Assembly: GCA_014706295.1 (NCBI GenBank)
Contig: JACSVZ010000007.1
Location: 44,344,975-44,408,974 of the forward strand
Source: Lycocorax pyrrhopterus obiensis
Taxonomy: Eukaryota; Chordata; Aves; Passeriformes; Paradisaeidae
Length of the DNA stretch: 64,000 nucleotides
Reading direction: 5' to 3'
A program made the translations under genes and the position numbers. Under the pieces are notes generated by a model. It did not search any database. It saw only the letters and a program-made list of their open reading frames with translations, and was not told the origin of the DNA. Shown piece after piece: positions 1 to 64,000 of the stretch. Every line of letters starts with the position of its first letter. Position 1 is the first letter of the stretch.

Positions 1-3000
1 AAGCTAATTTACACAGCTGTTTCTGCAGCTAAACAAATCTCTCACTTCAGTACACAGATCACAAACTTAACATCTCTCTACTTTCTCAGTAGGACCTATA
101 TATATTAAAATATGAGATTAAGCAACTTTCATAAGGAGTTCTATGAATTTTGAAATGGGCCCTACCTTGACTCTACTGAAAGTCAGTAGGAACTGAACTC
201 ACTTGAATTTAGCTCTTAAATCAATTGGCTACTGTAGCAGTAGTCTTTGAGGTGAACAATACTGATTCACATTTCGCAGATAAAACCTTGGAAGCCATAG
301 ATGTAATGTCACTTCTGGTATACTTTTACATATTTAAAATCTTTTCATTACTCAGTGTACTGGATGGTTGGGCTATCCAAACAGAGAAACCTAAATAGCA
401 TGTCTAGCAGTATGTGGTGTGGAGTTTGATGCTTCCCACCATAAACAGGCCTTGGGACCCATTGCTCTAATCACTGTTGATTGTGGACCATGTTTGCTGG
501 ATCCAGAGTTGGGGGATTTCTTCGTTATGTTCCCTGGTACACTGATTTCAAGTATGGCTCATCAGTCTCAACACAGAGTGATGCTGGTACATGACAGCTT
601 GGAGTCAAGAATACAGTTCCTGGAGACTGGGAATGGAGAGTGGCTGAAATGTCTTTGTGGAGTCAAGTCAAGTTAAAGCAAGGAAGTGCAGCTGACCTTT
701 GGCTGGTACATAGGAAAGCATCGGGGCATCTGTGTATTCCAAATCCTAGAGCTAGCATCATGCCAGATTAATCCTAGCAGGCTTTATTAGTTCCAGCTCT
801 GGGCTGTTCTTCAGTGCCATTAGTGGAACCAAGATGATACTATAAACAGTGTGAACATGTTTGTGGTGCTGTGCCTTAATTTATTATCCATGTGGACCTG
901 AACTTTCTTTGCATCTATGATACAGTTGGATAATCCACAGAAAAAATAGATTCAGGTGACTGTCACTTAGCAGGTCAGGTGGAAGACCCTGCTCTGTCTT
1001 CTGCTGTCCACAAGGCATTTCTGCCTACAAGAGGACAGTCAGAGGTTTTTTAGGTCTGTCACCACTGCCACAGGACCATTCAGAACAGCTCAGTTTGGGT
1101 CAGTTCCAGTGAGTGCTCTACACTCCTGACAGGCAAGGCTATTGCAGATATCCTTTGACTTAGATAAGCAAGTCACTTAACTTGTTTCTCCTGTTGGTTC
1201 TCCTGAGGGCACAGGAATCACAGCTCAAATCAAGGTAGGTCCATTCCACTCTCTCTTCTATCTCGAAGTCCCCCAGTGGCTCAGGGGACATTACTCTGTT
1301 GAAAGCACATAGGAGTGCTTCCTATGCCTCCCTTTCAGACTGACACTGATTTCTAGCTACTGGCTTCCCAGTCACCTGCATGAAATACTGAAACTGTTCC
1401 TGCAGTGTACATCACAACCCTGTTGAAATGGTACCACAGTCCATTGTGTGCCAGGCCTCTGATATGCTTAGTACAGTGTTCCCTGCCTGCAAAACAGGGA
1501 GAAAATTTGCGTAAGTGGGTATGGAGTACACTGGGAAGGGAAGAAAAAAAACAAAAAAGAAAGAAGAGGGAGAAAAAAATGCAATCCACAGCTTACAAAA
1601 CTCTGATTCTCTCAAGGTGTACTGAACTCTGCAGAGCAGTTATATTTCTGTGTGACTCATGGCAACCAGCAGTGTGTGCTCTAATAGCCTTGGGTGAGAT
1701 TGAAGTTTTGGTGATTGTGTTCACACTGTTGGCTCTCATCTTCTTTACCCCGAACCTTTCATCACTTCTCCAGATCAGAGCTTTGCTGTCACTGGATGGG
1801 GGAATGAGTAACCTAACAGCTTTGAAGGAAATGCTTAATAAAAATTGATGGATACAGCCCAAGAAGCTCCCCTTCCATCATTCTTGCTGGGAGTAAAGTT
1901 TTAAGTGTTGAAGAAGTCATGCTGTCAGCTGAAGTATTTTGTGCCTGAGATGCTCATATTTGCCAGGTTTGACAGGTGATGGAGTGGAGGGATATAGAGG
2001 GAGGTTGTTTGTGTAGGGAATTCAGAAATTAAATTAATTTGATTTCTAATGGAAGTTTAGAAAATACTAGCAAAGAGAAGTGCCAGCAAACTTTAAGGTT
2101 GGGGTCTCTCTAAAGCATAGATGCAGCAGATAAAAGTCTGTCCTATCGCTTAAGTATCCACCCTTGAGGCAGCTCTCATGCGCTGTGTTTTCTGTGTAAG
2201 AAAGCAGAAAATATTTGTCTGAGAAGGAAATTGCTCAGGCAAGAGATTATTTTTACTCTTTTATTCTGGTATTCTCTCTCATGTACAGATACCCCTGTCT
2301 GAGTGGTGGAGAGGTTGCAAGGTGCAGTAGAGGCACCAGGAGTCCTTCCCATGGGGACAGGTGTATCTTAGGGAAACATATCTGGGGACAGATTCTGAGA
2401 TGGACAGAGAAACATGGCTCGGGTAGTCTGGCTCTGCAACAGATTTCCTCTCCTTGGACCATGTCAGATTCCCAACTGGTCATTCGCATCTATCTTCACA
2501 GTTTTCCTGCCACGATGAATGCAGGATTTAATACAATTCTTCAACAAGCAGCCTACTCAGAAACACGTCTGTTGTTCCCAGAATGGCAATGGAGTCTGGT
2601 TTGTGTTAGCAAGACTTCATAAGACCTAAGTAAATATCAAAGAAGGGTCACAGTGTGCGCTTAATGCATGAAAAAGCTTCATCTTCAGGTTTGAACATTG
2701 CTTGGTCAGGGGTAAAAGTACACATTTACCTCACAGAAAGTGAATAGTTTGTAATTGTTGATAGTGCTGAGGTTGTCAGTAATTTTAGGAGAAAGAAGAA
2801 GATCTCTCCAAAGGAAATCTCTCAGCTGCATGGGTAAGTAGGAGTTCAGACTCGCTTGCCAGCTGGGTAAAACAACACTTATATACGGGTGGGTAGAAAC
2901 AAATGTTTCTCTTACTTTTTGCACTGTAAATTTTGTATTTTAAAATAGTGTGAAATAGTGTGTATTTTGCAAGTAGATTAATTTTATTTTTAGCTTGGCT

Positions 3001-3264
3001 TGGGTTAAGTTTGGTTGTCTTCTGGTTATTTGTGATTAGGTTTACTGGGACAAGAGTTTGCTCTTGCAGTGTCAGACTCTTGAATACAAAGTAACGCCCA
3101 AGGATTACTCTCAGTTTCTCTTTTGTCTAGGCAGGTTTAGGGGTTGATAACACGAATGCCAGTGAGGAAGAAATGTCTTCTGATGAGTGCATGCAACTTA
3201 ATGGTTTCAGAATACGGTATTATGCCCTGTAAACACCCAGTTCCTTCAACATTTTGTTAAGTTC
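1..3264. other. Unique AT-rich DNA, no gene recognised
   Basis: No exon, RNA gene or clear repeat is recognised here. The longest open frames are 147 codons (1405-1848, plus), 135 codons (2215-2622, plus) and 85 codons (419-676, plus). None has a recognisable domain, and the 147-codon frame runs through low-complexity A/G-rich sequence (about 1535-1580). Confidence 0.6.
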
Positions 3265-3620
3265 TTGGCAACTTCAGCCTCCAACGAAAATAAATTCTGC
3301 CATGGGTCTACATGTTGTATGAAGAATGATTTCCTGTTGCTAGTTTTCAATTTTCACTTTTCACAGTTTCATTGCACATCTTCCTGTTACGGTATTATGC
3401 AACAGAAAACAGAAACTCCCCATCTCCCTTTACTGGTATGGTTCCTTATTTGATGTACTTTTATCTTGTCTCATCCTTTGTAGCCCCTTTCTAAAGCAAG
3501 CAGTTGAAGCCATTTCAGTGTCTCTTTGTGTGATCTTTTCAAATCCCTTGCAAATTTTTATTACCCTTCCCTGAACCTTTACTTCAGTAATGTCATTCTT
3601 TGAGGTGTGAATAACAGAGA
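3265..3620 (-). repeat. Old degraded CR1-like LINE fragment, antisense
   Basis: On the minus strand the sequence follows the layout of old CR1 3' regions. On the plus strand one sees, in order, a stretch about sequence held in a tetrapod-wide LINE pattern: 'cttttatcttgtctcatcc' (about 3460), then 'gatcttttcaaatccc' (about 3532), 'attacccttccctgaacc' (about 3560) and a closing 'tttgaggtgtgaat' (about 3600). The match is by eye from memory of old antisense CR1 copies, and the copy is strongly diverged. The SINE just beyond it (3641) sits close to its edge. Confidence 0.45.
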
Positions 3621-3640
3621 AACCCTTCCTCCTGTTATAG

Positions 3641-3773
3641 ATCACAGAATATTCTGATTTGGAAGGCACCCACAAGGATTATCAAGCCCAACTCTTAAGT
3701 GAATGGCCTGTATAGGGATCAAACCTGTGACCTTTGCATTATTAGCACTGTGCTCTAACCAATTGGGCTAATC
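3641..3773 (-). repeat. TguSINE1-like SINE: tRNA-Ile head, CR1-type tail
   Basis: Read on the minus strand, about 3773 to 3704 resembles a tRNA-Ile gene: a D-arm/A-box region with 'ttggttagagca', an anticodon region 'gtgctaataatgc' and a B-box 'ggtttgatccc'. This is followed by a CR1-like tail with 'ccttgtgggtgccttccaa' and a terminal 'attctgtgat'. A tRNA-Ile head joined to a CR1 3' end is the structure of zebra finch TguSINE1. The tRNA part has substitutions throughout, so it is not a working tRNA gene. A second, shorter copy lies at 23071-23196. Confidence 0.8.
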
Positions 3774-3822
3774 TCAGGGTTGATAATCTGAGGGTTAATA
3801 ATCTGAGGGTTAATAGTCAGAG
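3774..3822. repeat. Short tandem repeat at the SINE head
   Basis: About three imperfect units of 16-17 bp containing 'ctgagggtt(a/g)ataat' lie directly against the 5' (tRNA) end of the SINE at 3641-3773. Confidence 0.6.
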
Positions 3823-5984
3823 GACCTGCACAGCAACTGCATCATATTTGAGATCATAGTGACATTTGTACTTGCCTGTTTGTTGTTAATATCTACCTGA
3901 AACCTCCCAGAATCATGTTTGGATCTTTAATGTTCATGTTGCATCAGTAACTCATAGTTATGCTGAGATTAAATAGACATGGATATGTCTTCCTCCTTAT
4001 CGGGCCTGAATTACTAATGTTACTAAAAAAATTCAGTCTTGAGGCTGATCTTTGAGTAAATTTGATTTTCACTTCCATGGGACTTCCACTACCCTTTCAG
4101 GAAGACATATTTCCCATTAGACATCTGCCTGCATTGCTGAAGCTAATTTTTGCTTTCTTCAGCTCATCTTCTATTTTCCCTAGTCTCTGCATGTGGTCCA
4201 GAAATCATAATGAGTATTGCATTTGGGGAATTTGAGCATCAGCAAACTAGAAGACTTTCCAAATATCCTTACAAACTTTCTGCCTGCTTCTTTTTTTAAT
4301 GCAACATAATTTATAAAGTACACCACAAGTCTCTTGATGAAGTGACAGAAGTGCCATTCTGTTAACAAACAGACTGAATGTTGGAAAGCTCTGGCGATAT
4401 CAGTCTGTTTAAGGAAACCTTAGAGCATGACAACCACTTACTGAGTCTTTCAGATTAATAAAGCCATACACAAGTTCTGGGCAGGGACAAACATTATCAA
4501 TAAAATAAGAACTGCTTACTGAATCTCATGGGTGTTGTAGTGGTAATAGCTTGAGGAAATTCCTCTTAGGCTCAAATAACCTATGCATTTTGAATCAGGC
4601 AGGATTAGGCTTCTGCCCCTTCTGTCATCAGATACATTGGATTTTCTATAATGTCTTGCACACTGGCAACTGGGAAACTGGCTTTTCTTCCTTTTTTTTT
4701 AAGTGTCTTAGAAAGGCAACCAACAAACTTATCTTTTCTCACTTCCCCCTTCCCCTCCTGCTTTTCTTTTTAGTTAAGTTGGAGGGAACTCTTGAAATTG
4801 CCCTTATTCTTCATGCACAGAGGATATATCAGGATTCCAATATATATTAAACATCCTGCAGTGAGAGTTCTGCTTGTAACAAATAAAAGTGAATGGTTTT
4901 GTGTGGTTTTTTTTTCCCTTGCAGTTTTCATGAGCTAGTAAAGAGGAATTTGGCTGCAAAATACTCCCCATCCCTTAAGGAAACAAATCCTGAAAGTTTC
5001 TGGAACTGTTTTTGAATGTCGGGTTGTGAAAAAACCCATAAACAAACCACTTATCTTTACATCTTTGGTATAAATTTACTGGCTTGATTTACTGTATTTG
5101 TTTCCTGTGAAAAATTCCCATGGCATATATATGCTCCCATGGCCTGATTTGGGAATTCTTTAAACACAGTTTTGTACAGAGGGAGCAGATATCAAGGAAG
5201 GCTTTGGCTGTTATGCTGAACAAAACAAGTGATCATAATCAGCTCTCAGTGAGACCATTTACCCGATGGTAGGACTGCATTTGTTTAAACAAATTACGAT
5301 GAAATGAGTCTGTCTGATATTGCAGTACATGTAAATTGCTAATTGGAGCTATGTCACAGGAACTGCCACTTTGGTGAAGATTTGGGTTGGGGCTTGTTTT
5401 GTCTGTATGTCATCTTAAATGCCTCTGGTGTTGATGGATCTGATATTTTCTGCATTGCAGCAGAGTTGCTGGCTTGATTGGAGTACAGTTGATTAGCTTG
5501 AAGCTAAAGTGTGACCGTGGCTGAATTTGGATATTCCCAGCGAGGGCTGTATATATGATTACTGGTTGGTATGTGACTGAGCTTAAAAATTGTCTTCCAG
5601 CATTCCCTGTGTTTCTGATTCCAGGGATAAGATTCCAGCCTGCAGGGTTACTAATCCAACAGAAAGCAGATTATCTTGTGCCTTTACTTCTAGTCCTGTA
5701 AAACACTCACACTCCAGAAAACAAAATAACAGGAACTAGGAGCCATAATACCTAGACAGGAAATAATTGCTTTAGTGTTATTCTCTGTGACTTCTTTTGC
5801 AGTTTTGTCTATCACAATGGTAGTTTTTGGTTTCAGCTCTATTTCAAGCTAGTTTATTAAGGAGCTTGAAATGGCTGTTGTAACACAGGTCTTTTATCTG
5901 CAGAAATCAGTTTGGGTATGGACATGAATCATGGGAGAAGGGTCTGGCGCAAGCTGAGCTCTGTTCAATAGATGTTCAGTACTG
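3823..5984. other. Unique AT-rich DNA, no gene recognised
   Basis: No coding or RNA gene is recognised. The part around 5000-5360 is low in simple repeats and holds dense AT-rich transcription-factor-like words, including a perfect FOX-type palindrome and 'attgctaattgg', so it is a candidate conserved noncoding stretch. Confidence 0.5.
5279..5294. promoter_or_regulatory. Perfect 16-bp palindrome with two forkhead-type cores
   Basis: ATTTGTTTAAACAAAT reads the same on both strands and contains the forkhead core TGTTTA in each direction. The palindrome is seen directly. Any regulatory role is inference from the motif alone. Confidence 0.35.
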
Positions 5985-6106
5985 GTCTAGTGAAAGGTGT
6001 CCCTGCCCAGGGCAGGGGGGTTGGAACTAGATGATGTTTGAGGTCCCTTCCAAGCCCAGCCATTCTATGATTCTATGATTCTGTGATGATTCTATGATTC
6101 TATGAT
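5985..6106 (+). repeat. CR1 3'-end fragment
   Basis: The fragment holds the CR1 3' region, with 'agtgaaaggtgtccctgcc' near the start, a 'ggggggttggaactagatga' block, and 'aggtcccttccaa'. It ends in about five copies of an 8-9-bp ATTCTATG-like tail repeat (6061-6106). Only about 120 bp remains, as expected for a 5'-truncated insertion. Confidence 0.9.
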
Positions 6107-8794
6107 CCTACAACAACAATCTGGATGCAGATGTGAGGTGCGACTAATGTGAGGGGCTCAGGAAGGACTGGAGCAGCTTGGGTACTGCAGGTCACAGGCA
6201 GGCACACCCAAAATCAGTGCATGAAAAGCTTGTGTAACACCCACCTGGATTCATCTTGTGCCCACAAACAGTCCCTTGCTTTCTTAAGAACCGCAGTATT
6301 TAATGCATTTCAAACAAGAAAGAGGTCATTGCTCGTGGTACAGTAGCTTCTCTAGTGGAAATGTGTTCCTTCAGTACTGAAGCATTTTAAAAATCTCTTT
6401 GGCTATTACACTAAAAATTGACTTTGCCACAGTATAGCAAACATATGGAAGGAATATCCTGGAACTTTGTTTCTTCTCTTGCTGTTGGTGGTGTTTGTGT
6501 TCTCCATTAGGCATTGCTTGTGGATGCTTCCCTGCTCTCCCCTGCTGCCAGCATGCTGCCTGATACTCAAAACATGAGCATTCAGAAAGAGAAAAGCCTT
6601 CAATCGAAAATGCTCATTCCTAATACAAAGAGAAAGGCAAAACACTGAAATTCTTTAAAGAAAAGAGTGGAAAATACCAAAAAGGAAGGAAAACAGCAGC
6701 ACTGTCTGTTCAAACCAGAAATTATTGGAGTGCATTAGCCTATAGTGCAAGAAAACTTGCTTCATTAGTCCTTATTAAAGTCTGCAAATCAGTTAAATTT
6801 ATACAGATATGTAGCTTGAGAACTGTTGTTCCAGATAATTCAGACATAGACCCTCTCCTTTGATGCAGTATCAACACTCTGTGGTAGTAAATTTTTCCAT
6901 TAGTTTGGTAGGTAAAGCATACAGGGCTAAATTTAGCTTTAGCGCATGTACAGCGTAACCAGAGAAATTTGCTGGATTCAGTCTGGTTCTGTGCAGAGTA
7001 GGCTCCATCCCCTTCAGAACTTCCTGCTTGTGCTCTTTCTGCCCAACACTCCCACTTACAGGATTTTCCTCTAGGGGGTGTGGGAGCACATAACCAGCGG
7101 TACTTCCTGTGCGGGTTTGACTGCGTGACAGGGAGAGGCATCACTGGTGTAGCTCTGTAGTGACATAGCACAAGAAAGTAAGAGTTTGGTTTGCAGTCAC
7201 TGTTGCTGCTGTGGCTAAAATTCACGATCTGTAGCTGAAGTTAGATGTTGCTTGGTACCTTCATTTAGCAGTATTTCTGACTTCAGTGTTTTCTTCATAT
7301 TTCCATATGTAACGCTGCAAGGATGTACTGAGGAGGATGTGGTTATCAATTTATGTAGGATGATTGAGAAACAAAGGAGGGAGTTATAAAGCATGGGAAA
7401 AATATGGACAGACACTTGCAATATAAACACAAGGATGTTTACCAAGTCCAAGAGCTGGCTGGGACTTATCCATGTCCATGCAGTACTTGCAAGCATGAGA
7501 CATCATTTTTCACGGGGAGTTCTGGAGTATAATCCATCATCATTCAAAATGAACCAGCCATTCTCTGAAAACTATTTAGGTCATGAGATGTCACCACACC
7601 TGACCATAAAATCCATCATGCTGGGGAAATCAATGGCCAGTGCCTGGCATTGTGAAACACTATGAGGCAGAAGCTGTATTTATCTTTGTTAGAATTGACA
7701 GATCTGTCCTGTAGCTTTAGATTAGCCCACACTGACATACCAACTCAATGTATTACCATCCATCAGGGTGATCTCCTTTGGAACAAGCCAGCTACTACTC
7801 TAGCTTGAGGATTTCTGAGTTTGTTGACGGATTTGGAACACTCTGAACATATATAAGAAGAAAGACACCTTTTGAAATGCTAAACAGCTCTTTTCTTTAT
7901 TCTTAGCAATTATCTTTGGTGTTGGATTGCTCACTCCTCCCATCCTTCATATCTCTTTTCTTGAGCCTGCAAGGGTATTTTGCACTGAACATTTTCAGCC
8001 AGACAGCCTTGCACAACATACAGCAGTGCACTTTACATCACATCTTCAAGATTCCCGGAAGACTAAATACCAAGTTCAGTCTCTGTACCTGTATACTGTA
8101 CACTGACTCATCAGAGAGTCTTTTGGGCTCACCAAACTTCAAATTAAAGCCATTGCTTCTGTGCAGAGGGCGCTTGTCCATCAGCACCACGGTAACTTCA
8201 CATCTATTGAAGTGTGTGTCAGACCAGAGCTGATTTAGTGGAGCAAGCTGATAAGGACATCCTTGCTACAGAAACGAAATAAAGAAATAAATGTTTCTTT
8301 TATATGCTGAGAATTGGCTCTCACTTATGGGTGTTCCTGAGTGTCTGAGCAGCATTTTATCAGGCAAAAGATGGAACTTTCTTTCCCTTTGTCTGGCTTT
8401 GTGCTTCTCATACTATTACATAATTACAAAAGAATGCCCAGTAGTGGCCAACAGTGAATGCTGAAGCACTGTTTGAGCAGGTCAAACTTATAATGATAGT
8501 TCCTCAGAGGATACTCCCAAGTATTCCTGGGCTTGAAGTTTTTATATTTCATAGCCTTTGACAGAACTTTTTTCCATTAATCCTTCCAATTGCTTTTTAA
8601 ATCTAGGCAAACTTCTATAAGTCTATAGAATCTATGGAATAAGTTTCATTAGTAAACTACTTTCCGCATATTTAAGGGGAATACCACTGCTAGAATGACA
8701 TCTGAGGAGATTTAAGGGGAGAGAACATTTATACTAAATCACACAGCTGCTAATACACATACAGGTTATTGTAAAAATATACATAAATTTTATG
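6107..8794. other. Unique DNA, no gene recognised
   Basis: The longest frame is 161 codons on the minus strand (6740-7225). It lacks a recognisable domain and overlaps another open frame on the same strand, so I do not call it a gene. Nothing else is recognised. Confidence 0.5.
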
Positions 8795-8864
8795 AAACAT
8801 ACTAGTAAGAATGCCTAGGCCTGGATGGTATTCAGCCAGAAGTTCTGAAGGTGTTCAGGGATGA
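8795..8864 (+). repeat. CR1 ORF2 fragment, 5' half of a split copy
   Basis: From 8818 the plus frame reads GLDGIQPEVLKVF, the conserved G-DGI-P-VL stretch at the start of the CR1 reverse-transcriptase domain. Similarity stops soon after, near 8865. The sequence expected next in CR1, about 35 codons later ending in a D-W--ANV motif, is found at 11134-11240. This piece and the one at 11134-11830 are probably one old CR1 copy interrupted by about 2.27 kb. Confidence 0.55.
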
Positions 8865-9062
8865 ATGGACGAATATAAACAATACATGTAATCTCTCCCT
8901 GTTGGGCAGTGCATGTGGTCAAGCCCACATAGATGTCCCTGATACTTTCTCTGGTCTCCTGGGGTCCATTTTTGGGTCCCTCACTTTGCAAAGTCCCAAG
9001 GGGCCGAGCAGAGCCCGCACAGAGAATAACATTTGGCGCTTTGTGTCCTCTCCCACAGTACT

Positions 9063-9165
9063 GCTGGGAGTTCGAGGGTAGCTTGCTGGGGGAGAGAATC
9101 AGAAGAGTAAAACAGAGAAAACTTGTGGCTTGACATAAAAGCCAGGGGTGTCCAGGATGAGGTGC
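9063..9165 (-). mobile_element. Endogenous retrovirus LTR fragment, antisense
   Basis: The reverse complement matches the 3' part of the LTR at 10030-10197. Shared blocks are 'ggcttttat' followed by 'gagccacaa' or 'aagccacaa', and then 'ttctctcccccagcaagct' exactly. It also matches 25545-25600 more loosely. Only this part of the LTR is recognised, so it is a broken copy. It lies downstream of the protamine-like gene and in the same orientation as that gene. Confidence 0.65.
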
Positions 9166-9360
9166 GCACGTGTCCATGGCCTGTTACTCTGATCCCAAAC
9201 TGTCCTATGCATTGTGCTGCCCACAGCTGTTGGGCATGGACATGGACACACTGACCTGTGGGCCACCCGCACCCCTGGGACACGGGCAGACACCAAGAGA
9301 TCTACTGCTGGTGCAGAGTGCACCAGGGACACACCCACTCATCATGCGAGCTTGCTATGC

Positions 9361-9366
9361 TTTATT
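9361..9366 (-). terminator. AATAAA polyadenylation signal of the protamine-like gene
   Basis: Plus-strand TTTATT is AATAAA on the minus strand, 54 bases past the stop codon at 9421-9423. A short 3' UTR of this kind fits a small testis-type single-exon gene. A transcript end would be expected about 10-30 bases further, near 9335-9350. Confidence 0.65.
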
Positions 9367-9420
9367 GTTGGAGCCAGGCCCATGTGGTGGCTGGTCTTCT
9401 CAGGGCTCTGGCTCTAAAAC

Positions 9421-9666
9421 TCAAAGGTTGTCTACCGGCTCATTGAACTCATTCGCCTCCTCCGGCTCATCCGGCTCCTCTTCTTCGCGGCGTCTGCGTC
9501 TCTTGAGGGGCCGGTGCTTGATGATTGGGCCGTGCTCTGCACGTCGGCCCCTTGGCCGCGTGCTGCGGCGGCGAGAGCGGCTGTGGCCAGTGCGCCGTGT
9601 CTTCCGCAGGTACTGGCGCCGGCTCCTGCTCCTGTGCCCTCTGGCCCGCCGGTTGTAGCCAGCCAT
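9421..9666 (-). CDS. Protamine-like / sperm nuclear basic protein candidate
   Basis: An 81-residue protein from a complete single-exon gene. Residues 1-60 are strongly basic, with 24 Arg and 3 Lys. They include two SR/RS clusters (residues 12-17 and 29-34), which would be candidate SR-kinase sites, and an Arg run at 56-60. Residues 61-81 form an acidic Pro/Glu tail starting with four Glu; there are 12 acidic residues overall. There is no cysteine. The opening (Met-Ala-x-Tyr-x-Arg-Arg-x-Arg, then Arg-Ser-Arg-Ser-Arg-Arg) resembles chicken protamine (galline), which is also cysteine-free, intronless and about 60 residues long. If the reading is right, the protein would compact DNA in spermatid nuclei, and the acidic tail could be a removable or chaperone-like segment; both are inference. 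The start is supported by context AGCACCATGG and a TATA box 38 bases upstream. The frame is GC- and CpG-rich, unlike its AT-rich surroundings. Alternatives are a transition protein, a divergent or decaying protamine paralogue, or a chance Arg-rich frame, the last made unlikely by the promoter and polyA signals. Confidence 0.7.
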   Translation of the reverse strand: MAGYNRRARGHRSRSRRQYLRKTRRTGHSRSRRRSTRPRGRRAEHGPIIKHRPLKRRRRREEEEPDEPEEANEFNEPVDNL

Positions 9667-9780
9667 GGTGCTGCTCGCTGAGTGCTGTGGGTGGCTGCCC
9701 TGCTTTTATAGGGGTGCCAGGCTGGAGCCCTTTGTGATGCAAGCGCTTTACAGAGCCAACCTCACCAGTGGTGTCACAAT
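9667..9780 (-). promoter_or_regulatory. TATA promoter of the protamine-like gene
   Basis: On the minus strand TATAAAA lies at 9710-9704. A start site 25-32 bases downstream would give a 5' UTR of only about 10-20 bases before the ATG at 9666. Upstream are a TTGCATCA element (9742-9735; TGATGCAA on the other strand, of the CREB/ATF-C/EBP composite type) and a TGACA half-site (9772-9776). Mammalian protamine promoters also combine a TATA box with CRE-like sites bound by CREM. The TATA box is clear; the CRE-like sites are only suggestive. Confidence 0.6.
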
Positions 9781-10029
9781 GGCTGCATGGCAATACTCCA
9801 TGGCTACTGCTCAACCCCATGGCCACATGGAGTGGGCAGCTGCCCTGTGCCTAGAGGGACATTGCTTCACTACCACCATGATCTGGCAGGCCTGCTGGAC
9901 ACTGTCTTGACATGGGAGACCTAGGAGGGCTGGCTGGGCTGACCAGCAGTGCAGGCGATGTGGTGGGAGGAGGCAGCACAGAGGCAGATGAGCCCATTGC
10001 GGCATTGGTGCTGGTAGCAATGATGGCGT
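9781..10029. other. Upstream flank of the protamine-like gene
   Basis: GC-rich sequence with no recognised repeat core. It may include a diverged 5' portion of the LTR recognised from 10030, but I could not align it with confidence. Confidence 0.4.
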
Positions 10030-10197
10030 TGCCAGCTTTGCTTGCATGTGTGGCTTTTGATTTCCCTGGTAAATTGGCTTTTATCTTGAGCCACAATTTT
10101 ATCTGTCTTTGCTCCTCCAGTTCTCTCCCCCAGCAAGCTGGTGGGGAGAGTGAGCCCCTGCGTGGCTCTTTGTTTCTGGCTGTGGTTAAAGCATTAC
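10030..10197 (+). mobile_element. Endogenous retrovirus LTR fragment, 3' part
   Basis: Matches the 3' third of the LTR at 25071-25663. Both contain 'tttgcttg', a run of 'ttttatctt' words, a 'cc(c)agt/agc' block, 'gagtgag' followed by a 'ctgc-tgg-' word, and an ending of the type 'ctggctgtgg-taaa-ca'. The end near 10197 agrees with the LTR terminus. Together with 9063-9165 it forms an inverted pair around the protamine-like gene. Confidence 0.75.
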
Positions 10198-11133
10198 CTG
10201 CCTCCCTTGTGGGTGCTGAAGGGCTGCAGGGGCACATCTGCTCTACAATGGCACAAAATGGATGGTGAGATCCTGCTAAACCATTGTTTTCCTCAGTGTC
10301 TGCAGAGGAACTCCTGCTGTGATGTCTGCAGCATCTCTTCGTGTCCTTCTCCCTTGCCAAGGGCTCAGCAGGACTGTTTCTCACATGTACTCTCAAAGAA
10401 GTTATCCAGTGCTGCACTGGCCTATATCACTACAACCATGTACCGGCAATTTAATCTCCTGCCTAATTTTATACTTTTATACCATTTTATTCAAACAAGA
10501 AATTGGTACTGTCTTGGTAGGAGAAGCTTAAAAGTCTCTAACAGTCCTTAAATGATGCTCAATAAATAAATAAAAACTAGTCACTTGTAGCATTTCCTAA
10601 TGGAAATTTCTCCATGAAAATGAAATAGCCTGGTATGCTTCAAACTTGATAGCACAATGGCTTATAATCAACTGCTAGCCATGCTTATAAGTGTCAACAG
10701 AAACACTGCTTCCGCTCAAGTGCATTATCATTTATAGGGGAAAAAATCTGTGGAAGACCTCAAGGGAGCTTCTGAAACCTCTGTTCAGAATATTTGGAAT
10801 TTGCACTTGAGGAAAGCCCTCTGAGAAGTGAATGAGGTCTACTTTTCATCCTGGTGTTATTTATTATTTCTTCTTGTCTTAGACATGAGCAGCACAAAAT
10901 TATAGTGATAGTACTGTAAAATACTGCAACTACAGTGCCTTCCCTGGTATTATGTGTGACTTTGGCCTCATGGTTCAAGGGCAGACCAGGCTTCTGCATT
11001 CCAAGATCTGCCACCGACTCCCTGTATGTGTGGTAAAATAGTTTCATTTCTTTTGGCTTTATTTTAATTTTTCTCAGCTGTAGGCAATGGCTGACATAAT
11101 GAAAATGCTGTGAATTAGCTCTTATGTATATTT
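10198..11133. other. Unrecognised 3' part of the block that splits a CR1
   Basis: About 0.9 kb between the LTR end and the resumption of CR1 similarity. I see no gene, no retroviral internal coding motif and no clear repeat. Small AT-rich tracts such as 'aataaataaataaa' occur near 10560. Confidence 0.45.
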
Positions 11134-11830
11134 ATGAGATTGAGATCTCTCTTGACAGTATTTAAGGATCTTGGGAATTTTGAAAGGTCCTAGTTGACTG
11201 GAAGTTGGCTAACATTGTCACAGTTTTCAAAAAGGGCTATAAGGATAACCCTGGACATTACAGGCCTGTTAGTCTGACTTCAGTGCCTGGTAAGTTTATG
11301 GAGAAGATTATTCTGGGAGTTAATGAAAAACATCTGAAGGACAACACAGTCATCAGTCACAGCCAGCATGGTTTCATAAAGGTAAAGTCTGCTTATCAGG
11401 ACTTTCATTTTTCTTTTATGGCAAAGTAACCCACCTAGTTGATAAATGGAAGGCAGTTGATGCTATCTTTTGAGATTTCAGTACAGCTTTTGATACTGTC
11501 TCTCACAGGATCCTTCTGGATAAAATATCCAGCACACAGCTGGATAAACACATCATGTGATGTGTGAGCAGCTGGATCATGGGTTGGGCACAAAGGGTTG
11601 TAGTGAACGGGGTGGCATCAGACTGGGGACCTGTCACTAATGGGGTTCCGCAGGGCTCCATGCTGGGTCCTGTGCTCTTCAACATCTTCATAAATGTCTT
11701 GGACTCAAGACTCGGGATCCTAAGCAAGTTTGCAGATGATACAAAACTGGGAGGAGCTGTTTACTCCCTTGAAGGCAGGGAGGCCCCACAGAGAGACCTC
11801 GACAAATTAGAGGTCTGGGCAGTCACTAAA
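11134..11830 (+). pseudogene. CR1 LINE reverse-transcriptase remnant (ORF2)
   Basis: Degraded non-LTR retrotransposon reverse transcriptase. Frame one (from about 11205) holds the CR1 block with VFKKG, NPGHYRPVSLTSVPGKFMEKII and SQHGF. After a frame shift and stops, a second frame carries TAFDTVSH (about 11480; motif A with the catalytic Asp), [17 protein letters not shown] (motif B region, about 11645) and FADDTKL (about 11730; the catalytic Asp pair). Similarity stops near 11830, so the rest of ORF2 and the 3' UTR with its tail repeat are missing. It is inactive and old, and probably continuous in origin with the fragment at 8795-8864. Confidence 0.9.
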
Positions 11831-14531
11831 ACTGAATCATCACAAGGGTGATGGAAAGAGTTCTGTTATTAGGAACATGTATTTATTTTAATTCTGACCT
11901 TATCCTTGTTTTTTATTTCACAGTGTTGATGAACAATCAGCTAATTCTTGATATGCTTACTGAAAATTTTTCAATTCTCTTTCTTAAAAATGGCTCTATG
12001 ATGTTTTCAGTAGGTGTATGTAAATTTAATTTCTTTCAAATAGAGTAAGAACAGAAATGCTGACCAGAAAACATTTCTGGTTTGGTGGTCGGAGGTGGTA
12101 GTTTCCTAATGCTTGGAAACTGGTCTCAATCCAAATCAGTTAGAAAATAGCTGCAAGTGAAAGCATCCAACGTGTTTTTTCGTGGTTTATGTGAAAGGGG
12201 TCATTGGTTTGTGTTTTTTAACAATATCTTGTAACATTAGAAATACTGCCTGTATTACTGTAAATGAGCAGTATAGTTTGTCTCTTGCGTTTCAATAAGA
12301 TTGAAAGTTGAAGTTTAGTTAGTGGTACAAAAGGCTTTTGCTCCAAGAGCAGTAAGTGATATCAACAAGTATGTGATGTCCCAGTAGCCTTTCATAATTT
12401 CCCCAAGGTGTTTGTACCATCTAGTGTCGATGTAGACTTAGTGGGGCATATACCCTGTAGTAGAAAATGTTGTTTTCATTTGCAGACCAGCTAGCATTCT
12501 GAGCAGGGGAACAGGGGCCAAATGGCCTGTGGGAACTAAACTTTTCTCACAGAGCTGTAAATTCTGTCAGCTGGGAAGAAGAACAGAGAGAATTCTGGCT
12601 CCTCATTCTCGGAGATAGCTCTCATTTTGCCAAAGTCAGCATACTAAACCAGACCTGTCCCTAACGTTAGCTCATTTAGCTTTTATACATTTCATATATT
12701 TGCTGCATAAACCCTTTCATTATTTGTACTGGTTTTACTTGAATTCTTTTATTGGAGAGTCTGTGAATCCCATTCAGGACTAAGGCAGGGTATAGAAAGG
12801 CTCCCAGTCAATTTAATGCGATCAAAATGGAAAAAGACATATAATAAGTTTTGAAGAATATTAGATGTACTAGTAAATACCTGAAATAAAACACTGCTTT
12901 ATGATTGATAATGAATATTGCTGATATATTTAATTAATGCTGTGACCTCGACAATCTTTTTGGAGACTCAGACTTGAAGAGAGCAAAGGATTGAATTTAA
13001 AGGGTGTTCTCGTTATCAGTCTGGGATTGGTTTCTATTGCTACTTTCCATGTCATAGTTTTCATAGTTTATATTAATCTAGATGTTATTCTATCTAGGTG
13101 TAATTATATTCATATCTAGATGTCGATATTCATATCTAGAGGTAATTACAGGGCTTTTTTCTGTACTTCAGACAACGGTGGTGAAAATATTGATTTGTTT
13201 ATGATTTCATATTCTGTGGAGTAAAGTTGCTCTTAAGAATGACTGCTGAAATAATTCTCTGCAGCTGTAACTTTTGTGTTGTGCAGCTAATCAGAAATGT
13301 GTTAAATAATTTACTACAGCTAATACTAATAAATACTGAGAAATTACTAATATCTCTCTCATCTACAGTTGCATAACCCCCTTGTCACTGTGGGACCTAG
13401 GCAGTTGCAGCTACTCTGTTACTTTCACATATACATTCTTACCTGCATCATGTCTTCCTCGTGTAGATATTTCAGTATTTTCCATGTAATTTATTGCCTT
13501 CTTCCTTCTTTTTCAGTTACAGGTTGGTTAGAATGTATTTGTTGCACTAATGCTTCATTACATGCATATATTCATTTCTGTAAAATACCTTCTAAGTAAA
13601 GGATACTTTAAAAATATTTCAGTATAAGTAATGTATCTCTTAGCATACCTTAGGATGTGATATCCAATAGTTAATTATTCTGCAACTCTGCAATGAGGTG
13701 AAAGGCTGTCTGCGTGTGACTTATTAATACTGTCTGTTCATTCTGTCTCAGTTCTACTATGAGCAATTTCACTCTTTCAGATACTATTCCTCATTTTAAA
13801 GCTTATTTATCTCAGCTCAACTTTGCTTATTTTGCAAGTAGCAGCGAGCAGATTAATAAATTGCATCACTTTTGTAGGAACCTGATACTTTGAATCATTA
13901 TTTTTGGTGGTTGTTGTATACTTAAAACATGACGCTAGGAGACTGGCTTAGAGTCATCTCTGAAATGTTTCTCGTGTACTATAAGCTAGCAGTTTTTTAT
14001 GGCAAGACCTGGCAAAGGTTGACTTCCAGACCAATCAGAGTGATGTCTTAAAGCACAATAGTGCAACCTGAACATAACAATGCATCTGAATCAGCTGCTG
14101 CATATGAGATTCTTCAGCTGTTATTTAACAGTTTGAAAATAGAGGGGAACATGGTATTGGCAAAAAAGATACATTTCAGAAAGATTATTAATAATGGCAC
14201 ATAGGATATTTATCCAAAGTGCCAGCAAAATGATCAGCTGGGTAATGGTGTTGACGCTTTTTCCTACGAAAGAACATAGAAATCAGTGAAATTTGAAGGG
14301 AAATAAGAATGAACTGTAATAACTTTTCTAATAATCTGTAGTGGAGAATTTTGCATCTTCTTTCAAAAATACCTCAAAATGTTCATGGATATTAAGAGAG
14401 TTTAGTACTAAGTGTGTTTTCCAGTAGTATGCATCACTTGAAGTGCTACAAAGAAGACAAAAGCACTGAAATCTCTAAGCATCTCACAGAGGATTTTAGA
14501 TGAGGATTTGAACTAAAAACTGAGAATGTCT
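11831..14531. other. Unique AT-rich DNA, no gene recognised
   Basis: No exon or RNA gene recognised. It contains the small tandem repeat at 13078-13150. Confidence 0.55.
13078..13150. repeat. Degenerate 20-bp tandem repeat around TCTAGA
   Basis: The 15-mer ATATTCATATCTAGA occurs exactly at 13106-13120 and 13126-13140, a 20-bp period. Diverged units containing 'atctag' precede it from about 13078. 'ggtaatta' or 'tgtaatta' words follow two of the units. Confidence 0.6.
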
Positions 14532-15075
14532 TTCATAGAATCATAGGATCATTAAGGTTGGAAAAGACCTCTGTGATCACTGAGTCCAACCGTTAACGCA
14601 GCACCACCGTGTTGATCACTAACTCGTCCCCAAGTGCCACATGCCCACGCCTTTTTAGCACTTCACAGGTTGGTGGATCCACTGCTTCCCTGGGCAGCCT
14701 ATTTCAATGCCTGACCAGCCTTTCAGGGAAGAAATTTTTCCTAATATCCAGTCTAAACCTCACCTGCCACAACTTGAGGCCATTTCCTCCTGTCTGAACA
14801 CTTGTTACCTTGGAGAAGAGGCCAACCCCCACTCAGCTACAACCTTCTTTCAGTCAGTCGTAGATAGGGATAAGGTCACCCCTGAGCCTCCTTTTCTCCA
14901 GGCTAAACAACCCCAGCTCCCTCAGCTGCTCATCATAAGGCTGGTGCTACAGACCCTTCACCAGCTTTGTTGCTCTGGTTTGGGCACACTCAAGAACCTC
15001 CATGTCCTTGTTGTGAGTGGTCCCAGTCTCACAAGTGCCCAGTACAGGGGGACTCTAGTACTTTCTAGAGGTTTG
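14532..15075 (-). repeat. CR1 LINE 3' region, antisense
   Basis: On the plus strand it opens with the reverse complement of the CR1 tail ('tcatagaatcatagg'). Then come 'ggttggaaaagacctctg', 'ctgggcagcctatttcaatg', 'gaagaaatttttcctaata' and 'ctccaggctaaacaacccc', and finally 'gctctggtttgggcacactc'. This is about 540 bp of continuous CR1 3' sequence with few indels, so it is among the better preserved CR1 copies here. Open frames in it (for example 14707-15081) are by-products of the repeat. Confidence 0.95.
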
Positions 15076-18000
15076 AGTTAAGACTTAGACTGTAGCCTAT
15101 GAAGGAAAAAATAAACTTGATCAGTGAAAATAATGACTTAAAAGAGTCTTGAAAATTTTCCCTAATTTTTTTTTATTCTATTGAGTGCTTAGTCAATGCT
15201 CTCATCATTCCTTTTGGTCTGCAGTTAATATCCTGAAGGAGGTGAGAAATTCTTTATCTAAACTTTAGTATTGTAATCTTAAAGAAAGCGCTTCACAATG
15301 ATACTTCTAGTATTAATTTAGTCTATTATACTTGTAACTAATATCCAGTATGACTCAAACGGGTGATGTTACAGGCTTATGAAATATTACTTAGTTTATA
15401 AAGTATGTCAGTTATCAACAAAATTGTTTTGCAAGAATCTTAGTCTTAGCTTCTGTAAAGAAACATAAAAGAGCAAACAGAGAATGGAAGTATTGTACAG
15501 ACAGTGCATAAGAACAACCCTGCTAGCTCAGATCAAAGGATTATTTGTGTCAGCAGTCTGATTTAACACAATTCATCAGCAGTGGTTTAGAAAAAAGCAT
15601 AAAGAAAAACAAAATAAACTTCCCCAAAATACTGTCCCAGGTACTGAACCTTTCAGTGGATTCATCTTCTGTAAGTCTGTCATACCTTTTTCTGTAGCTG
15701 CATACACTTATTTTTATATTTTAGTTTGGTTTTTTGTGGGCTTACTGAGGAGCATTGAGGACTTGGTTAACATTTAGGTATCAGGCAAACAAAACGGTGG
15801 ATGGAAAAGAGAGTGAAAATGGAGATCTCAGTCAAATGAGAAACTGAATTCTTCACACTGAATTTTGGAGTTTGAAGTAGGAGACAATGTAGAAGAGAGC
15901 ACAGCCTGGATTCAGAGGCAGTGCCCCAGTGGGACTTCTGAGGGGCTGAGGTGGTCTATCCAGTAGGAAGTGAGCAGGGTTGTTTCAAACCTTGAAATGA
16001 CAGGAAAATCCTGAACTGTCTCTTTGTTCTGTATCCTCAACAGTACTGTATCCTGTTAACAAACTGGCAGATGCCAATTTAAAGCAAAAAACCTCCATAT
16101 TGTTTTTCAAGCATCTTCTTTATAATCTTTCTTAAATTCCCCAAAAATCTGTTTGTAAAATCTAGTACTTTTGTCTCAGCTGAGCCAGTGCTTTAAAGTT
16201 GGCTAGGTCTGGAACATGCTTTTCTAAACTTACTGTTAATTACTGTTGGCAATCAATAAATTCTGGATGCCATCTCTTCGGATTGGAAGCTTTGCTTTCT
16301 GGATCATGGTGATTTTTGTTGGGTTCTTTTTGTCCTCCCTTAAACAGCATTCAACAAACTCCACCAGAAAAACTCATGCTCAAAAATGGGTCATATTGAC
16401 TTTGGTGGAGAAGAGCAGAGTTCAGAAATAAAGATTCTGGTTTTTTGTATAAATATGCTTGATTTTAAAAAGGGAAGAAAAAACCCCAAACAGAAAACGA
16501 AATGTAAAAATGATAGGTTATGTAAAACCTTTTTTTTTCTGGGGCAAATGTATTTTATGAGACCCTGAGGCACTTCCAACTCTTCAAATTGTTGTTAACC
16601 AGGAAGATCCATTTATTTTCATATTCTGAGGAAAAGACCTGTGCATTATATTTTTATTTTTAAACAAAGCAACCTAGAGAGGTGAAAATTTGCTGCCTTC
16701 CTTGTAGAGGCCAGTGGTTGTTTTCTGTTTAGGCCATGCTAGAGATTGAGCGTAAAAAGAAAAGGCATTTTTAATAGTGCTGAATTTACTATTTTAATTA
16801 ATTCTCCTGTATCTTGCTTTCCTGACATGTTTACTTTACAAATGCTTTAGCTCATGGCCATAACTTATTTTGAATGGCAAACTGTATAATTAACATCAAG
16901 GTGGAAGGCGATTATATTTGTGAATACTGCTCTACGCCCTCCAGAAACCAGTTATGTAGCCAATTTAGGTCACACATGGTTCAGTCTCTCAGAAATCTTA
17001 CTTAATAAAGCCCCAAGGTACTCTCTTTTACTGAGCAATTAACAGAAAGTGAGTTTTTTGTGTTATTGTGGGGAGAAGATAATTTTTGGAAAAGAGGGAA
17101 GAACCATATGAGACACACAAATATTTCCACACATGGTTCTGCTGAAAGCTGAAAATGCAATTTAAATGGGCACTTAAGGTGGAGAATAATATAGGCCAAA
17201 ATACTATAATGAAAATGCTTATATATAAAGTGCAGTGGTTTATGTTTGAGATGTTCTGTCACCTTCTATCCATTTTTCCCTGACTATTTGAATAGATGTT
17301 TCCCAAGAACTCTCCCTGTGAAGGCAGGCTGAAGAGGAATGATTCTCCACATTTGGCATATCTATTGCACAATGAAACCCCCTAGAGGTCTTTGCTTATG
17401 CAGGCACGTAATGACAATTTGACAGTAAGGGGTAAGCATTAGACTCTGATTTGCAGTCATTATTTTGAAAAATCCAGCCCTAGAAAAACAGGGTCTTATT
17501 CAAGCTGGTAATATGGTAGTCACTTATTACAATTAGATTCTTGGCAATGCAGGCAGAAACAAGCTATGTATGAAAACATTGTACAATGACAAAATGTAAT
17601 GGCCATGTGTTATCATGTGGTATTGAAAGAGGTGCTATCAACTTGATGTAGTTGGGTTTCAGGTTGGATTTCTGAAGCTAACTAGACCATGGGCTTTTAT
17701 GTAAAACATCTTTATGGTGCTTCTGCCAATACATGACTTTATGTCATTAGATGCTGATTTCTCTGGACCAAGAGAATTCCCTCTAGTATCCTTGTTAGTC
17801 AGAAAATCAATCATATTAGTCTCATAATCAGACGTAAATGAGTTATTACTCCATTATTTAAACTCTCACAATGCAGAGAAATGCAATTACCAAATCAAGA
17901 CACAGTGATGGTTGAAATTTAATAGTTACTCTTGTAGTCAGCAGTTAGGAAGAGAGAAACAAAGATCTGCTATAGTTGTGTGATCAGTTGTATTTCCACT

Positions 18001-21000
18001 GTTTGACACCTATTCTTGTGCTAGTTTGATTTGCATATATACATAAACTTTGTAGACATCCACACAAGATGACCAAATTTTGCAGCCGTCTGGTGGTTTA
18101 AAGGTTTACAGTTACTCACATGCTATACTGAGTTTAATTCAGTGAACCTGATGGATGGCACTCCCCCAGGCTGGGCATAAGGCAAAGCCATTGCAATGCT
18201 GCTTTGTGTCAGAAGGGACTGCACTGTGCAGTAGGGATGTGGCTGTAAGCTATTTTTTCTTTATTGAAAGTGTATGAATCCACTGTCCTTGTAAAACAAA
18301 GGACAGAGATAAACGCCCTTTTACTAGAAGGCATAGGGCAAGAGTTGGTTAGCATGAGTGGTTCCCATTTGGTTTGTCATCGACCGATTCTCTCTCCCCA
18401 GCTCTCCCCTGAACACACAGGAGCAATGGAGGTTGGCTGGGGGCTCAGCAGGAGCTGAGCATTAAACTCCGAAGTCCTCTCACTCTCCAGCTGACTCTCT
18501 GTTGCCACCTGTTCTCTTCTGAAAAGAGAAGGGGGACAGCTCTGGCCTTCCCTCCAGCATGGTGGAGGGTACTATAAGGGATTACTGTGACTACTAGTAC
18601 AGGCAGGCAGGTGTTATGGCTTTAGGCTGCCTTTTTCTATGCAGAAGCTGCTCTGAAATTCAGATGATCAGACTGTCTCACAGCCTGTAGCATAAGAAAG
18701 GCAGGAAAATAAGGACCTATTCATTGGATGCCAAGTGGGTAGTTTTCAGTGCTGCTTTTAATGACATAATACTGCCTGTGAGGCTTTCTTCTGCAAGTGG
18801 CACAGAGGAGATCTCTAGATGTGATAATACTGGGTTGGAGTGTATGAATTAGTATAGTCTCCTTACACTGTGGAGAATTGGCTTGTTAGGGACCTTTTTT
18901 ACACTCAGAGGACACAGGGAACATGAAATTTGTCTTTCCTGGTACATAATGTCCCCTTTAACTTAAACTACTTTAATAGCTACCTGCACTCTTAACACCT
19001 TCCGAGCCTCATTTCCCCAGGTATAGTTTATTTTTCTGCTGTTTGATCCTGTACCTCAGTACTGAGTGGCCCACTGATCTGCTTCCCCTGCACTCATCTC
19101 TACTGCCTACATGCTCTCCCTTTTCCTTATAGAAACTTCCCCTTTCCATTGTGAGCTGTCTCCTTATGGAAAATCCTTCTCCTAACTATTTTTGTGGTGC
19201 TGACAGGAAATGAATGGACAGTAATGAGGCAGTTAGATGGAGCTGACAGTTCAAGTATTTAATTTTAAAGAATGCATATATTATAGAATTCAAATTGGAT
19301 GGGTCAGATCCTTATCTGATATTGCACTTTTATATTAAGAGAGTAGCTCTCAATTGTGCCAGAGGAATCTCCCTCCTAATGTGTACTTGGGTTTTTTAAT
19401 TGTAGTTGATTTTTCTGTGGATTCTTGCCTTGGAGGGTGAAATATGTTATGGACACTGTTTAAATACATATGAGTGAAGGTGAAGAAATCTTTTTGGCAT
19501 TGAATCCAACTATTGCTAGACAGGTGGTTGTATCGTTGGAGTGCCCTGAGCCCCAAGAACACCTGGCAGCTCAGCTGGTGCCTGTGGGATGTTCAGCGAT
19601 ATGGCACTGCTGGGGCACTTGGCAGCACAGCAGGGGGATTATGCACTTCTCTCTGGAGATCACACCAGTAATTCATCATTCAAAAGTTTTAAAAACAACA
19701 GAATGTGATTATTGAAGAGGTATAATTGTCACTGTTCGAAATAACACACTCACCTATTACGTAGCCAGGCCAGAACAAATTGACTATAAGAGCACATATT
19801 TTATTAAGTATTCTTTCTTGTTGCAGCAGCATGGCAAGCAACTCTAAGGTAAAACTGCAAAAACATCTTTGACATCTTTTTGTACTGGAATTCTATGTTT
19901 TCTGGGTAAGGCTTAAGTTATACCTGTTCTGACCTTGGAATAACTTTCAAAATTGGATCTATTTTTTAGTTCTTCCTTTGACTTTCTTTGTAATTTTATT
20001 TTCAACCACTTTCTGCGAAGTACAGGATGGTGAATGAAGAAATGGCAAAATTTTTATGAGAACGGTGAGGCTGGCCAGGATCTTTCTGAATTGACATCCT
20101 CTCACACATCTGATTTAAAGGCAGCTGAGGAGCCAAAGCAGTTTCTCATATAAGCTGCTTGACAAGAGGAGTTCTAGGTGGTTATTATATATCTATAATA
20201 GGCCCATGCTTGTTTATTTTCCTTTTTTTTTTTTTTTTGCAAAGGTCAGAGTATTTGTTAGTGAGATGATACTTCTGTAGTTGGTTAAGGTAATTCCATT
20301 CCTGTGCTTTGAATCTGTGTTTCTGTGCCTGTAAAAATTTTCATTAATCTGTTTTTGTTGTCAACATGTGAGGAAAAATCAGGACGATGTACCACTCAGG
20401 TAAAGTTTCAAGTTAATGCTCAGGATAGATAGATTTTTAGCTGTAAGTAGGACAAGGAACTGCTCGCAGCTGTGGAGACTCTGTACAACATAGAATTCTA
20501 GCTCAAATGTGGTTCAGGTCACTAGTGCTCATTGTTCAATTGTTTTTGAGCTATTAGAAGGCAGGAGAAGATATCACTGCTGGTGCCCTTGCTGACTGCC
20601 ACCTGAGGGATAAGACAGAATAAACAAAATGTTATGAACTCCTTTGTCATCTACAGAATTGGTCCCATCTCACTGTAGAGACAGAATCATTTGCTCTCAT
20701 CTCACTGGACAGACAGCATTGCAACTGGCTATATTTTACTTAACCAGTGGATGGAAGTGTTTAGTCTCCAGCTGTAGCTGTCAACCAAGCTTGAAAGTGA
20801 CTTTTAAAAATTTAATCCAATTTATAGCTATCTGAGCTCTTAATTTTATTTGAAGCCAATTGTCAGTAGAAAGGTCATCTGCCTGCTTGGCTGTCACCAG
20901 TACCAGGCTGCAGATACAGTACAGCTAAATATCAGTATTTCTAGGAAACTGGATGTTCTCTGTGTCAAGGGTTTATTCTTGGAGCATAAAACCATTCTTG

Positions 21001-22510
21001 GAGCCAGTTCAAGACACTAGGCAGAACAGGTGCTGACCAAAGGACATGAGTCTGTTTTGCCTATGTTGGATATGATATCAACTGTACTAGCCTGAGCAAT
21101 TAAGATTCTTACTGAGCTTCTGCTTCTGCCACTTCCCATGGCTATGGTATACTCTGGAGAGGGACGTTGTGAGAGGAAAGGAGAGCCAAAATTTGTAGTA
21201 GAATGGGTTGCTGCCAGGCTGCACCTAACAGCTTGAATCTCTGGTGCTTTAGTAAGGACTTATACCTTGTCAGGGAGGGCAGAGAACCAAGACGACAGCT
21301 GTGCTGGTTGGACACTGTACAGCTGGAGACACAACCTTAGCCTCACCTCTAAATGTTCCCAAGTGAGGCCATGGGAGGAGGAGGAGAGCACTGCAGTTTG
21401 GCTGAATGTTACTGCTGTAGGTCAGTGAAGTAAAATCTCTGTGTGTTCTCGCTTGAGTAGCCTGTTACCTTCTCTTCAAGGTATTGCACCCAGTTGCTAT
21501 GTGCTGTTATACAGCACTGCAGCAGCTGGCTAAAGACAGCCTTGTTTGGTTCTTTGGTCAGTTTGTATAGTGTTTTTGAGATCATTAGCATATGTAAGTG
21601 AAATAAATAATGCAAAGGCCATTGAAGCTGATATCCACACAAGGATTTACAGGCTGCCAACTTGACTAGTTTTCTGTTCTACTCACACTTTAAGTACAAC
21701 TACAGATAATCAGTATTGAAAGAGATTATAAAAGGGCTAGTACGGATGGAGAAGGCAGAAAAGTAGTTTATCTGTGAAAATTACCTAGATGTAAAATTTA
21801 GAAAGTTGACCTAATAGTATACCTTAATGTCTCATACCCCTCAGTCTGCAGGGAAAGTGTTATGTCCCACAGCTCTGCATGGGAAATTTTGACAGAATCT
21901 AGGGCTGCTGCCATCATTCTGCCAATGCAGTCTGTGTGACGAGCCTGTCAGAAGGCATCAGCATGTGAACTTCTTGTGTGATGTAGGACCACCTCAAAGA
22001 ACTGGAGTTTCACATTGTTCCTGTTCACATGGCTGTGTTCAAGCAAATAGAAATATCCAAGAAGGATCTTCTTCAGGCAAATAGAAGATGCTGTGATTAC
22101 TCAGGGTCCTACAGTCAGACATCCTTTATTTACTTGCTATACATCTTTAAATTACAAATTTATGAGTACTTGATATTCACAAACATTTTCATATATTCAA
22201 TATAGAAGCCAGGTATTAAAGGGCATGTAGAAGAAAATAGCCGTTGTTGTTCCTGGGAACTGAAGGCAAACTAAGACTGCTAGAAAGTCCTACTCTAGGG
22301 AAGTACTTTGAATGAGAAAATACCAAATGATTTTAAGCAAGTTCATATCTAGATAAATATCCAAAGTCCAATTTGTTTTGATTTTTTTTTTGGTTCAGCT
22401 GAGTTTTCTGTGAAGTTTTTGCATTATGAGAGATTTCTTTTCTTGCAATTTCAGTTGAAGTCTGTGAGATTGGATGAAGGTGAAATGTTACAGGGAAAAA
22501 TATACCACAT
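15076..22510. other. 7.4 kb of unique AT-rich DNA, no gene recognised
   Basis: All open frames are shorter than 90 codons and none has a recognisable domain. Simple sequence is limited to homopolymer runs such as T16 at 20223-20238. It could be intronic, intergenic or regulatory; the sequence alone does not decide. Confidence 0.55.
20223..20238. repeat. T16 homopolymer
   Basis: Sixteen consecutive T. Similar runs occur at 26334-26348 (T15) and 31232-31247 (T16). Confidence 0.9.
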
Positions 22511-22905
22511 GAAAGGCTAGGAGAACTGGAATTGTTCAGCCTGTAAAAGAAGGTTTCTGGGTAACATAACTGAAAACTTCCAGTACCTGAAGGGAGCCTA
22601 CAAGAAAGATGGAGATGTACTGTTTACAAGAGTGACAGAGCAAGGTGGAATGGCTTCACACTGAGAGTAGGTTTAGATTAGATATTAGGAATAAATTCTT
22701 TACTGTGAGGATGGTGAGGCACTGCAGGCTGCCCAAAGAAGAGATGGATGTCCCATCCCTGGAAATGTTCAAGGCCAGATTGGATGGGGCTCTGAGCAAC
22801 CTGGCCTAGTGAAATAAGTCCCTGCCCACAGTGGGGAGCTGGATCTAGGTGATGTTTAAGTTCCCTTGCAACCAAGGCAATTCTATAATTCTATGATTCT
22901 ATGAT
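22511..22905 (+). repeat. CR1 LINE 3' fragment with tail repeat
   Basis: It contains in order 'gaactggaattgttcagcct', 'tacctgaagggagcctaca', 'ttaggaataaattctttact', 'ggctgcccaaagaagag' and 'ccctgcccacagtgg'. It ends in ATTCTATG-like tail units (about 22880-22905). An internal deletion is likely between the 'cagcct' block and the 'acctgaaggg' block. It belongs to the same subgroup as the copy at 62880-63213. Confidence 0.95.
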
Positions 22906-23042
22906 AGAGAATGCAGTGCCTCAATACAATAGAAAATACTCCAAAACTATCCTGTTGTATAGTCTTCATCCTTTTGTAGAGCTTTTCTCAATTTAAAATA
23001 AGTCTGGCTAAGCCACTGACGACCATTTTGCTCTTTGTGTAG

Positions 23043-23058
23043 ACACCATTAATGGTGT
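23043..23058. repeat. Perfect 16-bp palindrome beside a SINE
   Basis: ACACCATTAATGGTGT is self-complementary over all 16 bases. It ends 12 bases before the SINE tail at 23071. It may be chance or a protein-binding dyad; no function is shown. Confidence 0.6.
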
Positions 23059-23070
23059 AAACGCCATTTC

Positions 23071-23196
23071 CATAGAATTACAGAGTATTCTGAGCTGGAA
23101 GGGACCCACAAGGATCACTGAGTCCAAGTCCTAAGTGAATGACCCATATGGGGATTGAACCCATGACCTTGACATCACTAGCACCATACCCTAACA
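23071..23196 (-). repeat. TguSINE1-like SINE, second copy
   Basis: Same order as the copy at 3641-3773: a CR1-type tail ('acagagtattctgagctgg', 'gggacccacaaggatcac') and then, on the minus strand, a tRNA-Ile-like head. The B-box region 'gggttcaatcccc' is well kept. The tRNA head is cut short near 23196, where the A-box region degenerates, so it is slightly 5' truncated. Confidence 0.8.
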
Positions 23197-25070
23197 TGAG
23201 CACGCATGCAATGCTTTACGGAAAAATCTCAGGGAGTCCATAGTCCAGAGAAAGAAGAGAAGTTATGTCGGAGAGTAAGATCCTATAGGAGATGGAGACG
23301 TAAAAGTTGCTGTCAGAGCAGGTGGTATATCAGAAGTATGTAGGCAGTGGCTTTTACAAGTTTGTCTTTTTTACTTAATTATTTTTTTTCTACCAATGGG
23401 AAGCTGATATTTCTCCTTTTGCTTCATTTTTTCAGTAGATCTCATATGCTCTTAGGATTTTATTTTTCATATTATCGTAAGCTGTGAACTTATGAAGGGA
23501 ACATGTGCTAATGCTATTTCTGAGAGTCACAAGTCAGAACTATTCACATACATTTCAAGAAACCATGTCACTTTTCATGATTTCTTTAGGCTAATTTAGT
23601 AGGCAAAAGCAACAAAATGAAATGGAGAATGAGATCGAAGTTCAGTTGCCATTTTATTTACCGTCACCTACTTTTGCATACAGAATATTATTTCATTGAT
23701 GATACTAATTTGATAATTTTCGTGACCGAGGCAACAGCACTGTGGGATGTTGGCATGACATGTGGTAAGGAATCTAGCTGTACTTCCAGGCTAAATTTCA
23801 GTGGGTTTGAAACAATAGCAGAGAAGCGCTTAAGAATGCACCTTATTGCTAAATATTTGTTACTCTTATGTACTTTGGGTACAGTCCCACCAAAAATGCT
23901 TTTAGGCAATTTGTTATATATGAGCTTTAACAGAACTTTCACTGGCAGATGTGGAATGGCCTTCTGGCCTGATGATAGGTAGCACCTTCCTCTACCTTTT
24001 GGAGAACGTGCCTGACTTCGCCTCTACAAAGCATTGACTTACTTCTGATGTGAGATCTGACTCATGTCAGGAAGCAGGAAATTGTAATTTGTTTTAAAGA
24101 TGTAAATATTTAATGTTTCTTTGTTGTGTTATAAAGGCTGCTTGAGGGTTCTGCTGATCAAAATAAGCCTCTGAGAGTCATTTTTGCCATCACAATCACA
24201 GTCTTCCTCAAATCTAGGCTGTGAGAAGCTGACAGAGCTGGGGATGAATCTGGGTCAAGAACGGTCTTGAAAAGACATTTTTGTCATCTCAGTAGTCTTG
24301 CAGCTGCAGGAATGATACTTCATCCCTCCTCCTTGATCTCCTCATTTATGAGTATACCAGGAGGTCAGAACTGAAGTGGAAAAAAACCAACCAAGTTGAC
24401 TTTCAGGTCACCAGTTTTACTGTGTCAGAATAAAAATAGATCAGGAAACATTGTTTTCAATTTTAGCATGGAAAATTCAAAATGCGCTTGGCTGAGTCTC
24501 TGGTATGGGGCTTTTCTGCGTATGTTGTTTGGCATAAAATATTTACTGCTAAGAATGGCTCAAATTCATTTCTTCAACCTGAAAAAATACTCCACCTGTG
24601 TGATAGACTGCTGGCTCCCTGCTGGGCATGAAAAATTAACATTGTATCACATCAAGAGTTAAGAGGGGAATTGGACAAAGTAGTTTTTCAGCTAATCTCC
24701 ATTACTAGGTTTTTTTTTCTTGTCTATTTGAAATATGCATAGAAAATTCAGGAAAGCAAAGAGTGAGAACCCTCAGTAGGCACAAGCAGGTGTGCAAAGT
24801 GTCAGCCCTATTGCCCAGCTCAGAACTGCTGATCCATAGGTAGAGCTCCCTTGATACTTGTTAAGCCTAATGATTAGCTTCAAGCTTTCAGCTTTAGATG
24901 TTATCATGACAATGTATGGCATTTCCTGGAGATTTTTTTAGCTTTGGAATAGATGGTAACAAATAAATAAATAAATAAATGTGGACCATATGTGTATGTG
25001 TGAGGAAGAAAAAAACGATACAGATGTACTTGCTTTTTGTCAATTTTTTCCAAAGAAGTTCTAGGCTCTA
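23197..25070. other. Unique AT-rich DNA, no gene recognised
   Basis: The longest frame is 121 codons on the plus strand (23617-23982), without recognisable features and mostly mirrored by an open frame on the other strand. An (AAAT)5 microsatellite lies at 24961-24980, just before the LTR. Confidence 0.5.
24961..24980. repeat. (AAAT)5 microsatellite
   Basis: Five tandem AAAT units, about 90 bases upstream of the LTR at 25071. Confidence 0.9.
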
Positions 25071-25663
25071 TACTGGTTTTGGCTGGGGTAGAATTAATTG
25101 TCTTCACAGTGGCTGGTATGGGCCTGTGTTTTGGATTATTCTGAGCACAGGGTTGATGATACAGAGATGTTTTTGTTGTTGCTGAGCCGGGCTTGCACAG
25201 AGCCAAGGCCTTTTCTGCTTTTCATACTGCCATGCTGGTGAGGAAGTTGGGGGTACCTGAGAGGCTGGGAAGAGACACAGCTGGGACAGGTGACCCAAAC
25301 TGACCAAAGGGATATTCCAGACCCTGTGACATCATGCTCAGTATAGAAAGTGGGGGGAAGGAGGAGGAGGGGAGGGATATTTGGAGTGATGGTGTTTGTC
25401 TTCCCAAGTCACGGTTACATGTGATGGGGCCCTGCTGTCCTGGAGATGGTTGAACACCTGCCTGCCCATGGGAATCAGTGAATTAATTCCTTGTTTTGCT
25501 TTGCTTGTGGGCATGGCATTTGCTTTTCCTAATAAACTGTTTTTATCTTCACTCATGGGTTCTCCAGCTTTTACCCTTCTGATTCTATCCCCAGTCACTC
25601 TGGTGAGGGAGGGAGTGAGTGGCTGCCTGGGACTTGGCTACTGGCTGTGGGTAAACCATGAGA
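25071..25663 (+). mobile_element. Near-complete endogenous retrovirus LTR (likely solo)
   Basis: It begins with the block 'ctggttttggctggggtag' and runs for about 590 bp to 'ctggctgtgggtaaaccat', both typical of a widespread bird LTR family (the exact subfamily is not assigned; I suspect ERVL-type). An AATAAA polyadenylation signal lies at 25531-25536. No retroviral coding motif is seen on either side, so it is probably a solo LTR left by recombination. The 5' end of the same family recurs at 63879-64000, and 3' pieces lie around the protamine-like gene. The expected terminal TG is changed to TA, and I could not identify a convincing target-site duplication. Confidence 0.85.
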
Positions 25664-28600
25664 ACCTCCCTCCACAATCATCTAGTAATTCTGGTAACTC
25701 ATAAAGTTTTATGTACTTGGTAAACCAGCTTAACTTGCCATAGACTCTGCCAAGACTAAAAAAACATCTTTGTCCAACCCAGAGTTCATAAAGATAAAAA
25801 TGAGAGAATAACATGTCGTCTTGCACATAGAAGTGTTTCTGCAGCTGCGGGTTATTTTCTGTGAGGCTGAGAACTCCTAGGTGACTAAATGTTAACAACA
25901 CAGTGTACAGCATCCATTATATGGGAGTAAACACATAGTACAAAGTCAGCCTTCTCAGGCTACAGCTCAATGGTGTCCCTACAAAGACTGCATGTGTTAA
26001 AACAGCTAATGATAGCAGCAGCTCCTTCTTAACATAAAAAGAAACAAACCAAGGAATAAAAATTTAGGGGAAAAATAAAAAAATAATTGCAAATACTATA
26101 AAAAGACTTTTTTTTCCCCAACACTATTATTACTGAAAGTACTTTTAACCTAATCAAAATGTCTTTCATCTCAAGTGACAAAGTTGGTCCAGTAACTGTT
26201 AAACTCATGTTTTTTAGACACTACATGGTGTCCCTAGATACAATGGGCTGCAAATTTACAACCATGAAAAGGCAGATCAGTGAAACTGAATGTGGGTTGT
26301 ACATCTCATTTATTTTTCATTATTGATGCGGGATTTTTTTTTTTTTTTGGTATGACTCCATTTGCCTCTGCGGCAGTAAAATGAAAATTGTCAATTTAAT
26401 GGCTGACACTTGTTTTGCTTAAGATTTCTCAGTCTTGTACATGACTAATACTGGGTTTCTAGTGCTGTAGAGAAAATTTTTGATGCAGATAAATTGATGC
26501 CCTTCAGGGAAAGTTTTAGTGGTCTTTAGCAGTGAGCTATTACTCATGCTTGGTAATCACAGGTGCACTTTAAGGTTTATAGAACTGCATTTTGATTTTG
26601 TAAAGCTTATGCTTTTTACTAGCATACCCTTTTCATTTTTGATTTAAAGAAAATAAATGCTTACTACCACACTCTTGTGCTATAGAAAGCTTACCAGTAT
26701 AAATGGCCTCTGCTTCTCCATCTGACAGGATGAATCTGCTGTGCTTCAAGTGCATTGGAAACTCTCCCTATGGGCTTAGAGAAAAGAGGGATTTGGTGTC
26801 TTTCTTATGCAAATAAAGGGTAGAAACAGTTGTTTTGTGTTGCAAAAACTCAAGGCACTACAGGGATTTGCATTTTTTCATTTAAGTGTGTTTTGATTAC
26901 TCTAGTCCCCAAACCCCTCTCCTTAAAAATGTGAAGTCGACATAAATATTACTGAGATAAAGAAAAACCCTTAATGCTGGAAGCTCACAAGGCCAGACTC
27001 TCTGCATGGTTATCAGTGTTATCAGTCAATAGCTGTACAGACTTGCTTTGACTGGGGTTCAGTTCATGCCAATCTTTTCTTTGCGAAAGCCCTTTGTGTT
27101 ATAGAAGTCCTGAGACTTGTAACTGCCCCAGAAAAAAACTCCACCAATGGCCTGGAAACACACTCTCAGGTTGGACTACAGGCTCTTGGCATTTCGCTCC
27201 AAGCCCTTCACAGACAATCATTTTCTGGACGCAGCTATGGATGTGGAAGAAGGTACTGACTCATCTGTGCTCCATTGCTCTAGTATTTCTGATGATGTTT
27301 CTCAGGGCAAGCAACGTTGCAAAGAACACAGCAGGGCCTTCTTAATCTTACTGGAAAAAGAGCCCAGTGTAGGATGTGGACAGGATGCAGCACTGGTGCA
27401 CACAACTGATTCCCCATAGCCACATCTGGTGTAAATCAAGATTCCTTCTCTTCAAATGCTTTTAGCCTAAGGAGACATGATCCATTTTGGAGCTTAACCT
27501 CACTCTGTCAAGTACTCTATCAACTTCCTTTAGAGTAGGTACTGAAAGTGCTCTCTAACCCAGGATCATGCAGGTCAACTAAATCCATGCGGGTCAACTC
27601 AAACCAGGCCCAAGATGACATAAATGGTTTTGTCTGAACAAATTAAGAAGTGTTGAAGGGCTCAGCTGACATCTCTGTAGATGTTTTTGACTCTCAGTAA
27701 AAGGTGGAGCAGAACATGGTAACCATTCCCTTCTACAGTGGCACAGCTGGATCTAGCAGAAAGTGGCTGGCACCTTCAGTTCCTTCTTTTCCAGAGAAGA
27801 AATTTATTTTCTTTCTAATTCTCTGTCTTAGAAGCAAACAGCATTGTTCTAGATTCAGTCCAATGCTTTATTTACAGCAATCAGACAATCACTTTAAGTT
27901 CTTGAGCAACGCTGGGCAAAGATCCTCTTTGCTGTCTTCCTTTCAGCTGGAGTGGAGCAAACACTGTGAGTGTTTATGAGGGCATTTTGATTCAGATCTC
28001 TTCTCAGTAATCCTGAGGCTTAACAGAGAGATCCTGCTTATTAATTCTGCTGTGAAGCACAAACAGGTAAGCAGCAATGTCAGATCTCATTTTACCCTCC
28101 ATAGTTTGTCACTGAACAACTCAGCATCCCTGAATTATTCACAACACAGAGTACCAGTAAGTGTCAAGATCAGTAACCATCAGCCAAGCAAGAAGTCTTG
28201 GCTGGTAGTGGTGATTTTACACTCTCAGGAGAGCCTGAATTTGAGAAAATAGATGTTCTTGCTATTTCATGCTCAGAACAATTCCATAAAAACATAAAAC
28301 ACATGACTGTCTGTCTCTGTGTTTTCAAATTCACCCAATTGTCCCATTTTTAAAATCAAAAGGGTTTTCTTATCCTTGCTAAGATTGTTCTTATTTTAAT
28401 TCTACCCTTGTAAATGCAAAATAATTTCACTGATTGTATTAGAATCCTTTCAGCTTTATGTAGATTCAACAGAAGTTAAGTTCTGGTCCCAGTATTCTCA
28501 TATGCTGTGGATAATTATTGCAAAAACTAAAGTTAGGTCTAAGGACCATAGCCTTCAACTATCTTCAAGATTTGGTGCACAGCTGTAATAGCAGGCCCCT

Positions 28601-31600
28601 ATAAAGCAGTCTGAGTTAATTCAGCTGTAGATTTTATTTCTATGGTAGAGTCTCTTGAGGCTTGTCAGGAAACTATAAAATGATGGATAATTTAGATGAG
28701 TGACATTCTTGAAAAAGCATTTGCCCTTTGATTGAAGAAAAATGACTTGTTAAAAATAGTTTGAAATCAGGATATGTTAATCAAACTAGGAAAGTAGAAA
28801 AGAGAAATCCTACCAAAATGAATTCTGATTATGCGCTGCAGCCAGCCTTTCTTTGTCTGTCAACATTTCCACTAGGCAGAGAGAGTGAATCAATATTCTT
28901 AAATGCTATGTCCCTTAGGTGAGCCCTGAGCAGGTTGAACAGCTTCTTCCATGGGACCAGGAGTTCTCATTAGTAGTTAAAGAGTACGTAAGAGCTGTAT
29001 TTGGGTGGTGAGATTGGATCTACAGGGTAATCTCATGTGTTTGTAGTGATCCAGAGGTTTAGGCATATTTAATTCCCAAATGATCCGTATTTCCTTAGGC
29101 TGATGATGTGGTTCCTGCTGTACAAATAAATTTTGTCTGATGTGGCTGTGGGGATTCAGTTATATGCACTATCTCTGCAAAGAACATGTGAGCTTTGTCT
29201 GTGCCCTTTTTCAAGTAGAGTGAGGAAACCACCAAGGGTGTTCTTTACTATGATGGTTGACCTTAGAAAGACCAGGGCTGTCAGTGTCTCTTTTTTCTTG
29301 GTTTTAGTTCTGGTCTCTTTGAAATACAGAGAGGAACAAATGGGAGGGAAGAATGAGAAGTTTTCTTTCAAAAATAACAAAGCCCAAACCAACCAGAGAA
29401 ACCCTTCATAAGTCATATTTCTCCTACAAGGACAGGAATAAGAGAGAAATCAATAGCTATAATTTCTAAAAAAATGAAGTGATTCTTTGACTTTGGCAGG
29501 GTGATAAAAGTAGACAGATAGCAATGGAGTAAAATAGTTGGGGAGCTTTCATATCCCTTCAACATGCTGGTGAGGGGAACTGAATATTGTGCTTGAGAGC
29601 TCTTTCCTATTGCTTGTTAACCAATTCTTATTTTACCTGACACCTTATTACTACCTCAGTTTTCTTTAATGTTTATGCAGAAATTTAAATAGATACAATA
29701 ATAAGAAAAATTTTCTTTATCAATTAATCAAGCTTTGCTGTTTGTAACTTGTGGTATTATATTCCTTCAGACATTTTTCAGTCATTCATGTACAGTTTCT
29801 GGAAGAACAGTACATGCAATAGAGTAAATCCAATTGAACTGTTCTCCCCTCAACCCCAAGGCAGTGCTCCTAGTTTTCCTTCCCCTGACCTGCACTTCTT
29901 TACGGTCTTTCAAGGCTTTTTTGTCTGTCTAGAGGACTGAAATATTAGAATTCCACATTTCCCATTTCAGGTCATGTTTGGCTAGAAAAGGAAACTTCAA
30001 AAAATGCAATGCATTTTGATGATACCGGTGTGCATCATGTTTTCAGCCTCTGTCATCAGAGCATACCTGCACAGTGAATATGATGTCTAGAAAAGTAGGA
30101 GGTAGTTTAGAAAACAGAAAGCTGGCCGAAATTGATGGGAAAGGAACAAAGAAGACAAGAACTGAGGTGAAAAAAATGTCAGATGCAGGTAATGAGGAAG
30201 CTGCTTTGATTGAAGAGATAATTCAGGTTACATAGCATAGTCTCATAGTGATGAGAAGCTCTATAGTTTATGATTTACTATGCCTGAGCTCAAAGGAGTT
30301 GGTCTATTTCTTGAGTTAATGAGTAAGGAAGTCTGTAACTTACTGGACAGCTAAAAATATAGTAGGTATTGCTACTGATAAGGAAATAAACTTTTATTAG
30401 GACTGTAAATTTCAGTTTTCTCTTTTATTGAAGCTTTTTCATATTATGTGAACAAGAGCTGAAGAGCCTATGGAAATGGCCTGAAGTTGCCTCAGGCATT
30501 AAGGTAGTTTGGATGGTGATACGAGGGTAGAAGGGGAGCATTTGGTGCAATGAACACAAAGTTAGTAAAAAGAATGGCTGTACTGCACTGAGTTCAGCAG
30601 GTTAGAGTCACAACTGCGACAGTCTCAGGGGGAGTCTGTGTGTCTCTTTGTGTGGAAGGTGTGGTCCAAACGCTTTACCCAGCCCATAGCCACGTAATGC
30701 AGCGGGAGAGGGGAAGAGATACTTTGAACATTCTGGGCCTGTACAACTGCCTGAGGACAGCTGCAGTCAGGATGCAGGTCTGTCATCTAGATTGTTCTAG
30801 CCTGTACTGAGAACTAGATATTTTGTTTTCTTCCCCTTTTTTGTTTCTATGCTTCTCAGAGGTTAAAGAAAAAAAAGGGGAAAAAAATAGACACATTTGC
30901 CAATTCACTTTTTTTTTCCTCTCTGATGACCTTGGCAAGATACAGACTGAGTTTTGTCACCCATAATCAGGCTAGCAATCACTTTTAAAATAGTTTCTCT
31001 GAATTTGATTGGAAGTAATCACAAAGTAAAATGCTTTACAATGCAAGTAAAGGGTACAGGAATCAAATCTTCATGGTGTTGTCAGAAAATAGAACAAGAT
31101 TAGAAAATGAAACAACTGGTGTACATGTATTTTAAAGCATAATGTTCTGTAGGGGAGAAAAGGAATTTTCATGCTTCGTATCTGCCAATTCTTTTCTTCT
31201 TGCCAATAAGTGCAGTAAAATAAGTTCGTTCTTTTTTTTTTTTTTTTACATTTTTCTTTCAGGGCTTACCTTTTTCCAAACTATCTCCAGTTTTAGAATA
31301 GCTACCCTGTGACACAAGAAAACAGGAATTTTTTTTGATCATCTGCTTTAGCATGTAACTTGGCATAAAGTAAGCACAACTCTCCAAACGTTTGATTTTT
31401 CATTTCCTTAAGAAGTATTCATGTATTTTCTTGAAATTCTTCTATCTGGAATAGAAGGACATCTTTCATGCAAAAAACCCCAAAGGCTTCAATGAAAGAC
31501 TTTACAGATTCCCTAAGCCAGCTCAAGGAATAAGAACGGGACAAAGCAACGGGTAGTAAGGAGGGGAGGCAAAATGTTCTTATCCCCCAGTAAATTAATG

Positions 31601-34000
31601 TCTCTTCTGCCATGACAGTCTACAATAGTGAAACTGTCTAATGCATCATCCTTGCTGTAAGCAGAGGTGAGGACTAAATTCAATGCAAGTGTCTACAAGG
31701 AAGCACAAGGTGCTGAATGCTTTGTAAGTGACTCTTAAGTTTAGTGCTGGAATATGACTCTCTTCGCAGTAATGAGAAGTTAAGTGCTTTTTGTCTTGGA
31801 GCTGTTAATGAAAGATGTCATCCTCTATCTATAATGGATATAATACTTCACACAAAGTATTAAAGTAATGAGGCACGGTGCTAAGAAAGTTTCTGCTATT
31901 AGAAATCATTGCCACTAGAGTCCAGGCGCTCATGTCTCCTGCAGTTCTGCTGATACTTAATGTCAGTACTTGTCAGCTGCGTACTTCATGGGTTCAATAT
32001 ATAGTGCACTAGCTGTTAGTTCTGATGCATGGATGAGGTATCATACCTACTAACACAGAAGCATTTTGGAAAAGACAGAAGAGGTTTGGATAGAGTTCAA
32101 ATAAAGATTAAATAAAATGTATTGGTTTCAATTTAAGAACATATAATAGACTTAGCTAAGACTAAAAATAAAATAAATGTAGAGTGTGAGGCTTATTGCA
32201 TTAATTCCTTGGAACTTGCGGTTTCTCACTGCCTATTATGTACTGTGCAGAGATCGGGGGTCCATATGTGATTGCTCAGAAAAAAAAAGTAGATGGTACT
32301 GCATATCTTATAGAGAGCTGGGAGATGAAAAACATTCAAGACAACAGTATGTCTGACATACTGTGTTTTGGGTGAACTAATTTGTTATGCTGCTCAGAAA
32401 CTCTTTGTTCCAGAATCAAAATAACAGATCAAAGAAATTAGTTGTTTACTAACGGCCTTAGAAGGTCTTTATTCTTCAATAGAATGGGAACTGGTGGTTG
32501 TGGGTGAGCTGGAGAATATATTCACATGTATTCCTGAGGTGCTACATTTTTTCTTTAATGAGTGATCATAAACACCTCTTTCATATGTCATGTCTAAAAA
32601 TCTGCTCTTACCACTAAAAATCTAGTGTGTGGCTTGGCAAATTCAGCCGTATTCTGTTGGTTTTAAAAACAGTATCTCCTCTATCTCTGGGGGAAAATTA
32701 TGGTTCTAGTGGTAGTGATGCCTGTCAGAAGTAGCAGTCTGCACTAAGTTATCCTTTCCATGGACTGTAATGCTGTCCAGAGTCCCTCTGATGATTTAGT
32801 CTGTAGCCCTCTGAGGTATGCACGGCTCTGATTTGACTTGGTGCGAGGTTTGGCAGATGCAGCTGTACCATGCCGTGAAGGAGAGGTTTACTGCACCTTT
32901 GTGGATCTCTCCATGTAATTCAGTTTGCTCCTCTGCTCCATGAATAAGAGCCCCCAAAGGCTTCCAGCAGGATAATATTGTTAAATACTGCAAGTACCCT
33001 TGATAGTGTCACCTTGATACCGTGTCAGCTGGTAAGACAGACTTACCTGTCTCTACATTACAAAGCATTTGCACATAAACAAAGTAATAAATGCTAGAGT
33101 CATATGAAGCATGAATGTTTAACCAGTAATGAAGAAAATGCTTTTAGATCCTTGCTGTTCATGCAGATTTTTAATTTTGTAAGCAGGAGGTTAGAGGAGC
33201 AACTTTAGGAGCAGGAGTACTTACTGAATAAGTTTTTCAAATGAGAGGGTCCCCATGACCTTACAGTGTGGCAAAGAGCTAAATAATTTTAATATCTATC
33301 CTGTGTAGAAAGGGGATGCAGTGAGGTGGGTTATCACAGGCTCTCCTTCACTTATACATTCATGGAAAGTTGTCTTTTGAACCTGTGAATCTATCTCAAG
33401 AATTGTGGAAAGCAGGAGGTGTCCAAAACCCACAACAGGCAGAAAAATATAACTTAAAAAAAATTGTTTTCCTCCACTTCTGAATCCAAGTTTAGTCCTT
33501 CTGGACTTGTCAGCACAACTAAAAGGTGAATTAATTATATTAATTACATATAGCCTTATAACAATAAATCAGTGAGTTTGAATAGAAAAATTCTGTGTCT
33601 TTTGATTTGTGATGCCTGATACATTAAGTAAATTTTCTCAGATGCAGGTTTCCACTCTGCCTAATATACAACTTTCCTATTTCCCATGTTTTAGAGACAT
33701 GGCTGAAGTAAGATTAAATTTTGCTTGTTCTTATACTCATGGTAGTTTTCTTGTTCTGTGTTACATGTAGCAGTGCAGGAGGGAAGGCGAAAAAACAAGG
33801 AAGAATCCAGTCTTTCCAGCAGGATCTTGCTTTGTGATGGATTGCATTGCTTTTCAGTGCTTCAGTTTCTCCAGCTACAAAATTGCTCTTCCTTTGTTTA
33901 GCAAGCTGACATAATGGTATAAGCTTGGCTCATAGAAGTAGTACATGGAGGTTAAATGTAGCTTGTAAGTAGAACTTGTGCTGTTCTGTAGCAGGGAAAT
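25664..34000. other. 8.3 kb of unique AT-rich DNA, no gene recognised
   Basis: No domain-bearing frame, RNA gene or clear transposable element is recognised. T-runs occur at 26334-26348 and 31232-31247. Open frames around 27094-27419 and 29133-29416 are under 95 codons and featureless. Confidence 0.5.
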
Positions 34001-37000
34001 CATGATGGGCATGCTAGATAGAAAGGGATGGTCATGTTAATGGATCACCATCCTTAGATTGCTTTACGGTGGTTTGCTTTCTTTTATCATATGGCTATCT
34101 GGAACTCGAATTTACGTTGTGGAAAGGAAAAAGCAGAAGGACCTGACCCTGAGTTCAGCAGGCGGTGCCTTGGGTGTGCAGCTGCACCTCGTAGCAGGCA
34201 GGGGCTGTGAGCTGCCGCAGAGCAGAGCTGGGGGCAAACGTGGGTTGGGGCAGCCCCAGTGCTTGCCCGTGTGAAGCCCTGGAATTTGTTTGTGTTCGTG
34301 TTTCCTGCTGCAGTTAAATAGAAGCACCTCTCAGGGGCTTGGGTAATTGTCCAAGTGCCATCTCAAAGGATGGTGACAGTAAGAAATACTGAAGAGAAGC
34401 AAGAAGCATAATCGACAGATAGGTCCTCCATGGAAATGCATCTCTTTTTTTTTGTTTTTTTTGGTAAGAGCTGAATACATTGAGACTATTGCAACTGAAA
34501 TTTTGCAGGAGTGAGAGTACAAAATAAAAAGAGTACACAAGAACATTTATTTTAAGCACGATTGTCCTGGCAAAAAATGTTTATGGTGTAGGAGACTGGA
34601 CTGAAATGACTATTTGTGGCACTCTTGTAATTGATTTTATAAGAAGCATTTTTTAACCTGCTGGCAAGCATTTGAAAAACTGTCAGTCTAGGGGGAAAAG
34701 AGATTTCTGTGTGTGGCTATTTTTCTTTATATTGCATAATGTACAAACCATTTGTTTCCTGCATAGAAGTTTGTAATTAAAACAGATTAGAAAATGTCTG
34801 GGAGATTTTTATGAGGAAAGAAGTGTGTATGGATGGGTTGGTTTTCTGAACATGAGTTTTTTTGTAGTTTCTTTGTAATAGCTGAATTTCACTTTAGGGT
34901 TTACAGTGCAGTGCATGCAATTATTTGTGAGATGCTGGAGTATGAGAAATAGAGCATTCTTTCATTAAAGAAACACCTCAAAACCCACCCAAAGAAACCT
35001 CAGGATGTATTACATGGCTGTTTTATATTAATCCTGACCTTTATTATGAAACTCAGAATAACTAGAAATACAAAAGAAGTTATGCTTGTGGTATGTACGT
35101 GAAATAGCAGAAGCATGTTTAATGTGATGGCCAGACATGATAAATCTTGTTCTACCTTTTATGCAATTGTCCTCTGTGCAATCATTGTAGATGTTGAATT
35201 TGTTCTTCACCAACCATACAGGAAGAAACATTCATAGAATAGGAATGTATCACCAGGGTCAGTGAATTCATCCAGTTCTCACACAACTCTGTAAGAGACA
35301 TTTAGTCTACAAAAGTCTAGGGAGCAAACCTGCCTCAAGCCCACACACTTTACAGCAGTCAGTGTAAACTCTACATCCAGAGGAGACCAAAATCTGTAAC
35401 CCTGATGTGCTTCCCATACCTGAGTGTTCTGCAGTGTCAGAGAAACTTGAACAATACCACCCATGGTCACAGTTCCTTCCTCATAATTTAAAAGAAGGCT
35501 GACCACTTGATTTTTATTCCCTTTTTACAAGGACTATTGAAAATGTTCAAATTTCTTTCTAAATGCCCTTTAAAATGTTTTAAAATGTTTTTTAATGAGT
35601 TCTTTTTGTTCCCACAGCAATTCTTTAGGGATGAGTTGTCTGCCATACATTCCCTTACACCTTTGCTGTGTCTTTAGGGGTTAGAATACCTTTCAGCTGG
35701 CCTTTTCCCACACTTCTTAGGTCTAGCTTAGCCAGTCTCATACACTTGGTGTAAGCTTTACATTTGCTGTATAGTTCCCATGGCCTCTCTTCTTCTTCAT
35801 CTTTGACACTGTATAACTGTATATGGTTGGTTCTCTTCTCTGCTGCCTGGCTACATCGGCAACCTGTACAGGGTGATGGGAAAGGAAGAGCACTGTGATG
35901 CTGCCTGCCAGCAGCTATGGGTGAATATTTTCTGCTTGGCATCCCTTGGGAAAGTGCACTCTCTCCTCCTGTGTAGTGCTTTGGGCTCCCCGCTACACCA
36001 CAGACAGATTTATTTCAGATGCAACACCCAGGGTGTGAAAGGACAAGCCAGGAGTAAAGTAGATGTGACCATCTACAGAGCAGCACTAGCCAGCACATTT
36101 GGGGTGGGTTTTTTCGCAGTGACTTTGGATCCTTACTCTGCAGCTGCTGAGGGAGGTGTCTTATGTGCCTGTGAAGTTGTGCAGTCTGGAAAGCTGTGTC
36201 GTGAGACTGCCTTTTGTGAACAGCTGTTGCTTTGATACCCACTTTTTGATTTTACTGGCATCTTGTGTTGGTTCTTATTTCTTGAGGGAGTATCTTGTGT
36301 TTGGACACAAAGGTGTTTTTTTTTTTTTAAAGCTGACTATTTTTCAGCAAGCTTGTGCATGTGTGTGAGTATGCTGTATGTGTGTTCATCCTGTAATTTA
36401 CCAGAGGACATGACTTTGGAAAAAGCCAGAAACATTTTTCTTCTTTGAGAAGACAAAATGTGATAGAAAGTTCAGCACTGGAAGAATACATTTCCTTCAT
36501 TATACTTATTTCATGGTGTCTGCAGGATCACTTCTAGAGCCTGCATTAATTGGTGGATATTGCTCTGTGCATTTTAATATGACGGTGAAAGTTTTGCTAA
36601 ATGAGACTTGTAGAAATAGTAAAACCTAATAATACTAAATAAAAAAGCCCCAACTGCCAGCAACCTTGTAACATACCAAGCCAACTGAATGAACAAATGT
36701 ACATAGAATAAACAGGCAGAATTCATGCCAAGAAACGTGCTGGCATTCAGACCAAAGCAAAATACAGTTCAAACATAGAAGATTGCTGAAGCTCTTGGAA
36801 CTTACTTCAAAAATCCAAAGCCAAGAAAATACATATCTAAAAGGTAAAAAGCAGGCTCAACCCCCCAGATATTTCTGAAGACGGGCACTCCACTTCTACC
36901 CTAACATTAAACATGAATGTGGCACACTTTGTATTTACAGAGCAGTGACATGTTGAACAGTGAGCAGGGACTCTCCTCTTTCCTTTGCTGCAGTTGGCTT

Positions 37001-40000
37001 TCATATTCAGTGTTCATACACTGACACCATTGTTTTTGGCTTTTTACATACTGAGAATGGCTGGTAGTTAAATCGAAATATTCTTACAAACAGTCTTAGT
37101 GTGTGGGTTTTTTCGTTTGTTTTTTTTTGTTATGTTTGTTGCCTCATTTCAGGACAGAATGTTTTAGCATCTCCTGTTACTTGAATATGCAGCATCATCT
37201 CTCGCTGGGATTCCTAATCTCAGTATATCTGACCAGATATTCAGATTCAGTATTTTGGTCTCACTGGCACACCCTAATAAACATGGAAGCCAAACTGGTC
37301 CTGAGAGGGAGGTATCTCTGAAACACTGAAAGAACTAGTGTTGTTATAGTGGGATTTACTTACTGCTATCTCTGCAGCTTCTCATGTCAGCTTGGATGAT
37401 TTCTTCAGACTTTTTGCCTTTCACATTCCATTTATACAATTAGCATGCCCAATTTGTCTGCTGGGAGGTGGATGAGCAAATACCAGAGCTACTGCTAGGA
37501 ATGTTCTGGCATTAACTGATCTCCAAAATGTGACACAAATCACTTTTTTCTCTCTTTTTCCAACACTGTATTCTTAAATTGTAAGGTATTCCAGGATTCT
37601 CTCCATATAAATAATTAATAGAGTAGATCTCCAGCTTGACTGAGATCCCTAGAGATTATTCTAATATAGGTAACGAGACATATTAATATCTTGCAGAGAA
37701 AACAGAGGAAGATTCACAAGTTGTTCCCTCCATATTTGTTTTTGATGTGATCCATCCATTAAACTTTGCCACGCCCACACCTAAAACGTGACATTCACAC
37801 ACCTAAGATCCTGCTCTGTCTGAGTCTATCACTTTCCCAGTGCAGTCAGTTGGAGTTTTGTCTCTTGACTCCTGGTGCAGCAGGAACAAGGTCTGTCAGC
37901 ATGAGGAGAGGAGCCCCTGGAGGCAGCTCTTCTGTCTGGCGATCCTCTTGAATCTCTCATCTCTCTGTATCTTTTATTTCATCTCATCCCCAGGGTAAAG
38001 GTTCTTTCACAAGCCCTTTGGTCAAAGAAGGCACCTTTGCTGTCAACCCTTGACACTTACATGAAGAGGATGTTGTTGGTGTGAAATACATGCAAAATAC
38101 AGCAGGCATTATAAAATATTGAACAAATCTACATTAGACAGACAGGCATGCAGAAATTCCCTCTAGTTCTCAATTCCTTAGTTCTTACTCTGTGTTCTTG
38201 GCTTGTCTTTTTTCAGGGCAACATAATGGTATTAATATACTTATTTTAATATATTATTTATATTTTCAGATCTTGATTTAGAGGAATTGGTATTGATGCC
38301 TTGATTTAATTAGCATAGGACTTGGTAATAGCTCAATAAAAATTAAATTACAAGCCATTCATTATTCCTTGGGGAATAGTATGATTTATTAGCAACGCCT
38401 CCAGAATTAAGTAGTTTAAAACTGGTACTTTTTAGAGTTAAACTGGGGAACATTGGTTTGTTTAATTTAGGGTGTAATTATGCTGAGTATTTTTTTTATT
38501 TGAATTAAATTGTCTTAATTTGGAGTCATATTTCCACTGTATACCACTGCACATTTGTTGATAAGCATACTCTAAAAGAAATCCTAAATTCTTTCTTGGA
38601 ATCCAGTGGATCCCATGAGACACGAATTTTGTTCCCAGAATTGTTGCAAAAAAGGAGGTAAATGGAAGCTGAAGCTGATTTTTATTATTAAATTTCAGTA
38701 AAAGTATGGAATGATGACAGTTCATTCTTTGACATAAAGAATTTAATTCCTGCTGTAATGATGGGAGTTGCAATAATCTTGTTTCATTAGGAATATCTGA
38801 AATGATGAATTTCTTCTTATATAAATATTGCAAAATTGGCAAGCTGAGCGTCCTTAGCTAGATTGGCTACTGTTTGAGTGCTACCTACTGACACACTTTC
38901 ATAGCCCTACCTTGGTTTGACTGTTTCTAGAGCCACTACTGTCTTGTAGTAGCAAAAGTTGATACAAGTTTTTAAAGTCTCTTCGCAAAACGTTCCTCAA
39001 ACTTATAACTTCCATTTAGTTTTTAAAACTAGAGATGTTGAATTAGTAACATAACATTTTTTTGTCTTTCTCTCTATTGTCCTTGCTTTTTGTTAGTGGA
39101 AGCAAACCAGTGGAGGGTTTGGATTTTGTTTATACTTTTTTCTTTCTCAATGGCATTTCCAGACTTCTACCTCCAAAAAGCTGTACTGTCAGATAGGAGT
39201 ACAGAAGAGTGATAAGAAAGCAATGAAAGGAGGTCTGAACGCTATTTAGAATGTTGCATTCAATTGCAGGAAAAATGTGAGAAGGGGAGGGAGAATAAAA
39301 GTAATGAAAATCTTTTGAAGCACATTTTGTTAGGTTTTGGGAGCAAGCTTGACAGGAAATTTTATCTTTTGGAGATAGGAGAGTTATTGGGGAGTTTTTA
39401 ACAGAAATACTTGTCTCTTCCCCCTTCCTCTGCACATTATGTTTTAGCTCTTGCAGAGATTCAAGAGAGCACAGAGCCCCAAAGACCTTGTTTCTAGTCT
39501 TGCTTAATCCAGACGAATTGCTGGACTTTTTGGAAAAGCTAGTTCTTCTGTTAGGCCATTGAATCTCCTTGGCAGGGGAGTTCATATATGAAATTTTAGC
39601 CATTGGAGAGCAACAGGTTGCTATAGAGAAAACTTCTGAGTTTACTTTGAACTCCTGTCTTTATGTAGTTTATCACAGAGTGCAGTTCTGCTGTTTCATG
39701 GGGTAATGGGCTCTGACAGGAATTTGCCATTAGAAGCAACCGTTTACCCATATTCACTACCACAGACAGCAAAAATATGAATAGCAATGCCAGCAGGTTT
39801 CTGTGCACTCTGTCTTCCTGACATCATTCATTAAATACAGCGTATTTTCTCACAATTGATCAATTACTGCTGTTAACAAATGGTTTATTACCACATTAAC
39901 CTGCATTAATAGAGTCTTGTGTGAGAACTGGCAGAGATAACCAATTTCTCAACCTTTATAGGTTTCAGTAATCCCTTTGTGTCATGACACTTACAATTTT

Positions 40001-41440
40001 CTGGATTGAAAAAACTGGGAGGATTTTCAGAGACCTGACTGTGAGAAGTATCTGGCAGTACTTCAGTAGGCCCATACATATGGCATTATTCTTTATTCAA
40101 AATTGTCTGTTGCTCACAAGGCTTTCTGGATTGTTTTAACTACCTGAAAATGTTGGAGAAAAATCTGTTGTGGTTGGGCTGATGGTGGTTGGGCTGATCA
40201 ACCTTTTCCATCCAACAGCTCTAGATGTCTGATTCCTGAAGTCTGCAAATACTCAGGTCTTAAGAACTATAATGAGAAGTGTTATCTCAGTATAGATGGG
40301 ACTTGCTATTTAATAATAATATTTAGTATTTGAAAATGACTCAGATTCTTGATCAACTGCCAAAGTATGAAGACGAAGGTGCTCAATGTAGAGACTCAAG
40401 ATACTAAAGGAGACAGGCAAAGAACAATTTAGCCAAAAGCTACTTGGTACACCAGAATATATTGTTGATATGTCTAAACAAACTGTCTCTTCATCATTTT
40501 CCCTGTTAATTATCCTCTTAATTCCAAAGTGGATGCCAAGGAGGGCAGTGTCTGTGAGTGCCTGGTGTATGCTTCATGGCATAGAGAACATAGGTGCCAA
40601 GCAAAGAGAAGTCAAAACTCTGCTGAATGCTGAGGAAATAGACAAGGTATGGCAATAAGGAACCCTAGCCCAAACCCATACTTTAAACACTGCTTTCACT
40701 GGTGGACACTTGCATACTTGGGGAGAGCCTCGTTCCAGAGACATCTGCTCTGCAATCACCCATATGCATATGGACTCATGCCCATACAGAAGAACAGAAA
40801 TCCTTATAGGAGAAGGGGAGTGAAGAATGAAGTTTGTGCTTTTTATTGCCTAATCCCACCACCAGCTACAGATATGCTTAGTGGAAAAAGTTAAGCATGA
40901 CACTTCATCATGCTGTAAGAACAGGGACTCTGAGCATGGCACAATGTGTCAAAATTAATACTCAAAGCCAGCTGAAGTCACACAGTTGTTTTGGCAGAAG
41001 TGGTGGGCAAGGTGTATGTAACCTCCTCCTCAGCACTCCTGAAAGAGAAATCAAATCCATCCCCACCTAGTTTGGGAAGGGAGTAAAAGTATTAGAGAAG
41101 GAGATGATCTGTAGGACTCATTTTAATAGTATTTCCCTTGTCTCCTGAGGATTTTTTTTTTACTCTGTTGAAGACACAAGACATTATGCAGATAGTTTGA
41201 AAAACAGCATTCTCATGAATATAAAATAACTGCAGAGATGAGGATGCTGAACAGTCACTATGAGGCCAAGGGGCAGAAGTGTGTGATGTCCTCTGTGCAA
41301 TGTGTATTGTTTAAAGGCTATGGGAAAGTTTTGAACTGCGATTGCATTGGATGAAAAGAATGACTCCCCACATATTACCTCCGCATCGTGCATTTATGTA
41401 CTCCTGACAGAAAACAGATTTTAGGCTGGGAGTTTGAAGA
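34001..41440. other. 7.4 kb of unique DNA, no gene recognised
   Basis: A more GC-rich patch lies at about 34140-34275. Frames of 120 codons (35873-36235, plus), 126 codons (38462-38842, minus) and 157 codons (39130-39603, minus) are open but show no family features. The part at about 38210-38420 is very AT-rich with homeodomain-type ATTA words and may be conserved noncoding DNA. Confidence 0.5.
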
Positions 41441-42536
41441 GTGTCCAATACTGGGGCCAGTATGGTTTAACTTAGTCGTCAATGACTTGGACAAAGGGGC
41501 AGATGCCTCCTCAGCAAGTTCAGTGATGTCACAAAGCTGGGAGGAGTGGCCCATATCCCACAGTTCTGTGCAGCCCTTCAGAAGGACCTTGACAGGTTGG
41601 AGAGATGGGCAGAGAATCACGGAATCATTAGGACTGGAAGGAACCTCTGGAGATTACCTAGTCCAACTCCCCTGCCAAGGTACGGTCACCTAGAGGAGGT
41701 TACACAGGAACTCATCCAGGTGGGTTTTGAATGTCTCCAGGCAGGGAGAATCCACAAGCTCCCTGGGCAGCCTGTTCCATCTGAAATTCAACAAAGGCAA
41801 ATGCAGGGTCCTGCACCTGAGGAAGAATAACCCCATGCACCAGCACAGACTGGGGGCTGACCTGCTTGTAAGCAGCTCTGTACAGAAGGATCGGGGGTGC
41901 TGGTGGACAACAAGCTGTCTGTGAGCCAGCAGTGAGCCCTTCCTTGTGGCCAGGAAGGCCAGTGGTGTCCTGGGCTGCATTAGGAAGAGCACTGCCAGCA
42001 GATCAAGGGAGGCGATCCTGCCCCTCTACTCAGCCCTGGTGAGGCCACATCTGGAGTGCTGTGTCCAGTTCTGGGCTCCTCAGTACAAGACAGACTTGGA
42101 ACTCCTGGAGCAGGTCCAGTGGAGGGCTACAAAGATGATCAAGGGACTGAAGCATCTCTCTCTCGAGGAAAGACTGAGGGACCTGAACCTGTTAAGCCTT
42201 GAAAAGAGGTGACTGAGAGGGGAAGATATCAAGAGGAAGGATCCAGGCTCTTCTCAGTGGTACCAAGCAATACGAAAAGAGGCAACAGGCAGAAACTGAT
42301 ATACAGGAAGTTCCACCTGAACATAAGGAAGAATTTCTTTACTGCACAGGTGACAAAGCACCGGAACAGATGTCCCAGAGAGTTTGTGGAGTCTCCTTCA
42401 CTGGAGAATCTCTTCAAAAACAAGATGTAATCCCGTGTCATGTGCTTTAGGATGACCCAGTTTGAGCAGGGAGGTTGGACCAGTGACCCACAGTGGTCCC
42501 TTCCAACCTTTCCCATTCTGTAATTCTGTGATTCTA
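41441..42536 (+). repeat. CR1 LINE, ORF2 end and 3' UTR, interrupted by a nested CR1
   Basis: It starts in the reverse-transcriptase region after the catalytic core ('ctggggccagtatggttta', FN--VNDLDKG). It continues through 'aagctgggaggagtgg', 'ccttgacaggttggagag', 'ttcaacaaaggcaaatgcag', 'gtcctgggctgcattagga', 'gaggccacatctggagtgc' and 'ctgggctcctcagtacaaga'. It closes with 'tggtcccttccaacc' and an ATTCTGTG-type tail near 42536. With the insert at 41613-41777 removed, the two sides join as in ordinary CR1. The ORF2 part carries several frame disruptions, so it is inactive. It is the longest CR1 in the window. Confidence 0.95.
41613..41777 (-). repeat. Antisense CR1 3' end nested inside another CR1
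   Basis: On the plus strand it reads 'gaatcacggaatcattagg', 'actggaaggaacctctgg', 'tagtccaactcccctgcc', 'ggttttgaatgtctccag' and 'ctccctgggcagcctgttc': the reverse complement of a CR1 3' end of about 165 bp. It interrupts the host CR1 between 'gagatgggcag' and 'catctgaaattcaacaaag', which are adjacent in ordinary CR1. The insertion is therefore younger than its host. Confidence 0.9.
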
Positions 42537-45500
42537 TAAAGTGACTTCAGATTACCAGATCCAGGATTTGGCCTCTTTAGTCATTCATATACCCTTAAAA
42601 TACCCAGAGATATCCCATAACATAGGCTTCTACATGTAACAGTTGTTTCCTTTATATTTTCTAAGTGGAGTGTTTTGTGTCTGCCTCTTCATGTTGCTGT
42701 GGATGGGATTTAGCAACTGTTCCTTCCTAGCCTAGACCAATTGCCTTGTTAAACTTAATCTCAATGAAATAAAAATACTACCTCATTAATACTAAGCCTA
42801 ACCTTCCTGCTAATTACCATCCTTAGCAAAGGGTTAAGCATCATGCTATTTTACTTTTATAGCTGGCTATACTTTTCTTGTTGGTCTCATTAGCACTGAC
42901 TGCCTTTGAAAATGCTTTTCAATTAATATAATTTTCACATATTTCTTCACCCTCCAATTATGTTGGAAAGGATGTTGATCAAGAAGAAATGGTGTGTTAT
43001 GGGAATTGTGGAATTGGGAACCACCAAATAAGTCAGCACAGCTTATTTCCCAGTAAAGGGTATTTGTATTAACCTTCTGTCTAATTAAACTAATTGTTCG
43101 ACTAAGTAAGATTTTTACAGAGTTTAGTGACATTATTAAGCAGTGTTTTTGCTGTACACAGTAGGTGTAGAATATGAAAATACGGGTGTTCTTTCAAGTC
43201 TTAAGTCACAGCTGCATATGGTGCTAGATGAAGTCACTTAGAACGTGAGAGGGCAATGAAAAAAACCTAAACTTTTCAAAGAACTTTTAAGGACTTCAGG
43301 ACCTTGATTTTGCAAATTTCTGGACAGAGAATATTCTGCCACCTACACACTGTTCTAAGCATCCTCAATACAAGGAAGTTGTGAGTATTATTCTGACAGA
43401 AGGAATCCAATCTAGTTATTGTAGCTACTTACCTTGTGGTCTTCTTGTTAGCTGAATGTCATGTTACCTGACTAGCTAATTAGCCAGCTAGCTTCCGTGA
43501 GATCACCACCGACAAATGGAGAATTCTCCTGTCTTGCCTCCTCTACTCTGATCAAATCCCTCTAAGAGTCCTTAGAAATCTCATCTGTTATTCCACATGT
43601 AACTACTGAATGGCAGAGCTGTTGAATTTGCATCCACTCCTAATACACAGCATCTATTCCAACTGTCACCTATGCTACTGTTTTCGTGCATCAGTGCAGA
43701 TGCCATATCATAAAGAGTTCAGAGATGATCCAATAGGGATGTGATTTATATTTGAACTAAATAGATACCTCTTAATTGGATGATTCCCAAGTAGGCTGAC
43801 AAATAACCTCCTTTAAGTAGCCCTTGAACCCTAAGTCATATGGACTCATCAGACGGGTTTAATTAAGAATCATGAATTGAATGCAGTAGAAGGAAATGTG
43901 GATATTTGTGCACCATGGTGGCCTGAAACCCTCTCTGAATACGGTTCTTCCTCCTTTCTAACAGAAAGAGGGGGCTGACTTGTATAAAAAAATAACTTTT
44001 CCTGAGAGATGACAATAGACAGAGGGTGAATACCCTTTTTAACAGCATTGTAAAGCAGTCAGGGGCACCTTACAGCCTGTCTGTACAGCTTGACTGTGAT
44101 GGGGTGCAGGAAATGGGGAAACAGGGTTATGTCTGCGGATGAAAAGAGATACACTTCTAAGAAATGATAATGAAAGAGGTGCCTAGATCTTGAAATTTTG
44201 GGCTGATATGCCAACCCCAAAATGTGAATCTTGATTTACTACAGCAAATGGATAATCTTACTAGCAGGAGTACTCAGAAAAAATCATCATGTACAAAAAT
44301 GCACTCTGTTTTTTATCCTCTAGAAAGCCTTAGGGATTTGAGGTTTCTAGAAATTAAAACTGTAAGAAAAGCCTCAGATATCAATATATGCATAATACAG
44401 CAAAAGGATAGTAGAAGTGCAAGGTGCAGGGCAGCTTCTCTTGCAATTGCATTACCAGCCAGCCTTATCAGAACACTGGTGATTTTAAAGACATTTGATT
44501 CCCTTGAGAGGAATGCCTCATTTTTTGGGCTCTCTGTCATGACTGTGCCTCTCAGGATTTAGGTTTCTAGCAGGAAAATGACATTTTTGAATTCATTATA
44601 GGGTTTCTTGTACTTCACTGAATAAAGAAAGTGAAGACAAGGTGTATGTTTATATTATTGTTATTAAAAAATTTTTTTCTACTTTGTGGAACTTTCGAAT
44701 TTAAAACAGCAGGGATCCTTTCCTATGCAACATCCTCATCAGAGAAAATGTTGACACATAGTGCTCTTTGATCACTTCAGCATGAGACTCGGTATAACAA
44801 AAGTATATGTATCCTCTAAATTTGATCTGTTATTGTAAATAAGATAACCACACTGAATAGGGAGGAAATGAAGAGGTGAAGCTTCCAGCTTTTCTGGTCA
44901 GGATGTAAGGGATCAAAGCCTGAAACATATCTTCTAGAAAATTAGTGTTGACATCATGTCACCTCTCTGAGACAGAACACAGTGCACTGGAAGAGTGGCA
45001 TACACAAAACACCGTCATATTGGATCTATAGAAGGCAGCTACTGTGAGAAACTAAGCCTGCCTTAGGAAACTTTTGGAGGCACTTGTGATACTGACTGCA
45101 CTTTCATGATTTCTGCATCTAATCAATTTGTTTTTTTCTTGAGATTTGCAGTCTCCATTTATTCACAGCAGATAACAATACATCTTCTCCTGAACACTCT
45201 GGCTCCCTGTAGGCCTCCCTGCGGGTGAATATGCTTAATTCCACTTACTGAGAAGAGAGCTTCCTCACTGCTGTCTGAGGTTACTTATCCCATGCTCACG
45301 TGGCAAGAAGGATATGTGGGACAGAGCTCTCTGCAGGTCACATTCTGCCAGTACAAAGGAGCCTTATTTCCATGGAGATTTTTATGGGTCTACTTGGAGA
45401 GCTACAGCATATCCCCTGCCACAGACAGTGACTCACACAGTACTGCTCTAATGGAGACATATTTGCAATAATCCAGGCGTAGTGGTTTTCTTTCACAAGG

Positions 45501-46060
45501 AATAATGAGCAAGAATTCAATGCAACTGTTTGTAATGGCCATGAGAAGAACTTCTCTGACTGCTGTGGCAGTTTGGGGTGTAAGTCAGCCCAGTTAATGT
45601 ACCAGGAAACAGATAATAAAAATTTCAAGTGTGCTGTCACTGAGTCAGTGGAGTTAGCAGACAATCATCAGTCTCAATTTCACTGTGCCCTGAGCAGTGC
45701 ATGGTGTTAAGTCTTTTAGTGGGAGGGACCCAGACTGCTCAACTGCATGCCATTGACCCTCAGCTGCAGAAATATCCTTCAAGTTAGAAGTCAGAGCCTG
45801 TTCTTTGAGATTGGACGGATTTGAGTTCTGTCAAATATTCAAATTTCATGTTTCTGTGGTTATTGATGGAGACATCCGTCTCATGTTGGATTCTGGTGGC
45901 TCTAAGGAAGAGCACAGCACTGATTCCAGCACAGTCCTTTCCCTAATTACGTTCAAGAATATCTCTTAGTAAGAAATACTAGATCCTTATGTGCAACTGT
46001 AGTTTTCTTTATAAACTGAGTTCTATACAATAGCTAGTTATTAACACTTTATGTATGTTT

Positions 46061-46076
46061 TATATATATATATATA
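46061..46076. repeat. (TA)8 microsatellite
   Basis: Eight TA units. A shorter (AT)6 run lies at 59254-59265. Confidence 0.9.
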
Positions 46077-46271
46077 AAATATTTAATGGAGCACTGAAAA
46101 AAGGTTGGTTGCATGATGGGAGGATCCTGCTTGCAGAACTGAGGTGAGCAGCCACTGCATCAGGCCCATGCTCAATGTGAGAGAGCACCTACCTCGCTGT
46201 TGTCAGCTGGCAAACTGTGGAGGGGGTACGCTGGAGCAGTGAGGGAGCAGTGGGGCACACCCAAGCAAGGA

Positions 46272-46295
46272 CAAAGATCAGGTGCTTGATCTTTG
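46272..46295. repeat. Small inverted repeat, 9-bp arms
   Basis: CAAAGATCA and TGATCTTTG are perfect complements separated by six bases. Short enough to be chance in a window of this size. Confidence 0.5.
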
Positions 46296-49200
46296 AAGTC
46301 CTGTCACAAAATATTTTTCATAGATTAGCTCCATCTTAAACCTAGGCAATTTTTCTGGCATTCCTACCAATTTCTGATTGTTTCAGAACCTCTCTTCTTT
46401 AGGGATTAGAATACCTGTATTTGTTGCTGGTTTGTAAATGTCTTTGTTAGTTTTCCTTTTTATTTAGCTTAAATAATTAGTTTTTCTCCTCTATGTCTAC
46501 AAGAGCAGTCATACCCTCCATCAGTGCACACTTTGCTTGGACAAACAGTTGCCATTTCCTAAAACAACTGCTCCTTTCCCTTCAGAAACACTCTTTGATC
46601 AAATTTAAGTAATTTTTTTTATCAAACAAGACTGAATAGAATCACATTTTTCTGGTATAGCCTTTTATGGTGTAAATGTACAATACCAGTCTGTTTCACT
46701 GGAAATACTTTACCATGTACATGCCATGAATTGAGCTTATCATGCTCAGAGTCACATTTCTTGATATTTACAGTGACAACACTCCACAACGGTTGTACTT
46801 TCTTTTTGTTAGTTTAAAAATATGATTCTCCACTTAATAGCAGAAATTGTAATTCTGGTACAGAGCCTAGAAGCACAGTGCTATGAAACACTGTTTCTTC
46901 AACACTGATGGAACTTATCAGCAGCATGATCTTCCTATGGAAAACCCCCAAGCTTTCATTTATGTTGGCAATTCTTTCATTTCTGGCACTAGAAAATAAC
47001 TTTGTCAGCTCCTCTTTATGTCCTGTTAATTCAAATATTACTGCTATATTAGACTGCTGTAGAACTCTAATCACCAGCAATCTTCCCCTCATAGTAGATA
47101 GCTATTTACCCATCTTACAGTTCTTCTGTATCTTCTGCACCTTAAATAATAAGTTTTCATCTGAGACCACGTTGATTTATTTCCTTAAGTCTGGTGGACT
47201 TGATTTTACCTAATTTCCCTAGAAAATCACCTACCTAGCAAATAAGACCATGTTGTCTATCATGGTGTTTTATATATGATATTAATTCATTCATATTTTT
47301 CCTGATTGAGATCACGCCTTGTAGTTGCCAATATCACTTTCCCACCTCTAGTAAATAAAGCCACCACATTTATGATTCCTGATTTGCATGTTTCTGCCTC
47401 TTATTTGACTATTTGGAATTTTTTTCCATATCATTTTCTGTTTCTTTAATGTCATCTCCATCATTTCTGAACAACCCATCCTGTTCAGTGCAATGTCCAG
47501 TCATGCTTACTGTGCTCTTGTGTTCTCCTTAGTGTTTACAATCATCCAGTTTCATGTCCTGTGTCAGGATTTGTGGTTCTTCCTTCCAGTTTTTTGGTGC
47601 CTTTGTTCTATGTGATAAATACAACAGCTGTTTGTGCCTGACTCGGTGCTGAGTTTTGTATTGTCAGACTAATTGCATCAGCCACCTGGCTACTGCTCCT
47701 ATCTGGCGTCCTTCCGGCCCTTGCTCATCTCTGCAAAAATCCATCGAGCTAGTTAAGGACCTAGACCTTCAACTGATCCTCTGAAAAGCCTTTCTGCTCA
47801 GCATGGTCTGTTAAAATGAATACAGGATTCAGACAATCTCTCACCCATACTGTTCAAAAGTTTTGGGGGAAGATATGTTTTTCTTGTTCCTTCATGGCTT
47901 ATTTCTGTGAGTAAATCTTGTTCTGAATCCTGTCCACAGTCACAGGAATGAATGTAAAATCCAAATAGTATGTCTGGATTATTTTAATTTTGCATTTTTT
48001 TCTCCTACTTCTAATTAATGAAAATGTGAAATCACTGCTGAGAACCAAGTAAAAGCTGCTCTTGGCGTATGCTCTAGACCTTAAAAATTTCTGGCAAGTA
48101 GCATATGGGGAAAACATTGGAAGATAAAAAACCATCCCTGCTGTCTTTGAAGTAATATGTGACATTCTTTGTCCAAACAAATCTATGCAAATGCTACCAA
48201 TCCCTGTCTACTCTAGAAATGCAGGGTTGCTTTCAAAGCACACGCTCTTTGGCTCAGAAAACCCAAGATGCTGCTCAGGAAGGCAAGGTTGATAATAATG
48301 GAAAGAGTTGTTTTAGCAAGCAAATGGAGTATGTGTATGTAGGAAGAATGTTGCAAATACACAGAAGAGAGAAACCAGACTGGTTCTTTCATTTCTTTGC
48401 TTAACACAACCCTGAATTTCTTTGCAGAAAGCCTTGAGACTTGCAAGCAATGAAGCAGATTCTGCCCTTAATTGTTTCTTTCCATTCATTGCAATGAGAA
48501 GGCAGTGATAGAATTAATTCTTAAAACCACTTCATCTGGATCTGGAATTGTAAAAATCAGAATTGCAGTGATTTGAACCACATGACTTTTTTAAAAAATA
48601 AGAAGGCTGAAAAAATTTTAAAGAAAATTTTAGAGAAAGGATGCTTCTCTTCCAAGGACTTAGTAACCATGCTTGTCTTCATGGGAACTGCAAATCAGCC
48701 CCATGTTCCAGGTATGCTGCTGTGTGTTTCTCTGCTGCTGTGGGCTATCTCCTACTGTTACTCAGAACAGAAAAGAATAAAGGTGACGGAGAAATTTCCC
48801 TCACTCCTAGCAGCCCTTATTCATTGAGCAAATTTGTACTTGAGCATTGGCAACCCTGTAAAACCAAAGTTGTATGCCCAAAGTTCTTCAAACGTTCTCT
48901 CCATCTCAACATGCATTAGGCCCCAAAATGACTATCCATAATAATTTTAAATATCCCACAGTTCTTTTCATCTGGAGCTTTTGGGTCAGAAGGAGGACAG
49001 ACTTTTGAGCCATCTGTTGGACTCATGACTCTGATATTACCAGGGACTCTAGTGAACAGGTTGCCCTTATGTTGTAGCTTATTCCTCTTCTGAGACAGGA
49101 AAAATGTGTTCTGGAACTCTATTCCTAGACTATTTCATTCACAAATCTTTACTGTCTTGGACAGAGATTTAAAGGACTAAAGTGGCAACATACCAAAGCT

Positions 49201-51896
49201 ACAGCAAAATGTGCAATTCCCTAGTTCCCAGAAAGCAGCTGTGCTTAAAAGCTGTCAGCCAGCAAAGCCTTTTTCTTTTTGCAAAACTGTGTATTTCCAT
49301 CAATTCACTCTGCCCTGGACAACTCAAATTAAGGACTCTCTGTCTTTCTGTTGCCATCTCAATTATGCATCCTCAGATGAAAGCCAGCATTGATGTGGAT
49401 GCGTCCTGATAAAAACAGATTGCACCTTCATTTATAAAGTGAAATATTTATCTTTTGCTTTTATGGAAATGCTTTGCATTTGAGGTATGATACCAAGCAT
49501 GCTGAAAACGTTAATGGGCTCCAATTAATTATCTTGTGTTTCTCCTGGTTCAGTTCCAACCTTTTAATTCTCTAAAGCTATCGGTTTCATTGCTTTATCA
49601 CTTCCAGCACAACAAGATGTTCCAGGTCATAACTTGGACCAGTGAGCATAAGAGGGTTGCCCAGCAATTCATTTCCCAACAGATAAACCCTGAGGAGTTC
49701 AAATGTGTATCCAAGTGCATCCAAAAATCTTTGGAGGAGAAAGCTCATTAGAACAGACTTCCTTTGATTTTCTTTCATCTCTGGTTGGCTTTGAAATAGC
49801 ATCATTCATGGCTTTGTTTTCAAGTATTCTTTTTCCCCCAACATTTCCATTTGTACCTCTGAGTGAAACTGGGTAGCAGAATAACACAAAAATTCATGAG
49901 AAAAAGAACCTAATTTTTTTGAGACAATCATATAGCAGAGCTAGTCCAAGCACAGGTCAAAATGTAATGCTGGTGCTTGATCATTACCTGACATGGCCTG
50001 TCCTCTCTCTTGTCCTGTTTGTCATGTTGCTTGTAAGTCATGATTAGCCAGTGGAGAACTTACTTGTTTTATTGAAAAACATGGCAATTTCCAGTTTCTA
50101 AATTAGTTCACCAAATGCATTTGTAATCAAAAAGATTTAACGTAGTTCTGTATTTGTTATGTAGCTATTTAAGTTTCATTGATTATTTATAAATTAAATG
50201 AGATCATGCTTTTCAACTCCTTCGGCACTTTGAATAATCTGAATGTTCACATGAGTACATGAATATTTGTGGAAGTAAAACACAAAATTCAATAAGAAAA
50301 ACAATACAATAGCATTACAGTATGAAATCTTTATTTATCACAAGCTAATTTTTTCTTGATTACACATTCATCCTAGTTTATTTCACAGTAATGATAAATA
50401 CTTCAAGGGAATGTGTTGCTAAAAGGTAAATGAAAGAGACCATGGCTATTTCTTTTTATGATATTTTCAACTTGCTCTGTTGAGGTCCTTATTTATTCAT
50501 TAGAATAATTGCACTTATCCACATTTCTCCTGAACTTCCATTGGAAACTTGCTGTCTAAAGCTTTTCAACAAAACTTCAAAAGCTTATTTAAACTTTTGT
50601 TAAATTATGTACTAATTTCTTTCCCTTTTAATGTCACTAGAAAAATCACATTTGTCATTATATTTGTATATGAATATCACTTGCTTGTTAAAAGTGTATA
50701 ACAAAAATCTCTGGATATCAGAAGCAATTCTTGAATCAGTTAATCTTAAAACATAAATCAACATTTTTAGATGCAGTTCATAAGTCATGGCACTTAGATA
50801 ATTTCCTTTAACTTCATAATGTTCCGTGAAGGTCTAGGAAAATGTAGACAGAAATGGACTTTAGCTCAGTGTTTTGAAAAGTTTCTGGAAATGTTTCATG
50901 TCCAACAGCACCCATTCTGTACAGAAAAGAGTGCTCCAAAACTGAGGCCCAAAGTGCTTTTACACAAATGATTCCTAATGAAAGCTCCAGCAAAATGGAC
51001 CTATCTCTGCCATCAGCCTTCTCATTTAAGAGCTGACATAATTCGTCCTCCTTCTCATCTGCTGCCCCTCATTATCCAGGTGGCCTGATGTGCCACATTA
51101 CACTCTTAGCAGAAGTATTCCTTTCAAAAGCACACTCCCCAGATCAGAGCTGTTTCTTTTGATTTGCTTTCTGACTCGCTGACATTTGCAGAGATGCACC
51201 AGTGCATCTGAGTCCAAAAACAAGAAGGTAGAAAACACATGAAGTTCCTTTTGCCTTTCATCTCTTCCGTCTTTGTAGTCAGAAAAGATTTCTATTACAT
51301 TGGCCTTTCTTTTCTTCTTCTGTTTTTTTTTTAATTTTTCTTTCATTTACTCTGATCTTATTAAAGTTGCTCATCTCTTTCTTGAGTCCATCCAGCAGGG
51401 TTCTTAGCAAGTCTCCTCATGATGTGAGTCCTATGTAAAACATCCTTTAGCACTTTGTCGCTTGAGTTGCTCTGAACTGTATTCCTCTTACATCAAGATG
51501 CACTGAATTGAAGCTGTAAATGCAATTTTAAAACACTGCTGAAAAGAATTATTTTACTCAAACTCAGGTGTGCCTTCAGAGGGTGTTGTGATCTCCTTAC
51601 TCCATCTCGGAGTTTATCCTTTGTCAGTCTATGATACAGAGATTGCTTTCTGTCCCGTGCTGTAGTAATGAACTAGCAGTCATATTATGAATTCCTGCCT
51701 TTTTCTGCACTAAAAGTTGCTAAGTAAGTCCTGTACTTGTGGCTAGAGCCTAAAATAAAGCTTTATACTGTTGCATGAAACTGACAGAGATTATCAGCAG
51801 ACAATTACCAGTCATCTATCTATGCATTAAATATCTGTGTTTATAGAGGGTACTGACTTCTGATGATTCATCTGTCTAGTTTAATCTATGATTAGT

Positions 51897-51930
51897 ATCT
51901 GCGTAGGCGTAACTACACCTACGTGCAGAT
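51897..51930. repeat. Imperfect hairpin with CGTAGG arms
   Basis: ATCTGCGTAGG (51897-51907) pairs with CCTACGTGCAGAT (51918-51930), with a two-base bulge and a ten-base loop. The arms are CpG-containing, unusual for the surrounding AT-rich DNA. Confidence 0.55.
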
Positions 51931-52500
51931 CATGCTTGCAGCACTTGTTTCTGGGAGGATGAGAGACTCTAAATGGAATAATTCCATTTGAGGCAGTTGT
52001 GATAGCAGTCCCAATAGACAAGTTCATGCTTCACAGAGTGAGGCCATGGAGGGCAGGCAGCTTATGAGCAGACAGTACTACCTCTCAGAGATTTCTAGAA
52101 CAAGCAGTGAACTGAAATCCAGGGAACAAATCTGCATCTCCCCCTACCCTTTTAGACACTGTTCTTCCCAGCACTCATAATCTGTGTATAATGCATAGGG
52201 CAGTTGCAGCATCCTAAAATCTCCTTTTGTCCATTATAATCAAAGTCAAGGAACTGCTGTTATGCAAATTTTAATCTGGCTTCCTCCCCATCCCCGCAAT
52301 TACTGAATCAAAAAATGCCATACAACAAGATTTTAAAGCTGTAAGTAAATCTTATTTGTTAGTAGATTATCAGTTGCATTTGTTTGGGGCTGTGAAATGA
52401 GAAACGTAATACTTACAGAGGTGTCCCAAGCACTGGTTATGGTTAACTGAATTTCATTTCCCACAGCAATTCATTTTGCAACATTCAGGTCTGTATCATG

Positions 52501-55500
52501 ACTCTAAAACCTCCATTGGGAGGTGGAGGAAGTTCTCAGTTATGACTGAGTAAAAATGAAGTCACAAGAATTAGTGTTTGCTGTGCAGTTCTGAAAGTCA
52601 TTAAGATTTTTATTTAAAGGTTGTTATTAGTCTGTTAGATTTCAGCTGGAAAACTGAACTCTTCTGTCACTGTCTGGGCTTCAGCTTGGACAGCAAAGAG
52701 CCCAACAATCCTAATCACTTGAGAACTGGTCTGTAAAACAGCTATGTGATCTGCTACATCTAAATGGGTGTAAGAATGAGCCCATCAGTTGCTTTGGGCT
52801 GCTCATTGTTTCCATGTGACCTGGAAAGTCATATCTGATTCCCAGTTCTGACCCTTGCTCCTTTGTTTGAGCAGTCATTTGGGTTTTGTATTCCCTGCTC
52901 TTACTCCATCCCTTCTCTTTTGGACCCAGACTTCTGACAGCAATCCTGTACTTCCTGCAAAACAGCCTTCGTGGCCATATTTGACTAATTTTTCTGACCC
53001 TTAACAATGCTATTGCCTTGCCTTCACCTTAACTTCTCAGTTACTGAACTTTCTTTCACACAGTGTTGATACACAGTGATGTTGTCGCTGCAACCTGATC
53101 CCCAGCGCTGGGATGCACTCTCTGCTGCATCCCTTCAGGGGTTCCCATAATTTAAACATGTTCCTGCACACTTACAGTTTTGAGCTACAGATCGCAAACA
53201 GAAAAAACCCACCAAACTATTTAATGTTGTCCAGTGATTTTTAGTAGAGGCTCTTGTAAGTACAGTCCTCTGATTCTGCCTTTTGCAGAACAGCCAAACT
53301 AAAAGTCTTATTTTCCAAGCCTGAATGCCTCAAGAGGCTCAGCTGAGGGCTGAGGTTTTCAAATCTGTTTAAGAAAGGGTCCTTCTTGCTTTTATGTCAC
53401 AACTGAAACAATTAAATGGCATAGTCATCTAGAAAAAGGATGCTCACAAGTGTTGACAAAAGAAGCTATTGAGTTCACCAGGATGGAGGCATAGAGTGGG
53501 AAGAGGAGGAATCAAAAATTCTGAATAAAAGCAAAACTGATAGGTGAGAAAGGAGATGAATTTGAAGTATTATTTCACAGTACAGCTTTTACAATAAAGG
53601 GAAGTAATTTTAGATGTCTGGCTAACTTTTTGAGAGGTCATGCTGATGATATATTATGGTAGATGCAATGTTTTTATAATTTGTTTTTCTTGAAGTCAAT
53701 ATGTGTTTGTTTTTGCCTAGCCATCAATAAAACCTTCTTGATGACTTCCATACAAATGGCTTTCTTAAAGTTAGTAATAAATAGCAGGTAGCTGAGCCAT
53801 CTTCCTTGTTTATTCTTTATATTTGGCAGTAATTATCGGAGGCATGGATTTACTGGGAGTGTCTAGAAAAAGTTTCTCCTGGTTTTGCATCTAATTTTTT
53901 ACTACTTGTATTGCTTAATGTAACACAAGGCTTGTGAAGAGGAGAATGCACCAGACTATAAAGCTGTGGTTGTCCATAAAGTAAAATAATGTTGTGAAGA
54001 TATTCTTAGTGCTCAGTCATAAGAAGAGAAGACACAACAGAGGTAGTGTTACTTGTGTCTGAATTCCTGAAAAGTATTGCTTGACATTTTGTGATTATGA
54101 AAACCTATTCCAGTGTTTGAAACTGAGAGAGAAAATAGTTGTATGCATTTCATAGAGATACCTACATGGTATCTCTTGGACATCAACATGGCCATAATAG
54201 TCATAAAAGCCTTTTCCTAGTAGCTGTTTTATGAAATACAAAAATGTTCATTATTAAAAGAACATATAATTATCTTCTAATGACCCCTAAAATTTTGCTC
54301 AACTGTAGTGTACAACTAAACAGAGTTAATCAGCTATTGTTATTTAACATCTTTGTAATTGTAGGTGCTTCTACACTAAAATAAACAGTATATTAGTGAA
54401 GGTGTATCTTTCTTCTATTCTTTTTTTGAAGATGCAGTAGACATCTAAATGACACAAAGATTATATATCTTGTGATGATAGATGAATTACAAACATGATA
54501 TCTTCATCTTTGATACAGAATGTATTTATGTAGACCAAATGTATTATTAGAGCAATATCAGAATTTTTCTCTCCACCTGAAAGCGTGTGCTTGTAACCTA
54601 GTGCAGGCAGAAAGTGCCTGCTAACCCTTTTGTCCCTCACCAAAGTCCTGGGCAAGCAGCTGCTGATAGCCAAGCTGAAGCAGATTGAATATTACAGGAA
54701 ATGGTCTTCATGAGAAATAACCTCTTAATAGCACTGTTGGCATGAAAGAGTAGTGTTAGAAACAATGTTCAGAATAGAAAATATTAATTTCTCATCCTTT
54801 CTCTGTGTTTCCTCTTCTGAAACTTCATAAATGGATCTAGCATCTTAGAAAATGATTTGAAAAAACTTTTTAAGGGCTACATGTTGACATGTGCTTGTAT
54901 GGTGATATTTCTAAAGCTTTTAGCATAATCCAGTGTGGTGCAGTTTAAATTCAGGAAAACCATTTTAGTATATGGGCTTCCAGTTGAAGATTTTTCAAGG
55001 ACACCTTAGAAAGTAAAAGTCCAGTTTTCTTTGGTGTGGTATTCACTGTCATGCTGTGATTTCTAAAGAGGTCTCAGCTCTCATATAGATGACAAATAAG
55101 GAATCAAAGCTCAGGTAAAACTGTACTTCTACTTACATTGAACCTGTAGCAACAAGAAGGATGCAAATGGGTAACTGCAGTGTTTGGGTAGAGACAATTA
55201 AGTTCTTTGGCTGAAATAACTACAGGCTACCTTTATTCAAGGTAGATTTCAGTGTTGTGATCTGGTCTTCAATATTTATGGAGCATTTTTAAGATGAATA
55301 ACATAATACACAGTATTGTATTGCTACAGTGATTGGGACTACTGCTGTGAAATAGTCTAGTATTTTTTAATAAGGGTAGTCCCTTATAAAATCCATCAGG
55401 GATGAAGCAAGACTGAAAATGAGCAACATGAATGGTGCTCTTTAAAAAAAGAAAAAAAGTCCTCCAAGACAAATAAACCCTCACTGCCAAACCCTTATTT

Positions 55501-58500
55501 TATTAAATTAGCTCCCTTTGCTCTGCATTTGGTGTTTATCTTTTTAAATGTCAGAAGGGTATATTATATCTTTAAAAGTTCTCATTTGTGCCTTCCCTAA
55601 AGCTCAGCTGACTTTCAGTTACTGTCTGACATGATGAAACTGGTAAGCATTTTTTGAAATTAAAGTGCACTGTTCCCATTTTCTCAATCTGCTGCTCTCA
55701 ATAGTTTATAAAAACATATATACAGTTAAAATTTGCATTTCAGGTTTTGTGCTTCTAGTTCTTGTCACAGTGACAGTTACTTTGTACTGGTTACTGTTGC
55801 GGCTGTAGCCCCTCACAAAGAAGGAAAAATAGTCATATATTCTTTTGCTGCACATGGTTATCATGGCAAAAAAATGTGTTAATAGTGTGGAAAGTGTGAA
55901 GATTACTGATATAGTGGTTAAGAAACTATACCCTGGAAAAAGAACATCAAACCAGAGTTCATGCTTGTCTTGCTTACCTTTACTCAAAGGTAAGCTGAAA
56001 GCTGTTGTTTGGTCTGATTTTGGCCTGGGTTTCATATAGTCTTAGAGGTGAAATAATACACAGGTTCTGGGGACAACGGCACTTCACATAATTTCTGAGT
56101 TACTGAAAGGTTTCAAAAGCCTTTGCCTGATCTTCTGTGTGCAGCAACAGATTTCCTTATGGTTTTCTGGTGCTATACACCCCAGAGAGTAATTCCTTCT
56201 TCAGGCTTTGACACAAGGGAAACTAAAACCCAACTGAAAATACAAATGATTTGGTTCTGATATGACTCTTATCATGTAAAGATTTTTACCTGTGTTCTGT
56301 CATCTTTCTGAGGTCATAAATACTTGTTCAGTCCTGCCACATTCTACCAAGCAGGTCCCACTGATACGTATGGCATATCATCTACAATTACTCTGTAAAG
56401 TATAAGTTATCTACTTCTGAGAAATAGAATGTTTTCCAATATTTTACGTTCTTTAATCACTTTAGCTGAGTCACTTTCGTATGACTTCAGAGAAGCTTTC
56501 ACAGGCAAAGCTGTTGCCTACAAAAGCACCTTCTTGTCTCTGTTGGCAAAGCTTTTCTTGCTCTGATGTAAGTTGCAAAGTTATAGTAGAACCGTTTAGG
56601 ACAATTACAGCAAAATATCTTTTAGGAATAATGATTTAAGTATTAAAAAAAGAGGAGATGGGAAAAATGCAGCCAAAGGATATAATTCAAGCTAGGTCAA
56701 CTTCTGTGATCCATAACACCATGCTGATGATGCTTTCAACAAAGGAACTAGCAGAGTGGGTTTTATTGCATTTCCTTGACCCATTTTGAAAAAGCTTGCC
56801 CTAAAGCTAAGATACCTAAGCGCATGATAGCTGAATTGACAAAAAAAAAGATCAATTTAAAGTCTTAACTCGAAAGTTTTTCATGTGCTAGAGTTGTGTG
56901 GCCTTTTCTTGAAAAATACTTAAACAAATTCATGAACAAATGAATGGATCTCTTCAGCTAGTCCTGAGTTTTGATATATTAAGCCTTCTTTTGATACATT
57001 AAGCGATATGATGCAGTCATTAATTTTCAAGTATTTATCAAAGTTCTCATACAAAATGATGAGGTAATTTTCTAGTATGAACCAAATTTTACAGACAAAA
57101 TTATGAGAATTCACAGGAAGCTGTTGACACATGAGAAGCTGATGTGTCCCAGGGTTTATAAGCAGGAGTAAGTCATTAGCAAAGTTTTTATAAAGCAATA
57201 TCCTTGGCTAATTAGAACTCTCCTACTTATATTTGCCTGACAAGGGAAGGAAGGAAGAGTAGAATAAAATAAACATCAGTGAAATGAGGAAATTAGAAGA
57301 GCAATTGTTAAAAGTTGTTAATCAAACCATTAAGTAGTTCTTTTTCAAGCAGCACTGGTATTAGGCTGCCCTGTGCTAACTGTGTGTACTGGAGCAGCAC
57401 TAAATATCTTGGATCCAGCCATGAATGTTGGGCCAGGGGGAACATTCATGGATGTGTGGAAACAAGGCTTCACTTAAGCTTGACTCATTGTTTCAGTTAG
57501 TTTCCTTTCTCTATTTATCTGCATTATCTGTTAAGGTCAAATGCCCTCTGTCCATCTGTCTGTCACTGTGGGCAGAGCCAGAAGTGGCACACAGAGCTAG
57601 GCCTCTCCCGGAATTAGCCCATGCAGGGTATGGTCACATGTGGCTGCAGTTTTCTTTTGTTCCTGAAAGCCCTTCTCAGTGAGTGCATTGCAGCATAGTG
57701 CAATGGGCAAACCCTTTGGGTCTGTCAAGGGCTGTCAGACCTTGGCTGAAAAATGACAGTTCCCTTTCTAGACTGTAAGAGCATTAGTGCACTCATAGTC
57801 TCTGCAATGAGAAAGTGAGTACTTTCTCATTGCAGGCCTTTGATGAAGTGCCCTGGCAAAGCAAAGATGGGAGGTGACACCACCTCTAGCTGAGCTCTGA
57901 AATCTGCCATTTATCTGTGCCCTTGCTGCAGGTCACCAGCAAACCTTTCCTCAGGCAATTGACGTGTCACTGATGTTGCACAGGGGCCTCATGCTGGAGT
58001 AGGTACAGAAATCACCTTAGCTTAAAACAGCTTATTTCTGTCTTTTCTTATGACAAGCACTTATTAAGAGCTAATTATTTTGACTGGTTTGAAAAGAGAT
58101 TAATGACTTTCCTTGCTAAGGAGCTCTTCTAAAGTCCACGTATGAAATCCAGTCATTCAGCTAAAATGGACTTTTTTCTACTGAATGAAGTGTAAAGAGA
58201 AAATATGTTTCATGCTCAGAAATATCCAGACATAATTTGTATTTTCTGTGGTGACTCCCTTGATACTGTTCACAGATACTGCGTTTCTCTGTCTCTTCCC
58301 TATATTTTTGCCATAAATTCAGTGTTTGTGAGAAAAGTAAGATAAGCTGCATATGCAGTTCTAGTCTCTCTGTGTGTATGATTCCGTGCCTTATTAATGA
58401 ACTAAGGCAGGACCAAACCTCACCATGGCACTGGTAGTCCCCATCCTGCACACTTTTCTCCAATACGGAAGATTTCTGCTAGATTAAGCAAAGAATGGTT

Positions 58501-61500
58501 TTAAGTTGCTCTTTGACATGGATAGCAGTGCTTCTACTCCTCGCCAGCCTACTCTGCTGACCTGCTGAGCTCTACCTGTTTATCTTTTAAAAGAGTCCAT
58601 GACTGGAAGCAGACCTTAGACTGATACATACTGCCCTGAAGGGTTACAGCAAAAGGCTCTTCTATTAGAGAGGGCAAAACAGGTCTGCAAGTTTTAAAAT
58701 GAAAAGGGAAGACCTCATAGAGAAATGGGTGGAATTTTGTTCTTTAAGCACTCTGTGACACAATTACCCGTCTAAAAATGTAGAACCCGTCAAAAGATTT
58801 CTTAAAAAGTAAATTAATTTATCATAATGGCCTTGTGTTCTCTAGCCACAGAATTTACTTTCTGTCATACATCCATATATTTTAGTTCCAGATTTTCTTA
58901 ATGCAGTTGTATTTCTATTACTTATTAATTATATATTTGCAAGTGAGCAAAGTGGAAATCAATTTAATCTGATCTGATTCTGCAGAAAGCCTGAAAGTAA
59001 GTTGGAGAACTGAAAACTGACCCACTTCTCTCCATAGGAAAGACTGTGAACTTTGCAATTACTTTTCTTAGATTCAGTGCTACAATAAACACACCAATAA
59101 ATACGATAATCTGTAAGTGACAGTGGATGTCTTTGCAGATGAGATGAAGGTGTGTCTGAGACATAGAATAAAATTAATTTGGCAGTGGAATTTAAAGGTT
59201 GAAGTAAACATAGTTTTGTCTTCCTTAGTGTTAGTGAGTAAAAATGCCCAGACATATATATATATTTTTAAAGTGACCAGAGTTTTTACATGTTGTCTAT
59301 CCCTTTAGTACTTGAATAAGAATGTAAAATGCCTGTACTAGCCAGATCTAGGTTCCTGGGGTGACTATAAGAACTGGGTTAACCCAGATGGAGTGAAAAC
59401 TCCCCAGTGCACTCTTCCAGCATCCAACAATATTTGGCTCAAGGACTTCATCATCTGGAAGTTGTATCTTTGTATTTATAAAACCATGATAGATTTTTGT
59501 TCTGGGACTTGGTCCAATTAATTGCCTTCTGAGTCCTTGTAAATACATAGTAGCTGCCATGTTCTGTGACAGCGACTTCGATAGCTTAACTATGTGAGAA
59601 GAAAACTGCTGTTTCTTCTGCACCTGCAGCCCACTATTTTCCTTTGATTTTTCTGGTTCTTCTATCAGAAAAGAGAGAAAAATTCTTCCATGTGCATTGT
59701 CTCCAGGCCTATGAGCCCAATGCTGTCAGTACATCTTCTTTCCGACCTGTAACTCCCCTGTTACATGAGCTCTGGATGATGACAAGTCTGTACTACCTGT
59801 GCCAGGTTCTCCTCTTCAGTGGGCGCTGCTTCACCAGAGTTGTGCCTATATGTGACAGAAGAATCAATGCTAGCACAGAGCATCTTCATATAATTATGCT
59901 TATTTCTAGTTTGAAATGTATCCCTTATATATGAGGACCAAACTCCTCTCAAGAAGAGAGTGCAAATCATGCCAAGTTGTGCAACAGTATTTTAATCTGT
60001 GCTTGGAAGTGATGTGTGAGACCATTTTCCTTGTGACTTACAAATAAATCACTTAGATGGCAAGTTTAATCTTGAGGTATTTTTATTGCATGATGTTGTT
60101 TAAATAATGAAACTGGCTTGATGAGAGATGTGTTTAATAAACTGAATTTCAAAGGAGGTTTGAAATCCTGTAGATTGGGTTTTATTTCGGATAATAACAA
60201 TAGTAGTTCAGTTTCTGTGCTGCATCATAATACGGAGATGAGAATTCTATTTGATATTGCAGTGGATATTGAAAGATGATTGATGGCAGTAATTTTTCTG
60301 CTGCTTCACTCTGTGCCAACTCTATTAATTGCTAATTGTTTTAAGATACACCTCTACCTATTTGAAATTGGGGTGGGGGGCATGGTTGTCCTAAAGTGAT
60401 GGGTAGTGAGTGCTGTGAAAGCAAGTATGAGTCTTTAATTTACTAGATCAGATAAGAGCTTAGATGTTGCTTTCTAAACTGCAGCGTTTTACACTTGGTG
60501 TCCAGCTGTTCCATGGTCTGACCAGAAGGCTTGTTAATCCTGATGACTTCCAATTTACTACACAATAAGTAACAGGCTTAAGAAGCAAAGTCTGATGGAA
60601 TAGGACTTGTTTATTCAACCCTCAGCTTCCACTAACAGTGTATTTCATTGCCTTTAGACTGGCTCTGCTCCCCATAGCTCAGGGCTGGCAGGGCCTTACA
60701 TTGCTCTTCTTCCCATTTCAGGCTCTGGCTCCTTAATGGGCCACGGCTGACTCACTAAATAGATGTTCCAGCCATGCATTTGTATGGCTGACAGCCGAAG
60801 ACACATTGCCCTCTAGGTGACAGGCTTTGATTGGATGCTGCCTTTTTTTTAGTTGCTTAGCTTCAGACAAACTGGTTAGAAAATGCCCACAAATTAGAAA
60901 GTAGAAGCACAATTCTATGTTATGCTGTTGCTAGCAGTAATAATGCAAAACATTGTACATCAGTTCCCATCTGGTGTAGTCTTCATTTTCTGTGCTTTTT
61001 GCTCTGGAGCAAACAACAAGGGTAGAATATGTTACAGAATTGGGTCATGGATAATTCTGATTCAGTTAACTTTGTGTTCGTTTCTAAAATCTGGTTCATT
61101 AGCAGTGGCTTACTGTCAGTGTGTCCCATTACTCAGAGTGGTGCAGCATGGTGGATTCTGTGCTTGTCCTGTGACAGAAGATGGGAAATCATGAGATAAA
61201 CTCCATGCAGATTAAGAAAGCATGTAAATAAGAATAGAAGAATTTTTTAATGAAGTAATCTTTCAGATGTTTATCTTATTATTATGTTATCTCAGTATTT
61301 ATCTTAAAATACACAATTCATTTGTCCTTGCAAAAGGATTTTTCATTCTACTTATCTTTCAAAGTACAAAAAGAAAAAAAATGCATTTTTCCAGTTCTTC
61401 TAATTTTAATAATAAGGAAGGGGAAAAATTAGAGGAAAAAAAAATGTTTGCTAATCTTGTCTACTACAGTGCCAAAGTTGTTTGTTTTTGTTAAAATAAA

Positions 61501-62879
61501 TATTTTTGGTTTTATCTTTTGTGACTGGGTAATAAGAAAAATTACTGGGAATTCAACCCTCTGTCCTCCTCAGTGTAGTCCCTGAATTTCTGGATGTCTT
61601 TTTAAAAAACCCAGGGTACAGTTGATTCAGTGTTGAGGTGATCACGAGTGTGTCTTCTTCCAGAAGTGCAAGGGAAAGCATAACAGCCCAAACATACAAT
61701 CTGTGTAGAAGTCAAAGATGTATTTTTCAGATTCCATGTCCTTAGCATTGTCCATATTTCCACTGGGAAACACAGCATGTGTGTAGAAGCTCTCCCCTGT
61801 GTACTCTGTCTCATGTGCTCCAGATGTCCCAGACCAACCATGCATGGGCACACAGGCCACATATTGTCTGGATAGACTGACTCTTGATTGCAAGAGTGGT
61901 GAGTCCAGAGTCTGACTCAGGCACTGTGGCCATTTGCCAGGAAAGCCAGCAGATGCCTGCCATAGGTAAAGAGCACACTAAAGCAGGAGTCTGGTCATTT
62001 CAAACCAGTAACACTGGCAGAAGTGCTTGCCTACTGCTGCTCAGGTCAGCGAATTAAAACAAAATTAAATACTACATTTTTCTGCTTTTCTTTCTCTATC
62101 ATGTCCTTTTCTTCACATGCCAAAACTAAAGGAAAATATTTTGTCCATTACCAAAGAAATTTAAACTCTGGATGAACAAACTTGAAGTAAATGTATAATT
62201 TCAAAACTGTCTTTTGCTGTCTTTGTGTCATGAAGAGATAGATCACAAAGTTCCTGTATCTTCTTAGGATGCAAAGAGTTGCTTTTGTACGTTTGCATCC
62301 AAAATAGAGACACTGAAGGCAGCAGACTGGACTGCAGTGCCATCACTGTCCTGACAACACCTTGCCTTTACCTTTCTTGAGTGGCTTCAGTCAGATTTCC
62401 TTGCATCCTTCCCTGTCTGAGTGCCAGGGACTGGGATGAGAACAGCTGCGTAAGACTACATGGGCAGTGAGAGCTGTACAGGATGAGATGCTCAAAAAGG
62501 TTTTCACAAGTGCCCTCTGCCTTCTCCTGTGCTAGTTACTTGGCTGTTTTGTAACTGTTTAGAATTTGTGTGGTGGGAAGGAACATGAGGGATGTGTGTC
62601 AGAGGCAAGAGCAAATGTGCGGAGGTAGCACCAACAAGTCAATTTGGGCACATAAGACAGGAAACTTAACTGCAGTTTTAGCTTCTCTAAATGTAGCTTT
62701 TCTAATGAGGAACCAAATGATTTTTGTAATCACTGTTTTTTCCAGATTCTTTCCTACTCAGCAGTATTTAGAACAGTCTTTGCATTCAATGAAGAGATTT
62801 TATTCTGAAAAAGTAGGCTGTAAATATCTTTTTTGTATCCTCCTCTTTGAAGGATAACTACATGTCAGCTGAAGAGAAA
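52501..62879. other. 10.4 kb of unique AT-rich DNA, no gene recognised
   Basis: No domain-bearing frame or RNA gene is recognised; the longest frame is 109 codons (55706-56035, minus). About 60080-60360 has few simple repeats and contains 'ctattaattgctaattg', so it may be conserved noncoding DNA. A perfect hairpin lies at 57802-57835. Direct copies of 'ttttgata(t/c)attaag' occur at about 56970 and 56990. Confidence 0.5.
57802..57835. repeat. Perfect 15-bp-arm hairpin with 4-base loop
   Basis: CTGCAATGAGAAAGT (57802-57816) is followed by GAGT and then its exact reverse complement (57821-57835). A perfect 15-bp stem on a tetraloop is unlikely by chance. At 34 bases it is too short for an ordinary microRNA precursor. 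Confidence 0.85.
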
Positions 62880-63213
62880 GCCTTTCAGTACCTAAAGGGA
62901 GCTTACAGGAAAGCTGGAGAGGGAAGCTTTACCAGGACATGTAGTGATAGGACGAGGGTGAATGGCTTGAAACTGAAACACAGTAGGTTTAGACGAGATC
63001 TTAGGAAGAAATTTTTTATGGTGTGTGTGGTGAGACACTGGAACAGGCTGCCCAGAGAAGTTGTGGATGCCCCATCCCTGGAAGAGTTTAAGGTCAGACT
63101 GGTTGGGGCTTTAAGCAAGCTGTCTAGTGAAAGGTGTCTTTGCCCATGGCAGGAGGGTTCAAAACAGATGATCCTTAAGGCCCCTTCCATTCCAAATCAT
63201 TCTACGATTGTAT
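62880..63213 (+). repeat. CR1 LINE 3' fragment
   Basis: It contains 'cagtacctaaagggagctta', 'gaaactgaaacacagtagg', 'cttaggaagaaatttttta', 'gagacactggaacaggctgc', 'gatgccccatccctggaaga' and 'agtgaaaggtgtctttgcc'. It ends in a weak ATTCTACGATTGTATG tail. The open frame of 144 codons over it (62847-63281) is a by-product of the repeat. Confidence 0.95.
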
Positions 63214-63878
63214 GTTATGTGGGTTCTGTGTTAGATAATGAAGTAACTGCAAAGAAATATGATGTTACTTCTGCTCATTGAACAGCCAGATTGCTGTCTC
63301 CTTCCCTCAACCAGGTCCTCAAACACACTATACTCATCATGTGCTGTCATCCAAATCTTTGCACTTTGGTAGAAATAATATGTGACACAGGACATGATGG
63401 TGTAATTTACTCTATGTGAAGTAAGCCTACCACTATTTATCCTGGCCTGTGTTTTTTATGACAGAACATGAAAGAATTGTGTGTGACCTCCCATCAATCC
63501 AGTGCTGCTGTTGCCTGCAAGATAGTGTATGGTTCCTTCAAATGGATAAAAAATACGTTGCCCAAAAAGGAGCTGAATCACAGAATCCTCACCTCATAGT
63601 CGATGGAGCAGTGAGGGAGCAGGCTCACACAATCGCCGGTAACATCCTGGCTGGACTATACAGAGCACTTTCCTTGGGACACAACGTGCCACTGTGCAGC
63701 ATGGTTGTTGGTCTGTCAATAGTGCGTGTCTGCCTGCTGTATTTCCTGCCCTACCCAGAGGCTGGAGGAAAGCTGCTTACTTGATCACTTTCCATTCTGC
63801 TGGATCCACTAATCTATCACTTGGCAGTATGTGCACCTCTTCCACTGCCCTGCTGTCAGGAACTGAGAAAAATTACAG
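63214..63878. other. Short unique stretch between CR1 and LTR
   Basis: No gene recognised. A frame of 111 codons (63449-63784, plus) has no recognisable features. Confidence 0.5.
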
Positions 63879-64000
63879 TGCTGGTTTTGGCTGAAGTAGG
63901 GTTAATTTTCTTCACAGTGGCTGGTGTGGGGCTGTGTTTTGGATTTGTGCTGAACACAGGGTTGATAATAGAGAGATGTTTTTGTTATTGCTGAGCAGGG
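63879..64000 (+). mobile_element. Start of an endogenous retrovirus LTR, cut by the window end
   Basis: It begins with TG and 'ctggttttggctgaagtag' and follows the LTR at 25071 base for base with few changes through 'cttcacagtggctgg' and 'gttttggatt', to 'gagatgtttttgtt'. At 38.8 kb from the LTR at 25071 it cannot be the partner of that LTR in one provirus of normal size. Whether it is solo or the 5' LTR of a provirus lies outside the window. Confidence 0.9.

Follow-up and report, generated by a model that had tools for sequence, protein, structure and literature searches.

I found that the minus strand of the DNA analysed here (the window; 64,000 nucleotides, C1108:44344975-44408974 in a contig of 64.6 Mb) very probably carries a real coding gene, to judge from its sequence. 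The best reading, which I hold with middling confidence, is a single-copy and probably intronless passerine gene whose product would be a small basic protein of the nucleus, most plausibly of spermatid chromatin. The gene is apparently unannotated, and nothing on such a gene was found in open-licence papers. The features are listed below with their window coordinates.

9710-9703, minus strand: TATA box TATAAAAG, read from the sequence
9669-9663, minus strand: start codon context ACCATGG, read from the sequence
9666-9421, minus strand: coding sequence of 81 codons and TGA, from the sequence, its translation and the CpG codon-phase signal
9487-9666, minus strand: Arg-rich region (residues 1-60), from the translation and residue counts; putative DNA-binding part
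9424-9486, minus strand: acidic tail (residues 61-81), from the translation and residue counts; putative charge shield
9366-9361, minus strand: poly-A signal AATAAA, read from the sequence
9342-9321, minus strand: GT-rich stretch in the sequence, putative site of a poly-A downstream element
9176-9658, plus strand: overlapping open reading frame of 160 amino acids
9080-9144 and 10075-10139: inverted copies of an old dispersed repeat flanking the gene, 83% identical over 66 columns

A preliminary description of this locus had claimed a full TATA-to-poly-A structure, and this was borne out: the ATG lies in a strong Kozak context and AATAAA follows the stop codon after 54 bases, as had been stated. 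The TATA box was also found, but the gap from its end to the ATG is 36 bases, not 38. The surroundings had been called AT-rich, which is true of the window as a whole (39.6% G+C) but not of the unit itself, which lies in a local G+C-rich patch at about 8.9-10.4 kb. The GT-rich stretch directly past the poly-A signal and the acidic last quarter of the protein are additions to that description. The gene is called intronless here because the complete ATG-to-stop frame sits between the promoter and the poly-A signal. Transcription would be expected to start near 9680; with a start 30 nt past the TATA box, the 5′ leader would be very short (about 14 nt), and the predicted mRNA would be roughly 330-350 nt long. 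In the 600 nt upstream, no match to a CRE or an X-box was found, only a single TGTGACA at -112. The right flanking repeat copy (from 10035) also matches 25498-25673 (68%) and L022:305-456 (71%).

The signals were assessed against 314 kb, consisting of 200 kb of left flank, the window and 50 kb of right flank. Among the 626 ATG-initiated ORFs of at least 50 amino acids, a TATA motif lies within 80 nt upstream of 19, AATAAA or ATTAAA lies no more than 120 nt downstream of 90, and a Kozak-type context (purine in position -3, G in position +4) surrounds the ATG of 93. Only two have all three, and the other one is a 52-amino-acid frame with 4% Arg. The frame at 9666-9421, described previously as an 81-codon Arg-rich frame, ranks first of the 626 by Arg content (29.6%; the runner-up has 21.9%).

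The 81-residue protein contains 24 Arg and, as had been noted, no Cys. All 24 Arg lie in residues 1-60 (40%), together with 3 Lys, a single acidic residue and RS clusters. Residues 61-81 include 9 Glu and 2 Asp, so that 11 of the 21 are acidic. Near-repeats (GAGCCGG three times, AATGAG twice) make up the DNA encoding this tail at 9424-9470 (minus strand), and short duplications may have lengthened the tail. The product is probably disordered: the AlphaFold2 prediction made from this one sequence is of low quality and has little secondary structure (mean pLDDT 65.7, pTM 0.17, a lone short helix at residues 14-22), which fits disorder and shows nothing beyond it.

Is the frame under selection? 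The ORF has a CpG observed/expected ratio of 0.92, in contrast to 0.13 in the 600 nt upstream and 0.24 in the 500 nt downstream. Within its 246 bp lies the most CpG-dense of 15,010 sequence windows outside masked CpG islands, in a ranking where the patch 9200-9850 was left unmasked, although it meets loose CpG-island criteria. The retained CpGs are in phase with the codons. At codon positions 1-2, namely in CGN arginine codons, 18 CpGs were observed versus 13.3 expected, whereas at the junction between the third base and the next codon only 2 were observed versus 8.7 expected. This deficit was significant in a shuffle of synonymous codons (P=0.018) and in a shuffle of codon order (P=0.00025). 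A C to T change at this junction is always synonymous. The ratio of C to T at third bases is 2:6 where G follows and 30:2 at all other sites (Fisher p=1.8e-4). The noncoding flanks, as expected, also showed loss of CpG with T preceding G; thus, the C:T test itself reports decay, and only the contrast with the kept CGN sites supports selection. Since CGN CpGs are kept, junction CpGs are lost and the flanks are CpG-poor, selection on the protein in methylated DNA is suggested. I read the pattern as that of methylated DNA which would have decayed save where decay would alter an arginine.

The same 314 kb contains 55 open stretches that reach 60 or more codons and include 10 or more CGN codons; 52 of them overlap CpG islands. 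The three off islands are the minus frame, the frame antisense to it and an exon of STON2. The ratio of CGN to junction CpGs is 9.0 in the minus frame, as compared with 2.4 in the antisense frame, 2.3 in the STON2 exon and 2.3 in the top island stretch; the minus frame is depleted at junctions, in contrast to the island stretches. One observation counts against the coding reading: CpG in the NCG codons of the ORF is not depleted (5 observed, 5.1 expected), in contrast to the STON2 exon (4 observed, 35.9 expected). The near-repeats of the acidic tail might explain why CpG is still present in the NCG codons there.

No relative of the protein was found. Pfam gave no family at E<=1, a PDB sequence search gave a sole match to nucleolar protein 16 that is far from significant (E=6.4), and a set of 5.8 billion proteins gave 7 candidates, none at E<=1. 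Little was expected of NCBIfam, whose library is bacterial and archaeal and contained no relative, or of the prokaryotic genome_contigs set (591 pattern matches, none confirmed); in viral_contigs, none of 241 pattern matches was confirmed. The large protein set does contain bird proteins, as the relatives of STON2 showed when used as a control, and in a phmmer control, decoys with half of their positions randomised still scored about 1e-11 to 1e-12. On the other hand, galline as a control query against the same set had 170 candidates, none at E<=0.1. Since galline was missed too, the absence of relatives is suggestive only; short basic proteins are possibly absent from the set or lost to word filtering. 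Galline itself matches no Pfam family, and searches of this kind can fail to show bird protamines. A galline search of the bird's own genome gave no candidates, which is uninformative because it was run without a positive control.

The preliminary description had proposed a galline-type protamine paralogue. The likeness is that both proteins are small, Arg-rich and cysteine-free, with an MA-Y-R-like start and RS dipeptides, and that the unit is apparently intronless, as the galline gene of birds is. However, galline has no acidic tail and a far higher Arg content. In alignments with galline, the observed score was reached by 117 of 1000 composition shuffles of the protein when aligned locally and by 50 of 1000 when aligned globally, so that the similarity barely exceeds what composition would produce. 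One paper gives the Arg content of protamines as 50-70% (PMC8812575); by that figure, the values here are low, both overall (29.6%) and in residues 1-60 (40%). The acidic domain in residues 61-81 also speaks against this proposal, as does the finding of no second copy in protein and DNA searches of the same genome; none of the tests run supports it.

An orthologue of TNP1 in a gene desert was also considered. TNP1 is likewise a small basic nuclear protein and has a few acidic residues near the C-terminus. Its conserved neighbourhood is the IGFBP5-TNS1 region, and the mammalian gene has an intron. Here the neighbour is STON2; the TP1 domain (PF02079) has no match in the 81-residue protein, although human TNP1 used as a positive control scored 6.4e-32; and 783 of 1000 shuffles reached the TNP1 alignment score. 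The neighbours and the missing TP1 match ruled this candidate out. The locus does not correspond to the known site of TNP1 or to that of the mammalian protamine cluster. A protein working in the way proposed below would resemble a transition protein, or a protamine precursor carrying an additional segment, more than a mature protamine. Protamine precursors such as mammalian PRM2 and cephalopod protamines likewise join an Arg-rich DNA-binding part to a less basic or acidic segment, but their cleaved part is N-terminal, whereas the acidic part here is C-terminal.

Given a real coding gene, a role in spermatid chromatin appears evenly balanced or slightly favoured. A TATA promoter with CpG-poor upstream DNA points to tissue-restricted expression, and sperm nuclei typically contain small Arg-rich, RS-containing DNA binders. 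Haploid germ-cell genes include an excess of intronless ones, at 51 of 246 (20%) versus 8% (PMC8254168). On these three points I consider the spermatid role the most likely one. The absence of a CRE or X-box match in the 600 nt upstream and the very short predicted leader count against it. In such a scheme, the TATA promoter would restrict expression to one tissue, most plausibly haploid spermatids, and the basic region (residues 1-60) would bind DNA via phosphate neutralisation. Phosphorylation at the RS clusters would perhaps tune the binding. The acidic tail (residues 61-81) would shield the basic charge, so that binding might be weaker, reversible or chaperoned, or the protein might be handed over.

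The main rival is a nuclear role in RNA binding. The unit would then be a real small nuclear gene with a role other than in sperm chromatin, encoding an SR-like, nucleolar RNA-binding, ribosome-biogenesis or other basic-acidic protein, which I consider possible, though on the unlikely side. RS clusters, blocks of basic and acidic residues, and disorder suit such proteins as well, and the only PDB match, far from significance as it is, is to a nucleolar protein. Yet housekeeping genes of that type tend to be widely conserved and to have promoters in CpG islands, whereas this gene has a TATA box, an upstream CpG ratio of only 0.13 and no relative found among 5.8 billion proteins, in a search that also missed galline.

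It is improbable that the frame has no product and arose by chance in a small patch rich in G+C and CpG. Its length by itself is unimpressive, since dinucleotide shuffling, done 2000 times for each, yielded an ATG frame of at least 81 codons in 93% of cases for the 1401-bp patch and in 25% for the 436-bp unit; the patch also passes loose CpG-island criteria. The Arg composition, however, is striking: a frame of at least 81 codons with at least 29.6% Arg was found in none of the 2000 shuffles of the patch and none of the 2000 of the unit. The TATA, Kozak and poly-A signals that frame the ORF also speak against chance, as does CpG depletion at synonymous junctions, which is absent from island stretches.

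In the bird's own genome (1.104 Gb, 1120 contigs), the unit was found once: the protein search gave one match (E<=10), as did the DNA search (E<=1). There is no A tract at the 3′ side of the unit in the sequence. Since neither an A tract nor a source copy was found, a recent processed retrocopy with a recognisable source was rejected. Stonin-2 (Pfam Stonin2_N, 4.7e-81) is the identity of a large exon lying 151-153 kb to the left of the window. This exon has 701 relatives at E<=1e-10 in the set of 5.8 billion proteins; among the best 120 of the 701, the top named relative is from Struthidea cinerea (99%), and many passerines are at 98%, which makes the source a songbird and possibly a corvoid. 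The Pfam match and the names of these relatives replaced STON1/GTF2A1L, the first candidate for the left flank, with STON2. An exon farther left is presumably GTF2A1, and one between STON2 and the window is presumably the SEL1L C-terminus; Pfam gave no fitting family for either. A CpG island lies at -46.2 to -44.7 kb, with more island-like patches at -44.4 to -43.8 and -34.2 to -33.5 kb. I take the island to be the start of SEL1L, which would place the gene about 54 kb beyond it in a gene-poor stretch. Neither Rfam nor a tRNA scan gave a hit in the window. In a rough exon scan by codon usage, the best recognisable stretches in the window were CR1-like. One, at 11579-11851 (plus strand), is a fragment resembling CR1 LINE reverse transcriptase (Pfam RVT_1, 6.3e-07); two more, at 41925-42206 and 62838-63188 (both plus strand), presumably come from the CR1 reverse transcriptase or its C-terminal part. 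A 44-bp tandem repeat in two copies (79% match) lies at 57021-57107.

A decaying pseudogene, or one exon of a larger spliced gene, is very improbable. The reading comes from a single genome, and the frame is open for 13 further codons upstream of the ATG, so that an upstream splice is conceivable. Against this, the frame is intact without stops, its arginine CpGs are retained, and the TATA box upstream and the poly-A signal downstream are both within 60 bases of it. The scan found no exon-like stretch near the unit, which weighs little because it overlooked most exons of the known genes.

The least probable reading of all is that the true coding frame is the plus-strand frame at 9176-9658, which is longer than the minus frame and has CGN codons at the same places, with third positions common to both. 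Since the antisense frame shares third positions, the CpG statistic alone cannot pick the strand. The minus strand was chosen because CpG retention does not extend past the minus-strand stop codon; because the half of the plus frame outside the overlap (9176-9418) has no CGN retention, with 3 CpGs and 1 observed in the CGN phase versus 6.2 expected; and because the TATA box, the Kozak context and AATAAA are all on the minus strand. When the overlapping half is read in the plus frame, moreover, the third-base C:T ratio shows no drop before G (p=0.41).

The approach is useful in itself: the retention of CpG in arginine codons, together with its loss at synonymous junctions, pointed to a coding frame from one genome. 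Sperm nuclear basic proteins are short, fast-evolving and easily missed by annotation. As a more tentative and rather unlikely extension of the spermatid reading, the protein may be a hitherto unrecognised transition-type protein of songbird spermatid chromatin, which binds DNA through its basic part and brings its own acidic shield. The gene resembles mammalian TNP1 neither in profile nor in neighbourhood and would therefore be an independent solution. Direct exchange of histones for protamine is reported for birds (PMC13419593), which makes a transition-type songbird protein worth testing. If the gene is expressed in spermatids, it would provide a test of whether birds pass from histones to protamine without an intermediate. 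The gene may also have a connection with the unusual sperm head of passerines, the shape of which sets this group apart (PMC11186999).
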